From: an uncultured Alphaproteobacteria bacterium
GTDB taxonomy: Bacteria; Pseudomonadota; Alphaproteobacteria; Caulobacterales; Caulobacteraceae
Direction of reading: 5' to 3'
Length of the DNA stretch: 64,000 bases
NCBI GenBank assembly: GCA_903822175.1
Contig: CAIJOB010000030.1
Coordinates: forward strand, 1 to 64,000
Notes under the pieces: generated by a model
What the model was told of the DNA's origin: nothing
Seen by the model: only the letters and a program-made list of their open reading frames with translations
The model's database searches: none
Made by a program: the position numbers and the translations under genes
In this document: positions 1 through 64,000 of the stretch, piece after piece
Position numbering within the stretch: position 1 is the first letter of the stretch
Layout: each line of letters opens with the position of its first letter

Positions 1-66
1 CGGGCCCACATCAAACGCCAGACCATCGAACATCGGCGCTTGCAGCACCGCAAAATCGCCGCCTAA
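1..66 (+). CDS. C-terminal end of an unidentified protein (partial)
   Basis: An open frame enters from the left edge and stops at TAA (64-66). The visible 21 residues are very basic (Arg, Lys and His-rich, ending KIAA). The stop overlaps that of the minus-strand ORF that follows, a tail-to-tail arrangement. Nothing can be said of function, and in a GC-rich genome a frame this short could be open by chance. Confidence 0.35.
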   Translation, partial: RAHIKRQTIEHRRLQHRKIAA

Positions 67-329
67 ATATCAACCCCAGATGAGGTCCACTCTCCGCTAA
101 ATCCGAACCCCAACTGTCTCAAAACATCTGACGACGTACAGGCCCAGTTCGCGCACGCGTCGGTCGACATGTAGTAGAAGACGCCGCTGCCTTGCCCCAC
201 ATGGGGCGTGTACCCCTTTGCGAAGACCAGCATCGCGGTGTCGGGGCCTTCCGGCGCCTCCTTGTAGCGCGCCGCGCCCAGGAACAGGAGCGCGAGCGCC
301 GCGGTCGTGGCCACTCCGGATGCGGACAT
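63..329 (-). CDS. hypothetical small protein with N-terminal hydrophobic segment
   Basis: An 88-residue frame starting at ATG 329, with GAGAG about seven bases upstream. A longer in-frame start exists at 392, but the 329 start puts a hydrophobic stretch (residues about 5-18, ending LLFLGAA) at the N-terminus, like a signal or anchor segment. The rest contains the pieces MLVFAKGY and GSGVFYYMST and two cysteines (ACANWAC). No family is recognised. It may be a genuine small envelope protein or a chance frame. Confidence 0.45.
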   Translation of the reverse strand: MSASGVATTAALALLFLGAARYKEAPEGPDTAMLVFAKGYTPHVGQGSGVFYYMSTDACANWACTSSDVLRQLGFGFSGEWTSSGVDI

Positions 330-441
330 AAAACTCTCGGTCGTTGGATTGTGCGCCACACTCCCCGAGGTTGCGTGGATTGGCAACGCCAACGCTCAAA
401 CGCGAACGGGAATTGAGGACAGGAGTCGCTGTCACCTCATT

Positions 442-1065
442 TCACCCGTGCCGCCAGCCGTCGCGGATCATCCCACAGGAGACACACCTCGCCTCCGGTA
501 CATTCGCCTGCTCCTCCAACGACCTTTGCTTATGGAATAGGTCGATAAGCAAGAGCGCGAGCTTTTCGCGTTTCTCCTCCAAGGCGAGCATCTGCTGACG
601 GACCTCCTCCAGCGTCATTTGGCAACAGGACGAGCCGACCCGCTTCCAAAATGTCCTCTCGTCAGCCGGCGACGGCAGGTGCGGACGCCGAGTGCTTTGG
701 TGTATCTCAAAAACATAGAGGACCTTCGAAGAGCCTGGCACCTCGATCAGCCTCGGGTAGGACACCGCAATCTCGGGCTCGGCCCGGATTTTGCTGTGGA
801 ACTGCCCGTAGATTTCACCGTCCGGATCAACGCCGATGGGCGCGAAGGCGTGACCGGACTCTTCCGCCACGCCAAGAACGACAAAGCCGCCGAAGGTGTT
901 GGCGAACGCGCACGCCACTTTGGTGAGGCCCTTCGGGTTGGGCAAACCTAGCTTGAAATCGTGGCGGTCGCTCTCGGAGTAGCCGGCGGCGCAAAGAGCT
1001 TCGACCGAAGCGAATGTCCAATCGGCGAGTGTCGAGGGAACCGGGCCTGAGGCAGTAGAGATCAT
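442..1065 (-). CDS. AlbA_2 (Schlafen-type) domain protein
   Basis: A 207-residue protein. Residues about 28-140 match the AlbA_2/Schlafen-type domain, found in putative nucleic-acid-binding or ATP-binding regulators: ESDRHDFKL, then ANTFGGFVVLGVAE (the conserved AFANTxGGxxxxGV block), then a beta segment VLYVFEIHQS and FWKRVGSS. The C-terminal third is helical and charged (LEEKREKLALLLIDL) and ends in a CVSCG pair that could bind metal. It starts seven bases after the uvrC stop on the same strand, so it is probably co-transcribed downstream of uvrC. It lacks the helix-turn-helix extension of larger AlbA_2 proteins. Its biochemical role is unknown. Confidence 0.7.
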   Translation of the reverse strand: MISTASGPVPSTLADWTFASVEALCAAGYSESDRHDFKLGLPNPKGLTKVACAFANTFGGFVVLGVAEESGHAFAPIGVDPDGEIYGQFHSKIRAEPEIAVSYPRLIEVPGSSKVLYVFEIHQSTRRPHLPSPADERTFWKRVGSSCCQMTLEEVRQQMLALEEKREKLALLLIDLFHKQRSLEEQANVPEARCVSCGMIRDGWRHG

Positions 1066-1071
1066 CTCCCC

Positions 1072-2958
1072 TCACCCCTTCCGAAAAAACCCATAGATCC
1101 GCTCCGCCAGCGGCGCGCTGACCCCCTCGACCTTCAGCAGATCCTCCACCCCAGCCCGGCTCACCCCGCGCGCTGACCCGAACGCCGCCAGGAGCGCCCG
1201 CTTGCGGCCCGGGCCGACACCTTCGATCTCATCCAGGGGGTTCTTCTTCATCTCGGCGCTGCGCTTGGCGCGGTGCGTGCCGATGGCGAAGCGGTGGGCT
1301 TCGTCGCGCAGGCGCTGGAGGTAGTAGAGGACCGGGCTCTTGGGCTCGAGCATGAAGTAGGGCTTGCCGGGGATGAAGAACCGCTCCAGCCCGGCGTCGC
1401 GGTCGGGACCCTTGGCGACGCCCACGACGGCGATGTCGTCGACGCCCAGGTCGGCCAGGACCTCCATCACCGCGTTGATCTGGCCCATGCCGCCGTCGAT
1501 CAGCAGCAGGTCGGGGCGGGCGAACTTGCTCTCCGTCTGGCCGCCGAGCAGAGCGTCCTCCTCTTCCTTGGCCAGGCGCGCGAACCGGCGGCGCAGCACC
1601 TCCTTCATCATGCCGAAGTCATCGCCAGGGGTGATGTCCGTCCCCTTGATGTTGAACTTGCGGTACTGGCTCTTCTGGAAGCCGTCGGGGCCGGCGACGA
1701 TCATGCCGCCCACCGCATTGGTCCCCATGATGTGGGAGTTGTCGTAGACCTCGATCCGCTCCGGCGGGGCGTCGAGGTTGAAGGCTTCACAGACCCCGGC
1801 CAAGAGCTTCGTCTGAGCCGAGCTCTCGGCCATCTTCCGCCCCAGCGCCTCGCGGGCGTTGGTGAACGCGTGCTGCACCAGCTGGCGCTTTTCGCCCCGC
1901 TGCGGCGTCGAGATCTCCACCTTGCGGCCGCCCTTGAAGGCGAAGGCCTCGGCCAGCAGGTCACGCTCGGCCGGCTCGACGTTGGTCAGGATCAGCTTGG
2001 GGATCGGCTTGTCGTCGTAGAACTGGCCGATGAAGGCTTCCATGACCTCGGCGTCCTCATCGGACTTGTCGACGCGGGGGAAGTAGGCGCGGTTGCCCCA
2101 GTTCTGGCCGGCGCGGAAGAAGAACACCTGGACGCAGGCCTGGCCGCCCTCGGCGAAGAGGGCGAAGACGTCGGCCTCGTCGACCGTCTCCGGATTGATC
2201 TGCTGTTCCTGGGCGATCGAGGCCAGCGCCCGGATGCGGTCGCGCAGGCGCGCGGCGCGCTCGAACTCCATCTCGTCGGACGCGGCCTGCATCTCCGCGG
2301 CGATCTTGCCCATCACCGCGCGCGACTTGCCGTGCAGGAACTCCCCGGCCTCTTCGACCAGGCCGTTGTAGTCCTCCAGGCCGATCAGGCCGGTGCAGGG
2401 CGCCGAACAGCGGCGGATCTGGTGCAGCATGCAGGGCCGCGTGCGGCTCTCGTAGACGCTGTCCGAGCACGACCGCAGCAGGAACGCCTTCTGCAGGGTG
2501 TTCAGCGTGCGGTTGACCGCGCCGGCGCTGGCGAAAGGTCCGAAGTAGTCGCCCTTGATGGTGTGGGCGCCCCGGTGCTTGCGCAGCTGGGCGGCCTTGT
2601 GCTCGCGGCGGATGACGATCTCGGGGAACGACTTGTCGTCGCGCAGCAGGACGTTGAAGCGGGGCTTCAGCTGCTTGATCAGGTTGATCTCGAGCAGCAG
2701 GGCGTCGGTCTCGGTGCGGGTGGTGACGAACTCCATCGACCGCGTCAGGTCGACCATCAGCGCGATGCGCTGGGTGTGGAAGCGGCCCTGGGCGTACTGG
2801 ATGACGCGCTTCTTCAGGCTGCGCGCCTTGCCGACGTAGAGCACCTCGCCCTCGTCGCCCATCATCCGGTAGACGCCCGGCCGGTCCGGCAGGCGGCTCA
2901 CCTCATCCTTGATCAGCGCCGCGCCCTTGAGGGGCGCCGTGGAAACGTCATCGGGCAT
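1072..2958 (-). CDS. uvrC: excinuclease ABC subunit C
   Basis: UvrC makes both incisions flanking a lesion in nucleotide excision repair with UvrA and UvrB. The chosen ATG (2958) gives 628 residues, normal for the family; the frame stays open 39 codons further upstream. Visible in order: GIY-YIG nuclease domain (PGVYRM then LYVGKA, residues about 25-100), a cysteine cluster (RSCSDS, RPCMLHQ, RRCSAPC, about 165-195) matching the reported Fe-S ligands, the UvrB-binding UVR helix ([14 protein letters not shown]), the RNase H-like C-terminal nuclease ([16 protein letters not shown] and [10 protein letters not shown]) and a helix-hairpin-helix end ([14 protein letters not shown]). The promoter region is shared with the divergent histidine kinase. 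I saw no GTTC-N7-GTTC LexA box there. Confidence 0.97.
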
Positions 2959-3017
2959 AGCGCGAATATAGGCGAGTCCTGCTGCCAACGCAGGGTGAGG
3001 AGCGAGAACGCTAAAAA

Positions 3018-3041
3018 CCTCCCCCGTTTGCACGGGGGAGG
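3018..3041. repeat. perfect GC-rich hairpin between uvrC and the kinase gene
   Basis: Ten-base arms (CCTCCCCCGT and its complement) enclose the loop TTGC. It lies between divergent genes, so it is not an ordinary terminator. Its core resembles hairpins at 51945-51967 and 58500-58623, suggesting a dispersed palindromic repeat. Confidence 0.7.
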
Positions 3042-3090
3042 TACTTGGAACCGACGGCCGATCCGTGCGTTCCACCCGTATCGGGGAGTT

Positions 3091-4635
3091 ATGGGTTTGC
3101 CACAGGATCTGGGCGAGACGGTCATTGACAGGGCCCAGGCGCCGCTAACCGCGAGCGGGGGCGCCGGGCCGGACCTGGCCCAGTTGTTCGCCGCCATGCC
3201 CGGCCAGTACATGATCCTCGACCGCGACCTGGTCTACGTCGAGGCCAACCCCGCTTATTGCGCCTCGACGCAGCGGACCCGCGAGGAGATCGTCGGGCGT
3301 TATGTGTTCGAGGCCTTTCCGCCCACCGGCGAGGGCGGGCGGCTGATCGAGGAGTCGCTGCGCCGGGTGCTGGTCACCGGCGTCACCGAGACCCTGCCGC
3401 TCGCCGCCTATCCGATCCCCGCGCCGAACGGCGGCTTCATGATGAAGTACTGGTCGTGCGTGCACATCCCGCTGTTCGACGCGGCGGGCGAGGTCGCCTA
3501 CGTCGCCCAGAACGCCGTCGATGTGACCGAGCTGCAGCAGCTGAAGACCATCGCCTACGGCCCCGAACCGGACGCCCCGGCGGCCGGCGAGAGCGACCTC
3601 TTCCAGCGCGCCCAGGAGATCACCGCGGTCAACGACGCGCTCGCCGCCGAGACGCGGGGCCTGCGCGACCTCTTCATGCAGACCCCCAGCTTCATGGCCG
3701 TCTTGATGGGTCACGACCTGACCTACGCTCAGGCCAACAACGCCTATCTGCAGCTGATCGGCCATCGCCAGGTGGTCGGCAAGACCCTGGCCGACGCCCT
3801 GCCCGAGGTGGTCGAGCAGGGCTTCCCCGACCTGCTGCGCGGGGTGATGACCAGCAAGGTCCCGCATATCGACCATGCCGCCAGCGTGCTGCTGCAGCGC
3901 ACGCCCGGCGCGGTGCTGGAGGAGCGGTTCCTCGACTTCATCTTCCAGCCGATCGTCGGGCCAGACGGCGAGTCCGTCGGCGTGTTCGTTGAAGGCAGCG
4001 ACGTCACCGACCGGGTTCTAGGCGACCGCCAGCAGAAGCTGCTGCTCGACGAGCTGAACCACCGGGTGAAGAACACGCTCTCCACCGTCCAGGCGATCGC
4101 CGACCAGACGCTGCGCACCAACGCCGACCCGGTAAGCTTCCGCGAGGCCTTCGAGGCCCGGCTGATGGCGCTGTCGGACACCCACAACCTGCTCACCGCC
4201 ACCAACTGGATCGGCGCCGATCTGCGCCAGATCGCCCAACTGGAGTTCCGCCCCTACGGCTCGGCACGCTACCACCTGATGGGCCCGGCCGTGGCCCTGT
4301 CGCCGGCCCGCGCGCTGGCGCTCGGCCTGCTGTTCCACGAGCTCGCCACCAACGCGGCCAAGTACGGCGCCCTGTCCGCGGGCGGCGGCCAGGTGGAGGT
4401 CGTCTGGCAGGTGCGCGGCGAGGACGAACTGCAGGAGCTGGAGATCGACTGGCGCGAAGCGGACGGCCCGCCGGTCACCCCGCCCACGCGGCGCGGCTTC
4501 GGCTCACGGCTTATCGAGCGCAGCCTGCAGGGGCAGCTGGGCGGTGAGGCGACGCTGAGCTACGCCCCGGACGGCGTCCGCTGCCGCATCCGCCTGCCGC
4601 TCACCCGCGACCTGGACCTCGACCTGGAGAGTTAG
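3091..4635 (+). CDS. PAS-domain sensor histidine kinase, HWE family
   Basis: 514 residues from ATG 3091, preceded by GGGGAG. Two PAS-like sensor domains are visible: one from about residue 30 ([19 protein letters not shown]) and one from about 200 ([21 protein letters not shown]). The kinase core follows: the phosphoacceptor [17 protein letters not shown] (about 330), the N box [13 protein letters not shown] and the WRE tripeptide, the markers of HWE kinases, then [10 protein letters not shown] in the ATP lid. There is no transmembrane segment, so it is probably cytosolic and senses light, redox or a small ligand through PAS. No response regulator is adjacent. The frame is open far upstream, but that part is antisense to uvrC and not credible coding sequence. 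Confidence 0.9.
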
Positions 4636-5966
4636 GGCCGCAGCACGTTCAGCACCGCCAGCGTCATCGCCTCGACGCCGGTGCGGATCGAGGGCTCGGG
4701 CGCCGGCGCGAACTGCGGGGTGTGGTTGCCCGGCAGGACCTCGCCGCGCGCCTTATAGTCAGCGATCACCTTGGGATCGTAGCCGCCCAGGCCCCAGTAG
4801 AGCGAGGGCACGCCGGCGATGATGTATTCCGAATAGTCCTCGCTGGCCGAGCCCGGGCTGGTGGCGGGGACGGCATGGTCGCCGAACGCCGCCTTGAACA
4901 CCGGCGCCGTGCGGGCGGTGACGCCATCGTCGTTGATCACCGCCGCGGCGGCCTCGCCGAAGGTGACCTTGGGCGCAGGCGCGCCGGACATCATCGCCGT
5001 CGCCTGGGCGGTGCGGACCAGGCCCTCCTTGAGCTTCACCCGCACTTCGGGCTCGTAGCTGCGGATCGTGCCGCGCACGAGCGCGCCGTCGGGGATGATG
5101 TTGCCGGCCGATCCCGCCTGGATGGCGCCGACGGTGATCACCCCGAACAGGGCCGGCTCCTTCTCGCGGCTGACGACCGACTGCACATCGACCACGAAGC
5201 GGGCGGCCTCCAGCACCGGGTCGATGCTCTGCTGCGGGCGCGAGCCATGGGCGCCGCGGCCGGCGAAGGCGATCTCGAAACTGTCGGCCGCCGAGTTGAA
5301 GACGCCGGGCTTGTAGGAAACGCCGCCCACCGGCCCGTTGCCCACATGCTGGGCGAACCCCACGTCCGGCTTCGGCCAGCGGGTGAACAGGCCATCGGCG
5401 ATCATCGCCTTGGCCCCACCGATCGCCTCCTCCGCCGGCTGGCCGATGAACATCAGCGTGCCGTGCCACTGGCTCTTGAGCGCCACCAGCTGCTGCGCCG
5501 CGCCCAGCCAGGCGGTCATGTGGATGTCGTGGCCGCAGCTGTGGTCCACCGGCGTCGGCTTGCCTTCCCACATCTGAGTGGCGTGGCTGGCGTAGGGCAG
5601 CCCGGTCTTCTCTTCCATCGGCAGAGCATCGAGTTCGGTGCGCACCATGACCGTGGGTCCAGGCCCGTTCTTGTAGATGGCGACGATGCCGGTCTTGCCG
5701 ACGTGCTCGGTCACCTCAAAGCCCAGGTCGCGCATCTCCTTGGCGAGCTTGGCGGCGGTGGCGGTCTCCTGGAACGCCAGCTCCGGATGCTGGTGGATGT
5801 CCTTGTAGAGCGCCTCCAGATGCGGCCAGGCCTTGTCTAAGCCCGCGTCGATCTGGGCCTTCTGCTTGACCACATCCGCGGGCTTGGTCGGCGCGGCGGC
5901 CTGGGCGAAATTAGCCAGCAGGGCGGCGGCGCCCGCCAACAGGACGGATCTGAAAATCTGGTTCAT
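4632..5966 (-). CDS. secreted M20-family amidohydrolase
   Basis: 444 residues with a Sec signal peptide (SVLLAGAAALLANFAQAAA). The M20D amidohydrolase/carboxypeptidase pattern is present: HQHPELAFQE near the N-terminus, MVRTELDALPMEEKTGLPY, then the metal-binding CGHDIHMTAWLGA and GQPAEEAIGGAKAM, and the dimerisation-domain block GRGAHGSRP. Relatives remove N-acyl or amide groups from amino acids, peptides or auxin-like conjugates using two metal ions. The signal peptide places this one in the periplasm. Its stop overlaps that of the convergent kinase gene by four bases. The exact substrate cannot be read from sequence. Confidence 0.92.
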   Translation of the reverse strand: MNQIFRSVLLAGAAALLANFAQAAAPTKPADVVKQKAQIDAGLDKAWPHLEALYKDIHQHPELAFQETATAAKLAKEMRDLGFEVTEHVGKTGIVAIYKNGPGPTVMVRTELDALPMEEKTGLPYASHATQMWEGKPTPVDHSCGHDIHMTAWLGAAQQLVALKSQWHGTLMFIGQPAEEAIGGAKAMIADGLFTRWPKPDVGFAQHVGNGPVGGVSYKPGVFNSAADSFEIAFAGRGAHGSRPQQSIDPVLEAARFVVDVQSVVSREKEPALFGVITVGAIQAGSAGNIIPDGALVRGTIRSYEPEVRVKLKEGLVRTAQATAMMSGAPAPKVTFGEAAAAVINDDGVTARTAPVFKAAFGDHAVPATSPGSASEDYSEYIIAGVPSLYWGLGGYDPKVIADYKARGEVLPGNHTPQFAPAPEPSIRTGVEAMTLAVLNVLRP

Positions 5967-6020
5967 GTGGCGACGCCCCGGCTCATCTGGATTCGATGCG
6001 CCGGAGCATAGCTGAGGCGG

Positions 6021-6935
6021 CTACTTCTGCGCCAGGAAGGCGTCGAGGGCGGTGTTGAAAGCCGCCGGCTGATCCAGCATCACGAAGTGCAGCGAGTTAG
6101 CCACCAGCACCGTTTTCACGGTGGGCGCCGGTGCGTAGAGCGCCGGATAGATCTTCTCCATCATCCCGGCCGGCGTGCCGATCGGGACATCGTCCGGATA
6201 GACCAGGGTAATCGGCGTCTTGATCGAGGTGAGGCCCGCGCGCAGGTCGAGTGTTAGGTCGTCATACATGGCGTGGGCCACCACCATGCGGTCGCTGGCG
6301 ACGCCCCACTCGGTGACCATGTCGCGGGTCGCCGCGTCCTTGGACATGGCCGCCATCTGCGGGGCCAGCATGGCCTTTGTGGCGGGCGCTTTCGAGGCCG
6401 CAGTGCCGTCAATGATCCGCTGCGCCTGCGGCTTCACGCTGTCGGAGGTGGCCTTGGGGTCCTGCATGCCACCGAAGAACGGCAGGGCGTCGACCATCAG
6501 CGCCTTCTTCAGGTGATCGCCGTGCTTTTCAGCCAGATAGAGGATGGTGGTGCCGCCCAGGGAGTGGCCGATCAAGGTGGCCGGCGTCAGCTTCTGTTCC
6601 ACCAGATAAGCGTCGATGGCCTCGGCGGTGGGGATCAGCACCTCGCCGCCTGCGTTCGCCCGCGCCGGCTCGCCCGCGAAGCCGGCGATCTGGATCAGGT
6701 GCAGCCGGTAGTGGCCGCGCAGCCGCTCGGCCGTCGCCTTCCAGGTGACCCGCGAGGAGGCCAGGCCCGGGATGAGGATCAGGTCAGGTCCCTTGCCGAC
6801 GATCTCGTCCGAGAACCGGTCGCGGACGACGAGCTTGGAGTCGGCGAACAGGCGGTTGGGATCGGTCGAGGTCTGGGCGGCCGCAGCGCCCGCGAGCGCC
6901 AGGGCGGCCAGCAGGCCCAGGATCGGTTTCAGCAT
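6021..6935 (-). CDS. secreted alpha/beta-fold hydrolase
   Basis: 304 residues from ATG 6935; an alternative ATG lies six codons upstream. An N-terminal signal peptide (LGLLAALALAGAAAAQ) indicates export. The alpha/beta hydrolase core shows DLILIPGLASSRVTW (oxyanion region), the nucleophile elbow GHSLGGTT (Ser about residue 143), an acid region LVYPDD and a C-terminal LHFVMLDQP that supplies the catalytic His. Such enzymes cleave esters, lipids or peptides. It lies on the same strand as the amidohydrolase, 54 bases upstream of it, so the two may form a small secreted-hydrolase operon. Confidence 0.88.
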   Translation of the reverse strand: MLKPILGLLAALALAGAAAAQTSTDPNRLFADSKLVVRDRFSDEIVGKGPDLILIPGLASSRVTWKATAERLRGHYRLHLIQIAGFAGEPARANAGGEVLIPTAEAIDAYLVEQKLTPATLIGHSLGGTTILYLAEKHGDHLKKALMVDALPFFGGMQDPKATSDSVKPQAQRIIDGTAASKAPATKAMLAPQMAAMSKDAATRDMVTEWGVASDRMVVAHAMYDDLTLDLRAGLTSIKTPITLVYPDDVPIGTPAGMMEKIYPALYAPAPTVKTVLVANSLHFVMLDQPAAFNTALDAFLAQK

Positions 6936-7015
6936 GGAGGTTCCCCGAATCATCGCGCCCCGTCGCGCGAGGCCTTGCCCTTAGTCGCCGCCCGGCGGGC
7001 CTTCGGATGCGCCGC

Positions 7016-8803
7016 CTAGAGCTTGGCGACGCCGGTGACGATCTTTTCGTAGACGCTCTTGGTGATCTTCACATAGCCGCGCTTGGCGTCGCGGAAGTAG
7101 AGCGGGCCCTTGAACCGGGTCGGGTCATAGCCCTCGGCGATCAGGTCGATCTTGCGGGTCTTGAAAGTGCCCGTCGTCTCCAGCGCCGGCAGCACCCGGA
7201 CGAACAGCGGCTGGGCGTAGGGCGGCAGTTCGTGGACCACGCCATCGCCGAAGGTCTTGATGTCGAACTCCGGGCCGACCACCAGGCCGGCCATGCCCGC
7301 ACGCCCCTCGGCGCCCGGCACCTCGACCCCGTAGACATTGGCCTCCTTGACGCCCGGACAGCCCAGCAGGCGCTCGGCGACTTCGTTGGTGGAGACGTTC
7401 TCACCCTTCCAGCGGAAGGTGTCGCCGATGCGGTCGACGAAATAGAAATAGCCGTCGGCGTCGGTCTTCATCAGGTCGCCGGTGGCGAACCAGCTGTCGC
7501 CCTTTTCGAAGACGTCGTGCAGCACCTTCTTCTCGGACTCGGTCTTGGAGACGTAGCCGGAATATTCGCTGCGGGCGTCGTGGCCGATCTGGCCGATGCA
7601 TTCGCCGGTCTGGCCAGCGCCGGCCTCGATGCAGAGGCCATTGATGCCGCGGATCGGCGCCTCGGCCTCCACGTCGTACTGCACCAGGCGCACGTTGAAC
7701 CGCTTGCGCAGCCACTTGGGCGCGCGGCCGATGGCGCCCTCGCGGCCGTCGAAGTTGAACATCGAGACGTTGCCCTCGGTCGAGCCGTAGAACTCCAGGA
7801 TCTCCGGGATCCGGAAGCGCTGCTTCATGGTCGGCCAGATGTCGGGGCGCAGGCCGTTGCCAAAGGCCATGCGGATCTTGTGGCGGGTCTCGTCCTCGCC
7901 AGGCGCCTGGTTCACCAGGTAGCGGCAGAGCTCGCCGATGTAGACGAACATGGTGCAGCCCTCGTCCACCGCCTCGCCCCAGAAGTGGGTCGCGGAGAAC
8001 TTGCGCCGCAGGAAGACCGAGCCGCCGTTCAGCAGCGCCGCGCCCAAGGCGCAGAGCCCGCCGGTGGCGTGATAGATCGGCAGGGCGACATAGATGCGAT
8101 CGGACGACTTGGCCCCCGTCGCGCCAGCGAAGCCGCGCATATAGAGCTGGGCGCGGACGTGGGTGATGCGCGCCGCCTTGGGCATGCCGGTGGTGCCGGA
8201 GGTGAAGATCAGGAGCGCGGTGTCCCGCGCGCGGATGTCCTCGCGCACGATCCTGTCCGGCGGCAGCTGGCTGCAGCTCTTCAGCGCCTGGACAAGGTCG
8301 CGCTGGTCGCCGTGCGCCGGGCCGAACACCCATTGCGGCAGTTGCTTTTCCAGCAGGCCCTTCGCCGCCTCGAACACCGGCGAGGTCTCGGCGTCGACGA
8401 TGACGCAGACGGCCTGCGAGATGTTCAGGCAGTGGGCGAGCGCCAGGCCCGAGAGCTGATTGTTGATCAGTGCGGTGACCACGCCGATCTTCGACAGGCC
8501 ATACCAGATCGGAAAATATTCCAGCCGGTTGGGCATGAACAGCGCGACCGTCTGGCCGCGCCGCAGATTGATCCCCTTGCCCCAGTGAGCGAAGCGGTTG
8601 GCGATGGCGTCGAGCTCGGCGTAGCTGAGCGTGCGCCCCTCAAAGGTCATGGCCGTGCGGTCGCGGTGCTGGTCGACGGCGGCCTGGATGTCGTCGCAGA
8701 TCAGGTTGGCGCTGTCCGAGGCGATCGACTTCACGCGCTTCAGGGTGCGATTCAGCCCCCGCATGAAACGCCGTTCGCGCTGAAAATCGGCCATGAACGG
8801 CAT
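7016..8803 (-). CDS. FATP/VLACS-type long-chain acyl-CoA synthetase
   Basis: 595 residues, with GGAG six bases before ATG 8803. An AMP-binding adenylate-forming enzyme: TALLIFTSGTTGMPKAA (phosphate loop, about 205), YGSTEGN (adenine site), FATGDLMKTDADGYFYFVDR and GDTFRWKGENVSTNEVA. The last block and YIGELCRYLVNQ are hallmarks of the fatty-acid transport protein/very-long-chain synthetase branch rather than classical FadD. It activates long-chain fatty acids to acyl-CoA with ATP, possibly coupled to import. No beta-oxidation operon is attached; an enoyl-CoA hydratase lies 11 kb away. Confidence 0.92.
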   Translation of the reverse strand: MPFMADFQRERRFMRGLNRTLKRVKSIASDSANLICDDIQAAVDQHRDRTAMTFEGRTLSYAELDAIANRFAHWGKGINLRRGQTVALFMPNRLEYFPIWYGLSKIGVVTALINNQLSGLALAHCLNISQAVCVIVDAETSPVFEAAKGLLEKQLPQWVFGPAHGDQRDLVQALKSCSQLPPDRIVREDIRARDTALLIFTSGTTGMPKAARITHVRAQLYMRGFAGATGAKSSDRIYVALPIYHATGGLCALGAALLNGGSVFLRRKFSATHFWGEAVDEGCTMFVYIGELCRYLVNQAPGEDETRHKIRMAFGNGLRPDIWPTMKQRFRIPEILEFYGSTEGNVSMFNFDGREGAIGRAPKWLRKRFNVRLVQYDVEAEAPIRGINGLCIEAGAGQTGECIGQIGHDARSEYSGYVSKTESEKKVLHDVFEKGDSWFATGDLMKTDADGYFYFVDRIGDTFRWKGENVSTNEVAERLLGCPGVKEANVYGVEVPGAEGRAGMAGLVVGPEFDIKTFGDGVVHELPPYAQPLFVRVLPALETTGTFKTRKIDLIAEGYDPTRFKGPLYFRDAKRGYVKITKSVYEKIVTGVAKL

Positions 8804-8959
8804 TAAGGGCTCCGACTGCCCCCCAAAGGCAGCTGCGACCAGCTTGGGGATGCGGCGCGCGCGGGGTCAAGGTGTTGTGGCGTGCGGTCGGTTGCACGGC
8901 GTCCCCGGCGCCCCGAAACGCGGCGCCGAGGCCACAAATAGTTAAGCGCAGTTAAGACT

Positions 8960-9376
8960 TTAGGAGAAACGCTCCCACGCGGACTGGCGCGAGACGCCGA
9001 GCGCTTCGCCGATGTCGGCCCAGCTGACCTCGCGGCCGCGCAGGGTGTCGACGATCTCCTGCAGGAAGTCGCGGCCGGCATCGGCGCCGTAGCTCACCGA
9101 CCCCATCAGCAGCAGCAGCTGGTCGCTCGAGCGCTCCAGGGGCTTGGTGTAGCCCTTGTCGGGGATCGGCCGGTTGGCGATCACGTCGTCACACATCCCC
9201 ACGCACTCGTTGCAGATGAAGACGGCCGGCCCGGCGATCAGCTTTTCCACCTCATGCTGTGACTTGCCGCAGAACGAGCAATGCATCGCCTTGGGCAGCT
9301 TGCGCCCGGTGAAGCGTTCGAGCTTTCGGCGGGCCTTGGCCTCTGCCGCGGTGCGCTTGGGTTTAGGTTCGCCCAT
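8960..9376 (-). CDS. ClpX-type C4 zinc finger protein with C-terminal helix-turn-helix-like segment
   Basis: 138 residues with a strong AAGGAGG five bases before ATG 9376. Residues about 30-75 match the ClpX zinc-binding domain ([18 protein letters not shown] then ICNECVGMC, four cysteines), but there is no AAA+ ATPase. The C-terminus (residues about 115-138, [19 protein letters not shown]) reads as a helix-turn-helix recognition segment. In ClpX the finger binds adaptors and substrates, so this protein could act as a DNA-binding regulator tuned by protein-protein contact; that is inference. The promoter carries an array of TGTCAGG inverted repeats, consistent with autoregulation. Confidence 0.82.
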
Positions 9377-9388
9377 GGCGCCCTCCTT

Positions 9389-9452
9389 GTCAGGTTAGTC
9401 CTGACTGTCAGGTATGACCTGACAGACACCTTACTGTCAAGACGTTCCTGAC
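9389..9452. promoter_or_regulatory. array of TGTCAGG/CCTGACA inverted repeats (candidate operator)
   Basis: Immediately upstream of the zinc-finger gene lie: a perfect palindrome at 9405-9425 (arms CTGTCAGGT and ACCTGACAG, spacer ATG); an overlapping pair GTCAGG/CCTGAC at 9389-9405; and a weaker pair GTCA...TGAC at 9436-9452. The repeated half-site and the position 13-76 bases before the start codon suggest a multi-site operator. The binding protein is not identified. The downstream protein with its HTH-like end is the obvious candidate. Confidence 0.7.
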
Positions 9453-9695
9453 GCCTGCAAGCGGGGTCAAATAAGGTCATTTGGGGGCGAATCGCGATCG
9501 CCAGGCCGTGCAGCACAGCCTTTTGCGAATTTCCATAACCCATTATCCCATAACGATTTTTAGCCCATACCCGGACCATGTCGGTGACGCTGCGCGCGCA
9601 CCCTCACGGCCAAGCTGAGGTGTTTCAGAACCGGAACCTGCCCGAACCGACGCCGTTTTGATGGTCCAGCGATACACCCCTGGAGGCACCAAGAC

Positions 9696-10457
9696 ATGAC
9701 TATCGAGCCCACCAACACCCCCATCGACGACAGCCAGATGTTCGCGCCGGTTCCCTCGTGGGAGCGGGGCAAGAAGCGCCGCAGCCTCGGCCGTCGCGTC
9801 GCCGCCGAGCCGCGCAGCTTTGCGCCGGCCGTTGGGGCTGACCCGATCCTTGACGCGCAGATGACGGAGACCAAAGTGGAACGTCTGAGCGACGCCGATC
9901 CCGCCAACAGCAGTTTCGCCGCGCCGCCGGTCTACGCCACCCGTGCGCGGACCAAGTCGTCGAGCGCTCCGGTCGCCATCACCGCCGGCCTGATCCTGAT
10001 CGGCGGCATCGCCGCGGCGGGCTGGTACTACACCCAGCCGCACGGCCAGACCGGCGTCGCCGAGCTGACCCCGGGCGGCGCGACGACCACGACGACCACC
10101 TCGGACTCCACGACCACCGCCGCGCCGCCTAGCCAGATGGCGCAAAACGCGCCGCCGCCGGCCGCCGTCCGTACGACCACCACGACGACCCGGACGTCGC
10201 ACGACGCCGCGCCGGCTCGGGTCCGCGCGCCCCGCGCGGCTTCCGACACCGCCGCTGACGCCAGCGTCCGGGCGCCGGTCCAGCAGGCCGCGCCGCCGAT
10301 GCCGCTGCCGACGCCGGGTGTCGCCCCGCCGCCCGCGGCGGCCACCGCCGCGCCCCTGGTGCTGAACATCCCGCCGGCCGCCACCGCGCCGCAGGCCGTG
10401 ACCCCGCAGGCCGCGCCCCAGACCGCGCCGCCGCCGACCGAGGTCCCGCAGGCCTAG
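9696..10457 (+). CDS. hypothetical single-pass membrane protein, Pro/Ala/Thr-rich
   Basis: 253 residues with SD-like GGAGG upstream of the ATG. The N-terminal 90 residues are soluble and basic in places (GKKRRSLGRRV); one transmembrane helix follows (about residues 93-110, VAITAGLILIGGIAAAGWYY); the remainder is low complexity, with threonine runs near 125-165 and Pro/Ala repeats to the end. The topology suggests a cytoplasmic N-terminus and an extended periplasmic stalk spanning towards the cell wall, as in some envelope-spacing proteins. No catalytic motif is visible. A strong hairpin follows the stop. Confidence 0.8.
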   Translation: MTIEPTNTPIDDSQMFAPVPSWERGKKRRSLGRRVAAEPRSFAPAVGADPILDAQMTETKVERLSDADPANSSFAAPPVYATRARTKSSSAPVAITAGLILIGGIAAAGWYYTQPHGQTGVAELTPGGATTTTTTSDSTTTAAPPSQMAQNAPPPAAVRTTTTTTRTSHDAAPARVRAPRAASDTAADASVRAPVQQAAPPMPLPTPGVAPPPAAATAAPLVLNIPPAATAPQAVTPQAAPQTAPPPTEVPQA

Positions 10458-10482
10458 ACCCCTTCCGTTGGGTTGGTGAAGA

Positions 10483-10508
10483 GGGGCCGCTCCAGCGGGA
10501 GCGGCCCC
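10483..10508. terminator. 11-bp-stem hairpin between convergent genes
   Basis: GGGGCCGCTCC pairs perfectly with GGAGCGGCCCC around the four-base loop AGCG. It sits between the stops of two convergent genes and can serve both. Only a short T stretch follows on the plus strand. Confidence 0.75.
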
Positions 10509-10524
10509 AGCTTTGCGTGGCGGT

Positions 10525-11433
10525 TCAGGCGGCGGCGCACGGCTCGGCGAGGTTTCGCCGACGGCGCAGCCCGGCCCCCACGCCGCCGAAGCCGAGCAGC
10601 ATCAGCGTCCAGGCGGCCGGTTCAGGCACGCCCCCGGTGGCTTCCGGGGCGACGCCGTTCAGGTAGGCCGGGCTGATGTAGATTTGATAGAGGCCGGCGT
10701 CCGGCGTCGACGGGTCGATGGTGATCAGCGGATCGATGGAGGCAAAGGCGGAGTCCCCCTCGTCGTCCGAAATGGCCGCCGCGGTCAGCTCTATCTTCAG
10801 GGCCTTGTGGGAGAGGTCGACGGTCCCCGACCCGGCGTTCAGCGTCGTTTCATCGTAGGTGGAGATATAGGAATTGGCCTGGAAGTCCTCCGAAACGCAG
10901 CCGAACGGACGCGCGACCTCGCAGTCCCAGCTCGTCATCGAAAGACCGAAGACCCCAAAGGTCGTGAGCGAGGCGACGGACCGCGAAAAATCACCGCTCG
11001 GGCTCCCGAGGTTGCGCGGATCGACCGTGGTCACCGTGTTCACCCTGCCCGTAATATCGAGATCGACGAGCGACTCGCGCGGCCCAATCACCGCCACGTA
11101 GAACGTGAGGTCGCTGCGCCCCAGACCGTTGGCGGGCTCGATCGAATTCGCCCCGGCCGTCGCCACCGGATAGGAAAGGGAGGCGGTGGCGGATGCGCTG
11201 ACGCGGCCGGCCGCGTTTTGGTTGATCAGATCGCCGCCCACCGAACTCGTCAGAAGATTGCCGGCCAGCGAAGCTGACAGACTGACGCTCGACGATGGCA
11301 TGGCGGCCGTGACGGGGACGCCATTGGCCCGGATCTGGATGAAGTCGGCCGCCGCCGCCGCAGGCGCGACCGCCGCGGCTATCGCCACCGCCGCCAGGAC
11401 GGCCCACGCCCGCCCGTGGAAAGAACCCATCAT
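10525..11433 (-). CDS. PEP-CTERM sorting-domain exported protein
   Basis: 302 residues from ATG 11433, with GAGGG upstream; a second ATG follows directly. A signal peptide (VLAAVAIAAAVAPAAAAA) precedes a serine-, asparagine- and valine-rich beta-strand-like body. The C-terminus carries the exosortase signal: VPEPAAWTLMLLGFGGVG followed by GLRRRR, that is the PEP motif, a transmembrane helix and an arginine cluster. Such proteins are cut and processed by exosortase at the envelope. No exosortase or biofilm polysaccharide genes are in the window. A second PEP-CTERM protein with a similar tail lies at 60.6-61.3 kb. The function of the body is unknown. Confidence 0.88.
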   Translation of the reverse strand: MMGSFHGRAWAVLAAVAIAAAVAPAAAAADFIQIRANGVPVTAAMPSSSVSLSASLAGNLLTSSVGGDLINQNAAGRVSASATASLSYPVATAGANSIEPANGLGRSDLTFYVAVIGPRESLVDLDITGRVNTVTTVDPRNLGSPSGDFSRSVASLTTFGVFGLSMTSWDCEVARPFGCVSEDFQANSYISTYDETTLNAGSGTVDLSHKALKIELTAAAISDDEGDSAFASIDPLITIDPSTPDAGLYQIYISPAYLNGVAPEATGGVPEPAAWTLMLLGFGGVGAGLRRRRNLAEPCAAA

Positions 11434-11955
11434 CTGAACCCTCACATCTCCCGGCAAACCGCCCAGTGATGTCAGTCTAGGGTCCAGCGAGGCCGCCACA
11501 TCTCCCAAACGGGATAAGGATTCGCGCCTGAGCCTCCCTCCAGAGGCGAGTCGCCAGGGGTCCACGAACCCCGCCTCAAGCGATGAATCGCTGGCCGCAT
11601 AGTGCATTTGCACCATGTCGGGCGCGGTGGACGTCGATAGCCTTGGCTTCGAGACCGCCGAACACTGGACCGGTGCGGCGTCTTAGGAAGGTCTGTCCGC
11701 GCGGGGCCGCCCGCGCGCCTGGACGGCCCGACCAAGATCACCCCCGCCCAGGCTATGCCGGGCGCGGGAGCGCCGGTCATCGATGCGCGGTCATGGGGCT
11801 CAGGCGGCGACGGTCCAGCGTTCGCCTGGGAAGGCGCTGTCGTGGGCGGGCGGTGGGGGCCGCTTCAGCCCGCGACGGCGCATCGCGGCCCGGCTCCCCC
11901 GCCGGGCCGCGACCACTCGCACAGTAAATCGAGGCGATCCGGTAAGGGCGGGGCT
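11434..11955. other. gene-free stretch of about 520 bases
   Basis: No convincing gene is seen. It holds the promoter of the minus-strand PEP-CTERM gene and a perfect 11-bp hairpin at 11884-11911 (arm CGCGGCCCGGC, loop TCCCCC) that could end transcription of the minus-strand membrane-protein gene stopping at 11956. Open frames here continue into antisense of neighbours. Confidence 0.5.
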
Positions 11956-12372
11956 TCAGGCGGCGAGCGCCCAGCCCGCCCCGCCATCGTCGTTGGCGGG
12001 CGGGGCCGGGCGCCTGGGCCGGCGGCGCTGAGCGGCGCGGGGCGCGCGCGAGACGGCGGTGCGCCTAAGGCCGACGCGCCGCAACGCCCGGCCGGCCAGC
12101 TTCACCCCTTCCCGCGCGGCGCCGGCGACCCAGGCGATGGCGATGATATCGAGATAGGCCACTGCGTCTCCGGCCCCGATGAAGGCGGCACTCGGCGGAT
12201 AGACCTGCATGAACGCGGCGATCGCCAGGACGAAGGCCAGGGTCAGGGCGACGCGCCAGAGGGTCCGGCTGCTGAACACCGTCTTGAGGCCCTGCGGCGT
12301 CAGGAGCCAGGCCGGCCAGAGAACGGTCAGCTTGTAGAGCTGGCTCAGCCAGAGCCCGACGATCCCGCGCAT
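11956..12372 (-). CDS. hypothetical small membrane protein
   Basis: 138 residues. An N-terminal amphipathic stretch (LWLSQLYKLTVLWPAWLL) is followed by two probable transmembrane helices (about residues 40-58, ALTLAFVLAIAAFMQV, and 65-85, VAYLDIIAIAWVAGAA), then a very basic Arg/Pro-rich tail (AAQRRRPRRPAPP) likely facing the cytoplasm. No recognised family. It sits on the same strand upstream of the PEP-CTERM gene but is separated from it by 520 bases. Confidence 0.65.
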   Translation of the reverse strand: MRGIVGLWLSQLYKLTVLWPAWLLTPQGLKTVFSSRTLWRVALTLAFVLAIAAFMQVYPPSAAFIGAGDAVAYLDIIAIAWVAGAAREGVKLAGRALRRVGLRRTAVSRAPRAAQRRRPRRPAPPANDDGGAGWALAA

Positions 12373-12435
12373 GCCGTATCCCCCTGTCGCCCAGCTTCGA
12401 GATGGGGACGCTCAGACGGCGCGCAAGGCCGGCGG

Positions 12436-13857
12436 CTACCGCGTCCGCGTGGCGTGGGCGGCGAGGATCAGGGCGGCGGCGGCGGTGACCTTGCGGCCGG
12501 TCGGCAGGTGGATGAATTCATTGGGGCCGTGGGCGTTGGAGGCCGGGCCGAGGACGCCGGTGATCAGGAACTGGGCGTCCGGGAACTTCTCGCCCAGCAT
12601 GCCGATGAAGGGGATCGTGCCGCCCTCACCCATCATCGCCGCCTCGCGCCCGAAGGTCGCCTGGGACGCGGACTGGACCGCGGCCTCCAGCCAGGGCTGC
12701 AGTGGCGGCGCGTTCCAGCCGGGGCTCGCCTGCTTGCTTTCGAAGGTGACGACCGCACCCTGCGGCGGGTCGGCGGTGAGCGTGTCGGCGAGCGCCTTGA
12801 TGCAGGCGTCCGGATCCGCGGTCGGTGGCAGGCGCACCGACAGCGCCAGCGAGGTGCCGGGGCGCAGCACATTGCCGGCGTTGGCCGGCTGCGGCAGGCC
12901 CGCCGCGCCGATCACCGTCAGCGCTGGACGCCAGGTGCGATTGAGGATCAGCTCGGCAAGGTCGCGGGTCGGCGGCTCTGTCGATCCCGCGAAAGGGAAC
13001 TTGCGCCAAGCGCCTTCGCCCAGCGCCTGGGCGGCGACCTTGGCCTGAGCCTTCCGCTCGGCCGGGATCTCGACGTTGAAGGGATCGGGCGCGACAGCGC
13101 CGGTCTTCTCGTCCTCGAAGCGCGACAGCACCTGGCGAGCCAGGCGGAAGCTGTCAGGAACCACCCCGGACGCATCGCCGGAATGGACGCCCTCGGTCAG
13201 CACCTCGACGGTGAGCAGGCCACCCGCCAGACCGCGCAGCGATGTGGTCAGCCAGAGCTGATCGTAGTTCCCGCAACCGCTATCGAGGCAGATCACCAGC
13301 GATGGCGAACCGATCCGCTCGGCCAGCTCGTCGACGTAGAACGGCAGGTCGTAGGACCCGCTCTCCTCGCAGGCCTCGATCAGCACCACGCAGCGGGCAC
13401 GCTTGACGCCCTGGGCCTGCAGGGCCAGCAGCGCGGTCACCGACGCATAGATCGCATAGCCGTCGTCGGCGCCGCCGCGGCCATAGAGCTTGTCGCCCTG
13501 GATCACCGGCTCCCAGGGGCCGAGCCCCTCGGACCAGCCGGTCATCTCCGGCTGCTTGTCCAGGTGGCCGTAGAGCAGGACGGTGTCGTCGCTGATGTCT
13601 CCCGGCGCTTCGATCAGGATCACCGGGGTGCGGCCTTCCAGACGCACGACCTCAAGGGTCGCGCCCGGCAGGGATTTGATCTTCTCCCGTGCCCAGCCGG
13701 CCATGTGCTCGACCGCCTGGTCGATGAAGCCGCTCTTCGCCCAGTCCGGATCGAAGGCCGGCGACTTGGCCGGGATGCGGATGTAGTCGACCAACGCAGG
13801 CGTGATCTCCCGCTCCCAGAGGTCGTCGGCGAAGGCGTTGAGGGCTTTGGAATCCAT
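12436..13857 (-). CDS. M20-family metallopeptidase (dipeptidase)
   Basis: 473 residues from ATG 13857 with GGAGAG upstream. Dizinc M20 dipeptidase of the carnosinase-like M20 branch: LLYGHLDKQPEMTGW (metal His and catalytic Asp), GRGGADDGYA (bridging Asp), LIEACEESGS (general-base and metal Glu), CLDSGCGNYDQLW and the final metal His in SNAHGPNEFIHL. There is no signal peptide, so it is cytosolic and hydrolyses dipeptides or acylated amino acids, complementing the peptide uptake genes near 45-51 kb. It is intact and full length. Confidence 0.94.
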   Translation of the reverse strand: MDSKALNAFADDLWEREITPALVDYIRIPAKSPAFDPDWAKSGFIDQAVEHMAGWAREKIKSLPGATLEVVRLEGRTPVILIEAPGDISDDTVLLYGHLDKQPEMTGWSEGLGPWEPVIQGDKLYGRGGADDGYAIYASVTALLALQAQGVKRARCVVLIEACEESGSYDLPFYVDELAERIGSPSLVICLDSGCGNYDQLWLTTSLRGLAGGLLTVEVLTEGVHSGDASGVVPDSFRLARQVLSRFEDEKTGAVAPDPFNVEIPAERKAQAKVAAQALGEGAWRKFPFAGSTEPPTRDLAELILNRTWRPALTVIGAAGLPQPANAGNVLRPGTSLALSVRLPPTADPDACIKALADTLTADPPQGAVVTFESKQASPGWNAPPLQPWLEAAVQSASQATFGREAAMMGEGGTIPFIGMLGEKFPDAQFLITGVLGPASNAHGPNEFIHLPTGRKVTAAAALILAAHATRTR

Positions 13858-14044
13858 GGCGGGCTCTCCGGCGAGGCCGCGATTCCTAGCACCTTTTTTT
13901 GCCTCGCATGGGGTCGCTGCGCCCCAATGCCACATCGCCCAAAACGGCAGGCTTTCGGTAATAAGCGCCTGTCAGACGTGCGCGCCGCGATTTGCGGGAA
14001 TTCGGCGCGCGGGTGCGTCGTTGGGACAGCGGTTCGAGGGCGGG

Positions 14045-14254
14045 ATGATCAACTACAACGAACTGGCCAAATGGGCCGCGGCCGCCCTGGTGGTCCTCTG
14101 CGGCGGCCTGGCCGGCCACTATGCGGCGCTCGGCATGAGCCCGGTGCAATGGGCGGGCGCGCTCAGCGCCGTCCTGGGTTCGGTCAGCTTGGCCGTGACC
14201 CTCCACGTCTGGCCCGCGACGGCCAAGGTTCAGGGTCAGCAACAGCGGGACTAG
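14045..14254 (+). CDS. small two-helix membrane protein
   Basis: 69 residues from ATG 14045, with GAGGG just upstream. Two hydrophobic segments (about residues 9-28, WAAAALVVLCGGLAGHYAAL, and 33-55, VQWAGALSAVLGSVSLAVTL) with a short loop and a soluble polar tail. The frame is open upstream but antisense to the dipeptidase gene, so the internal start with a ribosome site is preferred. No family assigned. It converges on the pentapeptide-repeat gene, with eight bases between stops. Confidence 0.6.
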   Translation: MINYNELAKWAAAALVVLCGGLAGHYAALGMSPVQWAGALSAVLGSVSLAVTLHVWPATAKVQGQQQRD

Positions 14255-14262
14255 TTGGCCCC

Positions 14263-15012
14263 TTAGTCGGCGTACACGTCGAGGCCCATGGCGCTCAGCA
14301 GCGTCTGCTGTTGCGACAGCGTGATCTTCAAACCTTCATAGCTGGCCAGGCCGGCAAGGCTGAGGCCTGAAACCTCGGCGCCACGCAGATCGGCGTCAGC
14401 CAGTTTGGCGTCGGTGGTCAGCGCCTGGAAGAGATCGCAGCGCGAGAGGTCCGCGCCCTTCAGGTCCGCGCCGGTGAGGTCGGCCTCGCGCAGCGACGAG
14501 CCCGAGAGATCGCAGGTGGCGAGCCCCGCGTCCGAGAGATCGGCGAGCTCCAGATTGCAGGCGGTGAAGGCGGCGGCGGTCCGCACCACCTTGCCCCCGA
14601 ACGCGCGGCTGAAGTCGGCGCGGTGGAAGCGCGCGCCGCGCAGGTTCGTCTCCTTGAACGCCACCGACCACAAGCTGGTGCGGTCGATGTCGGCGAAGGA
14701 AAGGTCGCAGGTGGTGAAGCTCGCCTGGTCGGCCTGCGAAAAGGCGATCTGCACGCCCGAATGGCTGTCCGGGTCGGCGAAGTTGCAGCGCGTGAACGTC
14801 GCCTCCCGCAGGTCGGCGTGGGCGAAGCGGCAGCGGGTGAACCGACAGTCAGTGAACCGCGCGTTCTGCAGGATGACCGCGGAAAGCTGGACGTCGGTCC
14901 ACGCGCAGTTGGTGAACACCGCGTCGGAGAGATCGGCTTCAGCGAAGTCGGCGTTCGACAGGTCGAGGTCGGTAAAGGACCCGCCGGGTTCGAGGTCAGG
15001 GACATCGGCCAT
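14263..15012 (-). CDS. pentapeptide-repeat protein
   Basis: 249 residues made largely of A(D/N)LxX-type pentapeptides, for example LSNADFAEADLSDAVF, ADLREATFTRCNF and LREADLTGADLKGADLSRCDL. The repeats run in two blocks (about 17-110 and 120-225) and predict a right-handed quadrilateral beta helix. A short non-repeat C-terminus follows (LSQQQTLLSAMGLDVY). Family members range from gyrase-protecting DNA mimics (Qnr, MfpA) to scaffolds; cysteine at the centre of several repeats is common in Qnr-like proteins, but the role cannot be assigned from sequence alone. Confidence 0.88.
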   Translation of the reverse strand: MADVPDLEPGGSFTDLDLSNADFAEADLSDAVFTNCAWTDVQLSAVILQNARFTDCRFTRCRFAHADLREATFTRCNFADPDSHSGVQIAFSQADQASFTTCDLSFADIDRTSLWSVAFKETNLRGARFHRADFSRAFGGKVVRTAAAFTACNLELADLSDAGLATCDLSGSSLREADLTGADLKGADLSRCDLFQALTTDAKLADADLRGAEVSGLSLAGLASYEGLKITLSQQQTLLSAMGLDVYAD

Positions 15013-15166
15013 GCCTCGTGTCTAGTCCGTCGGCCCGGGTCCGCGAAGCCCTGCCGTTCCTGAACGGGCGCTAAAGGCGCCGCTCCGAGGCCGTTCAGTC
15101 GCGCCGGCCCAGGGTGTGTCCCATCGGGTCGGACCATCCTGGCCATGACGCGAAAAGGAGCCGGAT

Positions 15167-15445
15167 ATGAAACTGAAGACGATCATCCTGGCGGGCGTGA
15201 CCGCCGCTTCCCTGACCGCGCCCGTGGCGGCCATGGCGCAACCCTATTGGGATCACGACCGCGGCTACCAAGACGCGCGGCGCGACGACTGGCGCCGCGA
15301 CGAGTGGCGGCGTGGAGAGTACCGCGCCTACGACCGCTGGGACGGCCGCTACGTGCGCGGCTACGGCCGCTGCTTCACCGAGGACCGCGGCTACTACAAC
15401 TGGCGCGGCGACTACGTCCGTCACCCGGTCGAGGTCTGCCGCTAA
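15167..15445 (+). CDS. small secreted Arg/Asp/Tyr-rich protein
   Basis: 92 residues with GGAG upstream and a clear signal peptide (TIILAGVTAASLTAPVAAMA). The mature part is dominated by charged and aromatic residues in RRD/WRR patterns (DDWRRDEWRRGEYRAYDRW), then GRYVRGYGRCF, and ends with two cysteines that could pair. It resembles the small periplasmic YXXR/RcnB-like proteins common in this group, but the similarity is compositional only. A strong hairpin follows the stop. Confidence 0.75.
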   Translation: MKLKTIILAGVTAASLTAPVAAMAQPYWDHDRGYQDARRDDWRRDEWRRGEYRAYDRWDGRYVRGYGRCFTEDRGYYNWRGDYVRHPVEVCR

Positions 15446-15458
15446 GGGCTGACCCAAG

Positions 15459-15488
15459 CGCCCTCCTCTCGTGACCGGGAGGAGGGCG
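15459..15488. terminator. 10-bp-stem hairpin between convergent genes
   Basis: Arms CGCCCTCCTC and GAGGAGGGCG enclose a ten-base loop. It lies between the stop of the small secreted protein and the stop of thiC, so it can act for both directions. No long T run is present. Confidence 0.65.
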
Positions 15489-15493
15489 TCGCC

Positions 15494-17476
<1,983 letters not shown>

Positions 17477-17520
17477 AGAGGCTGACGCTACGCCTGAAGG
17501 GTCGGCGGGGAAAGCTGGAA

Positions 17521-18279
17521 TCAGGCCTGCACCAACCTCACCCGCGTCCCGGCCAGCAGGACGTCGCCGTCGGGGCTGAGGCGGCCGCGCGCCTTGGCGA
17601 CCGCGTGGACGGCGGCGGGGTCGCGGACGGCGACATCGAAGCGGCCCAGGCCATCGCCGCGGCCGTCGGCGGTCTTGATGAAGCGGATCTCACCGCCGTC
17701 ATCGAGCGCGATGCGCCAGTATTCACCGACCGGCTCGACCTCGCGGCCCAGCACCTCGCCCCAGCGTTTGGCCATGGCATAGGGGTCGTCGCCCTGCATC
17801 TCGGCGCCAACGATGCCGGTGGAGACGTCGGTCTTCAGATGCTGGCGCCATTCCGGGCCGCCCCATTCCCAGTGTTCCCAGGGGTCCATGAAGTCGACCG
17901 AGACGATGGCGCCTCCGATGTCGCGCGGATGGATGTGGCTGTAGCAGACCTTGCCGCCCTCGCGGTTGGTCTCGGAGACCACGCGCGCGCCGGCGTCGGC
18001 GATGCGTTGGCGGGCCTTGGCGATATCCTCCACCTGGAAGATCGCCATGTAGCCGCCGTCGCCGCCGCGCTTTTCCAGGAGGCGGCCGGCCGTCGTGCCC
18101 TCCTGTTTCGGCGACACCACCTCCAGGAAGGTCTCGCCGATCGCGAAGACCGCGTTCTTCAGGCCAAAGGCGCCGACGCCCGGATCGTCATAGGCGTAGT
18201 CGAGGCCGAGGATGGCGCGGATGTCGGCCTCGCAGGCGGCGAGGTCCTGGCCCACCAGGGCGATCTGACGAAGGCGCAT
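17521..18279 (-). CDS. VOC-family (glyoxalase-like) protein
   Basis: 252 residues beginning MRLRQIAL, with AAGGGAG upstream. Two vicinal-oxygen-chelate halves are visible: residues about 1-130 (LVGQDLAACEADIRAILGL, FAIGETFLEVVSP, GGYMAIFQVEDIAKARQRI) and about 135-252 (VGAEMQGDDPYAMAKRWGEVL, GEIRFIKTADG, FDVAVRDPAAVHAVA). Family members bind a divalent metal and act on C-C, dioxygenase or glyoxalase chemistry; the substrate is not evident. Its first eight codons are duplicated 920 bases upstream at 19177-19201, where they begin a short frame in front of the lipoprotein gene. Confidence 0.88.
   Translation of the reverse strand: MRLRQIALVGQDLAACEADIRAILGLDYAYDDPGVGAFGLKNAVFAIGETFLEVVSPKQEGTTAGRLLEKRGGDGGYMAIFQVEDIAKARQRIADAGARVVSETNREGGKVCYSHIHPRDIGGAIVSVDFMDPWEHWEWGGPEWRQHLKTDVSTGIVGAEMQGDDPYAMAKRWGEVLGREVEPVGEYWRIALDDGGEIRFIKTADGRGDGLGRFDVAVRDPAAVHAVAKARGRLSPDGDVLLAGTRVRLVQA
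18255..18279. repeat. 25-bp direct repeat, copy 1 (start of VOC gene)
   Basis: Contains the VOC start codon and first eight codons. It is identical over all 25 bases to copy 2 at 19177-19201, in the same orientation, and diverges immediately on both sides. The two copies bracket the lipoprotein gene. Confidence 0.9.
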
Positions 18280-18353
18280 TTCGGCCGGCTCCCTTTCGAT
18301 TATTTTTTCACGCTACAGGCTTCGGCGCAGGCCCCGCCAGAGCTCATCGGGTA

Positions 18354-19142
18354 TCAACGGTAGAGAGCTGCAAGGCACTGAGCGGCGCCTTCAGGGTTCA
18401 ATCCGTAACAATCCCCATAGTCGCGCGGCTTCCCAAGCGGTGTGCAGACGTTGGTCAGGGGCGAGCCCACACTCGCCAACACCCCCTCCGGCGTCACATG
18501 GCAATCGTTCGAGGCGCCCTCGTCTGTCAGACTGCCGACGTAGTCGATCCGCGACTGGATCGCGCGATAGAGCGTCAGGCGCAGCGGCCCCTTAAAATCC
18601 GACGCCGTCAGCAAGAAGAAGCCCTCGTTGAGGTGAAGCACGCGTCCGAGCGGGATGTCGCCTGCATGGACCCATCGGTCCTCTCGCCGCCGCTGCGATT
18701 CCAGGAAAGTGGGCGTCCACACCCAAACCGAAAGAACCCACCGTTTGTCCGCGCGCTGAAGCGGCACAAGGATGTCGCCAGCCTTGCCCGAGACATCGGT
18801 GAAGACGGGATAGTCATATCCCTTCAGGCCGGCTTCGCGGACGACGTCGCGCTGCGAGTTGTCGCTGTAGAGGTCGATCGTCACGGCGCCGTCGCCCGCG
18901 CCCGGGTGGGACGCGGCGTAGCGGACCTGCATCGCCGGCGCGTGCTGGAAACCCGAGACGCCGTTCAGAACGTAGAACACGCAATCGCGCGCTGAGGCAT
19001 GCGCCAGCCGCGCCTGATCCTCGCAGCGCGGCAAGTTGCGAACGTTATCGGGCTCGTAGGGCTTCCCGACCTCGACGCAGCCAGCGAGCAGGGCGCAGCC
19101 CAGCAGGCCCAGAACGATCCCTGCGCAGAGGCCAAGCTTCAC
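18354..19142 (-). CDS. hypothetical lipoprotein
   Basis: 262 residues when started at GTG 19142, which gives a textbook lipoprotein leader (MKLGLCAGIVLGLLGCALLAGC; lipobox LAGC, cysteine at residue 22). A TTG start 22 codons upstream is possible but adds a hydrophilic lead. The mature part contains RDCVFYVLNGVSGFQHAP, TIDLYSDNSQRDVV, LSVWVWTPTFLESQRR and six further cysteines (five beyond about residue 180 of the longer form included). No known domain. The GTG overlaps the TGA of a 20-codon frame that carries the duplicated VOC start, implying translational coupling. The whole gene lies between 25-bp direct repeats and looks inserted. Confidence 0.75.
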   Translation of the reverse strand: MKLGLCAGIVLGLLGCALLAGCVEVGKPYEPDNVRNLPRCEDQARLAHASARDCVFYVLNGVSGFQHAPAMQVRYAASHPGAGDGAVTIDLYSDNSQRDVVREAGLKGYDYPVFTDVSGKAGDILVPLQRADKRWVLSVWVWTPTFLESQRRREDRWVHAGDIPLGRVLHLNEGFFLLTASDFKGPLRLTLYRAIQSRIDYVGSLTDEGASNDCHVTPEGVLASVGSPLTNVCTPLGKPRDYGDCYGLNPEGAAQCLAALYR

Positions 19143-19201
19143 GGCCAAGCCCGCATCACGCGCACGCGAGGCAACGCCAGGGCGATCTGACGAAGGCGCA
19201 T
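19139..19201 (-). pseudogene. 20-codon frame starting with the VOC N-terminus; possible coupling ORF
   Basis: Begins with the same eight residues as the VOC protein (MRLRQIAL), preceded by GGGAG, then diverges (ALPRVRVMRAWP) and stops at TGA 19141-19139. The last bases form GTGA with the GTG start of the lipoprotein gene. It is best read as a remnant of the original VOC 5' end left when the intervening DNA was inserted or duplicated, and it may still drive ribosomes into the lipoprotein gene. Confidence 0.55.
19177..19201. repeat. 25-bp direct repeat, copy 2 (upstream of lipoprotein gene)
   Basis: Identical to 18255-18279. Together the copies enclose 897 bases holding the lipoprotein gene. 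The length is long for a transposase target duplication and no transposase is present, so recombination or template switching is equally possible. Confidence 0.9.
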
Positions 19202-19295
19202 GAACCAACTCCCTGTGATCGTGACCAGCTTACCGGCTTCCGTTCCGTACGCGTCAAGGCCTAGGGTCTCGTCCGAAAACATTCGGGAGGACGTC

Positions 19296-20117
19296 ATGGC
19301 GAAGTTAGAGACCGGCACCGAGGACCTGCTGGCGGACCTGGACGGGGGCGTGCTGACCATCACGCTGAACCGGCCGCAGGCGCGCAACGCCATGAGCGAG
19401 GGCATGAACCAGGCGCTGGGCCAGCAACTGGCCGCCGCCGAGCTGAACCCGGACGTGCGCTGCGTGGTGCTGACCGGGGCCGGCCAGGGCTTCTGCGCCG
19501 GCGGCGATGTGAAGGGGATGAACGACCGCAATTCGGGCGGCGGCCGGGCGGCCAGCATCGACGAGGCGATCGCCACCCAGCGGATCAACCAGCGGGCCAC
19601 GGCCGGCAAACTGTTCAAGATGGCCAAGCCGACCATCGCCGCCCTGCCGGGCGCGGCGGCGGGCGCGGGGCTGTCGCTGGCGCTGGCCTGCGACCTGCGG
19701 ATCATGGCCAAGACCGCGATCCTGACCACCGCCTTCGCCCGCGTCGGCCTGGCCGGCGACTATGGCGGCACCTACTTCCTGACCCAGCTGGTCGGCTCGG
19801 CCAAGGCGCGGGAAATGTACTTCCTCTCCGACCGGGTGAGCGCCGAGGAGGCCCTGCGCCTGGGCCTCGCCAACTGGGTCGTTGAGCCCGACGAGCTGGC
19901 CGCCAAGACCGCCGAGATCGCCAAGCGGCTGGCCAGCGGCCCGGCGGTCTGCTTCCGCTACATGAAGGAGAACCTCAACCGCGCCATGGGCGGTGAGGTC
20001 GACGAGTGCCTCGACCTGGAGGCCACTCACCACGTCCACTCCGCCTCCACCGCCGACCACAAGGAGGCCGCCGCCGCCTTCGTGGCCAAGCGCGAGCCGG
20101 TGTTCCAGGGGCGGTAG
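19296..20117 (+). CDS. enoyl-CoA hydratase/isomerase family protein
   Basis: 273 residues from ATG 19296 with CGGGAGG upstream; the frame is open further 5' but that part overlaps the divergent genes. Crotonase fold: ITLNRPQARNAMS near the start, VVLTGAGQGFCAGGDVKGMN (oxyanion-hole and CoA segment), ALPGAAAGAGLSLALACDLRIM (second oxyanion Gly and catalytic region) and VGLAGDYGGTYFLTQLVG. The usual first catalytic Glu of hydratases (in the AxGxExL segment) is not obvious, so it may be an isomerase or hydrolase-type member. It acts on acyl-CoA thioesters, probably in fatty acid or aromatic degradation. Confidence 0.9.
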   Translation: MAKLETGTEDLLADLDGGVLTITLNRPQARNAMSEGMNQALGQQLAAAELNPDVRCVVLTGAGQGFCAGGDVKGMNDRNSGGGRAASIDEAIATQRINQRATAGKLFKMAKPTIAALPGAAAGAGLSLALACDLRIMAKTAILTTAFARVGLAGDYGGTYFLTQLVGSAKAREMYFLSDRVSAEEALRLGLANWVVEPDELAAKTAEIAKRLASGPAVCFRYMKENLNRAMGGEVDECLDLEATHHVHSASTADHKEAAAAFVAKREPVFQGR

Positions 20118-20191
20118 GCGGACCTCACCTCAGCAATCGACGTTCGTTGAAACGGGGCGTATAACAAATTCATAAAGATCGGAGGATCGCC

Positions 20192-20596
20192 ATGAAGCTT
20201 CTCGTTCTCGCCGCGCTCACCGCCGCCGCGCTGGCTCCGGCGCTGCCCGCCGCGGCCCAGCGGCACGCCGACCCAGGATGCTTTCTCTTGCACGATGTGG
20301 GGGACCGCACCGTCGCCGGGCCGCACACCCTGTACTTCAAGGTGAAGGACGCCGCCCACATGCACGCCATTTCCTACTACCGCGTGGAGACCGCCGGGCG
20401 GTGCGATGCCGGTGTGGAGTCCACGACCCAACACGCCGGCTTCAGCGTCGGCAGCTATGACGTTGAGCCCATTCAGGTCTGCAAGACCGGCGACCTGCGG
20501 ATCAGTGTCCCCGGCAGTCGGGACTGCCGGGTCGCCAGCATGATCAAGGTCACGCCCACGGAGATCGCCGCCCTGCCGCGCGGGCTGCGGCCCTAG
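20192..20596 (+). CDS. small secreted four-cysteine protein, DUF6491-like (copy 1)
   Basis: 134 residues with GGAGG upstream of the ATG and a signal peptide (LVLAALTAAALAPALPAAAQ). The mature protein shares a pattern with the next two genes: CF-x-hydrophobic near the N-terminus, DRTVAGPHTLYFKV, then C in GRCDAG, C in VCKTGDLRISV, and a final C followed by MIKVTPTEIAALP. The four conserved cysteines could form two disulfides in the periplasm. I associate the pattern with DUF6491 from memory. Copy 1 has a roughly 10-residue insertion after its second cysteine and is the most divergent of the three. Confidence 0.8.
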   Translation: MKLLVLAALTAAALAPALPAAAQRHADPGCFLLHDVGDRTVAGPHTLYFKVKDAAHMHAISYYRVETAGRCDAGVESTTQHAGFSVGSYDVEPIQVCKTGDLRISVPGSRDCRVASMIKVTPTEIAALPRGLRP

Positions 20597-20672
20597 GCCT
20601 CGGTCAGCTCACTTGCGCGGCCCGCCGGTCAGCCTTCTCCCGGCCCGCCCGCACCCACGGATAAGGTGGTAT

Positions 20673-20745
20673 GCCTTAGGCGCGATTTCGCGCCGAAGGC
20701 CAAGGTTCAGGCGCCGGTTCAGCCCCCGTTCAGGGGAACCGGCGC
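20673..20745. repeat. two consecutive strong hairpins between paralogues 1 and 2
   Basis: Hairpin A at 20673-20700 pairs GCCTT-x-GGCGCGA with TCGCGCC-x-AAGGC around two bases. Hairpin B at 20711-20745 pairs GCGCCGGTTC with GAACCGGCGC around a C-rich/G-rich inner stem. They lie 40-112 bases before the start of copy 2 and may terminate transcription from copy 1 or structure the leader of copy 2. Confidence 0.65.
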
Positions 20746-20784
20746 AAGCGTGGCAAGTTCAGCCGTCAAGGAGACTGTAAGACC

Positions 20785-21156
20785 ATGAAGACTGCTTCCA
20801 TCCTGATCGCCGCCGCCGGCGCGCTGTTGATCGCGCTCCCCGCCGCGGCCCAGCCGAAAGCCGAGAACACCTGCTTCTGGACCCGCGACCTGCGCAACCA
20901 CACGGTGGGCGGCGACCACGTGCTCTATTTCGACGTCGGCGGCCGCGCGGTCTACAAGGTCGAGACCAGCGACAACTGCCTGGCCGGCGCCAGCTCGTCG
21001 GACCCGATCGTGATGGTCAACCGCGGCGGCAGCGGCCAAATCTGCAACAAGATGGACCTGGACATCAGCGTCCGCGGCGCCCGCTGCATCGTCTCCAACA
21101 TGACCAAGCTGAGCCCGGCCGAAGCCGCGGCCCTGCCGAAGAAGATCAAGCCGTAG
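20785..21156 (+). CDS. small secreted four-cysteine protein, DUF6491-like (copy 2)
   Basis: 123 residues, GGAG upstream, signal peptide (SILIAAAGALLIALPAAAQ). Same scaffold as its neighbours: NTCFWTRDLRNHTVGGDHVLYFDV, DNCLAG, ICNKMDLDISVRGARC, then NMTKLSPAEAAALP. It has the same length as copy 3 and sits 28 bases ahead of it, so these two are surely one transcript. Conservation of cysteines and spacing with drift elsewhere indicates tandem duplication followed by divergence. The family has no firmly known function. Confidence 0.82.
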   Translation: MKTASILIAAAGALLIALPAAAQPKAENTCFWTRDLRNHTVGGDHVLYFDVGGRAVYKVETSDNCLAGASSSDPIVMVNRGGSGQICNKMDLDISVRGARCIVSNMTKLSPAEAAALPKKIKP

Positions 21157-21181
21157 TTCAACCGATTTCGGGAGACCGAAG

Positions 21182-21553
21182 ATGAAACTGCCGATGATTG
21201 CTGGCCTCGCCGGCGCGGCCATGGTGCTGTCGCTGGCCTCCGGCGCGGTGGCGCAGCACGCGCCCAAGGGCTGCTTCCTGACCCAGGACCTGCGCAGCCA
21301 CACCGTGGCCGGCAAGGACACCGTCTATCTGAACGTCAACGGCGTCGACACCTATGAGGTGAAGACCGACGGCGTCTGCCTGGCGCACGCGACGACGAAC
21401 GAGCCGATGGTGGTCAAGGATCTGGGCCTGGGCACGATCTGCCACGCCCACGACCTGGAGATCGTGGTGCGCGGTTCGCACTGCCAGATTTCGAGCATGA
21501 CCAAGCTGACGCAGGCCGCTGCGGCGGCAATCCCGAAGGCGTTGCAGCCCTAG
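21182..21553 (+). CDS. small secreted four-cysteine protein, DUF6491-like (copy 3)
   Basis: 123 residues with GGGAG upstream and a signal peptide (ending GAVAQ). Pattern: [47 protein letters not shown] and [13 protein letters not shown]. All four cysteines align with copies 1 and 2. The extra histidines near the third cysteine (ICHAHD) could add metal binding in this copy only; that is speculation. The next gene starts about 90 bases later. Confidence 0.82.
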
Positions 21554-21645
21554 GCTCTCCGCCGCGAAATTCGCAACGCCGCGAAACCGAAATTCCGGTC
21601 TGCCGGGGGCTATGCCGCAGCGTCACTTGGGTGTACGGCCCTGCC

Positions 21646-22683
21646 ATGCATCTCGCCCGATATAACCCCGTCCGCTTCGCCCATCTTCCCACGCCGCTGG
21701 AGCCGTTGCCGCGGCTGACGGAAGCCCTTTCCGGGTCGCCCGAATCTTTGAAAAGAGGGGGCGGCGGTCCGAACCTGTGGATCAAGCGCGACGATTGCAC
21801 GGGTCTGGCCGGCGGCGGCAACAAGACCCGCAAGCTGGAATATCTGCTGGGCGATGCGCTCGCCAACGACGCCACGACGCTGGTCACCCAGGGCGCGGTG
21901 CAGTCGAACCACGTGCGCCAGACCGTGGCCGCCGCCTGCCGTTTTGGCCTCGACTGCGAGATCATCCTGGAGGAGCGCACCGGCTCCAACGCCGTCGACT
22001 ACACCCAGTCCGGCAACGTCCTGCTGGACGACCTGATGGGCGCCAAGATTCGCCGCGTGCCGGGCGGCACGGACATGAACGAGCAGCTCGCCCTGGTGGC
22101 CGCCGAGGTCGCCGCGCGCGGCGGACGGCCCTATGTGATCCCGGGCGGCGGCTCGAACGTGATCGGCGCTCTGGGCTATGTGGAATGCGCGCTGGAGCTG
22201 GTGAACCAGGCCAATGAGATGGGCCTGGAGATCGACCGCATCGTCACCGCCACCGGCAGCGCCGGCACGCACGCGGGCCTGGTGGCCGGCATCGCGGTGA
22301 TGGGCGCCGACATCCCGATCCTGGGCATCGGCGTGCGCGCGCCGAAGGCGGCCCAGGAAGCCAACGTCTTCAAGCTGGCCGTCGAGACCGCCGACCTGCT
22401 GGGCCACAAGGACCGGGTGACCCGCGACATGGTGGTCGCCGACTGCGACTACGTCGGCGCGGGCTACGGCATCGTCGACGAAGAGGTGATCGAGGCCCTG
22501 AAGCTGGCGGCGCGGACCGACGCGATCCTGCTGGACCCGGTCTATACCGGCAAGGCGATGAAGGGGCTGATCGCCCTTTCCAAGCAGGGTGCGTTCGACG
22601 GCGAGACCGTGGTCTTCCTGCACACCGGCGGCGCCCAGGGCCTGTTCGGCTACCAGTCGGTCCTGGACGGCCATCTCGGATGA
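21646..22683 (+). CDS. D-cysteine desulfhydrase / ACC-deaminase family PLP enzyme
   Basis: 345 residues from ATG 21646 (an earlier in-frame start adds five residues). A beta-family PLP enzyme: [26 protein letters not shown] holds the Schiff-base lysine (GNKTRKLEY), then [32 protein letters not shown] (phosphate-binding loop) and [15 protein letters not shown]. The family includes D-cysteine desulfhydrase, ACC deaminase and L-cysteate sulfo-lyase; length and motifs fit the first and third best. Expected products are pyruvate, ammonia and sulfide (or sulfite). Its stop overlaps the start of a racemase gene (ATGA), a pairing that suggests joint handling of a D- and L-amino acid. Confidence 0.9.
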
Positions 22684-23399
22684 GTGAGGAGCCCGCGCGC
22701 AAGTCGCTGGTGCTCGGCGTCCTGGGCGGCATGGGACCGGCGGCGACGCTGGTGTTCCTGAACCAGGTCCACGCCTTCACGCCGGCCAAGGGCGATCAGG
22801 ATCACATCCGCATCCTGATGGACCTCAATCCCAAGGTGCCGGACCGCAACACGCTGGGACCAGCCGCCGGAGCGACGCTCGCCGAGATGGCGGGCGCGCT
22901 GGCCGGGGCCGGCGCCGAGGTGCTGGCCATGCCGTGCAACACCGCCCACGCCCACGCCGGCCTGATCCAGCGGGCCAGCGGCCTGCCGCTGATCGACCTG
23001 ATCGAGACCGGCGCCAGCGCCGCCCGCGACCTGGGCGCGCGGAGGGTCGGCGTGCTCGGCACCAAGGGGGCGCTTCGGCTCTACCGGGAATATCTGGCGG
23101 CCCAGGCCATGGGGCTGGTCAGCCTTGAGCCCGAGCGGCAGGACGAGTTCATGGCCACGATCTACAAGATCAAGGGCGGGGACCTGGGTCCGGCCGTCCG
23201 CAAGGAGATGGCCGGCTATGCCGCCGACCTGGTCGCAGCGGGGGCCGAGGCGGTGGTCGCCGGCTGCACCGAAGCGCCGCTGGTGCTGGACGCCAACGAC
23301 GTGCGCGGCCCGCTGATCGACCCCGGCGAGCTCCTCGCGCGGCGCTGTGTGGCGGTGTGCCTCGGCCTGGAGCCGGTTCCGACGCTTCCCACAAGCTGA
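22680..23399 (+). CDS. aspartate/glutamate racemase family protein
   Basis: 239 residues starting at the ATGA overlap with the desulfhydrase gene. Two-cysteine racemase: [16 protein letters not shown] at the N-terminus, the first catalytic cysteine in MPCNTAH (about residue 85) and the second in [10 protein letters not shown] (about residue 197), with [11 protein letters not shown] between the half-domains. PLP-independent epimerisation of aspartate, glutamate or a related amino acid such as cysteate is expected. Coupling to the PLP lyase suggests it supplies the enantiomer that enzyme uses. Confidence 0.92.
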
Positions 23400-23504
23400 A
23401 ACCCCCGGTATCGCATCTGCAACAGTCCGGGCGCCGGATAGCCAAGTTCACGGCTAGGATGGCGGCAGAATCGGCGAACAATCGAGTTGGGGAAACTTAG
23501 GATC

Positions 23505-24311
23505 ATGCGGCGACGGCTCGGCCTGATGACGCTCACCCTGGCGCTGGCCTGCGCGGGCGTACAGCCCGGCCTCGCCCAGCAGCCCAGAACCGGGTCGGGG
23601 GCGCCGCCGCCTACACCGGTGCCCGGAACCCTGCCCTTCGGCGCCAGCGACGGCCCCGCCGCGGCGGGCTTCACCCAGTTGTTCATCAGCCCCTGCGGCG
23701 AGCCCTACCGTGGCCGCCCGGGCGAACCCTATCCCTCGGCGCTGTGGTTCAAGCAGGCCGACCTCAACCACGACGGGGTGATCGACAAACAAGAGTTCCG
23801 CGCCGATCACGAGGGATTCTTCGACGCCCTGGACGCCAACGAGAACGGCTATCTCGACGGCTCGGAAATCACCTTCTACGAAACCCGCGTGGTGCCCGAC
23901 GTCCTGGGACCGGACGCGGTCGGCGTGGCCGCGCCGCGCAGCCTGCCCGGACATGAGGGCGCGCAGATCTACCTCGCCCAGCTCAGCGGGCCAGGACCGC
24001 TGGCGACGCCGGAGGGCGGCCACCCGGGCGACAAGGACATCATCGGCCCCCGGGGCCCGGCGCCCGACCTCGGCGCCAGGCGTCCGCAAAAGCGCCGGCT
24101 GGTGGGCGCGGCGGCCTACGGCTTCTTCGGCGAGGCCGAGCCGCTGCTCGCCGCCGACAGCAACCTCGACGGAAGGGTCAGCAAGGCGGAGTTCCTGGCC
24201 GCCGCCGACCGCCGCTTCGCCATCCTCGACAAGCGTCACGACGGCAAGCTGACCCTCGACGAGTTGCCCAAGACGCCGTCGCAGATCGAGCTCGAACGGC
24301 GCCGCAAATAG
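23505..24311 (+). CDS. secreted EF-hand calcium-binding protein
   Basis: 268 residues from ATG 23505 with AGGA just upstream; a TTG six codons earlier is the alternative. A signal peptide (LGLMTLTLALACAGVQPGLAQ) is followed by a proline-rich linker. Four EF-hand loops are readable in two pairs: DLNHDGVIDKQE and DANENGYLDGSE (residues about 80-125), then DSNLDGRVSKAE and DKRHDGKLTLDE (about 220-260). Each has acidic ligands at positions 1, 3, 5 and 12 or close variants. It is a periplasmic or surface calcium-binding protein, with role unknown. Confidence 0.88.
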   Translation: MRRRLGLMTLTLALACAGVQPGLAQQPRTGSGAPPPTPVPGTLPFGASDGPAAAGFTQLFISPCGEPYRGRPGEPYPSALWFKQADLNHDGVIDKQEFRADHEGFFDALDANENGYLDGSEITFYETRVVPDVLGPDAVGVAAPRSLPGHEGAQIYLAQLSGPGPLATPEGGHPGDKDIIGPRGPAPDLGARRPQKRRLVGAAAYGFFGEAEPLLAADSNLDGRVSKAEFLAAADRRFAILDKRHDGKLTLDELPKTPSQIELERRRK

Positions 24312-24319
24312 GAAGGACG

Positions 24320-24970
24320 CTAGCGCCAGCGCAGCAGGCGTGAGCCGGCCGCCGCGCCCAGCGCCGCCACCAGGGCCATGCCCAGCGTGTACCAGATGGC
24401 CAGGAATGGGGCCGAGGTCTCGTCGCAGGCGACCGAATAGATCATCGCCCCAAGGGCTCCGGCGCAGCCGCCGGCGGCGAGGCCGGCAAGGCCCAGGCGG
24501 GTGGGCGCGAGCCCTCGCACCGCCCAGACCGCGCCGGCCAGCAGCGGCAGGCCGATCGCCACGATCCGCCACGGGCAGATCATCGAAGAGTGGCCCATCA
24601 GCATGGCCTGCTGCGTTTCCGGCGGAGCCTGGGCCAGGCGCATCGCCGCCATCGTCGCCACCAAGACGAAGGGCGCGGCGGCGGCCAGGGTCAGCCCGCC
24701 GATCCGCGCCGCGGGCTTGGCCAGGCGGACCAGCACGCCGGCCAGGATCAGGCCGGTCAGGGCCGCATAGCCGAACTTCATCCAGAACATCGGCGTCATC
24801 ACCGCCTGGGCGAGGTCGGGCCGAGGGCCGAGCCAAGCCAGCATGACGGCCGCCGAGCCCAGACCGCCAAGGCCAAGGCCCAGCGCGACGCGGCGGCTCA
24901 CGGCGCCCGGCGCGACCCGGGGCACGTCCGCCGTCAGGCCGGCGATGAGCTCGTCAGTCGTCTTCGACAT
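24320..24970 (-). CDS. nrsF: NrsF-type anti-sigma factor (DUF1109)
   Basis: 216 residues from ATG 24970 with AAGGGGG upstream. A DUF1109 membrane protein: short cytosolic N-terminus (TDELIAGLTADVPRVAPGAV) and six predicted helices, with paired cysteines in SMICPW (about residue 141) and SVACDE (about 189). In C. crescentus NrsF holds SigF at the membrane until heavy metal or oxidative stress, and two conserved periplasmic cysteines matter for release; the two visible here fit. The gene overlaps the end of sigF by 17 bases, the usual translationally coupled pair. Confidence 0.9.
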   Translation of the reverse strand: MSKTTDELIAGLTADVPRVAPGAVSRRVALGLGLGGLGSAAVMLAWLGPRPDLAQAVMTPMFWMKFGYAALTGLILAGVLVRLAKPAARIGGLTLAAAAPFVLVATMAAMRLAQAPPETQQAMLMGHSSMICPWRIVAIGLPLLAGAVWAVRGLAPTRLGLAGLAAGGCAGALGAMIYSVACDETSAPFLAIWYTLGMALVAALGAAAGSRLLRWR

Positions 24971-25514
24971 CGGAGCCCCCTTCCTGCGGCGCATATTTGC
25001 CGCCCAGCGACTTCAGGCCCCGGTGGATGGCGACCTTCACCGCACTCTCGGTCATGCCGTGCTTCTGTGCAGCCTCGCGGGTCGACAGCCCGTCGATCTT
25101 GGTCTCGCGGATCAGCGCGCGGGTGCGCTCCGGCAGATCGGCCATGACCCGCTCCAGATCGCGGGCGGCCATGGCGGCGTCGGCCCCGGCGGGGACGAAC
25201 AGCGCATCCGCCTCCTCCGCCGGCGCGCGCAGATGCAGCCGCGCCCGGCGCAGGGCGTCGATCAGCTTGTAGCGCGCGATCGCATAGGCCCAGGCGGTGA
25301 AGGGCTGGCCGGCGTCGTAGGTGGCGCGGCGCGTATGCACGGCGATCAGCGTCTCCTGCACCAGGTCCTCGGCGTCCAAGCCCGGCGGGCAGCGGCGGCC
25401 ATAGTAGCCACGCAGCAGCGCGCTGAGCTCGTTCAGCAGCCGGCGATAGGGCTCGGCCTCCCCGGCGAGGCCGGCGAGCATCAAGCCTCGCAGTCTGGGT
25501 TCGATCTCGTCCAA
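24954..25514 (-). CDS. sigF: ECF RNA polymerase sigma factor, SigF type
   Basis: 186 residues. Region 2 is at about 25-95 (LDAEDLVQETLIAVHTRRATYD then FTAWAYAIARYKLIDALRRAR) and region 4 at about 115-175 (LPERTRALIRETKIDGLSTREAA and MTESAVKVAIHRGLKSL). The only start outside the core is TTG 25514, since an in-frame TAA lies four codons upstream; the next ATG is codon 12. The coupled nrsF and a GTAACC/CGAA promoter in front of sigF suggest autoregulated SigF responding to metal or redox stress. The divergent DUF1223 gene carries the same type of promoter. Confidence 0.9.
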   Translation of the reverse strand: MDEIEPRLRGLMLAGLAGEAEPYRRLLNELSALLRGYYGRRCPPGLDAEDLVQETLIAVHTRRATYDAGQPFTAWAYAIARYKLIDALRRARLHLRAPAEEADALFVPAGADAAMAARDLERVMADLPERTRALIRETKIDGLSTREAAQKHGMTESAVKVAIHRGLKSLGGKYAPQEGGSDVEDD

Positions 25515-25531
25515 CGCCGCCTTTTAAGGAC

Positions 25532-25556
25532 TTCGCGACACGCGCCGAAAGGTTAC
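25532..25556 (-). promoter_or_regulatory. SigF-type promoter of sigF-nrsF
   Basis: Minus-strand GTAACC (25556-25551) is followed after 15 bases by CGAA (25535-25532). It is one base short of the 16-base spacing reported, as I recall, for C. crescentus SigF promoters. Predicted transcription would begin only about ten bases before the TTG start, a very short leader. Confidence 0.65.
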
Positions 25557-25569
25557 AGGCTCAGCGTTG

Positions 25570-25595
25570 GTAACCGAACCGCGTTCCGATGCGAA
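25570..25595 (+). promoter_or_regulatory. SigF-type promoter of the DUF1223 gene
   Basis: GTAACC (25570-25575), exactly 16 bases, then CGAA (25592-25595). This equals the SigF consensus known from C. crescentus. It lies back to back with the sigF promoter, 43 bases before the DUF1223 start codon. Confidence 0.8.
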
Positions 25596-25638
25596 CCAAT
25601 GATCGAGGCTTAGCCAAAGACGGGCTCAGGAGACCACG

Positions 25639-26340
25639 ATGAAACAGCTGATCGGACTTGCGGCCATCCTGGCGCTCTCCGCCGCGACGGGTGGGGCCCT
25701 CGCCCAACCGGCGCCCCCGCTGCAGGTGGTCGAGCTGTTCACCAGCCAGGGCTGCTCGTCCTGCCCGCCGGCTGACCTGGCCGTGGCGGCGATCAGCGCG
25801 CGGCCGGACATCGTGGCCCTGTCGTTTGGGGTGACCTACTGGGACGACCTCGGCTGGAAGGATACCTTCGCCAGCAAGCAATTCACCGACCGCCAATGGT
25901 CCTACGCCAAGGGCCTCGGGCACGGGAATGTCGGCACCCCGCAGGTGGTGATCAATGGCCGCACCGACGTCGTGGGCCAGAGCGTGGGTGAGATCGACGC
26001 TGGCCTGCGCCGGGTGCGGATCGCGGCTGGGCCGCAGTTGACGCTGACCGCGGCCGGCGTCTCGATCGCCGGCGCGGCGCCGGCCAAGGCCGCCGACGTC
26101 TGGCTGGTGCGTTACAATCCCGCCGTGCAGCAGGTGCCGGTGAAGCGCGGCGAGAACACCGGCAAGACCCTGCCGATCAAGAACGTGGTCAAGGAGCTGA
26201 CCCGCCTGGGCGACTGGTCGGGCGGGGCGAAGAGCTTCGCCGTGCCGCCTGCGCCCCTTGGCGGTCTCGCCGGCCTGAAGACCGCCATTCTGGTCCAGGC
26301 CGGGCCCGGAGGTCCGATCCTGGCGGCCGCCAAGAGCTGA
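25639..26340 (+). CDS. secreted DUF1223 thioredoxin-like protein
   Basis: 233 residues with AGGAG upstream and a signal peptide (LIGLAAILALSAATGGALA). DUF1223 is recognised by VVELFTSQGCSSCPPADLAV, a CxxC in a thioredoxin-like fold (about residues 38-41), and by TYWDDLGWKDTFASKQFTDRQ and GTPQVVINGRTDVVG further on. The vicinal cysteines suggest a periplasmic thiol or metal-binding role. The SigF-type promoter in front and the divergent sigF-nrsF operon make it a probable member of the SigF stress regulon. Confidence 0.9.
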   Translation: MKQLIGLAAILALSAATGGALAQPAPPLQVVELFTSQGCSSCPPADLAVAAISARPDIVALSFGVTYWDDLGWKDTFASKQFTDRQWSYAKGLGHGNVGTPQVVINGRTDVVGQSVGEIDAGLRRVRIAAGPQLTLTAAGVSIAGAAPAKAADVWLVRYNPAVQQVPVKRGENTGKTLPIKNVVKELTRLGDWSGGAKSFAVPPAPLGGLAGLKTAILVQAGPGGPILAAAKS

Positions 26341-26382
26341 TCCCCCTCACATCCCCAAGACCACCGACCCGACGACCCAATT

Positions 26383-26400
26383 CTCCGCGGCCCCGCGGAG
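26383..26400. terminator. short perfect hairpin after the DUF1223 gene
   Basis: CTCCGCGG and CCGCGGAG enclose CC, 42 bases after the DUF1223 stop and 45 before the Met-rich gene. No T run follows, so it may be an incomplete terminator or an RNA-stabilising stem between two co-transcribed genes. Confidence 0.5.
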
Positions 26401-26444
26401 GAGACCCTGCCGGCTTGCCCGGTTCCTAGAGAGAAAGACCTGAA

Positions 26445-26747
26445 ATGATCCGCAAGACCCTTATCGCCATGACCGCCCTGACCTTCACCGCGGCGCTCGC
26501 CGGCGGCGCCTTGGCCCAGGCGCCCGCGACCGGTTCGATGTCGACCGGTGCGATGTCCACCGGAGCCATGGCCAAGACCGACGGCATGGCCAAGACGGAT
26601 GGCATGAAGGCGCCGATGAAGAAGAAGGCCATGAAGAAGAAGCCGATGGCCGCCGCCATGGCCAAGACCGATGGGATGGCCAAGACCGACGGCATGTCGA
26701 CGACCGGCTCAATGTCGACCGGCGCCATGGCCAAGCCGAAGAGCTAA
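26445..26747 (+). CDS. secreted Met/Lys-rich repeat protein
   Basis: 100 residues with a signal peptide (ALTFTAALAGGALAQ). The mature part is an ordered repeat: two MSTGA units, two MAKTDG units, a lysine-rich centre (MKKKAMKKKPM), two more MAKTDG units, then MSTGA again, a near mirror arrangement. About one residue in five of the mature chain is methionine, and there is no cysteine. It resembles the pentapeptide MXKDX repeat proteins but with a six-residue unit. Methionine arrays in exported proteins often bind Cu(I) or Ag(I); with the SigF locus next door, metal buffering is a reasonable but unproven role. Confidence 0.8.
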   Translation: MIRKTLIAMTALTFTAALAGGALAQAPATGSMSTGAMSTGAMAKTDGMAKTDGMKAPMKKKAMKKKPMAAAMAKTDGMAKTDGMSTTGSMSTGAMAKPKS

Positions 26748-26799
26748 GAGAGCTGGGCGGCCTCGCGGCTCGCGCCGCGAGGTCCTGCCGTTTTGGCCC

Positions 26800-27282
26800 T
26801 TAGAGCTGGGCCAGGAGGTAGTCGGCCGCCGAGACGCGGAATTCGCCGCCTTCCTCGATGTTCAGCTCCTTCACCACGCCGTCGTCGACGATCATCGAAT
26901 AGCGCTGCGAACGCTTGCCCATGCCGAAGCGCGAAGCGTCGAAAGCCAAGCCCACCGCGTCGGTGAAGGCCGCGCCGCCATCGGCCAGCATGGCGATGTC
27001 GTCGCCCACCGCCTGATCCTCCGCCCAGGCGCGCATCACGAAGGCGTCGTTGACCGACAGGCAGGCGATCACGTCGACGCCCTTGCCCTTGATCTCGCCG
27101 GCCAGCTGCTTGAACCCGGGCAGGTGCTTGGCCGAACAGGTCGGGGTAAACGCGCCCGGCAGCGCGAACAGCGCCACCTTCTTGCCGCCAAAGAACTCCT
27201 CGGTGGTGACCGGCTTGGGACCCTCGGCGGTCGCCAGGGTGAGGGTAACGCTGGGCAGCTTGTCGCCGACTTTGATGGTCAT
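26800..27282 (-). CDS. peroxiredoxin, Prx5 family
   Basis: 160 residues from ATG 27282 with AGAGGA upstream; the in-frame extension to 27345 is rejected. Catalytic segment PGAFTPTCSAKHLPGF holds the peroxidatic cysteine (about residue 49) with the preceding Pro and Thr. A second cysteine occurs in VIACLSVND. Prx5 signatures FVMRAW and GMGKRSQRYSMIVDDG follow. It reduces hydrogen peroxide and organic hydroperoxides in the cytosol with thioredoxin, glutaredoxin or glutathione. It is convergent with the Met-rich gene and divergent from yqgE. Confidence 0.94.
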   Translation of the reverse strand: MTIKVGDKLPSVTLTLATAEGPKPVTTEEFFGGKKVALFALPGAFTPTCSAKHLPGFKQLAGEIKGKGVDVIACLSVNDAFVMRAWAEDQAVGDDIAMLADGGAAFTDAVGLAFDASRFGMGKRSQRYSMIVDDGVVKELNIEEGGEFRVSAADYLLAQL

Positions 27283-27407
27283 GGGTCCGTTCCTCTGGAT
27301 GGGGCGTGGTCGTTCCTTGGGGGACATAGCGTCATCTCCGCCCACCGCAAGCGTCCCCGCTCAAACGCCTCTTGAAAGCGTCACGTCCGAGGTGAAAAGT
27401 CGAGGCC

Positions 27408-27971
27408 ATGGAAGGCGGTTTCTTCTCCGGTCAGCTGCTGATCGCCATGCCGGGCATCTCGGACCCGCGGTTCGAGCGCGCGCTGATCCTGATCTGCGCC
27501 CACGACGAAGAGCACGCCATGGGCTTGGCGCTGAACCACCCGGTCGAGGGACTGACCGTGCCGGATCTGCTGGAGAAGCTTGAAATCGAATCCACCATCG
27601 TCCTGCCACCCGACCTGGTGCTGGTGGGCGGGCCGGTGGAGCAGGAACGCGGCTTCGTGCTGCATTCCACCGACTATGGGGGCGAGGCGACGCTGGACGT
27701 GACGCCGCAGGTGGCCCTGACCGCGACCCGTGAGGTGCTGGAGGCGATGGCCAGCCACAATGGGGCGCCGTCGAAGAGCCTGCTGGCGCTCGGCTACGCC
27801 GGCTGGGGCGCCGGGCAGCTGGAGGAAGAGCTCAAGCAGAACGTCTGGCTGACCTGCGACCCCGATGACGAGCTGATCTTCGGCCGTGACCATGGGCGCA
27901 AATGGACCCAGGCGCTGGCCAAGCTGGGCGTCGATCCGCAGCGGCTGAGTTCAGCCGCGGGGCGGGCTTAA
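27408..27971 (+). CDS. yqgE: YqgE/AlgH family protein
   Basis: 187 residues. The DUF179 hallmark is present at the N-terminus: GQLLIAMPGISDPRFERALILIC then HAMGLALNHP, followed by VLVGGPVEQERGFVLH and GYAGWGAGQLEEELKQNVW. This is a small single-domain cytosolic protein found widely in proteobacteria, named AlgH in Pseudomonas after an alginate effect, with no settled molecular function. It is intact, followed directly by a complex palindromic repeat. Confidence 0.95.
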   Translation: MEGGFFSGQLLIAMPGISDPRFERALILICAHDEEHAMGLALNHPVEGLTVPDLLEKLEIESTIVLPPDLVLVGGPVEQERGFVLHSTDYGGEATLDVTPQVALTATREVLEAMASHNGAPSKSLLALGYAGWGAGQLEEELKQNVWLTCDPDDELIFGRDHGRKWTQALAKLGVDPQRLSSAAGRA

Positions 27972-27980
27972 TTCTTAGAT

Positions 27981-28123
27981 CCTCCCCCAGGGCGAAGCCC
28001 GATTGAGGGGGAGGTGGCTCGGTGCGAAGCGCCGAGACGGAGGGGGTTTCACCCAGAGCGGATGGCGGAGTGGGCTGCAACCCCCTCAGTCCGTCTTCGC
28101 GGACAGCTCCCCCTAAGGGGAGC
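27981..28123. repeat. mosaic palindromic intergenic repeat
   Basis: Three nested or consecutive inverted repeats: CCTCCCCC...GGGGGAGG at 27981-28014 (with inner GGCGAAGCC); ACGGAGGGGGTT (28037-28048) pairing imperfectly with AACCCCCTCAGTCCGT (28079-28094); and GCTCCCC/GGGGAGC at 28106-28123. It lies between the convergent yqgE and pdeA genes and looks like a REP/RIP-type extragenic element, related in base composition and core motif to the repeats at 3018, 51945 and 58500. Confidence 0.75.
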
Positions 28124-28135
28124 ATCTAAGAGGCG

Positions 28136-29803
28136 CTACCCCCGAGACCCCTTGGCCTTAACCGGCGCGGCGCCGTCGACGTAGCTTTCGTTGAGGTAGA
28201 CCTCGGCTTCCTGCGCCGAAAGCGCGGGCGCATAGCCGAAGCCCTGGCCATAGTCGCAGCCGAGCGACTGCAGTTGGCGGGCCATGCCGGCGTTTTCGAC
28301 GCCCTCGGCGACGATGGCCAGGTTCAGGTCCTGGCCGAGCTTCACCACCGAGGAGACGATCTTCAGCGAGCCCTCGTTGGTCGCCATGGTGCGCACGAAG
28401 TAGCGGTCGATCTTCAGGGTGTCGAACGGCAAGCGGGTCAGGTAGCTCAGCGACGAGAAGCCGGTGCCGAAGTCGTCGAGCGCCAGCGCCGCGCCGGCCG
28501 CGCGCAGTTGGCCCAGGATCACCGCGGCGCGTTCCGGGTCGCGCATGACGTCGCCCTCGGTCACTTCCAGCTTCAGCGCGCCGGGTGGCAGGCCGGTTTC
28601 GCGGCGAATGGCTTCCACGTCGGAGACCAGGTCGGGGCGGTCGATCTCGTGGGTCGAGAGGTTCACCGCGACGGTCAGTTCGCCGGCGGCGTTGTGCTTG
28701 TTGCGCCAGGCGGCGAGCTGTTTGGCCGAGGTGCGCATCATCATCGCCCCCAGCTCTTCCATCAGGCCCATCTCCTCGCAGAGCGGCAGGAAGGTGTCGG
28801 GCATCAGCAGGCCCCGGCGCGGGTGGCGCCAGCGGACCAGCGCCTCGAAGCCGGAGAGGTGGCCGGTCGAGAGCCGCACGATCGGCTGGTAGAAGGGCAC
28901 GAGTTCGCCGCGGCCGAGCGCACCCTTCAGGTCGCCCTCCAGGGCGAGACGGGACAGGCCATCGCTCTCCAGCCCGCGTCCGTAGGCAGCGGCGCCGCCG
29001 CGGCCGTGGCTCTTGGCGGATTCCACCGCCAGTTCGGCGCGGCGCAGCAGCTCAGCGGCCTCAGGCGCGTCGACGCCGCCGTGGGCGTCCACGGCGCCGA
29101 TGGAGAGCGTCGGATGGATGTCGAAGCCGGCCACGCGCAGCGGCTGTTCCAGGGCGCGGCGCAGCATCTCAGCGCCTGGCGATGCGCCGGCCAGCGCCAT
29201 GGCGGCGAACTCGTCCTCGCCGATGCGGGCCAGGATAGCGTCGGGCGGGAAGGCCGCGGCCAGGCGCGAGCCCAGCGCCGCCAGCACCAGGTCGGCGCGC
29301 TCGTGGCCGAGCGCTTCGTTCAGGCGGCGCAGGCGGTCGAGGTCGGCGACGATGACTTCGTAGTGGCCGGGAACCTGCAGTTGCTCGCGGGCGCGGGTGA
29401 TGAAGCTGCGGCGGTCGAGCAGGCCGGTCAGCAGGTCCTGGTCGGAGGCGGCGAAGCGGGTCTCCGGCGCCACCACGCCGGCGGCGCGCATGCCTTCCTC
29501 CAGCCAGACGCCCCGCCAGATGGAGATACCCGCGCCGCGCATGCGCATGCGGACCGCGACCTCGGTTCCGGGTTCCTGAACGCGCAGGATGTCCTCGGCG
29601 TAGGCGCGGTCCTGCGGCAAGGCGAGCGCGCGGAGCGCGGCGGACGAACAGTCGGGGGCCAACGGTCCCAGGCCCAGCGCGCGCGTCGCGCCGGTCAGCC
29701 GCATGCGGTCCTTCTCGGGCTCCCAGACCCAGAGGGCCACGTCGGCCGCGCCCAACGCTTCCAGCGTCGAGGTGGCGTCCCACATCCAACGGTCGCTCGG
29801 CAT
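28136..29803 (-). CDS. pdeA: PAS-GEDEF-EAL c-di-GMP phosphodiesterase, PdeA type
   Basis: 555 residues from ATG 29803. An N-terminal PAS-like region (about 1-130) precedes a GGDEF domain whose signature reads ARIGEDEF, so glycine two is Glu and cyclase activity is unlikely. The EAL domain carries the full catalytic set: FEALVRW, VAVNLS, LEVTEGD, LDDFGTGFSS, LKIDRYF and AEGVE. In C. crescentus PdeA (CC3396) has the same PAS-GEDEF-EAL build, a GEDEF that binds GTP to activate the EAL, nearly the same length, and a C-terminal Arg-Gly needed for ClpXP/CpdR degradation. This protein also ends in Arg-Gly, and the gene lies near the same cox cluster, which supports orthology. Confidence 0.9.
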   Translation of the reverse strand: MPSDRWMWDATSTLEALGAADVALWVWEPEKDRMRLTGATRALGLGPLAPDCSSAALRALALPQDRAYAEDILRVQEPGTEVAVRMRMRGAGISIWRGVWLEEGMRAAGVVAPETRFAASDQDLLTGLLDRRSFITRAREQLQVPGHYEVIVADLDRLRRLNEALGHERADLVLAALGSRLAAAFPPDAILARIGEDEFAAMALAGASPGAEMLRRALEQPLRVAGFDIHPTLSIGAVDAHGGVDAPEAAELLRRAELAVESAKSHGRGGAAAYGRGLESDGLSRLALEGDLKGALGRGELVPFYQPIVRLSTGHLSGFEALVRWRHPRRGLLMPDTFLPLCEEMGLMEELGAMMMRTSAKQLAAWRNKHNAAGELTVAVNLSTHEIDRPDLVSDVEAIRRETGLPPGALKLEVTEGDVMRDPERAAVILGQLRAAGAALALDDFGTGFSSLSYLTRLPFDTLKIDRYFVRTMATNEGSLKIVSSVVKLGQDLNLAIVAEGVENAGMARQLQSLGCDYGQGFGYAPALSAQEAEVYLNESYVDGAAPVKAKGSRG

Positions 29804-29939
29804 CGCCAAAGGAACAAACGCCCCGCCAAATGAGGCCCGCCAACGAAGCGCGCCCAAACTTACTTCCGGACCCTAGGGCCTTAAGGTTTACAGAAGGCTG
29901 AAGTGCGCGGCGTCTGGCGGTCGGTTTGGGGCCCGGTTT

Positions 29940-30551
29940 TCAGACCGACACGCCCTCGTCCGGGCCGTCCTGCCGCTTGAAGGGCGAGACCCGGCCGAAC
30001 AGCACGTGATCGCGCCAGACGCCGTTGATCTTCAGATAGGCCTTGGCGAACCCCTCCTCCTCGAAACCGGCCTTGCCGAGCAGGTGTCGCGAGGGGGCGT
30101 TGTCGGGGATGCAGGCGGCCTCCAGGCGGTGCAGGCCAAGGGTGCGGAAGGCGAAGTCGTTGAGCGCGCGGACGGCGGCCAGGGTGTGGCCGTGGCGGGC
30201 GTAGGGCCGGCCGCACCAGTAGCCGACCGAGCCCATCTGGGCGACGCCGCGGCGCACGTTGGAGAGCGTGATCCCGCCGGTGAGCGCGCCGTCCTCCTGG
30301 CGGAAGACGAAGAACGGATAGGCGGCGCCGGCCTCGCGGTCGCGGGCATAGGCGGTGAGGCGGCGGCGAAAGGCCCCACGGCCCAGATCGTCGGCCGGCC
30401 AGGTGGGCTCCCACGGCTGCAGGAAGCTGCGGCTGACGGCCCGCAATTCGCGCCACTCGGCATAGTCCCCGGCGCGCGGCGGCCGCAGGGTGATCCCGTC
30501 ACCCTCGACGCGAAGTCCGCTCTCCGGCGCGATCCAGTCCAACAGGGCCAT
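29940..30551 (-). CDS. GNAT acetyltransferase, RimJ/RimL type
   Basis: 203 residues from ATG 30551 (MALLDWI); an ATG at 30608 is in frame but lies within the promoter/repeat segment and lacks a ribosome site. The acetyltransferase fold is visible: ITLRPPRAGDYAEW at the start, SVGYWCGRPYARHGHTLAAV (motif A, acetyl-CoA pyrophosphate loop), FRTLGLHRLEAACIPDN and NAPSRHLLGKAGFEEEGF. These features fit the branch that acetylates N-terminal residues of ribosomal proteins such as S5, but substrates vary. It is on the same strand as pdeA, 136 bases upstream. Confidence 0.88.
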   Translation of the reverse strand: MALLDWIAPESGLRVEGDGITLRPPRAGDYAEWRELRAVSRSFLQPWEPTWPADDLGRGAFRRRLTAYARDREAGAAYPFFVFRQEDGALTGGITLSNVRRGVAQMGSVGYWCGRPYARHGHTLAAVRALNDFAFRTLGLHRLEAACIPDNAPSRHLLGKAGFEEEGFAKAYLKINGVWRDHVLFGRVSPFKRQDGPDEGVSV

Positions 30552-30609
30552 GGCGCGGCAGACTCGCGCAATTGCCGGCGCGCCGCAAGGCAGCGGTTGA
30601 TCGGTCATG

Positions 30610-30634
30610 ATAGACTAGTTTACATTATAGACTA
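30610..30634. promoter_or_regulatory. direct repeat in the GNAT/membrane-protein intergenic region
   Basis: ATAGACTA occurs at 30610-30617 and again at 30627-30634, a 17-base period, in an AT-rich pocket. The minus strand also contains TATAAT (30629-30624) overlapping the second copy. This is a plausible operator or promoter shared by the divergent genes; the winged-helix protein encoded at 31340 is the natural candidate binder. Confidence 0.5.
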
Positions 30635-30679
30635 CGTGATGTATCAGCGGCCTCAAGACTCGGACTAAGGAACACCGAC

Positions 30680-31336
30680 ATGAGCGCCGCGGACGCCACC
30701 CATCTCGACGAAGCCCAGATTCACGAAGCCCGGGCCGACCTCGCCTTCATGCGCGCGCTGGTCGAGCCCGACGACCGCTGGCTCAAGCAGTTCGGCGAAA
30801 CCTACTCGGCCGCCGGTCTTTGTTATTGCGTACAGATGCTGCTGCACGCGGGGCAGTTCATCGGCCTGACGCCGGCCGACGGCATCGGCGGTCTCGCCAT
30901 CGGCTTGGGCCCGACGGTGGTGTTCCTGGGGCTCCTGGTCTGGATCATCCGGCGCAATCGGATGGTCGGTGGCAACACCACCGCGCGGGCCGTCGGCTCG
31001 GTGTTCGGGGCCGTCGGCCTCACCAACCTGGCGCTGGTGCTGATCATCGGCTCGGTAGCCTGGCGGATGCACAGCCTGACCATCTGGCTGATCTACCCCT
31101 GCGCGGTGATGGTGCTGCAGGGCATGGCCTGGCTGGTGGCCTTCATGCTGCGCCGGCGCGGCTGGATGGCGGTCGTGGGCCTGGGCTGGTTCGTCACCGG
31201 CCTGGGCATGGCGCTGTTCATCGACAACATGGCCGGCTTCGTCGCCACGGCCGGGGCCGGCATGTTCCTGTTCATGCTGCTGCCTGGCCTGTGGATGCTG
31301 CGCCGCGCCCAGCCCGGCCAGCGCGGGGTGGCCTGA
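30680..31336 (+). CDS. hypothetical multi-pass membrane protein paired with a winged-helix regulator
   Basis: 218 residues with AAGGA upstream. An amphipathic, acidic N-terminus (residues 1-42, including FMRALVEPDDRWLKQFGE) precedes about six hydrophobic helices: 45-60, 72-90, 105-123, 130-150, 157-172 and 178-200. Positive residues between helices (RRNR, RRRGW) suggest internal loops. No transporter signature is visible. The gene ends three bases before the winged-helix regulator gene. Such membrane-protein/regulator pairs recur in this group, and the pairing implies that one controls the other or that both report one envelope signal. Confidence 0.75.
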   Translation: MSAADATHLDEAQIHEARADLAFMRALVEPDDRWLKQFGETYSAAGLCYCVQMLLHAGQFIGLTPADGIGGLAIGLGPTVVFLGLLVWIIRRNRMVGGNTTARAVGSVFGAVGLTNLALVLIIGSVAWRMHSLTIWLIYPCAVMVLQGMAWLVAFMLRRRGWMAVVGLGWFVTGLGMALFIDNMAGFVATAGAGMFLFMLLPGLWMLRRAQPGQRGVA

Positions 31337-31339
31337 CCC

Positions 31340-31654
31340 TTGGCCACAGCCCCCTCACCTTTCGGCATCGACCGCATCGACGAGGTCATCCATGGCCGCT
31401 TGCGGCTGGGCGTCATGGCCTATCTCGCCAACGCCGACGTGGCCGATTTCAACGAGCTGAAGGCGGTGCTCGAGGTCACCCAGGGCAACCTGTCGGTCCA
31501 GCTGCGCAAGCTGGAGGAGGCCAACTACGTCAGCATCGAAAAGGGCTACCTCGGCCGCAAGCCCAGAACCCAGGTGCGGATCACGCCGGCGGGCCGCAAG
31601 GCCTTCGCGGCCTATCTGGAAGCGCTGAGCAAGCTGATCGGGCCGCAGGGGTAG
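31340..31654 (+). CDS. winged-helix transcriptional regulator (MarR/PadR-like)
   Basis: 104 residues, start probably TTG 31340 (the first codon after the neighbour's stop). It is a compact winged helix: LRLGVMAYLANADVADFNEL, then VTQGNLSVQLRKLEEANYV (recognition helix), then a wing with IEKGYLGRKPRTQVRITPAG and a final dimerisation helix. It belongs to the single-domain transcriptional regulators with the HTH_34-like pattern. Co-transcribed with the membrane protein upstream; the ATAGACTA repeat ahead of that gene may be its site. Confidence 0.87.
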   Translation: MATAPSPFGIDRIDEVIHGRLRLGVMAYLANADVADFNELKAVLEVTQGNLSVQLRKLEEANYVSIEKGYLGRKPRTQVRITPAGRKAFAAYLEALSKLIGPQG

Positions 31655-31663
31655 CGAGGCGCT

Positions 31664-32926
31664 CTACCCGAACAGCGCCTGTTCGAACGCCGGGGCGGCC
31701 TTCAGCGAGGTCTTGGGGCCCAGGACCGCGACGGCGGCTTTCTTCTGGGCGAGGATCTTTTCGGTGAGCTTCACCAGGTCGGCGGGCGTGACCGCGTCCA
31801 CCTCCGCGGCGATGTCGCTGGGATCCAGCGTACGGCCGAACAACAGGACCTGACCGGCGGCCTGTTCGGCGCGGGCGAGCGCGCCTTCGCGGCCCATGAA
31901 CATGGCGCCCTTCAGCTGGGCCTTGGCGCGCGAAAGTTCGGCCTCGCCGACCGGTTTCAGCATCCCGGCGATCTCGCCCGCCGCGACGCGGGCCAGTTCG
32001 GCGGCGTCCTTGGCCGCGCAGCCGGCGAAGACGCCGAGCACGCCGGTATCGGCGTAGGTTTCGGAATAGGCGTCGATGGCGTAGGCGAGGCCGCGGTTTT
32101 CACGCGCCTCCTGGAACAGCCGCGACGCCATGCCGCCGCCGAGGATCTCGGCCAGCAGGCGCAGCGGGAAATAGGCCTCATCCCGCACGCCCACGGCCGG
32201 CAGCAGCAGCACCAGATTGACCTGTTCCAGGCTCTTGGCGACGGCGCGCTGACCGCCCGCGAAGGCGGCGGGCTCAAGGGCGGTAGGCGCGGTCCCGCTG
32301 GCCTCACCAAAGTCGCGCTCGGCGAGCCGCAGCAGGTCGTCCTCGTCGACGGCGCCGGCGGCGCTGACCACCAGGGTCTCAGGCCCATAGAGGCTGGCGC
32401 GCCAGGCGCTGAGCGTCTCCGGCGTGGTCGTGCCGATGGACTGCGGCGTCCCCAGGATCGGGCGGCCGAGCGGCTGACCCTCGAAGGCCGCGGTCTGGGC
32501 GAGCTCGAAGACCAGATCGTCCGGCGCGTCGGCGGCCTCGGCGATCTCCTGGCCGACCACCTGTTTCTCGCGGGCGAGATCGGCCTCATCCATGGTTGGC
32601 CGCTGCACGAGGTCGGCGAGGACCGCGGTGCCCAGGTCGAGGCCGCCGGCCAGGGCGCGGATCTGGAAGCTGGTGCGCTCATAGCCGGTGGCGGCGTTGA
32701 TATTGCCGCCCTGCGCTTCGACGACCTCGACGATCTCGCGCGCCGAGCGCCCGCCGGCGCCCTTGAAGACCATGTGCTCCAGGAGATGCGACCAGCCGGA
32801 ACGAGTCACGTCCTCCGCCCGGGCGCCGCGCCCAGCGACCACCGACAGCGCGACCGTCTGCAGGCCCGGCATGGGGTCGCAGACCACGCGGACGCCGTTC
32901 GGCAGAGTATGGACTTTCGGCGTGAT
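31664..32926 (-). CDS. M16 zinc peptidase (processing-peptidase type), likely ATC start
   Basis: About 420 residues. The inverted zinc motif HLLEHMVFKG, followed some 75 residues on by the third zinc-ligand glutamate region, identifies an M16B peptidase related to mitochondrial processing peptidase. The first conventional start (GTG 32887) would remove the conserved opening strand HTLPNGVRV. That strand is encoded in frame upstream, where the only candidate at the right place is ATC 32926, four bases after the thrC stop, with GGAGG nine bases before it. Translation coupled to thrC from a non-standard start is therefore likely. Family members degrade or trim peptides. It ends the respiratory/thrC gene run. 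Confidence 0.88.
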   Translation of the reverse strand: MTPKVHTLPNGVRVVCDPMPGLQTVALSVVAGRGARAEDVTRSGWSHLLEHMVFKGAGGRSAREIVEVVEAQGGNINAATGYERTSFQIRALAGGLDLGTAVLADLVQRPTMDEADLAREKQVVGQEIAEAADAPDDLVFELAQTAAFEGQPLGRPILGTPQSIGTTTPETLSAWRASLYGPETLVVSAAGAVDEDDLLRLAERDFGEASGTAPTALEPAAFAGGQRAVAKSLEQVNLVLLLPAVGVRDEAYFPLRLLAEILGGGMASRLFQEARENRGLAYAIDAYSETYADTGVLGVFAGCAAKDAAELARVAAGEIAGMLKPVGEAELSRAKAQLKGAMFMGREGALARAEQAAGQVLLFGRTLDPSDIAAEVDAVTPADLVKLTEKILAQKKAAVAVLGPKTSLKAAPAFEQALFG

Positions 32927-32930
32927 GGCC

Positions 32931-34325
32931 TCAGCCCTCCGCGAAGGCGCGGACGTAGGCCTTGATGGTCTCGGCCTCCGCCGGCAGGCGGTCGAAGCGC
33001 TCGGCCCGCGCGGCGAGGTCGGCGACGCCGCGGGGCAGGCCGGGCGTGACGCCGCTGGCCTTGCCGACCGCTTCGGGGAACTTGGCGGCGTGCGCCGTGG
33101 ACATCACCACCACGGGGCCGTCGATATCCTTGGCGCGGCTGAGCGCCGAGAGCGCCACGGCGGTATGCGGATCGACCAGCTGGCCGGTCTCGTTGAACGT
33201 CGAGACGATGGCGCGGGCGGTGTCGGCCTCGCTGACGGCCGCGCCGCGGAACAGCTCGCGCATGGCGGCAAAGGCCTTGGGCGGCACGTCGATGGCGCCC
33301 GACTTGCCGAAGGCCTCGAAGGCGCGCGCGGTCTCGGTGGCTTCGCGCTCGACGCCCTCGAAATAGAGCCGCTCGAAGTTGGACGCCGACTGGATGTCCA
33401 TGGCCGGCGAGATAGTCGGCGTGAGCTTGCCGCGCGCATAGCGGCCGGTCTCGAAGGTCTGGGCCAGGATGTCGTTGGAATTGGTGGCGACCAGGATCCT
33501 GCCCATCGGCAGGCCCATGCGGTGCGCCACATAGCCGGCGAAGGCGTCGCCGAAATTGCCCGAGGGCACGGCGAAGGAGACGCGGCGTCCCGGCGCGCCC
33601 AGCGCGGCTGCGGTGGTGAAATAGTAGACCGCCTGGGCGGCGATGCGGGCAAAGTTGATCGAGTTGACGCCCGAGAGGTCGACGGCCTGGCGCAGGCTCT
33701 TGTCCTGGAAGGCGTTCTTGACGATGGCCTGGCAGTCGTCGAACGATCCCTTCACCGCCACGCAGGCGATGTTGGTCTCGGTCGCCGTGGTCATGAAGCG
33801 GCGCTGCACCTCGCTGATGCGGCCCTCGGGGAAGAGCACCACGACCTTGACGTTCTTGGCGCCGCGGAAGGCCTCGACCGCCGCGCCGCCGGTGTCGCCC
33901 GAGGTGGCGCAGAGGATCGTCTGGTTGCGGCCCTGCCCGCCCAGCAGATGGTCGTAGAGCCGGGCCAGGATCTGCATCGCCACGTCCTTGAAGGCGAGGC
34001 TCGGCCCATGGAACAGCTCGGCCAGGAAGACGCCCGGCGAGAGCTGGACCAGCGGCACGGTGGCGGCATGGGTGAAGCTGCCATAGGCCTCGCGGCACAT
34101 CTCGGCGAGGTCGGCCTTGTCGATCTCATTTTCAGCGAAGGCGCCGATCACCCGGGCGGCGACCTCGGCGTAGGGCATGTCGGCGAAGCCGGCGATCTCG
34201 GCGGCCGAAATCTGCGGCCAGGTCTCGGGCACATAGAGGCCGCCGTCGGGGGCCAGGCCGCCCAGCACAGCGTCCACAAAGCCCACGTGTGGCGCCTGCC
34301 CGCGCGTGGAAACGTACCGCATCAA
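32931..34325 (-). CDS. thrC: threonine synthase
   Basis: 464 residues. It makes threonine from O-phosphohomoserine with PLP. N-terminus RYVSTRGQAPHVGFVDAV and LAPDGGLYVPETW is typical of the long (type 2, enterobacterial/fungal) form; the PLP lysine lies in GPSLAFKDVAMQ (about residue 110), with ATSGDTGGAA for the phosphate loop and FAVPSGNFGDAFAGY downstream. The start overlaps the SURF1 stop (ATGA), and the stop lies four bases before the M16 peptidase, so all three are translationally linked. The same neighbours occur in Caulobacter. Confidence 0.97.
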   Translation of the reverse strand: MMRYVSTRGQAPHVGFVDAVLGGLAPDGGLYVPETWPQISAAEIAGFADMPYAEVAARVIGAFAENEIDKADLAEMCREAYGSFTHAATVPLVQLSPGVFLAELFHGPSLAFKDVAMQILARLYDHLLGGQGRNQTILCATSGDTGGAAVEAFRGAKNVKVVVLFPEGRISEVQRRFMTTATETNIACVAVKGSFDDCQAIVKNAFQDKSLRQAVDLSGVNSINFARIAAQAVYYFTTAAALGAPGRRVSFAVPSGNFGDAFAGYVAHRMGLPMGRILVATNSNDILAQTFETGRYARGKLTPTISPAMDIQSASNFERLYFEGVEREATETARAFEAFGKSGAIDVPPKAFAAMRELFRGAAVSEADTARAIVSTFNETGQLVDPHTAVALSALSRAKDIDGPVVVMSTAHAAKFPEAVGKASGVTPGLPRGVADLAARAERFDRLPAEAETIKAYVRAFAEG

Positions 34326-35083
34326 CCCCTCATCCGCTTAAAGACCGCCGCGCCATAGACGCCGGCCAGAGCGCCCGCAAGGCCCAACCAGGTGAGCGCG
34401 TACTCCAGGTGGCGGTTGGGGATGTCGATGGGGAACGGCGCCGGCTCCAGCGCCTTGAAGTCGGGATTGGTCGAGGTCTCGGCCATCAGGAACAGCGGCG
34501 CGACCGGCGCCTCGGTGTTGAGCGCCTTCCCCATGGCGGCGGCGTTGTGGAGATACCAGCGCTTGGGCGTGTTCGCAGGCGTCATGAAGTTGCCGCGCTC
34601 GCCGGCGCGCAGCACGCCGGTGACCTCCACCGGGTCGGTGACCAAGGGGTCGGGCAGCGGACGGTTGGTCACCGTGTCGGGGATGAAGCCGCGGTCCACC
34701 AGGATCGAGCGGTAGTAGGTCGAGAGCACCGGGCAGGACGAGATCAGGCGCGAGCCGATCTCGGCGTTGCGGAGCGCATAGAGCTCCAAGGCCGGTGCGC
34801 GGGCGAGGCCCCGGCAGGTGACCTTCACCCGCACGAACTCTTCGTTGTGGCCATCGGCCAGCGCGTCCAGCACGCCCTGGATCGGCACGGCGGGCGCGGC
34901 CTCGGCGGCGGCGATGTCGGCCAGCAGCGCATTCTTCCACTTCAACCGCTGCAGCTGCCAGACGCCCAGGCCGATGAGGATCGCAAACGCGATGACCGTG
35001 GCGATGGTCAGGCCGACGGGAAAGCCCTTGGCGTCCGGCCGCACGGCGCGGGGCGCGATCTGCGGCTCCCAGCTCTCAGTCAT
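34322..35083 (-). CDS. SURF1 family cytochrome oxidase assembly protein
   Basis: 253 residues. Topology is the SURF1 standard: an N-terminal helix (about 25-45, IATVIAFAILIGLGVWQLQRL) with the conserved GxWQLQRLxWK, a periplasmic domain containing ILVDRGFIP and a C-terminal helix (EYALTWLGLAGALAGVYGA). SURF1 proteins deliver or stabilise heme A during assembly of CtaD. It overlaps DUF983 at its start by eight bases and thrC at its end by four. Confidence 0.94.
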   Translation of the reverse strand: MTESWEPQIAPRAVRPDAKGFPVGLTIATVIAFAILIGLGVWQLQRLKWKNALLADIAAAEAAPAVPIQGVLDALADGHNEEFVRVKVTCRGLARAPALELYALRNAEIGSRLISSCPVLSTYYRSILVDRGFIPDTVTNRPLPDPLVTDPVEVTGVLRAGERGNFMTPANTPKRWYLHNAAAMGKALNTEAPVAPLFLMAETSTNPDFKALEPAPFPIDIPNRHLEYALTWLGLAGALAGVYGAAVFKRMRG

Positions 35084-35429
35084 GGGTCGCTTGGCTGGCC
35101 TTGTTCATGAACTGCGCGGCCAGCATCAGCCCCTTCATGGGGCGCAGCAGGATGAGCACGATCAGCAAGGTCATCGGCAGCCAGATGATCAGCGTCAGCC
35201 AGACCGAGCGCAGGGCGAACATCGTGAAGAGCGCGCCGAACGCGGTGATCAGGCCGGCGATCAGGATCACGAAGACGGCGGGCCCGTCGCCGCTATCGGC
35301 CGCGGCGAGGTTGAAGCCGCAGGCCTCGCATTGCGGCGCGACGCTCAGGAAGCCTTCGAAGAGATGGCCCTCTCCGCAGTTGGGGCAGCGGCCGGCTGCC
35401 CCAGACAGCAGAGGATTGGGCTTCGCCAT
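35076..35429 (-). CDS. DUF983 membrane protein with zinc-ribbon
   Basis: 117 residues from ATG 35429; an upstream in-frame extension overlaps ctaE and is rejected. Four cysteines near the N-terminus (RCPNCGEG then CEACGFNL) form a zinc-ribbon, followed by two transmembrane helices (about 52-72, AVFVILIAGLITAFGALFTMF, and 76-95, LTLIIWLPMTLLIVLILL). DUF983 genes accompany cytochrome oxidase genes in alphaproteobacteria, suggesting a part in assembly, but a molecular role is not established. Confidence 0.92.
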   Translation of the reverse strand: MAKPNPLLSGAAGRCPNCGEGHLFEGFLSVAPQCEACGFNLAAADSGDGPAVFVILIAGLITAFGALFTMFALRSVWLTLIIWLPMTLLIVLILLRPMKGLMLAAQFMNKASQATHD

Positions 35430-35431
35430 TC

Positions 35432-36307
35432 CTATCCGCCGTGAGCTCCGAAGATCACGTAGATGAAGGCGAACAGGAACAGCCACACCACGTCGACGAA
35501 GTGCCAGTACCAGGCGGCGGCCTCGAAGCCGAAGTGCTTCTGCGGCGTGAAGCCGCCGCCGATCAGGCGGGCCAGGCAGACCGACAGGAAGATCGTCCCG
35601 ATCAGCACATGGAAGCCGTGGAAGCCGGTGGCCATGAAGAACGACGAGCCATAGAGCCCGGCGTTCGCAGCCGCGGGCGAGAAGAAGTAGTTGTGCTCGA
35701 GGATGTGATTGTACTCGTAGGCCTGGATCGAGGTGAACAGCACGCCCAGGCAGATGGTCAGGAACAGACCGATCTTGGCGCCGCGGCGGTCGCCGACCTG
35801 CAGGGCGTGGTGCGCCCAGGTGACGGTCGTGCCGGAGAGCAGCAGGGTGAGCGTGTTGACCAGCGGCAGCTGGAACGCCGGCACCGCCTCGACGCCATGC
35901 GGAGGCCAGGTGGCCCAGGCGGTCCGGACGTCGTCGATCGAAGAGCCCGCGTCGCCGCGCACGTGATGGAACAGCGCCATCTCGAAGAAGATCCAGAACC
36001 AGGCGACGAAGAACATCACCTCGGAGGCGATGAACAGGATCATGCCGTAGCGCAGACCGAGGGACACCACCGGGGTGTGGTCACCGGTGTTGGCCTCGAT
36101 GGTCACGTCGCGCCACCAGACGATCATCGTGAAGAGGACGCCCGCCAGGCCCGCGAAGAACAGCCAGGCCGTATGGGCCGGCAGTCCGAACATGCCCTTC
36201 ATCCAGGTCACGCCGCCCAGCGCCATGACGGTGGCCGAGATCGAGCCGATCAGCGGCCAGGGCGACGGATTGACCAGGTGGTAGTCGTGCTTCACGCCTG
36301 CGGCCAT
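35432..36307 (-). CDS. ctaE: cytochrome c oxidase subunit III
   Basis: 291 residues from ATG 36307. Opens with KHDYHLVNPSPWPLIGS, has WWRDVTIE, then FIASEVMFFVAWFWIFFEMALF with the conserved acidic residue, and ends with FEAAAWYWHFVDVVWLFLF. Seven transmembrane helices are expected. Subunit III stabilises the aa3 oxidase and may guide oxygen to CtaD. It lies 128 bases downstream of ctaG and two bases upstream of DUF983. Confidence 0.97.
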   Translation of the reverse strand: MAAGVKHDYHLVNPSPWPLIGSISATVMALGGVTWMKGMFGLPAHTAWLFFAGLAGVLFTMIVWWRDVTIEANTGDHTPVVSLGLRYGMILFIASEVMFFVAWFWIFFEMALFHHVRGDAGSSIDDVRTAWATWPPHGVEAVPAFQLPLVNTLTLLLSGTTVTWAHHALQVGDRRGAKIGLFLTICLGVLFTSIQAYEYNHILEHNYFFSPAAANAGLYGSSFFMATGFHGFHVLIGTIFLSVCLARLIGGGFTPQKHFGFEAAAWYWHFVDVVWLFLFAFIYVIFGAHGG

Positions 36308-36435
36308 CGGTGGTCCCAAGTCCCTTATAAATCGCACGGCCAAAAGTACGCGGGACTCACCCCACGCAGAAGACCGGTTCGCGTCACGCTATAGCCCCGC
36401 CGCGCCGGGTCCGCCAAGGGGAAACACCCTGGAAT

Positions 36436-37038
36436 TCAGTCGGCAGCCTTAGCCGGCGCCTTCACATCCGTCGCGGGGAAGAAGGTGTAGGAGAGGGTAA
36501 GCACCTTGCCGCCCTTGGTCTCGAAGTCCGAGGCGTACTTCGGGTCGACGAAATAGAGCACCGGCATCTCCACCGTCGCGCCCGCCGCCACCGTCTGGTC
36601 GGAGAAGCAGAAGCAGGAGAGCTTGCGGAAATAGACGCCGGCCTGATCGGGCGCGACGTTGAACACCGCGCGCGCGGTCACCGGATGATCGGCGTGGTTG
36701 GTCACCTTGAACACCGCGACCTTGGTCTCGCCGATTCTGACGGTCTGGTCGGTCTGCTCGGCGGTGAACTCCCAGGGGAGGCCCCGGACATTGGTGTCGA
36801 AGCGCACCAGCAGCGTCTGGTCCAGCACCGTGCCCGGCTTCGCCTCGGCCTTGCGCACCGTGCCGCCGTAGCCGGTGACCTGGCAGAAGACGCGGTAGAG
36901 CGGCACCGAGGCGTAGGCGGCTCCGACCATGGCGACGAAGGTCACGGCGCAGGCGAGGACGACCGCGCCGTTCTTGCTCAGCTTGCGCCGGGGCTTGGCG
37001 CCGGCCGGCGGTGACTCAGAAGGGTTATTTTGTGACAC
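36436..37038 (-). CDS. ctaG: cytochrome c oxidase assembly protein CtaG/Cox11
   Basis: 200 residues. A single N-terminal membrane anchor (about 25-45, GAVVLACAVTFVAMVGAAYA), then PLYRVFCQVTGYGGT, the Cox11 signature, and the copper-binding CFCF within KLSCFCFSDQTV. CtaG inserts Cu into the CuB site of CtaD from the periplasmic face. It overlaps the 47-codon small ORF by 14 bases. Confidence 0.97.
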   Translation of the reverse strand: MSQNNPSESPPAGAKPRRKLSKNGAVVLACAVTFVAMVGAAYASVPLYRVFCQVTGYGGTVRKAEAKPGTVLDQTLLVRFDTNVRGLPWEFTAEQTDQTVRIGETKVAVFKVTNHADHPVTARAVFNVAPDQAGVYFRKLSCFCFSDQTVAAGATVEMPVLYFVDPKYASDFETKGGKVLTLSYTFFPATDVKAPAKAAD

Positions 37039-37168
37039 TGGCGCCCAGACGCACGATGGTGACGATGAAAACCAGCACGACGAAGATCACCAACCCCAGG
37101 GCCAAGGCGATATTGCGGCCACGGCGGGCTTTCGCCTCCACTTCGGACTCGCGGCTGGGATCGCTCAT
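37025..37168 (-). CDS. 47-residue single-helix membrane protein in the cox cluster
   Basis: A small frame between ctaB and ctaG: ATGA overlap with the ctaB stop and a 14-base overlap with ctaG, so it is embedded in the operon. The N-terminal 18 residues are charged (ESEVEAKARRGR) and one helix follows (about 19-41, IALALGLVIFVVLVFIVTIV). Small proteins at this place exist in other alphaproteobacteria (often called CoxF or hypothetical). Size and position suggest a small assembly factor or subunit, not proven. Confidence 0.85.
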   Translation of the reverse strand: MSDPSRESEVEAKARRGRNIALALGLVIFVVLVFIVTIVRLGASVTK

Positions 37169-38181
37169 GACAGCAGCTTCCAGGAGAATAGGGCGAGCGG
37201 CGTGGCGCCCATCAGGTGCTCGACCAGCAGGGTGGCGAACAGCAGGGTGAGATAGAGGATCGAGAAGGCGAACAGATTGCGCGCGTCTTTGGCGCCGGCG
37301 CGCACGTCGTAGAGGCCCCCAGGACCAGAATCCGCATTTCGCTGAGCGGCCGCGTCGCCGGCCTGGCTGCGGAACAGGCGCACGGCCAGCAGCAGGAAGA
37401 CGAGGCCACCCAGGCCCGCCACCGCCAGGTAGGCGACGCCGCCCAGGCCCGTGAAGGCCGGGACCAGGCAGAGCGGCGTGAACAGCAGGCTGTAGATCAG
37501 GATCTGTTTGCGGGTCGAGGCCGCGCCGGCGACGATCGGCATCATCGGTACGCCGGCCTTCTTGTAGTCCTCGCTGGTGTAGAGGCTGAGCGCCCAGAAG
37601 TGCGGCGGGGTCCACATGAAGATGATCGCGCAGAGCAGCCAGGCGTTCAGGGGAACCGACCCCGAAGCCGCCGCCCAGCCGATCACCGGCGGCAACGCGC
37701 CGGCCAGGCCGCCGATCACGATGTTCTGCGCCGTCGAGCGCTTCAGCCAGATCGTATAGACGACCGCGTAGAAGAAGATGGTGAAGGCCAGCAAGCCCGC
37801 CGCCAGCCAGTTCAGCGCCATGCCCATCAGCATGACCGAGAACATCGACAGCACCACGCCCAGCGCCAGCGCGTCGGCGCCCTGGACCCGGCCGGCCGGC
37901 ACCGGGCGGCCACGGGTGCGGCGCATCTGGGCGTCGATGTCGGCGTCGTACCACATGTTCAGCGCCGCCGAGGCTCCGGCCCCGACCGCGATGCAGAGGA
38001 TGGCGATCGCCCCCAGGATCGGGTTCACCGGCGCGCCGGCGCAGATCAGGCCGGTGAGCGCCGTGAACACCACCAGGCTCATCACGCGCGGCTTCATCAG
38101 CTGCACGAAGTCCTGCCAGCGCGCGGGCGCCTTGACGGCCTTCGGTTTGACGGTGGTGGAGACGGCCTCGGTCATGGCCAT
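37165..38181 (-). CDS. ctaB: protoheme IX farnesyltransferase (heme O synthase)
   Basis: 338 residues from ATG 38181 (second ATG at 38175). A UbiA-superfamily enzyme with about nine helices. First Asp-rich motif NMWYDADIDAQMRRTRGRP, which binds farnesyl diphosphate-Mg; second motif in the YKKAGVPMMPIV loop region; preceded by KPRVMSLVVFTALTGL. It farnesylates heme B to heme O for aa3 oxidase. It sits 80 bases after ctaD, with a strong hairpin between. Confidence 0.96.
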   Translation of the reverse strand: MAMTEAVSTTVKPKAVKAPARWQDFVQLMKPRVMSLVVFTALTGLICAGAPVNPILGAIAILCIAVGAGASAALNMWYDADIDAQMRRTRGRPVPAGRVQGADALALGVVLSMFSVMLMGMALNWLAAGLLAFTIFFYAVVYTIWLKRSTAQNIVIGGLAGALPPVIGWAAASGSVPLNAWLLCAIIFMWTPPHFWALSLYTSEDYKKAGVPMMPIVAGAASTRKQILIYSLLFTPLCLVPAFTGLGGVAYLAVAGLGGLVFLLLAVRLFRSQAGDAAAQRNADSGPGGLYDVRAGAKDARNLFAFSILYLTLLFATLLVEHLMGATPLALFSWKLLS

Positions 38182-38202
38182 GGGACAGTACACTCAAATG
38201 AT

Positions 38203-38236
38203 CGAGGGGCGCGAACCCTGCGGTCCGCGCCCCTCG
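38203..38236. terminator. hairpin between ctaD and ctaB
   Basis: CGAGGGGCGCG pairs perfectly with CGCGCCCCTCG (11 bp) around a 12-base loop, 26 bases after the ctaD stop. No T run follows on the minus strand, so it may act as a partial terminator or a processing/stability stem that lowers expression of the downstream assembly genes relative to the structural subunits. Confidence 0.6.
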
Positions 38237-38261
38237 GGTGGTGATGGGTGGAAGCCTCGGC

Positions 38262-39947
<1,686 letters not shown>

Positions 39948-39952
39948 CTAGA

Positions 39953-40942
39953 TCAATGCGTGGCCGCGGCCGGAGCCGCGGGCTTGGTGGTGGACGCGGG
40001 CGCGGCGGCGGCCGGCGCAGCAGCGGCCGGTGTCGCAGCGGCGGGAGCCGGCGTAGCGGAAGCCGCGGCGGCCGGAGCAGCCGCGGGAGCGGCGGCGGCG
40101 GGCGCGGGCGGCGGGGCGGAGCCGATCGGCACACCCTTCTTCGACAGCACCCAGGCGTCGAAGTCGGCCTGGCTGACCACCTTCACCTCGATGGGCATGA
40201 AGGCGTGGTCGATGCCGCAGAGCTCGCGGCAGGAGCCGTAGTAGGTGCCGATGCGGTCGACCTTGAACCAGGTGGAGTTCAGCCGCCCAGGCACGGCGTC
40301 CATGATCACGCCGAACGAGGGCACCGCCCAGGCGTGGATCACGTCAGAGCCGGTGGTGAGGATCTGGACCACCTGATTGACCGGCACCACCAGGGGCTGC
40401 GTGGTGGCGAGCTTGTAGGGCACGCCGGCCGCCTTGGCCTTGTCCTCAGGCAGGATGTTGGAGACGAACTCCGGCATCTTCTGGTCGGGATATTCGTAGC
40501 CCCAGTACCACTGATAGCCCGTGGCCTTCACGGTCATGTAGGGCTTGGGCATGTCGTGGTACTCGAACAACAGCTTGAACGAGAAGACCGCGATCACCAC
40601 CAGGATGAGCACTGGAACCAGCGTCCAGATCACCTCCAGCGGGGTGTTGTGGCTCCACTTGGCCGGCACCGGGTTCGAGCGCTTGTTGTAGCGGAAGATG
40701 ATCCACAGCAGCAGGCCCAGCACGAACAGGGTGATGATCGTGATGATCGGCAACAGGATCATGTTGTGGAAGAAGATCGCGTCGCGCTTCAGCGGCGTGA
40801 CGCCGGCGCTCATGCCGATCGCCTTGTCGATCGGCTGACCGATCACTTCGTCCGCCAGCGCTGACGCGCCCCAGAACATCGTCATGGCGCCTGTGGCGAT
40901 CCCTGCCGTCAGCGCCCGCATCCCCTGAAACCTAGACTGCAT
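39953..40942 (-). CDS. ctaC: cytochrome c oxidase subunit II
   Basis: 329 residues from ATG 40942, with GAGGGGAC directly upstream; the longer frame to 41065 is rejected. Signal sequence, two membrane helices (about 62-85 and 105-125), the aromatic electron-entry patch TGYQWYWGYEYPD and the CuA ligands in SCRELCGIDHAFM. After the domain ends at about residue 280 there is a 50-residue Ala/Pro tail (APAAAAP repeats) without sequence complexity. Subunit II accepts electrons from cytochrome c. It begins the cox transcript. Confidence 0.97.
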   Translation of the reverse strand: MQSRFQGMRALTAGIATGAMTMFWGASALADEVIGQPIDKAIGMSAGVTPLKRDAIFFHNMILLPIITIITLFVLGLLLWIIFRYNKRSNPVPAKWSHNTPLEVIWTLVPVLILVVIAVFSFKLLFEYHDMPKPYMTVKATGYQWYWGYEYPDQKMPEFVSNILPEDKAKAAGVPYKLATTQPLVVPVNQVVQILTTGSDVIHAWAVPSFGVIMDAVPGRLNSTWFKVDRIGTYYGSCRELCGIDHAFMPIEVKVVSQADFDAWVLSKKGVPIGSAPPPAPAAAAPAAAPAAAASATPAPAAATPAAAAPAAAAPASTTKPAAPAAATH

Positions 40943-41198
40943 GTCCCCTCGGTCTGGCTGGCCGGCGCACATCGCGACTCGGGCGATTTGGCCGACAGTA
41001 CAGAACGGCGCGCACGGACGCTCGCGCGCCCTGCTTAGCCCTTCATCGCGGGTGCATACGCGCATCCCTTGGGCTTGCCAAGCCGCGACGCCGCCCCCAT
41101 GCGCCCGCCAAGGCCGGACACTCGCCGCAGAGGGCGAAAGAAGGCGGAACCGCCAGCTTTCCGAGCCTGTTTCGCCGACTCATGTTCGAAGGACGCCG

Positions 41199-41570
41199 AT
41201 GCACTTGAGCCCAGATCACGAACGGGCCATCCGCAGGGAATTCGACTCGCTGGTGAACCTGGAGCCGGCCGAGCTGAAGGCTTGGCTGAAACGCCCTGAA
41301 AGCCTGAAGGTCGGCATGGTCCGCCGGGGCGAGACGGAATCGGTGGGCCGCCAGTCGGCGAAGAAGATCCTGGCGATCCGGGCCACCCCGATCGACGACC
41401 TGACCGACCCCGACTACGCCCACATGAAAAAGGTCATCGGCTATTGCCGCCGCCACCTGGCGCAGAGGCCGCAAGCCTGGCGAACCGGCGGCGACGTCAC
41501 CAACACCCGCTGGCGCTGGAGCCTGATGAACTGGGGCCACGATCCCCTGCGCGGGCGGCGCGGAGGCTAA
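41199..41570 (+). CDS. DUF3140 domain protein
   Basis: 123 residues from ATG 41199 with AAGGA upstream. The DUF3140 pattern is visible along the whole length: an amphipathic start (HERAIRREFDSLVNLEP), AELKAWLKRPESLKVG, SVGRQSAKKILAI, MKKVIGYCRRHLAQRP and the end block NTRWRWSLMNWGHDP. Strongly basic. Some relatives are annotated as DNA-binding, but this is not settled. It is transcribed away from the cox cluster. Confidence 0.9.
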   Translation: MHLSPDHERAIRREFDSLVNLEPAELKAWLKRPESLKVGMVRRGETESVGRQSAKKILAIRATPIDDLTDPDYAHMKKVIGYCRRHLAQRPQAWRTGGDVTNTRWRWSLMNWGHDPLRGRRGG

Positions 41571-41623
41571 GCCGTCAAAAATGTCCACTCGCCACAAACC
41601 GGCGTTCGGGCGAAGACTACCGC

Positions 41624-42583
41624 ATGAGAACTCAGGCTGCCGCCCTGTTGCTCACCCTGGCCTGCGCCGCGGCCCAGGCAGGCCCTAAGGCGCCGCCGGC
41701 GGACCTGAGCGGCCTTTGGACCAACGTCACCGTCACCCCCATCGAGCGCCCCGCCGCTTTTGACGGCCCGACCACCACCGAGGCCAAGGCGAAAGCCTAC
41801 GAGGCCGCCAACCCGCAGGCCTTCGCCAGCGCCGACATCGACACCATCGGCGGGCGCCAGACCGAGTGGTGGGAATACGGCGGCCCGATGATCCGCATCG
41901 GCGGCCAGATCCACACCGCCATGATCGTCGAACCGGCGGACGGCAAGCTGCCCTACACGAGCGCCGGGCGCGCGCTGATGGAGGCGAAGCTCAAGACCCG
42001 CACCAGCGGCTTCGACAATCCCGAAGACCGGCCGCCCACCGAGCGCTGCCTGATGGGTGGCTCCAGCTCCTCCAGCGTCCCGATGATGCCGCACTGGGAC
42101 AACAGCCACTACCAGATCGTCCAGACCCGCGACTTCGTGGCCATCCGCATGGAGTCCGGGCGCGACCCTCGGATCATTCGGCTCGGAGGCGCTTTGGGCC
42201 CCGGCGGCCACGCCCCGGCGGCGATCCGTCCCTGGGCCGGCGATTCCATCGGACATTGGGAAGGCCGCACCCTGGTGGTGGAGACCACCAATCTGAACGC
42301 CGGCGAGGCGTTCAAGTCGCCGCAGCCGCTGTACATCTCCAGGGACGCCAAGGTCACCGAGCGGTTCACCCGGGTCTCGGCGGGCGAGATCGTCTACGAT
42401 TTCATCGTCGAGGACCCTGCGGTCTACGCCAAGCCCTGGCGCGCCCAGCTGGTGTTCCGGACCAGCAAGGGTCCGTTGTTCGAATACGCCTGTCACGAAG
42501 GCAACTATGCGCTCCCCGGCATCCTGGCCGGGGCGCGGCACGATGAGCAGGTCGCCGCCCAGAGCCACGCCGCGGGGAAATAG
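41624..42583 (+). CDS. hypothetical secreted protein
   Basis: 319 residues from ATG 41624, with a signal peptide (AAALLLTLACAAAQAG). Mature part: LSGLWTNVTVTPIERP, EWWEYGGPMIRIGGQIHTAMIV, TERCLMGGSSSSSVPMMP, HYQIVQTRDFVAI, GHWEGRTLVVETTNL and a closing YACHEGNYALPGIL. This WT...HWEGxTLVVET arrangement is common in exported proteins of Caulobacterales and Sphingomonadales, usually annotated hypothetical; no catalytic set is apparent. Two cysteines are spaced far apart. It lies 67 bases before tldD on the same strand. Confidence 0.82.
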   Translation: MRTQAAALLLTLACAAAQAGPKAPPADLSGLWTNVTVTPIERPAAFDGPTTTEAKAKAYEAANPQAFASADIDTIGGRQTEWWEYGGPMIRIGGQIHTAMIVEPADGKLPYTSAGRALMEAKLKTRTSGFDNPEDRPPTERCLMGGSSSSSVPMMPHWDNSHYQIVQTRDFVAIRMESGRDPRIIRLGGALGPGGHAPAAIRPWAGDSIGHWEGRTLVVETTNLNAGEAFKSPQPLYISRDAKVTERFTRVSAGEIVYDFIVEDPAVYAKPWRAQLVFRTSKGPLFEYACHEGNYALPGILAGARHDEQVAAQSHAAGK

Positions 42584-42650
42584 CTTCAGGTTTTCCAGGC
42601 CAGGGTTTGTAGGGATGACGCAGGCCGCCGGCCTCCCTATCTTCCCAGGC

Positions 42651-44081
42651 ATGAACGCTCACACGCCGACGCCCTCCATCCTCGATTCCGCCGGGGTTGA
42701 TCCCAAGCGCGCCGAGGAGATCCTCGGCGAGGCGCTCCAGGGCGCCGACGACGGGGAGCTGTTCGTCGAGCGGTCCGAGAGCGAGAGCTTCCTGTTCGAC
42801 GATGGGCGGCTGAAGTCGGCGGCCTTCGACGCCACCGAGGGCTTCGGCCTGCGTGTGGTGGCCGGCGAAACGGCGGGCTACGCCCACGCCAGCGAAATCT
42901 CCGAGGCCGCGATCCGCCGCGCCGGCCAGTCGGCGGCGCTGGCCAAGCGTGGCTATTCCGGCGTGGCCGCTGAGGGTCCGCGCGCCACCAACGCCAAGCT
43001 CTATGGCGAAGACGACCCGCTGGCCTCGCCGGACTTCGCCGACAAGGTCGCCTTGCTGCAGGAGATCGACGCCTGGTGCCGGGATCGCGATCCGCGGGTC
43101 GTGCAGGTGATGGCGTCGCTGGCTGGCGAGCGGCGGACGATCGAGATCCTGCGCGCCGACGGCCGGCTGATCCGCGATGTGCGGCCGCTGGCCCGGGTCA
43201 ATATCCAGCTCACCGTCGAGCGCGACGGCAAGCGCGAGGCCGGCTACTCCGGCGCCGGCGGCCGCGCCGGCTTCGAGGCCTGGATCACCCCGGAAAGCTG
43301 GAAGGAACAGGCCGAGGAGGCGCTGCGCCAGGCCCTGGTCAACCTCGACGCGGTCCCCTGCCCGGCCGGCGAGATGGACGTGGTGCTGGGTCCCGGCTGG
43401 AACGGCGTGCTGCTGCACGAGGCCGTGGGCCACGGCCTGGAAGGCGACTTCAACCGTAAAGGCACCTCAGCCTTCTCCGGCCGGATCGGCGAACGCGTCG
43501 CGGCGCCGGGCGTCACGGTCTTTGACGACGGGGCGATCCAGAGCCGCCGCGGCTCGCTGACCATCGACGACGAGGGCACGCCAACCGGCCGGACCGTGCT
43601 GATCGAGGACGGCATCCTGGTCGGCTACATGCACGACCGGATGAGCGCGCGGCTGATGGGTCTGCAGGCCACCGGCAATGGCCGGCGCCAGTCCTACGCC
43701 CACCTGCCCATGCCGCGCATGACCAACACAGCCATGATGGGCGGAAGCCACACCCAGGCCGAGATGATCGCCTCGACCAAGCGCGGGCTCTACTGCGCCA
43801 ACTTCGGCGGCGGCCAGGTGGACATCACCAACGGCAAGTTCGTCTTCCAGTGCACCGAGGCCTACCTGATCGAGGACGGCAAGGTCACCACGCCTGTGAA
43901 GGGCGCGACCCTGATCGGCGACGGCCCGTCGGCGCTCACCCGGGTCACGATGATCGGCGACGACTTCTGCTTCGACAACGGCGTCGGCGTCTGCGGCAAG
44001 GCCGGCCAGAGCGTGCCCGTCGGCGTCGGCCAGCCCTCCCTGAAGATCACCGGGCTCACTGTCGGCGGGACCAGCCTCTAG
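42651..44081 (+). CDS. tldD: metalloprotease TldD
   Basis: 476 residues from ATG 42651. TldD is the catalytic half of the TldD/TldE heterodimer that degrades unfolded peptides, helps remove CcdA and matures microcin B17 in E. coli. The zinc motif is HEAVGHGLEGD (about residue 260). Other blocks: LFVERSESESFLFDDGRLK near the start, MPRMTNTAM, FGGGQVDITNGKFVFQCTEAYL and a glycine-rich C-terminus (GVCGKAGQSVPVG). No tldE is in the window. It overlaps the PhzF stop by four bases. The gene is also close to ctaC in C. crescentus. Confidence 0.96.
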   Translation: MNAHTPTPSILDSAGVDPKRAEEILGEALQGADDGELFVERSESESFLFDDGRLKSAAFDATEGFGLRVVAGETAGYAHASEISEAAIRRAGQSAALAKRGYSGVAAEGPRATNAKLYGEDDPLASPDFADKVALLQEIDAWCRDRDPRVVQVMASLAGERRTIEILRADGRLIRDVRPLARVNIQLTVERDGKREAGYSGAGGRAGFEAWITPESWKEQAEEALRQALVNLDAVPCPAGEMDVVLGPGWNGVLLHEAVGHGLEGDFNRKGTSAFSGRIGERVAAPGVTVFDDGAIQSRRGSLTIDDEGTPTGRTVLIEDGILVGYMHDRMSARLMGLQATGNGRRQSYAHLPMPRMTNTAMMGGSHTQAEMIASTKRGLYCANFGGGQVDITNGKFVFQCTEAYLIEDGKVTTPVKGATLIGDGPSALTRVTMIGDDFCFDNGVGVCGKAGQSVPVGVGQPSLKITGLTVGGTSL

Positions 44082-44965
44082 AGCGTCACCTGGCCCCGGA
44101 ACATCGGGGCGCAGCCGCCGCCGACCGAGGCGCGGACACCGTCGGCGGCGCGGCGGGCGGTGACGTTCAGCTGGCTTGGGCGGCCCATCTCGACGCCCTG
44201 GGTGATCTCGCAGCGGCCTTCGGAGTCCGTCGACAGCGAGAGCAGCAGCGCGCCCACCGTGGCGCTGGCGCTGCCGGTGGCGGCGTCCTCGAAGGTGCCG
44301 GAGAGCGGGGCGAACATCCGGGCGCGCAGCTTGTCGCCATCCCGGACATAGAGGAAAAGCGACAGCCGGTCGCTGCCGTGGTCGGTCTCGGCCATGGTCT
44401 GGCGGAAGGCCGCGAGATCGGGCCCGGAGCGACCCAGCGCCTCGGCCGTCGTCTCGGCGAAGAAGAAGTCGACCCCCAGCGTGGCCAGCACCGGGGGATG
44501 GTTGGTGGTGATGATGTCGGCGGCCGTCAGGCTGGCGCAGGCGGCGGCCTGGGCGGCGGTAAGCTGCGCGCCGGTCACCAGGGCCCGCGGCGCGTCGATC
44601 ACCGCACCGGTCAGGGCGCCGGCGGCGTCTCTGGCCACGCGGACCTCCACCAGCCCCGCGATCTCCTCGAACTTGAGCGTCCCATTGGTGTCGCGGCCCA
44701 TGCCGGCGAGCACGAAGCCCGTGCCGACATTTGGGTGGCCGGCGAAGGGCATCTCGGCGGTGCGATTGAAGATGCGCACGCGGGCGGTGTTGGCCGGGTC
44801 GATGGGCGGCAGGACGAAGGTCGTCTCCGACAGGTTCATCTCGGCGGCCAGGCTCTGCATCTGGGCGTCGGTCATGCCGCGCGCGTCGGGGAACACCGCC
44901 AGCGGATTGCCGCCGAACGGGCTGTCGGTGAAGACGTCGAGGGTCACGAAGTCATAGGTCGGCAT
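44078..44965 (-). CDS. PhzF family isomerase-like protein
   Basis: 295 residues. N-terminus YDFVTLDVFTDSPFGGNPLAVF and the catalytic Glu segment LSETTFVLPP (about residue 47) define the family, with MPFAGHPNVGTGFVL and the C-terminal FAPLSGTFEDAATGSASATVGALL. PhzF isomerises a phenazine precursor, but most relatives outside phenazine clusters act on unknown small acids, and there are no phenazine genes here. A perfect 22-base palindrome lies 52 bases upstream of its start. Confidence 0.93.
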   Translation of the reverse strand: MPTYDFVTLDVFTDSPFGGNPLAVFPDARGMTDAQMQSLAAEMNLSETTFVLPPIDPANTARVRIFNRTAEMPFAGHPNVGTGFVLAGMGRDTNGTLKFEEIAGLVEVRVARDAAGALTGAVIDAPRALVTGAQLTAAQAAACASLTAADIITTNHPPVLATLGVDFFFAETTAEALGRSGPDLAAFRQTMAETDHGSDRLSLFLYVRDGDKLRARMFAPLSGTFEDAATGSASATVGALLLSLSTDSEGRCEITQGVEMGRPSQLNVTARRAADGVRASVGGGCAPMFRGQVTL

Positions 44966-45016
44966 GGCAGGGCCTCGGCGCGGGTCGCGGACGACTGCTT
45001 CCTCGCAGAGCCGGAC

Positions 45017-45038
45017 AAATTAGCCAAGTGGCTAATTT
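45017..45038. promoter_or_regulatory. perfect palindromic operator candidate
   Basis: Two ten-base arms, AAATTAGCCA and TGGCTAATTT, are exact complements around AG. It sits in an AT-rich pocket between divergent genes, 52 bases from the PhzF start and 174 bases from the first receptor start. The arm length and AT-rich edges are typical of dimeric regulators such as MarR or TetR types. No regulator gene is adjacent. Confidence 0.7.
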
Positions 45039-45139
45039 CTAAGCTTGAGCGCAGAAGCTTTCGTGCGTGAAACATTACTCCTGTAAATTCCGCGACTTGG
45101 CCGAAGTCACCGCGAAACCTTTCCGCGATTTAACCCAGG

Positions 45140-45159
45140 ATTACGGGCATTTAATTGGC
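45140..45159 (+). promoter_or_regulatory. motif shared by both receptor genes, copy 1
   Basis: ATTAC-N6-TTAATTGGC, 17 of 20 positions identical to the sequence at 47329-47348. It ends 52 bases before the ATG of the first TonB-dependent receptor gene. The shared position indicates common regulation. Confidence 0.6.
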
Positions 45160-45211
45160 GCGAACCCCCCGGTGCGGGCCAGTTGGCCCCGGTTTCTGGG
45201 GAGCCGGTTGG

Positions 45212-47272
45212 ATGTTTCTGTTTGTATTGGCGCAGGCGGTGGCGGCCGTCGTGGCGCCCGCGACGGCCCCACCTGTGGACTCAGGGGCTCAAGCGCCCGC
45301 GCCGGCGGCGATCCAAGCCCCGGCCCAGGCGGGGGTCGTCAGCTACGCGCCTGACTTCTTCACCGACGTCCATCCGAACACCGCGCTGGATATGATCAAC
45401 CGTCTGCCCAGCTTCGCGCTCGACAGCGGCTCGGGCGTGCGCGGCTATGAGGGCGCGGCGGGCAATGTGCTGATCGACGGCCGCCGCCCGGCGGTGAAGA
45501 GCGAGGGCATCGGGTCCATCCTGCAGCGGATCCTGGCCACCCACGTGGCGCGCATCGACGTGATCCGCGGCGGCGCCCCCGGCATCGACATGCAGGGCAA
45601 GACGGTGATCGCCAACGTCATCACCAAGCAGCAGAACGGCGCGCGCGGCATCTTCCACTACGCCGACCAGCACGACAGCGACGGGCGCAGCTTCCGCACT
45701 CTGCGGGTCGAAGGCTCCGGCCAGGTGGGCCAGCGCACCTGGGAAGGCGGCCTGACGGTCTCCGGCTTCATCGACGATGGCTATGGCGACGGCCCGCGGA
45801 CGATCGCCAACGGCGACGGCACGTCCAGGCTGCTGGGCCACATCCACGCCCAGGCCTGGGGCACCCAGGAGATAGCCACCGGAGCCACCGAGGCGCCGCT
45901 GGCCGGCGGCAGCCTGCGGATCAACGCCCGCCTGTTCGGCCAAGCCTACGACAGCGCCGAACTCGACACGACCCAGTTCCCCGACACCCACACCGAGCAC
46001 GACCACCAGGACGACAACAAGGCGCAGAGCGAGATCGGCGCGCGCTACAACCACCCGCTCGGCGGCCGGACCAGCATCGAGATCGTGGCGCTGCGCCAGG
46101 ACCAGCGCGAGCGCTACGCCGACGCCTTCAACAATCCGACCGACGCTCAGATCTTCAAACAGGCCACCGACACGTCGGAGACCATCCTGCGCGGGGTGGT
46201 GAAATTCCAGCAGACCTCGACGCTCTTCTGGGAAGCCGGAGCGGAAGGCGCCTATAACGCGCTGGATAACCACCTGAGGTTCACCGACAACGGCGCCCTG
46301 CAGCAGATTCCGGCCGCCGACGTCATGGTCGACGAGAAGCGCGGCGAGGCCTTCGGCAAGGCGGTCTGGCGGCCCTTCTCGACGGTCACCATCGAGGGCG
46401 CGGTGCGCGAGGAAGGCTCGCAGATCGAGTCCTCCGGCGACGTAACGCTGTCCAAGACGCTCTACTATACCAAGCCCAGAATCCTGGTGACCTGGTCGCC
46501 TTCCGCCGACACCCAGCTGCGCTTCCGCTATGAACGCGAAGTGGGCCAGCTCGATTTCGGCTCGTTCGTCGCCTCCAGCTCACTCACCACCGGCACCATC
46601 GCCGCCGGCAATCCGAACCTGGTGCCGTCCCAGGACTGGGCGAGCGAGATCGCTCTGGAGCAGCACTTTCTGGGCAGCGGCGGCATCACGCTGACGGCGC
46701 GCCACCTGCAGATCACCGACGTCATCGACCGCGCGCCGATCTCCGTGCCGGGCGGCCAGACCTTCGACTCCCCGGCCAACATCGGCGACGGGACCGAGGA
46801 CGACTTCCTGGTCAACATCACCCTGCCGCTCGACAAGATCGGCCTGAAGGGCGCGCAGATCCGCGGCGACTACACGCGGCGCCTGTCGCAGGTGACCGAC
46901 CCGACGACCCGAACGCCGCGGCCGATCAGCGGCGAGCACCCCAACGACTGGGACTTCCACTTCAGCCAGCCGATCGGCCGGGTGATCTACGGCGTCGACG
47001 TGGGCGGCGGCTGGCAGCAGCGCTACTACCGCTTCAACCAGATCGAGATCGACAAGCTGCAGACCTATGTGACGCCCTATTGGGAGTTCAAGCCGAACCC
47101 CAAGCTCAGCATCCGCTTCGAGTTGGACAACGCCACGGCGCGCCCGTTCAAGCACGTCTACGAGAACTGGGACGGCCTGCGCAGCCTGAGCACGGTCAGC
47201 ACAGTCGAGCAACGCACATACAAGCCCGGGCGAATCTTCTACGTCCGCCTGCGAAAGACCTTCGGAAACTGA
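45212..47272 (+). CDS. TonB-dependent receptor-like outer membrane protein (copy 1)
   Basis: 686 residues from ATG 45212 with GGGAG upstream; the frame is open further 5'. Signal peptide at 1-15, then a Pro/Ala linker, then a compact plug (about 50-150): MINRLPSFALDSGSGVRGYEG, GNVLIDGRRP and RIDVIRGGAPGIDMQGKTVIANV. The plug is followed by a beta-barrel of short alternating strands to the end (FYVRLRKTFGN). The terminal aromatic expected at the very end of a barrel is two residues inside the C-terminus. A typical TonB box is not obvious. It is paralogous to the next gene along its whole length, separated by 123 bases; both plugs share the RGYEGAAGNVLIDG block. Substrate unknown; the adjacent POT transporter suggests peptides. 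Confidence 0.88.
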   Translation: MFLFVLAQAVAAVVAPATAPPVDSGAQAPAPAAIQAPAQAGVVSYAPDFFTDVHPNTALDMINRLPSFALDSGSGVRGYEGAAGNVLIDGRRPAVKSEGIGSILQRILATHVARIDVIRGGAPGIDMQGKTVIANVITKQQNGARGIFHYADQHDSDGRSFRTLRVEGSGQVGQRTWEGGLTVSGFIDDGYGDGPRTIANGDGTSRLLGHIHAQAWGTQEIATGATEAPLAGGSLRINARLFGQAYDSAELDTTQFPDTHTEHDHQDDNKAQSEIGARYNHPLGGRTSIEIVALRQDQRERYADAFNNPTDAQIFKQATDTSETILRGVVKFQQTSTLFWEAGAEGAYNALDNHLRFTDNGALQQIPAADVMVDEKRGEAFGKAVWRPFSTVTIEGAVREEGSQIESSGDVTLSKTLYYTKPRILVTWSPSADTQLRFRYEREVGQLDFGSFVASSSLTTGTIAAGNPNLVPSQDWASEIALEQHFLGSGGITLTARHLQITDVIDRAPISVPGGQTFDSPANIGDGTEDDFLVNITLPLDKIGLKGAQIRGDYTRRLSQVTDPTTRTPRPISGEHPNDWDFHFSQPIGRVIYGVDVGGGWQQRYYRFNQIEIDKLQTYVTPYWEFKPNPKLSIRFELDNATARPFKHVYENWDGLRSLSTVSTVEQRTYKPGRIFYVRLRKTFGN

Positions 47273-47328
47273 GCGACGAATAGACAAAAATCGCCGACGA
47301 ACGGCATTCGCGTACACGGGTTCTGTAT

Positions 47329-47348
47329 ATTACAGCCAATTAATTGGC
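47329..47348 (+). promoter_or_regulatory. motif shared by both receptor genes, copy 2
   Basis: ATTAC-N6-TTAATTGGC, containing the palindrome CCAATTAATTGG (47337-47348). It ends 47 bases before ATG 47396 of the second receptor. A seven-base-pair hairpin (47367-47385, CCAGGTC/GACCTGG) follows and touches the GGGGAG ribosome site, so this leader may have additional control. Confidence 0.6.
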
Positions 47349-47395
47349 CGACGGCGGGAGGCTGGTCCAGGTCTTCCTGACCTGGGGAGTTTCCA

Positions 47396-49447
47396 ATGAT
47401 TCTGATCTTTCTTGCCCAGGCTGCCGTATCGGCGGCCCAGATCCCGTCTGTCCCGTCTGCGCCGCCCGCCGCGCCGGCCCAAGCCGCCGCGGCCACAGAG
47501 GGCGTCACCCGCTACGACCCGTCGTTCTTCGCAGCCTATGCGCCTGGCAACGCCCAGGAGATGGTCAACCGGCTGCCCGGCTTCACGCTGGACGCGGGCT
47601 CCGGCGTACGCGGCTATGAGGGCGCGGCGGGCAATGTGCTGATCGACGGCCAGCGCCCCTCGTCCAAGACCGACACCATCGACCAGTTGCTCTACCGCAC
47701 CCCGGCCAGCGCGGTGGACCACATCGACGTCATCCGCGGCGGCGCGCCCGGGATCGACATGCAGGGCAAGACGGTGATCGCCAACGTGGTGCGCAAAGCC
47801 GGCGGCGCGTTCCACGGCCTGCTGGCCGCGCAGAGCACATCCCTAGGCGATGGGCGCGAATACTGGGCCGCGCGAGCGGAGGGCTCCGGCAAGCTCGGCC
47901 CCGGGACCTGGGAAGGCGGCCTGCTGATCGGCGAGGGCCAGGACGGCGGCCAGGGCGAAGGAACCTTCGCCACCACCGACCCTGCCCACAAGCCGCAGTC
48001 GGCGGGCCACATCCACGCCCAGGGCGAGGGCGCGACTTTCACGCTCAACGGCGCCGCCGAGGAGCCGCTCCTGGGCGGACGGCTGCGGGTCAACGGCCGG
48101 ATCAACAGTGGCCCCTACGACTCCAACGAGAGCGACACCTTCACCTCGCCCACCGTCCAGACCACCCGCGAGCACCAGGACGACGACTTTTTCCACTCCG
48201 AGTTTGGCGCCCGCTACACCCATGCGCTCGGCGGCAGGGCGAGCCTCGAGACGGTGCTGCTGCGGCAGGACAAGACCGAGCGCTACGCCGACAACTTCCA
48301 GGGTCCCGGCGACTCGCAGATTTTCCACCAGAACACCACCACCGCCGAGTCGATCGCCCGCGCCGTGCTGAAATTCCAGCAGACGCTGAAGCTCTCCTGG
48401 GAGCTGGGTGCGGAGGGCGCCGACAACACCTTTTCCAACCGCATCCGCTTTTCCGACAATGGGGCCGCTGTCGCTCTGCCCGCGGCCAATGTCGACGTGG
48501 AGGAAAAGCGCGGCGAGCTGTTCGGCAAGGTGGTCTGGCAGGCGCTGCCGACCGTCACCGTCGAGGGCGCGGTTCGCGAGGAGGGCTCCAATATCGCCTC
48601 GACCGGCGACGTGGTGCAGGAAAAGACCCTCTACTACACCAAGCCCCGGGCGCTGCTGACCTGGTCGCCGGACGCCGACACCCAGGTGCGCGTGCGGTTC
48701 GAACGCTCGGTCGGCCAACTGGACTTCGGCGCCTTCGTGGCCTCGACGTCGTTCTCGGCGGGCGTGGTGACGGTCGGCAATCCCAAGCTGGTGCCCGAGC
48801 AGGACCTGATCAGCGAGATCGCCTTCGAACGGCGCTTCTGGGGCCGCGGCTCGGTCGTGGTGACGCTGCGCCACACCGAGATCAGCCAGGCTGTGGACCG
48901 CGCGCCGATCTTCCAGCCCGATGGCTCGGCCTTCGACGCACCCGCCAACATCGGCGACGGCACAAAGGACGAGGAGGGAATCAACCTCACCGTCCCGCTG
49001 GACAAGCTGGGCATCAAGGGCGGCCGGTTCCTCGCCAACTCCACCTTCCGCCAGAGCCAGGTCATCGATCCGACCACCCACGCGCCGCGCGAGATCAGCG
49101 GCCTGCACCCCGTCGACTGGGATCTGCACTTCACCCAGGACCTGCCGGTCCGCCATATGACCTGGGGCGTCGACCTCTATGGCCAGCAGCGCGAACGCTA
49201 CTACCGGTTCAATGTCATCGAGACCCGCAAGTACGAGAGCCAGGTCGCCCCGTTCCTGGAGTGGAAACCCCGGCCCGACATTCAATGGCGCTTCGAAGTC
49301 GACAATTCGGTGAGCCGCTCATTCAAACGCTTCGACGACGTCTTCGGCGGCCCGCGCAACCTCTCGACGCTGGCGCTCCTCCAGGCGCGCAGCGAGCAGC
49401 CCAGCCGGGTGTTCTCCGTCCGCCTCCGCAAGCTGTTCGGCGTCTAG
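47396..49447 (+). CDS. TonB-dependent receptor-like outer membrane protein (copy 2)
   Basis: 683 residues with GGGGAG upstream. Architecture is the same as copy 1: signal segment (ILIFLAQAAVSAAQ), Pro/Ala linker, plug with MVNRLPGFTLDAGSGVRGYEG, GNVLIDGQRPSSK and HIDVIRGGAPGIDMQGKTVIANVV, then the barrel ending SVRLRKLFGV. Divergence is concentrated in the barrel middle (residues about 170-320), the likely ligand-facing loops, whereas plug and C-terminal strands are conserved. It ends with a four-base overlap against the convergent POT transporter gene. Confidence 0.88.
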   Translation: MILIFLAQAAVSAAQIPSVPSAPPAAPAQAAAATEGVTRYDPSFFAAYAPGNAQEMVNRLPGFTLDAGSGVRGYEGAAGNVLIDGQRPSSKTDTIDQLLYRTPASAVDHIDVIRGGAPGIDMQGKTVIANVVRKAGGAFHGLLAAQSTSLGDGREYWAARAEGSGKLGPGTWEGGLLIGEGQDGGQGEGTFATTDPAHKPQSAGHIHAQGEGATFTLNGAAEEPLLGGRLRVNGRINSGPYDSNESDTFTSPTVQTTREHQDDDFFHSEFGARYTHALGGRASLETVLLRQDKTERYADNFQGPGDSQIFHQNTTTAESIARAVLKFQQTLKLSWELGAEGADNTFSNRIRFSDNGAAVALPAANVDVEEKRGELFGKVVWQALPTVTVEGAVREEGSNIASTGDVVQEKTLYYTKPRALLTWSPDADTQVRVRFERSVGQLDFGAFVASTSFSAGVVTVGNPKLVPEQDLISEIAFERRFWGRGSVVVTLRHTEISQAVDRAPIFQPDGSAFDAPANIGDGTKDEEGINLTVPLDKLGIKGGRFLANSTFRQSQVIDPTTHAPREISGLHPVDWDLHFTQDLPVRHMTWGVDLYGQQRERYYRFNVIETRKYESQVAPFLEWKPRPDIQWRFEVDNSVSRSFKRFDDVFGGPRNLSTLALLQARSEQPSRVFSVRLRKLFGV

Positions 49448-51216
49448 GAACCCACCTCGCCGGCGCCGTGGGCGAGCTTCTTCAGCCACGGTGAGATGAC
49501 CAGCATCACCGCGCCGGCGCCCAGGCCCCAGAGGCCGATGACGCCGAACACGTGGCTGTAGGTGGCCAGAGACTTGCCGGCGTCGAGCACCTTGCCGCCG
49601 ATGGCCTCCGAGGCGGTCAGCTGGGCGATCTTGGCGGCGACAAACTGGGCCCCCGCGGTGCCCAGATACCAGCTGGCCATCAGGGTCGAGATCAGCAGCG
49701 GCGGGGCGAGCTTGGTCATCTGTGACAGGCCCACCGGCGAGACGCACATCTCGCCCGTCGTCTGCATCAGGTAGGCGATCGCCAGGAAGATCAGCGGGCT
49801 CTTGAAGTCCGGCCCGGCCAGCGTGCCGCCGAAGATGATCACGTAATAGCTGGCGCCGATCATCAAGAGGCCAACGCCGAACTTGAAGACCGGATTAGGG
49901 TCGCGGCCCATCTTGCCGAGCCAGGTCCACAGCGCCGCCATCACTGGGGCCAGGATCAGGATCCAGCCGGACTGGAAGGACTGTGCCTGGGCCGGCTTCA
50001 TCGCCTGATCGGCGTAGAGGTGCAGGTTGACGTTGCGCTCGGCGAACAGGCCCAGCGACGAGCCGCCCTGCTCATAAAGCGCCCAGAACACCACCGAGGC
50101 CAGGATCAGCACGATGGCCAGGATCAGCCGCTCGCGCTCGACCTTGTTGGCCTTGGCGGCCATGTACCAGGCGAGGTACGCGAGCGTCAGGATCGCCCCG
50201 CCGCCCAACACAACGCTGACCCAGAAGAAGCTCTGGACCAGCACCCAGACCACGCCGACCGCTGCGATGCCGCCCAGATAGATCAGCCACTCGGTGCTTA
50301 GCGGACCGGCCACGGGCTTGGCCAGCGCCACCGGGTCCGGCGGCTCGCCCTTGCCCTCCAGCATGGGCTTACCCAGCACAAAGACGATCCAGCCCAGCGC
50401 CATGCCGACGCCCGCCGCGCCGAAACCCGCCCACCAGCCGATGGTCTGGCCCAGCCACCCGCAGGTGATCGAGGCCAGGAACGAGCCCAGGTTGATGCCG
50501 AAATAGTAGAGGGTGAAGCCGGGGTCGCGCCTGGGATCGTCCTGCGGATAGAGCTGTCCGACGATGGCGGCGATGTTGGCCTTCAGGAAGCCGACGCCGA
50601 CGATGATCAGGCCCAGCGCCACGAACAGGATGTTCTTGAACAGCGGATCCTGCTGCTGGACCGAGAGCTGATAGTCGCCCTTGGCGACGTGCGCCGGCAG
50701 GGGCGCCGTGGCCGGCAGGCCCTTGATGTCCAGGCCGCCGTCAGGCGCCGGCGCATAGGCGTAGGCCTGGCCGCCGACCAAGAGCTTCACGTCGCGGCTA
50801 TCCGCCCGGCCGGTCACCTGGAAGTCGTAGTGGGCGCCCTGATAGGTCAGCACCTGGACCGCGGGCTTCCCCTCAAAGGCCATGGTGAAATGCCCGGCCA
50901 CCAGCAGCAGCGCCCCAAAGGCCACCGCCTTGCGCGCGCCCAGATAGCGGTCAGCCAGCACGCCCCCGATCACCGGCACCAGATACACGAGCGAGGTGTA
51001 GGCGCCGTAGTTGGCGGCCGCGGTCTTGTCGTCGAACAGATAGTGCTGGGTCAGGTAGAAGATCAGCAGGCCGCGCATGCCGTAGTAGGAAAACCGCTCC
51101 CACATCTCGGCGAAGAACAGGATGCGCAGGCCGCGCGGATGCTGGCGCAGCTGCAGGATGACCGGGACCGAGGTCGCCACGGCGACAACCAGGCCGGCGA
51201 CCAGAACGATATCCAT
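49444..51216 (-). CDS. POT family proton-coupled peptide transporter
   Basis: 590 residues. Motif ExxERFxYYG is present as EMWERFSYYGMRGLL (about residue 38), then VPVIGGVLADRYLGARKA, GVGFLKANIAAIVGQLY and FTLYYFGINLGSFLA (the FYxxINxG signature). About 14 helices are expected. A roughly 75-residue insertion (about residues 115-190, soluble and rich in Gly and Asp) between helices 4 and 5 is periplasmic or interdomain and longer than usual. It imports di- and tripeptides with protons at the inner membrane, a fitting inner partner for the two receptors. Confidence 0.93.
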   Translation of the reverse strand: MDIVLVAGLVVAVATSVPVILQLRQHPRGLRILFFAEMWERFSYYGMRGLLIFYLTQHYLFDDKTAAANYGAYTSLVYLVPVIGGVLADRYLGARKAVAFGALLLVAGHFTMAFEGKPAVQVLTYQGAHYDFQVTGRADSRDVKLLVGGQAYAYAPAPDGGLDIKGLPATAPLPAHVAKGDYQLSVQQQDPLFKNILFVALGLIIVGVGFLKANIAAIVGQLYPQDDPRRDPGFTLYYFGINLGSFLASITCGWLGQTIGWWAGFGAAGVGMALGWIVFVLGKPMLEGKGEPPDPVALAKPVAGPLSTEWLIYLGGIAAVGVVWVLVQSFFWVSVVLGGGAILTLAYLAWYMAAKANKVERERLILAIVLILASVVFWALYEQGGSSLGLFAERNVNLHLYADQAMKPAQAQSFQSGWILILAPVMAALWTWLGKMGRDPNPVFKFGVGLLMIGASYYVIIFGGTLAGPDFKSPLIFLAIAYLMQTTGEMCVSPVGLSQMTKLAPPLLISTLMASWYLGTAGAQFVAAKIAQLTASEAIGGKVLDAGKSLATYSHVFGVIGLWGLGAGAVMLVISPWLKKLAHGAGEVGS

Positions 51217-51389
51217 AAAGCGAAACCCCGGCCCTAACGCGGACGCGCCGCACCCCCCGACGCGCGCGTCGTCATGATTGTGATCGAGAAGATCATCTAG
51301 ACCCCCTCAGCACAAGCGAACCGCCACCCTATCTGGAGCGGGAGCCTCGGGCCCAGCCCGAGCGTTCAAAGCCTTCGAAGGAGTCCGCC

Positions 51390-51932
51390 ATGAAGCTGCC
51401 CGGTCCCGACCACCCGATCACGCTCACGCCCGCCACCCAGCGCTGGCGCGCCAGGTTCGCCGGCCATGTGATCGCCGACAGTACCGCCGCGATCATCCTG
51501 CAGGAGGCCAGCTATCCGCCGGTGGTCTATTTCCCGCGGGCCGACGTCGAGATGGGCTTCATGAGCCGCACCGACCGCTCGACCCACTGCCCCTACAAGG
51601 GCGACGCCAGCTACTACACCGTGCTGATGGACGGCCAGTTCGCCGAGAATTCGGTCTGGACCTATGAGCTGCCCTACCCCGCCATGGAGGCGATCGCCGA
51701 GCGGCTGGCCTTCTACCCCGACAAGATCGAGGTCTATGCGGTCGACGACGCGGCGGCCGACCCGCAACCGCCCGAGGCCCCGCATGGCCGCCGCGAGTCG
51801 GTGGGCGAAGATTTCGCCATCACCGTCGACAACGTGGTGCAGCACACCGACTCAGGCTCCGGCGCCTCGCAGAAAGAGCATTGGCCGGCCAATGTCAGCC
51901 AGCCCGGTTCCCCCGACGAAAACCTGCGCTAG
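51390..51932 (+). CDS. DUF427 domain protein
   Basis: 180 residues with AAGGAG upstream. The DUF427 beta-fold is readable: RWRARFAGHVIADSTAA, VVYFPRADVEM, DRSTHCPYKGDASYYTV and YPAMEAIAERLAFYPDKIEVYA. The invariant Cys-Pro-Tyr-Lys-Gly in the centre is intact. The C-terminal 40 residues are a disordered tail. DUF427 proteins are small cytosolic enzymes or binders with no firmly known substrate. Confidence 0.92.
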   Translation: MKLPGPDHPITLTPATQRWRARFAGHVIADSTAAIILQEASYPPVVYFPRADVEMGFMSRTDRSTHCPYKGDASYYTVLMDGQFAENSVWTYELPYPAMEAIAERLAFYPDKIEVYAVDDAAADPQPPEAPHGRRESVGEDFAITVDNVVQHTDSGSGASQKEHWPANVSQPGSPDENLR

Positions 51933-51944
51933 GGCGCCGAGCCA

Positions 51945-51967
51945 CCTCCCCCGCAAGGCGGGAGAGG
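51945..51967. repeat. imperfect GC hairpin between DUF427 and gshA
   Basis: CCTCCCCCGC pairs with GCGGGAGAGG with one mismatch, then continues into GAGGAACT, the same sequence that follows the hairpin core in the 58500 palindrome. It lies between convergent stops and may also serve as terminator. Confidence 0.6.
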
Positions 51968-51977
51968 AACTGGGCGC

Positions 51978-53333
51978 TCAGTAGGCGAAGCTTTCGAAGA
52001 CCTTGCCGGCGTCGCCCTGCCAAGGGCCGTTGTAGAGCTCCAGCAGGCGTTCTGCCGGCGTGATCCCGCTGGCGGCGATCTCGTCCAGCTCGGCCAGGTA
52101 GCCGCTCTCGTCCACCAGCCCGCCGGAGAGGCGGTTGCGGCGCTTGAGGCCTTCGCGGGCGATGGCCAGCATGTCCTTGGCGACGTCCTGCACCGTGCGC
52201 CCGGCGATCTGCGCCCTCAGGCCTACGCGGGCCACGTCGGCGCGCAGGCGCTCGTGGTCCTCGATTTTCCAGTCCTTGCAGAGGTCCCAGGCGGCAGCCA
52301 AGGCGGCGCTGTCGTAGAAGATGCCCATCCACAGCGCCGGCAGGGCGCAGAGCCGGCTCCAGGGGCCGGAGTCGGCGCCGCGCATCTCCAGATATTGTTT
52401 CAGGCGCACTTCCGGGAAGATCGTCGTGGTGTGGTCGGCCCAGTCCTTGATCGTCGGCTTTTCGCCCGGCAGGTCGGCCAGCTTGCCGTCCATGAAGTCG
52501 CGGAAGGAGCGGCCGGCCAGATCGACATAGCGGTCGCCGCGCTTGGCGAAATACATCGGCACGTCGAGCGCATACTTCGCGTAAGTCTCGAAGCCGAAGC
52601 CGTCCTTGAACACGAAGTCCAGCATGCCGGTGCGGTCGGGATCGGTGTCGGTCCAGACGTTGGCGCGGGCCGAGACGAAGCCTGACGGCTTGCCCTCGAT
52701 GAACGGCGAATTGGCAAACAGCGCCGTGCAGATCGGCTGCAGGGCGAGGCTGGTGCGGAACTTCGCCACCATGTCGGCCTCGGAGCCGAAGTCGAGGTTG
52801 GCCTGCACGGTGCAGGTGCGGAACATCATATCGAGGCCCAGGCCGCCGACCTTGGGCATGTAGTCGCGCATGATCTTGTAGCGGCCCTTGGGCATGACCG
52901 GGACCTGATCGCGCCGCCAGATCGGCGAGAAGCCCAGGCCCAGGAAGCCGATGCCGAGCTCGTCAGCGACGACCTTCACCTCCTGCAGGTGCTGGCCGGT
53001 CTCCTCGCAGATGTCGTGGATGGTCTCCAGCGGCGCGCCGGAAAGCTCGAACTGGCCGCCGGGCTCCAGGCTCACATTGGCCTTGCCGCGCTCCAGGGCG
53101 ATGACATTGCCCGCCTCCAGCACCGGCTCCCAGCCGAAGCGGGTCAGGCCGTCGAGCAGGGCTTTGATGCCGTTCGGCTCATAGGGAACCGGCGTGTGGG
53201 TTCCCAGATGAAAGACGAACTTCTCGTGCTCGGCGCCCACGCGCCACTGGTCCTTGGGCTTGGAGCCCACGTCGAACCAGGCGACCAGGTCTTCGAACGT
53301 CAGGGGACGGTCGTCCGTGGCGGTCTCGGCCAT
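51978..53333 (-). CDS. gshA: glutamate-cysteine ligase
   Basis: 451 residues from ATG 53333. It is the plant/alphaproteobacterial-type GCS2 ligase: RVGAEHEKFVFHLGTHTPVPY at the start, FELSGAPLETIHD, LGLGFSPIWRRDQVPVMPKGRY, FRTCTVQANLDFGSEADMV and LEMRGADSGP. It joins glutamate and cysteine with ATP, the first step of glutathione synthesis. Cys residues that regulate the plant enzyme are not obvious. It is followed by a hairpin shared with DUF427. Confidence 0.96.
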   Translation of the reverse strand: MAETATDDRPLTFEDLVAWFDVGSKPKDQWRVGAEHEKFVFHLGTHTPVPYEPNGIKALLDGLTRFGWEPVLEAGNVIALERGKANVSLEPGGQFELSGAPLETIHDICEETGQHLQEVKVVADELGIGFLGLGFSPIWRRDQVPVMPKGRYKIMRDYMPKVGGLGLDMMFRTCTVQANLDFGSEADMVAKFRTSLALQPICTALFANSPFIEGKPSGFVSARANVWTDTDPDRTGMLDFVFKDGFGFETYAKYALDVPMYFAKRGDRYVDLAGRSFRDFMDGKLADLPGEKPTIKDWADHTTTIFPEVRLKQYLEMRGADSGPWSRLCALPALWMGIFYDSAALAAAWDLCKDWKIEDHERLRADVARVGLRAQIAGRTVQDVAKDMLAIAREGLKRRNRLSGGLVDESGYLAELDEIAASGITPAERLLELYNGPWQGDAGKVFESFAY

Positions 53334-53420
53334 GCGTATCGTTTCCCATCCCAACCGGGACCGCGTGATGCAGCGGTGCTCTTTACGTTGACGGAATAGG
53401 TGGGCGCAATCGGGCGAAGC

Positions 53421-54155
53421 TCAAGGGGCGCCCTTGAGGGTCCAATCGCCGAGCGCCGCCTGCCAGAGCGTCAGGGCGCTGATCGCGGCGGTGTCGGCCC
53501 TGAGGATCCGGGGCCCGAGCGAGGCCGGGACCGCATAGGGCAACGCCCGCAGGGTCTCGCGTTCCTTCGGCGAAAACCCGCCTTCCGGCCCGATCAGGAT
53601 CGCCCAGGGTCCGGCCGCCTGGCCCTTCAGCGCATCGTTGACCGGCGCCGCGTCACCCGCCTCGTCGCAGAACAGCAGGCGACGGCCCGCGTCCCAAGTC
53701 TTCAGCAGGGCCGCAAGCTTCTGAGGCTCGGCGACCCCAGGCACATCCAGTCGTCCGGTCTGTTCGGCCGCCTCGGTGGCGATGGCGGTCAGCCGCTCGA
53801 CCCGGGCGCGGTCGGCGTTGGTGCGCTCCGTGACGATGGGCAGGACGCGCCGCGCGCCAAGCTCGGCGGCCTTCTCGACGATGGTCTCCAACCGGCTGCG
53901 TTTCACCAGCGCGATGATCAGATCGAGGTCGGGCCCCACCGCCTGCGCCCGGATCAGCGCCTCGGCCCGCAGGCCCACCGCCCGCTTGGTCACCACAGTG
54001 ATCGTCGCCCGCCATTCGCCGTCGCGGCCGTTGAACAGCGCCACCTCGTCGCCGACGCCCTGACGCATCACCGAGGCCAGGTAGTGGCTCTGGCCATGGT
54101 CCAGCGCCAGCTCGGCGCCGGCGGCAAGATCGTGCGGAATGAACAGGCGGATCAT
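53421..54155 (-). CDS. rsmE: 16S rRNA m3U1498 methyltransferase
   Basis: 244 residues. RsmE uses SAM to methylate U1498 in 16S rRNA. SPOUT fold: N-terminal PUA-like part (LDHGQSHYLASVMRQGVGDEVALFNG) and the trefoil-knot end WAILIGPEGGFSPKERETLRAL and LGPRILRADTAAISALTLWQ. It is divergent from ppk2 with 47 bases between starts and sits upstream of gshA on the same strand, 87 bases away. Confidence 0.95.
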   Translation of the reverse strand: MIRLFIPHDLAAGAELALDHGQSHYLASVMRQGVGDEVALFNGRDGEWRATITVVTKRAVGLRAEALIRAQAVGPDLDLIIALVKRSRLETIVEKAAELGARRVLPIVTERTNADRARVERLTAIATEAAEQTGRLDVPGVAEPQKLAALLKTWDAGRRLLFCDEAGDAAPVNDALKGQAAGPWAILIGPEGGFSPKERETLRALPYAVPASLGPRILRADTAAISALTLWQAALGDWTLKGAP

Positions 54156-54202
54156 TGAGCCGTTGTAGCCCCCGGGGCTTCATCGGGACTAGGGTTCAAG
54201 AC

Positions 54203-54964
54203 ATGGCGAAAGACCAAGACTACGAGCGCGAGCTGGAAAGCCTGCAGGCGGCCCTGGTGCGGTTCCAGATCGCGGCGATCAAATCCGGCGAGAAGAGCCT
54301 GGTGATCTTCGAGGGCCGCGATGCCGCGGGCAAGGACGGGGCGATCAAGCGGATCACCGAGCATCTGTCGGTGCGCAACACCCGCGCCATCGCGCTCCCC
54401 AAGCCCACCGACCGCGAGCGGTCGCAGTGGTACTTCCAGCGCTACGCCAAACACCTGCCCGGCGCCGGCGAGTTCGTGCTGTTCAACCGCTCCTGGTACA
54501 ACCGCGCCGGCGTCGAGCCGGTGATGGGCTTCTGCACCGAGGACGAGCACGAGACTTTCCTGCGCGACACGCCGGGGTTCGAGGCGATGCTGGTCGGCTC
54601 CGGCCTCAAGGTCATCAAGCTGTGGCTCGACATCTCCCGCAAGGAGCAGGCCGAGCGTCTGAAGGCGCGCAAGACCGATCCCTTGAAGGCGCTGAAGGTC
54701 AGCCCGCTGGACGGCGTCGCCCAGGAGAAGTGGGACGACTACACCGAGGCCCGCGACCAGATGCTGAGGCGCACCCACACCAAGGAAGCGCCCTGGATCA
54801 TCGTGCGCACCGACCACAAGAAGAAGGCCCGGCTCAACACCATGCGCTACCTCCTGAAGGAGCTCGCGCCGAAAACCATCGCCAAGGACGTGGAAAAGCC
54901 CGACCCCAAGGTGGTCTTCGAGTTCGAGACCGACGCCCTCACCGATGGACGCCTGGAACGCTGA
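54203..54964 (+). CDS. ppk2: polyphosphate kinase 2
   Basis: 253 residues from ATG 54203. Walker A is VIFEGRDAAGKDGAIKRI, Walker B/lid segments are VLFNRSWYNRAGVEPVMGF and LWLDISRKEQAERLKAR, with SPLDGVAQEKWDDYTEARDQML downstream, all typical of class I single-domain PPK2. Such enzymes transfer phosphate between polyphosphate and nucleotides (GDP or ADP). No promoter element is clear; the adjacent 170 bases before ycaQ are AT-rich. Confidence 0.95.
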   Translation: MAKDQDYERELESLQAALVRFQIAAIKSGEKSLVIFEGRDAAGKDGAIKRITEHLSVRNTRAIALPKPTDRERSQWYFQRYAKHLPGAGEFVLFNRSWYNRAGVEPVMGFCTEDEHETFLRDTPGFEAMLVGSGLKVIKLWLDISRKEQAERLKARKTDPLKALKVSPLDGVAQEKWDDYTEARDQMLRRTHTKEAPWIIVRTDHKKKARLNTMRYLLKELAPKTIAKDVEKPDPKVVFEFETDALTDGRLER

Positions 54965-55078
54965 CGCTGGAAGCGCCCTTAAAATCAAAACCAGTGTTAG
55001 ATCAGCCTCAATTCTTAATTTGTTCTTACTAACAAGGCGGAAGAGGTTACGCCGTTAACCATTCTTAAACGGACTCTT

Positions 55079-55093
55079 GTTCTTTCTTTGTTC
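55079..55093 (+). promoter_or_regulatory. LexA (SOS) box upstream of the YcaQ-like gene
   Basis: GTTC, seven bases (TTTCTTT), GTTC. This equals the alphaproteobacterial LexA box GTTC-N7-GTTC, 48 bases before the start codon at 55141. Placement overlaps a likely promoter region, so repression by LexA and induction by DNA damage are expected. Confidence 0.72.
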
Positions 55094-55140
55094 GATCCGC
55101 TAGGCTCCTTTTGGCGACTCGGGAATGGAGCGGCGGACGG

Positions 55141-56346
55141 ATGCCTAACGATAAACTGACCGCCGGCGAGGCTCGCCGCATCGCGCTGGCGGCCCAGGGG
55201 TTCGCCACGCCCCGGCCCACTGGGCCGGTGACCAAGCGCCAGCTCGTCAAGCTGATCGAGCGGTTGGGCGTGGTGCAGATCGATAGCGTCAATGTGGTCA
55301 GCCGCACCCACTACCTGCCGGCCTTTTCCAGGTTAGGCGCCTATCCGCGCGAGATGTTGGAAGAGGTCGCCTGGGCGAAGAAGCGGCCGCTGTTCGAGTA
55401 CTGGGCGCATGAGGCATCCCTGCTGCCGCTGACCAGCCAGCCGCTGTTCCGCTGGCGCATGCAGGACGCGCGGGACGGTGTCGGCCTCTGGAAAGGCGTC
55501 GCGCGCTTCCGGCGCGAGAACGCCGACTTCGTGGAGAAGGTGCTGGAGACCATTCGCACGCGCGGGCCGATGTCGGCCTCGGAGCTGGAGATCGGCCAGA
55601 AGGGCGTCGGCGGCTGGTGGGGCTGGAGCCACGCCAAGAGCGCGGTGGAGGGCCTGTTCTGGACCGGCGAGCTGACCACCGCCACGCGGCGCGGGACCTT
55701 CGAGCGGGTCTACGGCCTGCCGGAAAAAGTGCTGCCCCGCGCCATCGTCGAGGCCCCAACGCCCAGCCGCGAGGACGCCCACCACGCCCTGTTGCGCATC
55801 GCCATCGCCGCCATGGGCATCGCGACGGGCAAGGACCTGCGGGACTATTTCCGCATGCCGGTCGAGGGCTTCAAGGATCGCGTCGCAGAACTGGTCGAGG
55901 ACGGCAGTCTAGTCCCGGTGACCGTGAAGGGCTGGCGCGACCAGGCCTACCTAGACCCCGCCGCCAAGCGTCCGCGCCGCGTCGCCGCCCAGGCCCTGCT
56001 CTCGCCCTTCGACAACCTGATCTGGTTCCGCGAACGCACCGAGCGGATGTTCGGCGTCCGCTACCGGATCGAGATCTACACGCCCGCCGAAGAGCGCACC
56101 CACGGCTACTACGTCCTGCCGTTCCTGGAGGGCGACGCGCTGACCGCCAAGGTCGACCTGAAGAGCGACCGCAAGGCCGGCGTCCTGATCGTCCAGGCCA
56201 GCCACGCCGAGCCCTGGGCGTCCGACGCGACGCCGGTGCGGTTAGCGCAGGAGCTGAAGCTGATGGCCGGATGGCTCGGGCTGTCGAGCGTGCGCGTGGA
56301 GAAGAAGGGCGACCTTTCAGCCGCCCTCTCCGCCGCCGTCGGCTAG
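55141..56346 (+). CDS. ycaQ: YcaQ/AlkX-type winged-helix DNA glycosylase
   Basis: 401 residues from ATG 55141 with GGAG upstream. It matches the HTH_42/YcaQ family (AlkZ/AlkX): LTAGEARRIALAAQGF, then LGVVQIDSVNVVSRTHYLPAF, where the catalytic motif reads Gln-Ile-Asp (QID), the YcaQ/AlkX variant rather than the Gln-x-Gln of AlkZ. Further: FEYWAHEASLLP, AQALLSPFDNLIWFRERTERMF and GYYVLPFLEGDALTAKVDLK. YcaQ removes alkylated bases and unhooks DNA interstrand crosslinks. The LexA box upstream is consistent with damage induction. Confidence 0.93.
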   Translation: MPNDKLTAGEARRIALAAQGFATPRPTGPVTKRQLVKLIERLGVVQIDSVNVVSRTHYLPAFSRLGAYPREMLEEVAWAKKRPLFEYWAHEASLLPLTSQPLFRWRMQDARDGVGLWKGVARFRRENADFVEKVLETIRTRGPMSASELEIGQKGVGGWWGWSHAKSAVEGLFWTGELTTATRRGTFERVYGLPEKVLPRAIVEAPTPSREDAHHALLRIAIAAMGIATGKDLRDYFRMPVEGFKDRVAELVEDGSLVPVTVKGWRDQAYLDPAAKRPRRVAAQALLSPFDNLIWFRERTERMFGVRYRIEIYTPAEERTHGYYVLPFLEGDALTAKVDLKSDRKAGVLIVQASHAEPWASDATPVRLAQELKLMAGWLGLSSVRVEKKGDLSAALSAAVG

Positions 56347-58130
56347 ACCCACCCTTCCGTCACCGCGTGCAGCCGCGCGTAGGCGCCGCCCTTTTTCACC
56401 AGGTCGGCGTGCTTGCCCTCTTCCACGATGCGGCCGTCCTCGAAGACCAGGATGCGGTCGGCGCCGCGGATGGTCGACAGGCGGTGGGCGATGACGATGG
56501 TGGTGCGGCCGACCATCAGCTCCTCCATGGCCGCCTGCACCTGCCGCTCGGTCTCCACGTCCAGCGATGAGGTCGCCTCGTCCAGCACCAGGATCGGGGC
56601 ATCAGCCAGGAAGGCGCGGGCGATGGCCACCCGCTGCCGCTCGCCGCCCGAGAGTTTCACCCCGCGCTCGCCGACCAGCGTGCGATAGCCCTGCGGCAGC
56701 TTGCCGATGAAGTCGTGGGCGCGGGCCCGCTTGGCGGCGAGCTCGACCTCGTCCTGGGTGGCGCCAGGCCGGGCGTAGGCGATGTTCTCGCTGAGCGTCC
56801 GGTGGAACAGCGCCGGGTCCTGCGGCACCACCGCGATGGCGCGGCGCAGGCTCCCCTGGCTGACCGTGGCGATGTCCTGCCCGTCCACCAGGATCTGGCC
56901 GGCGTCCACGTCATAGAGCCGCTGGATCAGCTTCACGAAGGTCGACTTGCCCGCGCCCGTCGGCCCGACCAGCGCCACCCGCTCGCCAGGCGCGATGCGC
57001 AGGGTGAAGTGGTCGTAGAGCGGGGTCGCCGCCGACTTGTAGCGGAACACCACCCGGTCGAAGACGATCTCGCCCACCTCCGGCCGGAAGGGCTTGGCGT
57101 TCGGGGCATCGAGTACTTGCGGCGCCATGATCGCGTAGCGGGCCACGTCCTCGGTGTCGTCGAGGCCCTTTTGCGTCATGCGGATGTTGTCGCCGATGTT
57201 TCGCAGATAGCCGGTCATCAGCATGAAGGCGGTGATGACGAAGGCCACGTCGCCCGGCGTCGCCTGCCCCTTGGCCCACAGCCGCAGCAACAGGCCGGTC
57301 AGCCCCGCCTGCAGCACCACCAGCAGGATGCTGTGGAACAGCCAGATGTCAGTGAAGCGGTTCCAGGTCTTGTTGGCCGCAAGGCGCCAGAGATCGGTGA
57401 CGCCGGCGACGCGGGCTTCCTCGCGCGCCTCCGCGCCAAAGCTCTTCACCGTCGGGTTGGACGAGATGGAGTCGGCAAGCGCGCCGCCGATCCGGCTGTC
57501 CAGCGCCACCGAGCGCAGGTTCGCCGGCCGTGCATAGAGGTTCGTCGTGACGATGTTGGAGACGATGTAGAGCGTCACCAGGACGGTGGAGAAGGCGCCC
57601 ACCATCGGCCAGCGCGCCGCCATCATCGCGCACAGCCCGATCAGCACGATGATTGCGGGGCCCAGGAACACCAGGGCGGCATCCGACACGTTGTCATAGC
57701 CCCACATCGCGCGGCTGAGCCGGCGCACGGTGGCGCCGGCGAACATGTCGGCGTGCCAGTCGGCGCTGAACGACTGGACCCGCTGGAAGCCCTCGTCGGT
57801 CATCTCCTTCATGTTGGAGGAGGCGAGCGGAATCCAGAACCGCATGGAGAGGTTGCGGATCATCGAGAAGGCGAAATAGACGCCCACGAAAATCGCCCAG
57901 GCGCGCCAGGCGCTGGCGGCGTTGGACTGGCCATGGGTCACCGCGTCGACCAGCCGCCCGGACGCCCAGGGCGTCGCCAGGTCGAAGGCGATGGCGGCGA
58001 TGACGAAGGTCACGGTCCCCGTCAGCAGCCAGGGGCGGCGAAGCCAGAACTTGGCGATGAAGGCCAGCACGGCGCTGTTCTTCAGCACCCGCGCCTTCTG
58101 GTCTTCGGTGTCTTCGTAGTGGTCGGTCAT
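56343..58130 (-). CDS. ABC transporter, fused permease/ATPase
   Basis: 595 residues. The N-terminal membrane domain (about 30-330, six helices, starting LRRPWLLTGTVTFVIAAIAF) is followed by one ATPase: Walker A VGPTGAGKSTF (about 395), Q-loop VPQDPALF, signature LSGGERQRVAIARAF, Walker B ILVLDEATSSLD, H-loop IVIAHRLST. It resembles lipid, peptide or multidrug half-transporter exporters that act as homodimers. The stop overlaps the convergent ycaQ stop by four bases. Its leader contains a short ORF and GC hairpins. Confidence 0.93.
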   Translation of the reverse strand: MTDHYEDTEDQKARVLKNSAVLAFIAKFWLRRPWLLTGTVTFVIAAIAFDLATPWASGRLVDAVTHGQSNAASAWRAWAIFVGVYFAFSMIRNLSMRFWIPLASSNMKEMTDEGFQRVQSFSADWHADMFAGATVRRLSRAMWGYDNVSDAALVFLGPAIIVLIGLCAMMAARWPMVGAFSTVLVTLYIVSNIVTTNLYARPANLRSVALDSRIGGALADSISSNPTVKSFGAEAREEARVAGVTDLWRLAANKTWNRFTDIWLFHSILLVVLQAGLTGLLLRLWAKGQATPGDVAFVITAFMLMTGYLRNIGDNIRMTQKGLDDTEDVARYAIMAPQVLDAPNAKPFRPEVGEIVFDRVVFRYKSAATPLYDHFTLRIAPGERVALVGPTGAGKSTFVKLIQRLYDVDAGQILVDGQDIATVSQGSLRRAIAVVPQDPALFHRTLSENIAYARPGATQDEVELAAKRARAHDFIGKLPQGYRTLVGERGVKLSGGERQRVAIARAFLADAPILVLDEATSSLDVETERQVQAAMEELMVGRTTIVIAHRLSTIRGADRILVFEDGRIVEEGKHADLVKKGGAYARLHAVTEGWV

Positions 58131-58319
58131 CGGAGGGCTCGAAAATCTCGGCGCCCGTGGACCGCGAATGTCTGGACTCAGACGGCGGCGCTTGGGCGCG
58201 AATGGAAGGTCTTTGGGTGAGGCGGGGATTTTTAGAAAAAACCCCGACGGGCCCCGGGCGCGCGGAAGCGCTTCGAAACTTGGGGCCTCAAGGCCCCCAG
58301 GCGAAGCAGTCCGGTTGAG

Positions 58320-58376
58320 TTAGAAGCGCGGCGGCGGCCCGGCGCACGGTCGCGGAGCAGCTGGAATGAACGTCAT
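58320..58376 (-). CDS. candidate 18-residue proline-rich leader peptide
   Basis: ATG 58376 is preceded by AAAGGAGGG five bases away, an excellent ribosome site. The frame reads MTFIPAAPRP then CAGPPPRF and stops at TAA: six prolines in 18 residues, including PPP three residues from the end, and two arginines. It is followed by hairpin-forming GC blocks (including GGGGCC stems around 58245-58300) and a T run before the ABC transporter start 190 bases downstream. A stalling leader acting on the transporter gene is possible; a chance frame is the alternative. Confidence 0.5.
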   Translation of the reverse strand: MTFIPAAPRPCAGPPPRF

Positions 58377-58499
58377 TTCGGCCCTCCTTTCGCGTGGCTG
58401 AGGTGGCGGAAGCTAGGCGCGCGGGTTTTGAGCGTCAAGGCGAGGGGAGAACCCGGTTCTGGCTTTGTCGCCAAGGTGGCGGTGAGGCCACACCCGTAC

Positions 58500-58623
58500 C
58501 AGCGCCTCCTCCACCACTTCGTGGTCCCCCTCCCCCGTCTTCACGGGTGAGGAACTGACGGCGCCAAGTTCCTCACCCGTGAAGACGGGGGAGGGGGACC
58601 ACGAAGTGGTGGAGGAGGCGCTG
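58500..58623. repeat. 124-base element with perfect 57-bp inverted arms
   Basis: Left arm 58500-58556 and right arm 58567-58623 are exact reverse complements around a ten-base loop. Each arm also contains smaller palindromes (CCAC..GTGG and CCCGT..ACGGG). It lies 21 bases before the ubiA start and would form a very long hairpin. No ORF occurs in it. The core CTCCCCCGT recurs at 3018 and a variant at 51945. The rest of 58131-58499 contains the leader candidate and no other gene. Confidence 0.92.
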
Positions 58624-58644
58624 CGGGCGCACTAGAGAAGGCGC

Positions 58645-59664
58645 GTGACCACCGCTTCCCATCTCCCCGACGCCATGCCCACCAATTGGGTCGACCGGTT
58701 CGCCCCCGTGGGCCTTCGCCCGTGGCTGAAGCTTGGGCGGTTCGACCGGCCGACCGGGATCTGGCTCTTGATGCTGCCGGGCTGGCAGGGGATCGCCCTC
58801 GCCGACGCCCTGGAGCAGCGGCTGCCGGACGTGGGGCTGATGGGTCTGGTGGCGCTCGGCGCGGCGCTGATGCGCTCGGCGGGTTGCGCCTACAACGACA
58901 TCGTCGACCGCGACATCGACGCCAAGGTGGCGCGCACCGCGATGCGGCCGATCCCGGCTGGCGAGATCAGCGTCAAGCAGGCCTGGGCCTACGTCATCGT
59001 CTGCTGCCTGGCCTCGCTCGCCATCCTGCTCAGCCTGCCGCCGACGGCGGTGCTGCTGGGGGTCGGCTCGCTGGCCTTGGTGGCGGCCTACCCGTTCATG
59101 AAGCGGATCACCTGGTGGCCGCAGGCCTGGCTCGGCCTGACCTTCAACTGGGGCGCGCTGCTGGGTTTTTCGGCGGCGACCGGCGCTGGGCCGGCGTTCT
59201 GGCGCGGCATGGCGCCTTACATCCTGACCAACGGCGACAGCCGGTTCCTGATGCGGGCGCTGGCCGACAGCGCGCTCACCTGGCCCGCCGTCCTGCTCTA
59301 TGCCTCGGGCGTGTTCTGGACGCTGGGCTACGACACTATCTACGCGATCCAGGACATCGAGGACGATGCGCTGGCCGGGGTGAAGTCCTCGGCGCGGCGG
59401 CTGGGCGCAGGCGCCCCGCTGGGGATCCTGGGGTTCTATCTGGTGAGCCTCGCCATCCTGATCGGCATGGGCGCGGTCGCGAACCTCGGCCCGCTCTTCT
59501 ACATCGCCCTGATCGCCTATGGGGTGCAGCTATGTTCCCAGGCGCGCAAGGTGCGGATGGACGATGGCGAACGCGCGCTGCGGCTCTTCAAGTCCAACAG
59601 CTGGGCCGGCCTGATCCTGGTGCTGGCGATCATCGCGGGCACACGAATTCCGCAACTCTTCTAG
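58645..59664 (+). CDS. ubiA: 4-hydroxybenzoate octaprenyltransferase
   Basis: 339 residues, start GTG 58645 with AGAAGG upstream; ATG 10 codons in is an alternative. First Asp-rich motif NDIVDRDIDAKVARTAMRPIPAG, second DIEDDALAGVKSSARRLG, with the opening RPTGIWLLMLPGWQGIALA. About nine helices. It prenylates 4-hydroxybenzoate in ubiquinone synthesis, feeding the electron carrier used by the respiratory chain. It is followed after 17 bases by a desaturase gene on the same strand. Confidence 0.96.
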   Translation: MTTASHLPDAMPTNWVDRFAPVGLRPWLKLGRFDRPTGIWLLMLPGWQGIALADALEQRLPDVGLMGLVALGAALMRSAGCAYNDIVDRDIDAKVARTAMRPIPAGEISVKQAWAYVIVCCLASLAILLSLPPTAVLLGVGSLALVAAYPFMKRITWWPQAWLGLTFNWGALLGFSAATGAGPAFWRGMAPYILTNGDSRFLMRALADSALTWPAVLLYASGVFWTLGYDTIYAIQDIEDDALAGVKSSARRLGAGAPLGILGFYLVSLAILIGMGAVANLGPLFYIALIAYGVQLCSQARKVRMDDGERALRLFKSNSWAGLILVLAIIAGTRIPQLF

Positions 59665-59681
59665 ACGAGTTACAATAGGCC

Positions 59682-60626
59682 ATGGCCGTTGCGACCCGCG
59701 TCGATCCGAAGAGCTATTTCGCCCCCGAGGAATGGGCGCCCCTGGCGCGCCGTTCACGGTGGATGGGGCTGGCGTTGCTGGCGCATGCCTGGATCGTCAT
59801 TGGTCTGGCCATGGCGGTCGCGGTCGCGGCGCCTGGCTGGTGGAAGCTGATCGCCATTCCCGCCGCCATCATCGTCATCGGCGGACGCCAGCTGGGCGTG
59901 GCGATCCTGATGCATGACGCGGCCCACGCCTGCCTGCACCCCAATCTCAAGGTCAACGACTGGGTGGGCAATCACCTGACCACCGGCGGGCTGATCGACT
60001 ACCGGAACTACCACCTGCAGCATCACAAGTTCGCCCAGCAGGAAGAGGACCCGGACCTGGTGCTCTCGGCGCCCTTCCCGATCACCCGCCTGTCGCTGCG
60101 CCGGAAGATCGCGCGCGACCTGACCGGGCGGACCTATTGGAAACTGCGCTGGTCGGGGCTGGTGAAGCGCATCGCGAACCGCAAGCCCGGCGAGCCGCTG
60201 TGGCCGCTGCTCCGCTCGGCGATCTATGGCCGCCGCCGGTTCCTGATCGGCATGGTGGTGACCGTCGCGGTGACCGCGCCCTTTGGCCTGTGGTGGGTGT
60301 GGCCGGTGCTGTGGCTGGTCCCGCAGGCGACCTGGCTGCCGATGATCACGCGGCTGCGCAACATCGCCGAGCATGCCTGCGTCGCCAAGAACGAGGCCGA
60401 CCCGCTGCGCCACGCCCGCACCACGTCAGCGAACTGGCTGGAGCGGGCGGTGATCGCGCCCTACTTCGTGAACTATCACTGCGAGCACCACATGTTCATG
60501 CATGTGCCCTGCTACAACCTACCCCGCGCCCACCGCCTGTTGAAGGCGAAGGGCGTGATGCCGCAGATGCTGACCGCGCCGGGCTACCTCAGCATGCTGA
60601 GGGTCGCCACGGCGAAAGCGGCCTAG
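59682..60626 (+). CDS. membrane fatty acid desaturase family protein
   Basis: 314 residues. Three His boxes for the diiron site: HDAAHACLH (about 86-94), HLQHHKF (about 110) and NYHCEHHMFMHVP (about 262). Helices at about 30-55, 55-75, 185-205 and 210-225. It belongs to the membrane di-iron desaturase/hydroxylase family; the substrate (acyl lipid or other) is not fixed by motif. The short gap from ubiA suggests co-transcription. Confidence 0.92.
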   Translation: MAVATRVDPKSYFAPEEWAPLARRSRWMGLALLAHAWIVIGLAMAVAVAAPGWWKLIAIPAAIIVIGGRQLGVAILMHDAAHACLHPNLKVNDWVGNHLTTGGLIDYRNYHLQHHKFAQQEEDPDLVLSAPFPITRLSLRRKIARDLTGRTYWKLRWSGLVKRIANRKPGEPLWPLLRSAIYGRRRFLIGMVVTVAVTAPFGLWWVWPVLWLVPQATWLPMITRLRNIAEHACVAKNEADPLRHARTTSANWLERAVIAPYFVNYHCEHHMFMHVPCYNLPRAHRLLKAKGVMPQMLTAPGYLSMLRVATAKAA

Positions 60627-60627
60627 C

Positions 60628-61317
60628 TCAGATCGCGGCGAAGGCCGGCTGCTGGCGGCGCTGACGGCGCAGCAGCGCGCCCATGCCACCAAAGCCCACG
60701 ATCATCAGGCCCCAGGTCGCCGGTTCCGGCACGCCGCCCGGCCCGCGCTGGTCCAGGACCAGCGGGTTCTGGGTCACGACGATGTTGTGCGCGCCCCAGC
60801 CCTCATCGCCCATGCCCTGCCAACCGGCGTTCTGGCCGTCGTTATAGGCCAGGCTGTCGTAGGCGAAGGTGAGCGTGTTGTGGCCAGAGGTCAGGTCCAG
60901 CGGAACGTACGCGTCCACGTGGCCGCCATTCCAGTTGATCGCCAGGTGGTCGGCGCCGTTGTCGGAGATGTTGTCGAAGGTCGAGCCGACCGGGGAGAAA
61001 TAGACCACGTCGGCGCCGCCGCCGCCCATGTTCCAGGTCCCCTTGGCAAGCGCGTTGCCATTCAGGCTGAGGGTGAAGTCGTCCTCGTACCAGTTCTGGC
61101 CGTCCAGGCTGGCGTAGCCGTCCAGCACGAAGGAGAGGTTCGCAGCCCCGGCATGCAGCGCGTCGAAGCCGACGTCGAACGAGGTGCCAGTGGCCATCTC
61201 GGCCATGGAGGCCGGGCCCGAATAGAGCACGGTCGCCTGAGCGCCCGCCGCGGCCAGGGTCACAAACGCCGCCGCGGTCGCGGCCAAGGTCATCTTGAAA
61301 GTCATCGCCAGCCCCAT
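60628..61317 (-). CDS. PEP-CTERM sorting-domain exported protein (second)
   Basis: 229 residues if started at ATG 61317 (ATG 61305 is equally possible). Signal peptide ending AAAGAQA, a beta-rich body (YSGPASMAEMATGTSFDVGF, LNGNALAKGTWNMGGGGADVVYF, WNGGHVDAYVPLDL), then the exosortase tail VPEPATWGLMIVGFGGMG and LLRRQRRQQ. Its tail resembles that of the protein at 10525-11433, but the bodies differ. It converges on the desaturase gene with one base between stops. Function unknown. Confidence 0.88.
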   Translation of the reverse strand: MGLAMTFKMTLAATAAAFVTLAAAGAQATVLYSGPASMAEMATGTSFDVGFDALHAGAANLSFVLDGYASLDGQNWYEDDFTLSLNGNALAKGTWNMGGGGADVVYFSPVGSTFDNISDNGADHLAINWNGGHVDAYVPLDLTSGHNTLTFAYDSLAYNDGQNAGWQGMGDEGWGAHNIVVTQNPLVLDQRGPGGVPEPATWGLMIVGFGGMGALLRRQRRQQPAFAAI

Positions 61318-61402
61318 TGTCTCAGTTCGGGCCAACGCGGCCCGGGTTCGGGGCTAAGGCTGCAACTCGCGCGCCACGCGAATGCGGACAGGCGCGATGG
61401 AC

Positions 61403-62626
61403 CTAGGGCGCGACCTTCTTCGCCGTGAACAGCGCCTCGATCTCGTCCGGCCGGGCGTTGTTGAAGTCGAGGCGGACGCGGCCGTCCTCGGTGCGGCTGA
61501 CCACCACCGGCGCGCTTGAATTGGTCAGCATCCAGCCCTTGGGCAGGACGACGGCATTCACCGCGCGGCCGAAGGTGCGGTCGAAGACCAGCTCGTCGCC
61601 CACCAGCTTGTAGCGGCCGGGGTCGGTGTAGGTTTCGCTCATCCGCAGGCGGATCGACTGGCCGGCTTTCAGCGGCTTGAAGTTGAAGACCACGATCTCG
61701 CTCTCCGGCGTGACCTTGCCCAGTTCCGGGTCATCGATGCCGGCCTTGGTGATCGCGTCGCCCTTCAGGTGGACGGCGGGAATGGTCTCACCGGTGTCGA
61801 GGTTGCGGGCCGAGGGGTTGGTCGCCACCGAGCCGGTGCGCACGACGTTGATGTAGCGGCTGACCCCGGTCTTTTCCTCGGTGTAGTCGTGGTAGAGGTC
61901 GAAAGCGTGGGTCTCCGGCGGCTGCAGGAAATAGACGATGTCGCGCGTCTGTTTCGCCCGCTCATCGAACTTGCGGGCCTTGACGCTGGTGGCGGTGGCC
62001 GAGAGCGTGCCTGGCGTCGCGCGCAGCTTCAGCGGCGCCTCGCCCGGCGTGATGTTGTAGAAGCTGATCCGCAGGCGCCCATCGGCCTCTTGCGTCACCT
62101 GGGACGGATAGTTGCAGTCGACCAGCACGTAGCCCAGCGGCAGGACGACCGCGTTCTTCTTGATGCCCAGGCCTCGGTCGAAAACGATGTCCTTGCCGTC
62201 GACCTTGTAGCTCTTGGCGTCCTCGTAGGTCTTCTCGATCAGGATGCGCGCCTGGCCGCCGTCGGCGGGCACCGGGCGGGCGAGCTCGACGCGGATGTAG
62301 TCGCTGGCCGCATCGGCCTCCGGCAGGCCGGTGGTCTTGGCGCTCTCGCCCGAGACCTGGGCGAACTTCAGCGGCTGGCCGGTGGCGAGGTCGGTGACCT
62401 TCTCGTCCGACGCGACGCTGCCCTTGCGGATCGGGTTGAAGAAGGCGGTCGCACCCGGCCGTACGGCGGTGATGTCGTAGATAATCCGGAACTTGGCCGA
62501 GCCCGGCGCCAGCAGCTCGTAGCGGGTGTAGCCGTCGGCTTCCTGCGGCTGGCGGCGCCCCTGCGCTTCAGCGCTCCAAGCCACCGCCAGGACGGCCGCG
62601 ACGGCCAAGGCGCCAAGGTTTCTCAT
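61403..62626 (-). CDS. secreted protein with internal duplication
   Basis: 407 residues from ATG 62626. Signal peptide (GALAVAAVLAVAWSAEA). Two related halves are visible: residues about 120-190 (LIEKTYEDAKSYKVDGKDIVFDR, KNAVVLPLGYVLVDCN, QEADGRLRISFYN) and about 325-395 (RMSETYTDPGRYKLVGDELVFDR, NAVVLPKGWMLTNSS, RTEDGRVRLDFNN). Each has TY-x-D-x-x-x-YK-x(2)-G-x(2)-(I/L)VFDR...NAVVLP-x-G. No catalytic residues are evident; the folds look beta-rich. It ends 14 bases before a serine hydrolase gene on the same strand upstream. Confidence 0.85.
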   Translation of the reverse strand: MRNLGALAVAAVLAVAWSAEAQGRRQPQEADGYTRYELLAPGSAKFRIIYDITAVRPGATAFFNPIRKGSVASDEKVTDLATGQPLKFAQVSGESAKTTGLPEADAASDYIRVELARPVPADGGQARILIEKTYEDAKSYKVDGKDIVFDRGLGIKKNAVVLPLGYVLVDCNYPSQVTQEADGRLRISFYNITPGEAPLKLRATPGTLSATATSVKARKFDERAKQTRDIVYFLQPPETHAFDLYHDYTEEKTGVSRYINVVRTGSVATNPSARNLDTGETIPAVHLKGDAITKAGIDDPELGKVTPESEIVVFNFKPLKAGQSIRLRMSETYTDPGRYKLVGDELVFDRTFGRAVNAVVLPKGWMLTNSSAPVVVSRTEDGRVRLDFNNARPDEIEALFTAKKVAP

Positions 62627-62640
62627 CGTGTTTCCCATCG

Positions 62641-64000
62641 TCAGTACGCCTTCGAGATCATGAACTGTTCAAGCTTGCCGTCCGGATAGCCGCGCTCGAC
62701 GGCGAGCAGGGTCGTCGTGGACGTGGTGATCTTCCAGGTGCGGGTCAGCAAGCCGCCGCGCGTCGATTGGCCCAGCAGCTCCATGAGCCGCACCGGCCCA
62801 AGCCCGCCCAGGCCCGCTTTCTGGTCGGCGAGGTTGGCGGCGGTCAGGTAGAAATTGCCGTTCTCGGTGAACAGGCCGCGGTCGACCTCGCCAGCCTGGA
62901 ACTGGGCGAACAGGCGGCGCGCACGCGCTTCGGGCGCCGGCGGCGGCAGGACCACGAAGGCCACCCGGTCGGCCACCGCATTGGGCGGGATCCAGTCGTT
63001 GTTGGTGAAGGCGATGATCGCGACCTTCTCGTGCGGATACATCACGTTGGCGGCGAGGAAGCCGGAGCCGCCGCCACCGTGGCTGATCACCAGCCGGCCG
63101 TGGTTGTCGCGGACGTCCAGGCCCAGGCTGTAGTGGCTGTCGCGGCCGGTGGTCAGCTTGATCGGCGTGTAGAGCGCGTCATAGGAGGTGGGCGCGAGCA
63201 GGCTCCTGGCCATCAGGCTGATGTCCCACTTAGCGAGCTCGCGCGGGGCCATGGCCAGTTCGCCCGCCGCGAACAGCCAGCCAGCGCCTTCCTTCGGCGC
63301 GGGCCGCGTGGGGCCGCCGCCGGCGCGGGTATAGGCCCCTGCGTCGGCCGGCCCCAGCGCCTGCTGGTCGGCGTCGGTGACCGCTTCCATCTTCAGGGGG
63401 CCAAAGATGTTCGCCCGCAGGAACTCCACCAGCGGCTGGCCCGACACCTTCTCGACGATCGCGCCGGCGACCACGAAGCCGGTGTTGGAATATTGCCAGT
63501 CGGTCCCCGGCGCGAAGTCGAGCGGCTTCTTCGCCCACTCGTCCAGCACCGCCCGCACCGTGGTGGGCTTGCCCATCTCGATCGTCACATAGTCCTGGGG
63601 CCAGTAGTCGCGGTAGCCGGCGGTGTGGCTGAGCACTTGACGAATTGAGACCTGGTCGGCGCTGGCCAGGTCCGGGAAATACTTCGCGACCTTGTCATCG
63701 AGGCTGAGCTTGCCCTGCTCCTGCAGCTTCAGGATCGCCGACGCGGTGAATTCCTTGGAGACGCTGTCGATGGCGTAGCGGGTCGCCGGCGTGGCGGGCC
63801 TGGCCGGCGCCAGGCGGGCGTTCCCATAGGCCTTGGCGTAGACCACCTCGCCGTCGCTCGCGACCGCGATGGAGACCGAAGGCGCCCCAGTCTTGGCCAG
63901 CCATTCGCCGACGCTGGCGTCGATGTCTCGCTGCTGCTGGGCGGTGAGCGGCGCGGCCACCGCAAGCGCGGGGAAGGCCAACGCCAAGGCGGCGGCGAGA
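62641..64000 (-). CDS. serine hydrolase, beta-lactamase/D-Ala-D-Ala peptidase fold (5' end outside window)
   Basis: At least 449 residues; the frame runs off the right edge. The visible beginning is a hydrophobic signal sequence (LAFPALAVAAP), and the frame continues open to position 64000, so the real start lies beyond. Catalytic motifs: SVSKEF (SxxK, Ser/Lys, about residue 75), YSN in WQYSNTGF (YxN) and HGGGGSGF (the HxG third motif). It is an exported beta-lactamase-related hydrolase; members cleave esters, D-peptides or lactams. A C-terminal domain of about 120 residues follows. It is on the same strand and just upstream of the duplicated protein gene. Confidence 0.9.
   Translation of the reverse strand, partial: LAAALALAFPALAVAAPLTAQQQRDIDASVGEWLAKTGAPSVSIAVASDGEVVYAKAYGNARLAPARPATPATRYAIDSVSKEFTASAILKLQEQGKLSLDDKVAKYFPDLASADQVSIRQVLSHTAGYRDYWPQDYVTIEMGKPTTVRAVLDEWAKKPLDFAPGTDWQYSNTGFVVAGAIVEKVSGQPLVEFLRANIFGPLKMEAVTDADQQALGPADAGAYTRAGGGPTRPAPKEGAGWLFAAGELAMAPRELAKWDISLMARSLLAPTSYDALYTPIKLTTGRDSHYSLGLDVRDNHGRLVISHGGGGSGFLAANVMYPHEKVAIIAFTNNDWIPPNAVADRVAFVVLPPPAPEARARRLFAQFQAGEVDRGLFTENGNFYLTAANLADQKAGLGGLGPVRLMELLGQSTRGGLLTRTWKITTSTTTLLAVERGYPDGKLEQFMISKAY

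Follow-up and report, generated by a model that had tools for sequence, protein, structure and literature searches.

The described systems closest to the palindrome analysed here are REPINs, CGTC-tagged REPs, CIR repeats and the quasipalindromes. In the REPIN account (PMC3116915), short extragenic REPs form inverted pairs around a less conserved spacer and show compensatory changes, the doublet is the probable spreading unit, and RAYTs mobilise it. CGTC-tagged REPs, as described in PMC3733652, occur in alphaproteobacteria (Caulobacter crescentus is CGTC-positive), have stems of 8-9 bp with CGTC (or TGTC, CCTC) at one end, lie mostly between tandem or convergent genes without a dedicated transposase and form dimers, frequently heterodimers; that preference is given there without obvious explanation, and clearance by SbcCD is offered tentatively. 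CIR repeats (Chen and Shapiro, 2003; described in PMC2229807) are intergenic inverted repeats of about 110 bp in Caulobacter relatives in which a GANTC site is expected, and quasipalindrome correction (PMC7202029) is a template-switch mutation at imperfect inverted repeats.

Here, we analyse a palindrome upstream of ubiA in a 64,000-nucleotide stretch of DNA from Caulobacteraceae, the whole of which we call the window. Our comparisons confirm that it belongs to a REP-doublet family with no RAYT detected; its perfect arms and its position in a predicted promoter set it apart. Like REPINs, the family pairs a dispersed REP unit in inverted doublets whose spacer is less conserved, is mostly extragenic and displays compensatory changes, and the doublet may be its spreading unit too; it differs in having arms of about 57 bp with two sub-hairpins each, and no RAYT was found in its own genome, nor the B-side end of the unit at the 12 RAYT loci examined in relatives. 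Moreover, it lacks a GTAG-type terminal tag: GTAG or CTAC occurs in 1 of the 17 own-genome places examined, with their 20-nt flanks, out of 31. The family resembles CGTC-tagged REPs in its alphaproteobacterial hosts, dimers, frequent heterodimers and tandem or convergent settings, and may likewise lack a dedicated transposase (Y1_Tnp being the one covered), but its units are longer, CGTC or GACG, counted at any position, occurs in 7 of the same 17 places, and its heterodimers are found in genomes without SbcD over the cut-off. In size, inverted-repeat form, intergenic position and occurrence in Caulobacter relatives it is similar to CIR, except that GANTC is absent from the window copy; among long copies, the site occurs in 2 of 5 in the own genome and at 4 of 60 loci in other genomes.

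Results

A perfect palindrome upstream of ubiA

The features to which we refer are as follows (positions in the window).

3018..3041, no strand: solitary A-type hairpin with the core of the window palindrome
51945..51967, no strand: solitary A-type hairpin, followed by AACT
56343..58130, minus strand: ABC transporter permease/ATP-binding gene, divergent from ubiA (25 NCBIfam hits shown, all below cut-offs)
58475..58480, plus strand: GGTGGC, putative displaced upstream block of the host
58500..58556, no strand: left arm, one REP-like unit of 57 bp, in exact inverted repeat
58513..58525, plus strand: sub-hairpin B of the left arm, ACCAC-TTC-GTGGT (mirror copy 58598-58610)
58530..58552, plus strand: sub-hairpin A of the left arm (mirror copy 58571-58593)
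58557..58566, no strand: spacer of 10 nt between the arms, GACGGCGCCA
58567..58623, no strand: right arm, next to the ubiA promoter, matching the left arm exactly in reverse complement
58608..58613, plus strand: GGTGGA from the right arm, 18 bases before CTAG, possible -35 region
58632..58637, plus strand: CTAGAG, -10 box of ubiA predicted from conservation, 7 bases before the start codon
58645..59664, plus strand: ubiA, 4-hydroxybenzoate octaprenyltransferase (TIGR01474, 326.8 bits, cut-off 275.45)

An earlier note on this DNA had described exactly complementary 57-bp arms at 58500..58623 that contain sub-palindromes and end 21 bases before ubiA, and each of these points is borne out: the arms (58500-58556 and 58567-58623) pair at 57 of 57 positions around the 10-nt spacer, the sub-palindromes are present, and 21 bases separate the right arm from the GTG start codon at 58645 of the gene, which its TIGR01474 match identifies as ubiA. 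The predicted RNA fold reaches -146.9 kcal/mol (z -18.5) and was equalled by none of 200 shuffles, and the DNA fold has a z of -20.1. The palindrome is the strongest self-complementary peak in the 64-kb window and the only one scoring at least 20; one base-shuffled copy of the window, used as a control, gave no peak at 16 or above. Rfam at gathering thresholds returned no family at the palindrome (its only match in the window is a TPP riboswitch at 17376-17483, minus strand; RF00059, 75.2 bits), and the plasmid and phage collections gave no match at E 1e-5. As to the hairpins at 3018 and 51945, which the note had linked to the palindrome, both share the A-hairpin core and neither shares anything beyond it. 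We take the element to be the two arms, and the bases past 58623 to be host promoter, possibly including an outer tail that ends in GCAC. Because this tail terminates many other copies and is also present in the empty site of one relative (G070), the right border is uncertain by about 10 bases.

A repeat family of Caulobacteraceae

The unit is far from a single copy. It matches at least 31 places in its own 4.02-Mb genome at E <= 1.2e-8, a lower bound since 40 of 60 candidates were scored (both strands merged; in two cases a pair of places is separated by about 20 bases), and the genome itself is a draft of 42 contigs, 96.5% complete. Five of these copies are long doublets; the others are shorter units, single or paired, several of which adjoin a second unit type, inverted, in BIME-like mosaics. 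For 27 of the 31 places, assigned with a rough gene caller, the setting was tandem in 17, convergent in 5, within a called ORF in 3 and divergent in 2, of which the window site is one. Together with the paired inverted orientation and the empty sites in relatives described below, this agrees with the dispersed REP-like repeat that had been suggested from the sequence. Beyond this genome, the unit matches 62 of 100 genomes of its genus, probably Phenylobacterium (E <= 0.001, 8 candidates scored per genome), an exact core pattern occurs in 170 of 249 Caulobacteraceae genomes with up to 51 copies, and a class-wide sample yielded 4 of 289 genomes, three within Caulobacteraceae (its own among them) and one outside. 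Across copies, one stem pair of sub-hairpin B covaries (A-T 64, G-C 52, C-G 20, other 5). A literature search, with most subscription papers outside reach, found no description of this repeat.

A search for the TnpA-REP transposase (Y1_Tnp) that the earlier note had proposed to look for found none in the own genome; 5 of 14 control genomes match, Caulobacter vibrioides among them, and with 96.5% completeness an absent RAYT gene could lie in the missing part. In the genus, Y1_Tnp matches occur in 20 of 100 genomes (18 over the cut-off) and in none of G031, G060 and G082, all of which carry many copies of the window unit. Copy number was not associated with RAYT presence among the 55 genus genomes covered by both the search and the copy count (12 vs 43 genomes, P 0.26), and the B-side end of the unit lay at none of the 12 RAYT loci examined, out of 23 Y1_Tnp matches, although loose A-core matches were present. 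RAYT as the mobiliser is unsupported by these results. In G009, where 30 loci were scanned and a loose spacer pattern oriented 15 doublets, the arm order relative to the spacer was alike in 9, reversed in 1 and different in 5.

Empty and occupied sites in relatives

Close relatives differ in whether the sites of the element are empty or occupied. The ubiA site is empty in G041 (L073) and G070 (L075), and G026 carries an unequal doublet at the same position as the window's. However, the neighbouring ABC protein of G026 is less like the window's (72.6% identity) than are those of the empty-site genomes G041 (87.1%) and G070 (82.6%), and we therefore make no case for common descent of the insertion; in the UbiA tree, G026 is absent and the forks are mostly unresolved. 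The element at ubiA in G082 may be a separate event, since the left host flank is missing there. At a second site, C42:11116, G041, G070, G082 and G074 are empty, and G058 has a palindrome from another family. Two further relatives hold short stretches before CATGACCCGC, 23 bases like the spacer plus inner right arm in G026 (L255) and 29 bases resembling the outer ends in G059 (L254), which are possible scars of a deleted doublet. For C42:200042, no match was obtained in G059 or G074, and G082, where a flank is missing, was left out. The target-site duplication for which the note had suggested looking did not emerge clearly from the empty-site comparisons, the best candidate at ubiA being CGTAC versus CGCAC.

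At sites L004, L005 and L008 (G026, G041, G058, G070), palindromes of other sequence fill gaps that hold the window family in the own genome. Palindromes scoring at least 20 occupy 8 of 25 gaps in close relatives at four sites, 7 of the 8 being from other families, and 8 of 36 when 11 more distant ubiA loci are added, five of them with one flank only. As background, 109,893 bases contained 5 peaks; because those bases are mostly coding, the excess over intergenic DNA is only moderate; we do not rely on the idea that the sites are hot spots. At one further ubiA locus (L230, G040), UbiA is 57% but the ABC protein 85% identical to the window's and another ubiA match lies on contig C49, so that this locus may be rearranged or misassembled.

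Unequal arms in the other doublets examined

We entered 65 doublets from five genomes (own genome 5, G009 30, G013 13, G031 9, G060 8), a part of the matches listed that leaves out a second doublet in L169 and those of G082 and G092, and kept 61 after excluding four that matched the reference arm only weakly (G009 1, G013 3). The window doublet is the only one with perfect arms; the other 60 are unequal, with whole-arm identity of at most 93%. In four genomes the two arms of a doublet are less alike than randomly paired arms (P values uncorrected for multiple tests): 0.857 vs 0.885 in G009 (none of 5000 permutations as low, n=29), 0.798 vs 0.829 in G013 (P 0.0012, n=10), 0.826 vs 0.865 in G031 (P 0.0016, n=9) and 0.840 vs 0.880 in G060 (P 0.013, n=8). 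The same trend was non-significant among the four other long doublets of the own genome (P 0.15). For none of the 120 arms of other doublets was its own partner the best match, whereas the window's two arms are identical; local alignment does find parts of other doublets to be identical or nearly so, 31 of 31 bases in L215 and 61 of 65 in L208. With the other 60 doublets examined unequal, the family does not in general have identical arms. The earlier note had offered recent duplication or upkeep by gene conversion for this element; arm-to-arm copying within this one copy fits best.

We infer such copying as the best fit for the window's identical arms from two observations, that it is the sole perfect copy and that GCGCCGTC, in the reverse complement of its spacer, is common to the unequal doublets C42:200042 and C42:11116, with one adjoining base on each side varying among the three. 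In these two doublets, identity to the window arm is 0.90-0.91 for one arm and 0.77 for the other; since both arms of the remaining two long own doublets are about equally close to the window arm (0.88-0.91), the one-arm-type argument rests on two doublets. The clues to direction conflict: the spacer would have the right arm overwritten, the outer GCAC tail the left. The most likely route would be that replication switched templates within the hairpin of an ancestor whose arms were unequal. Quasipalindrome correction is known from short cases; here, 57 bp would have been copied and loop-length differences removed.

The unequal arms alone can also be explained by copying of an unequal master doublet. 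SbcD (TIGR00619) was over its cut-off in none of the 12 genomes covered, the one weaker match being in G013 (13 of 14 control genomes match, 8 over the cut-off). The heterodimer preference is thus now measured in four genomes without SbcD over the cut-off, one of them with the weak match, which suggests that SbcCD alone would not account for it, and the window copy is a natural exception to this preference with perfect arms.

The element adjoins a conserved -10-like box

An NTANNN box precedes an in-frame ATG or GTG by 7 bases in 44 and by 8 bases in 20 of 91 distinct ubiA loci, and every other gap from 0 to 30 accounts for 0-6 loci, under a lenient choice of start codon (any in-frame ATG/GTG from -60 to +33). 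In the window this box falls downstream of the palindrome. A consensus scan of 58130-58700 found no sigma-70-type promoter, so that our claim for a ubiA promoter rests on conservation. A search of both strands of the window finds GGTGG(A/C)-N17-19-CTAG a single time, with N18. The empty-site genomes G041 and G070 have GGTGGC-N18-CTAG as host sequence, and GGTGGA-N18-CTAG is element-borne in the window, G026 and G082, in all three of which the border between element and -10 box falls on one and the same base. The shared N18 arrangement may reflect selection for promoter function, an insertion held in common or chance, and GGTGG is a putative -35 region. Leaderless mRNAs are common in Caulobacter crescentus (375; PMC4117421).

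Discussion

By comparison of genomes, we demonstrate the repeat family, its doublet form, the unequal arms of the other doublets examined, the empty sites and the place beside a conserved -10-like box. We consider it probable that the window palindrome is a Caulobacteraceae REP-like doublet without a cognate RAYT in the core promoter of ubiA, with one arm copied over the other, a leaderless ubiA and a role as promoter DNA. The doublet consists of two units of about 57 bp, each with two sub-hairpins, inverted around a short spacer, and the adjacent -10 box would give rise to a leaderless ubiA mRNA. Any action of the palindrome would then be that of promoter DNA, in which it would form a new upstream half and possibly a cruciform, rather than that of a leader in the mRNA.

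The doublet form, dispersal and intergenic position, the RAYT matches in a fifth of the genus genomes and the prevailing arm order in G009 are also what a REPIN proper would display, its RAYT lost or in the unsequenced part of the genome and its identical arms marking a fresh copy. We regard this as improbable, given that Y1_Tnp is missing from the own genome and from copy-rich G031, G060 and G082, that copy number shows no RAYT association, that the B-side end is absent from the RAYT loci examined, and that no other doublet examined has perfect arms. Nor is the perfection of the arms likely to come from the assembly: short reads could have let an assembler collapse unequal arms to one path, and a draft in 42 contigs with one perfect doublet in 61 invites the thought, but the same assembly kept the unequal arms of its other four long doublets, and we hold an artefact to be unlikely.

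The earlier note had also offered an RNA structure affecting ubiA, that is, a 57-bp hairpin in the 5' leader controlling stability or translation. The fold is very stable and lies 21 bases from the start codon, and 22 of 27 places are between tandem or convergent genes and thus would be transcribed; the window site, however, is one of the two divergent ones, G041 and G070 have no element at ubiA, and the conserved -10-like box sits between palindrome and start codon, which puts the likely transcript start past the palindrome. An RNA leader is therefore not favoured and seems unlikely to us: the palindrome is probably not part of the mRNA, and is more likely to affect ubiA as promoter DNA than through RNA. 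On the preferred reading of a doublet within promoter DNA, one may speculate, though we think it doubtful, that REP-like palindromes are ready-made promoter parts and that the perfect window copy could be a cruciform promoter switch; the ubiA site makes promoter-part donation by such repeats a testable idea.

On the other side of the intergenic region, TTGACGC-N14-CCTAGCTTCC at 58406-58440 (minus strand) is presumably the housekeeping promoter of the divergent ABC transporter gene.

Separately, in L226 (G059), L227 (G058), L230 (G040) and L118, the ubiA start is immediately preceded by a different palindromic repeat, of the CCCTCCCC-ATAAAG-GGGAGGG type, whose hairpin loop supplies the -10-like hexamer (in G058, G059 and G040, ATAAAG 7-9 bases before that start); a similar palindrome is found in L078.
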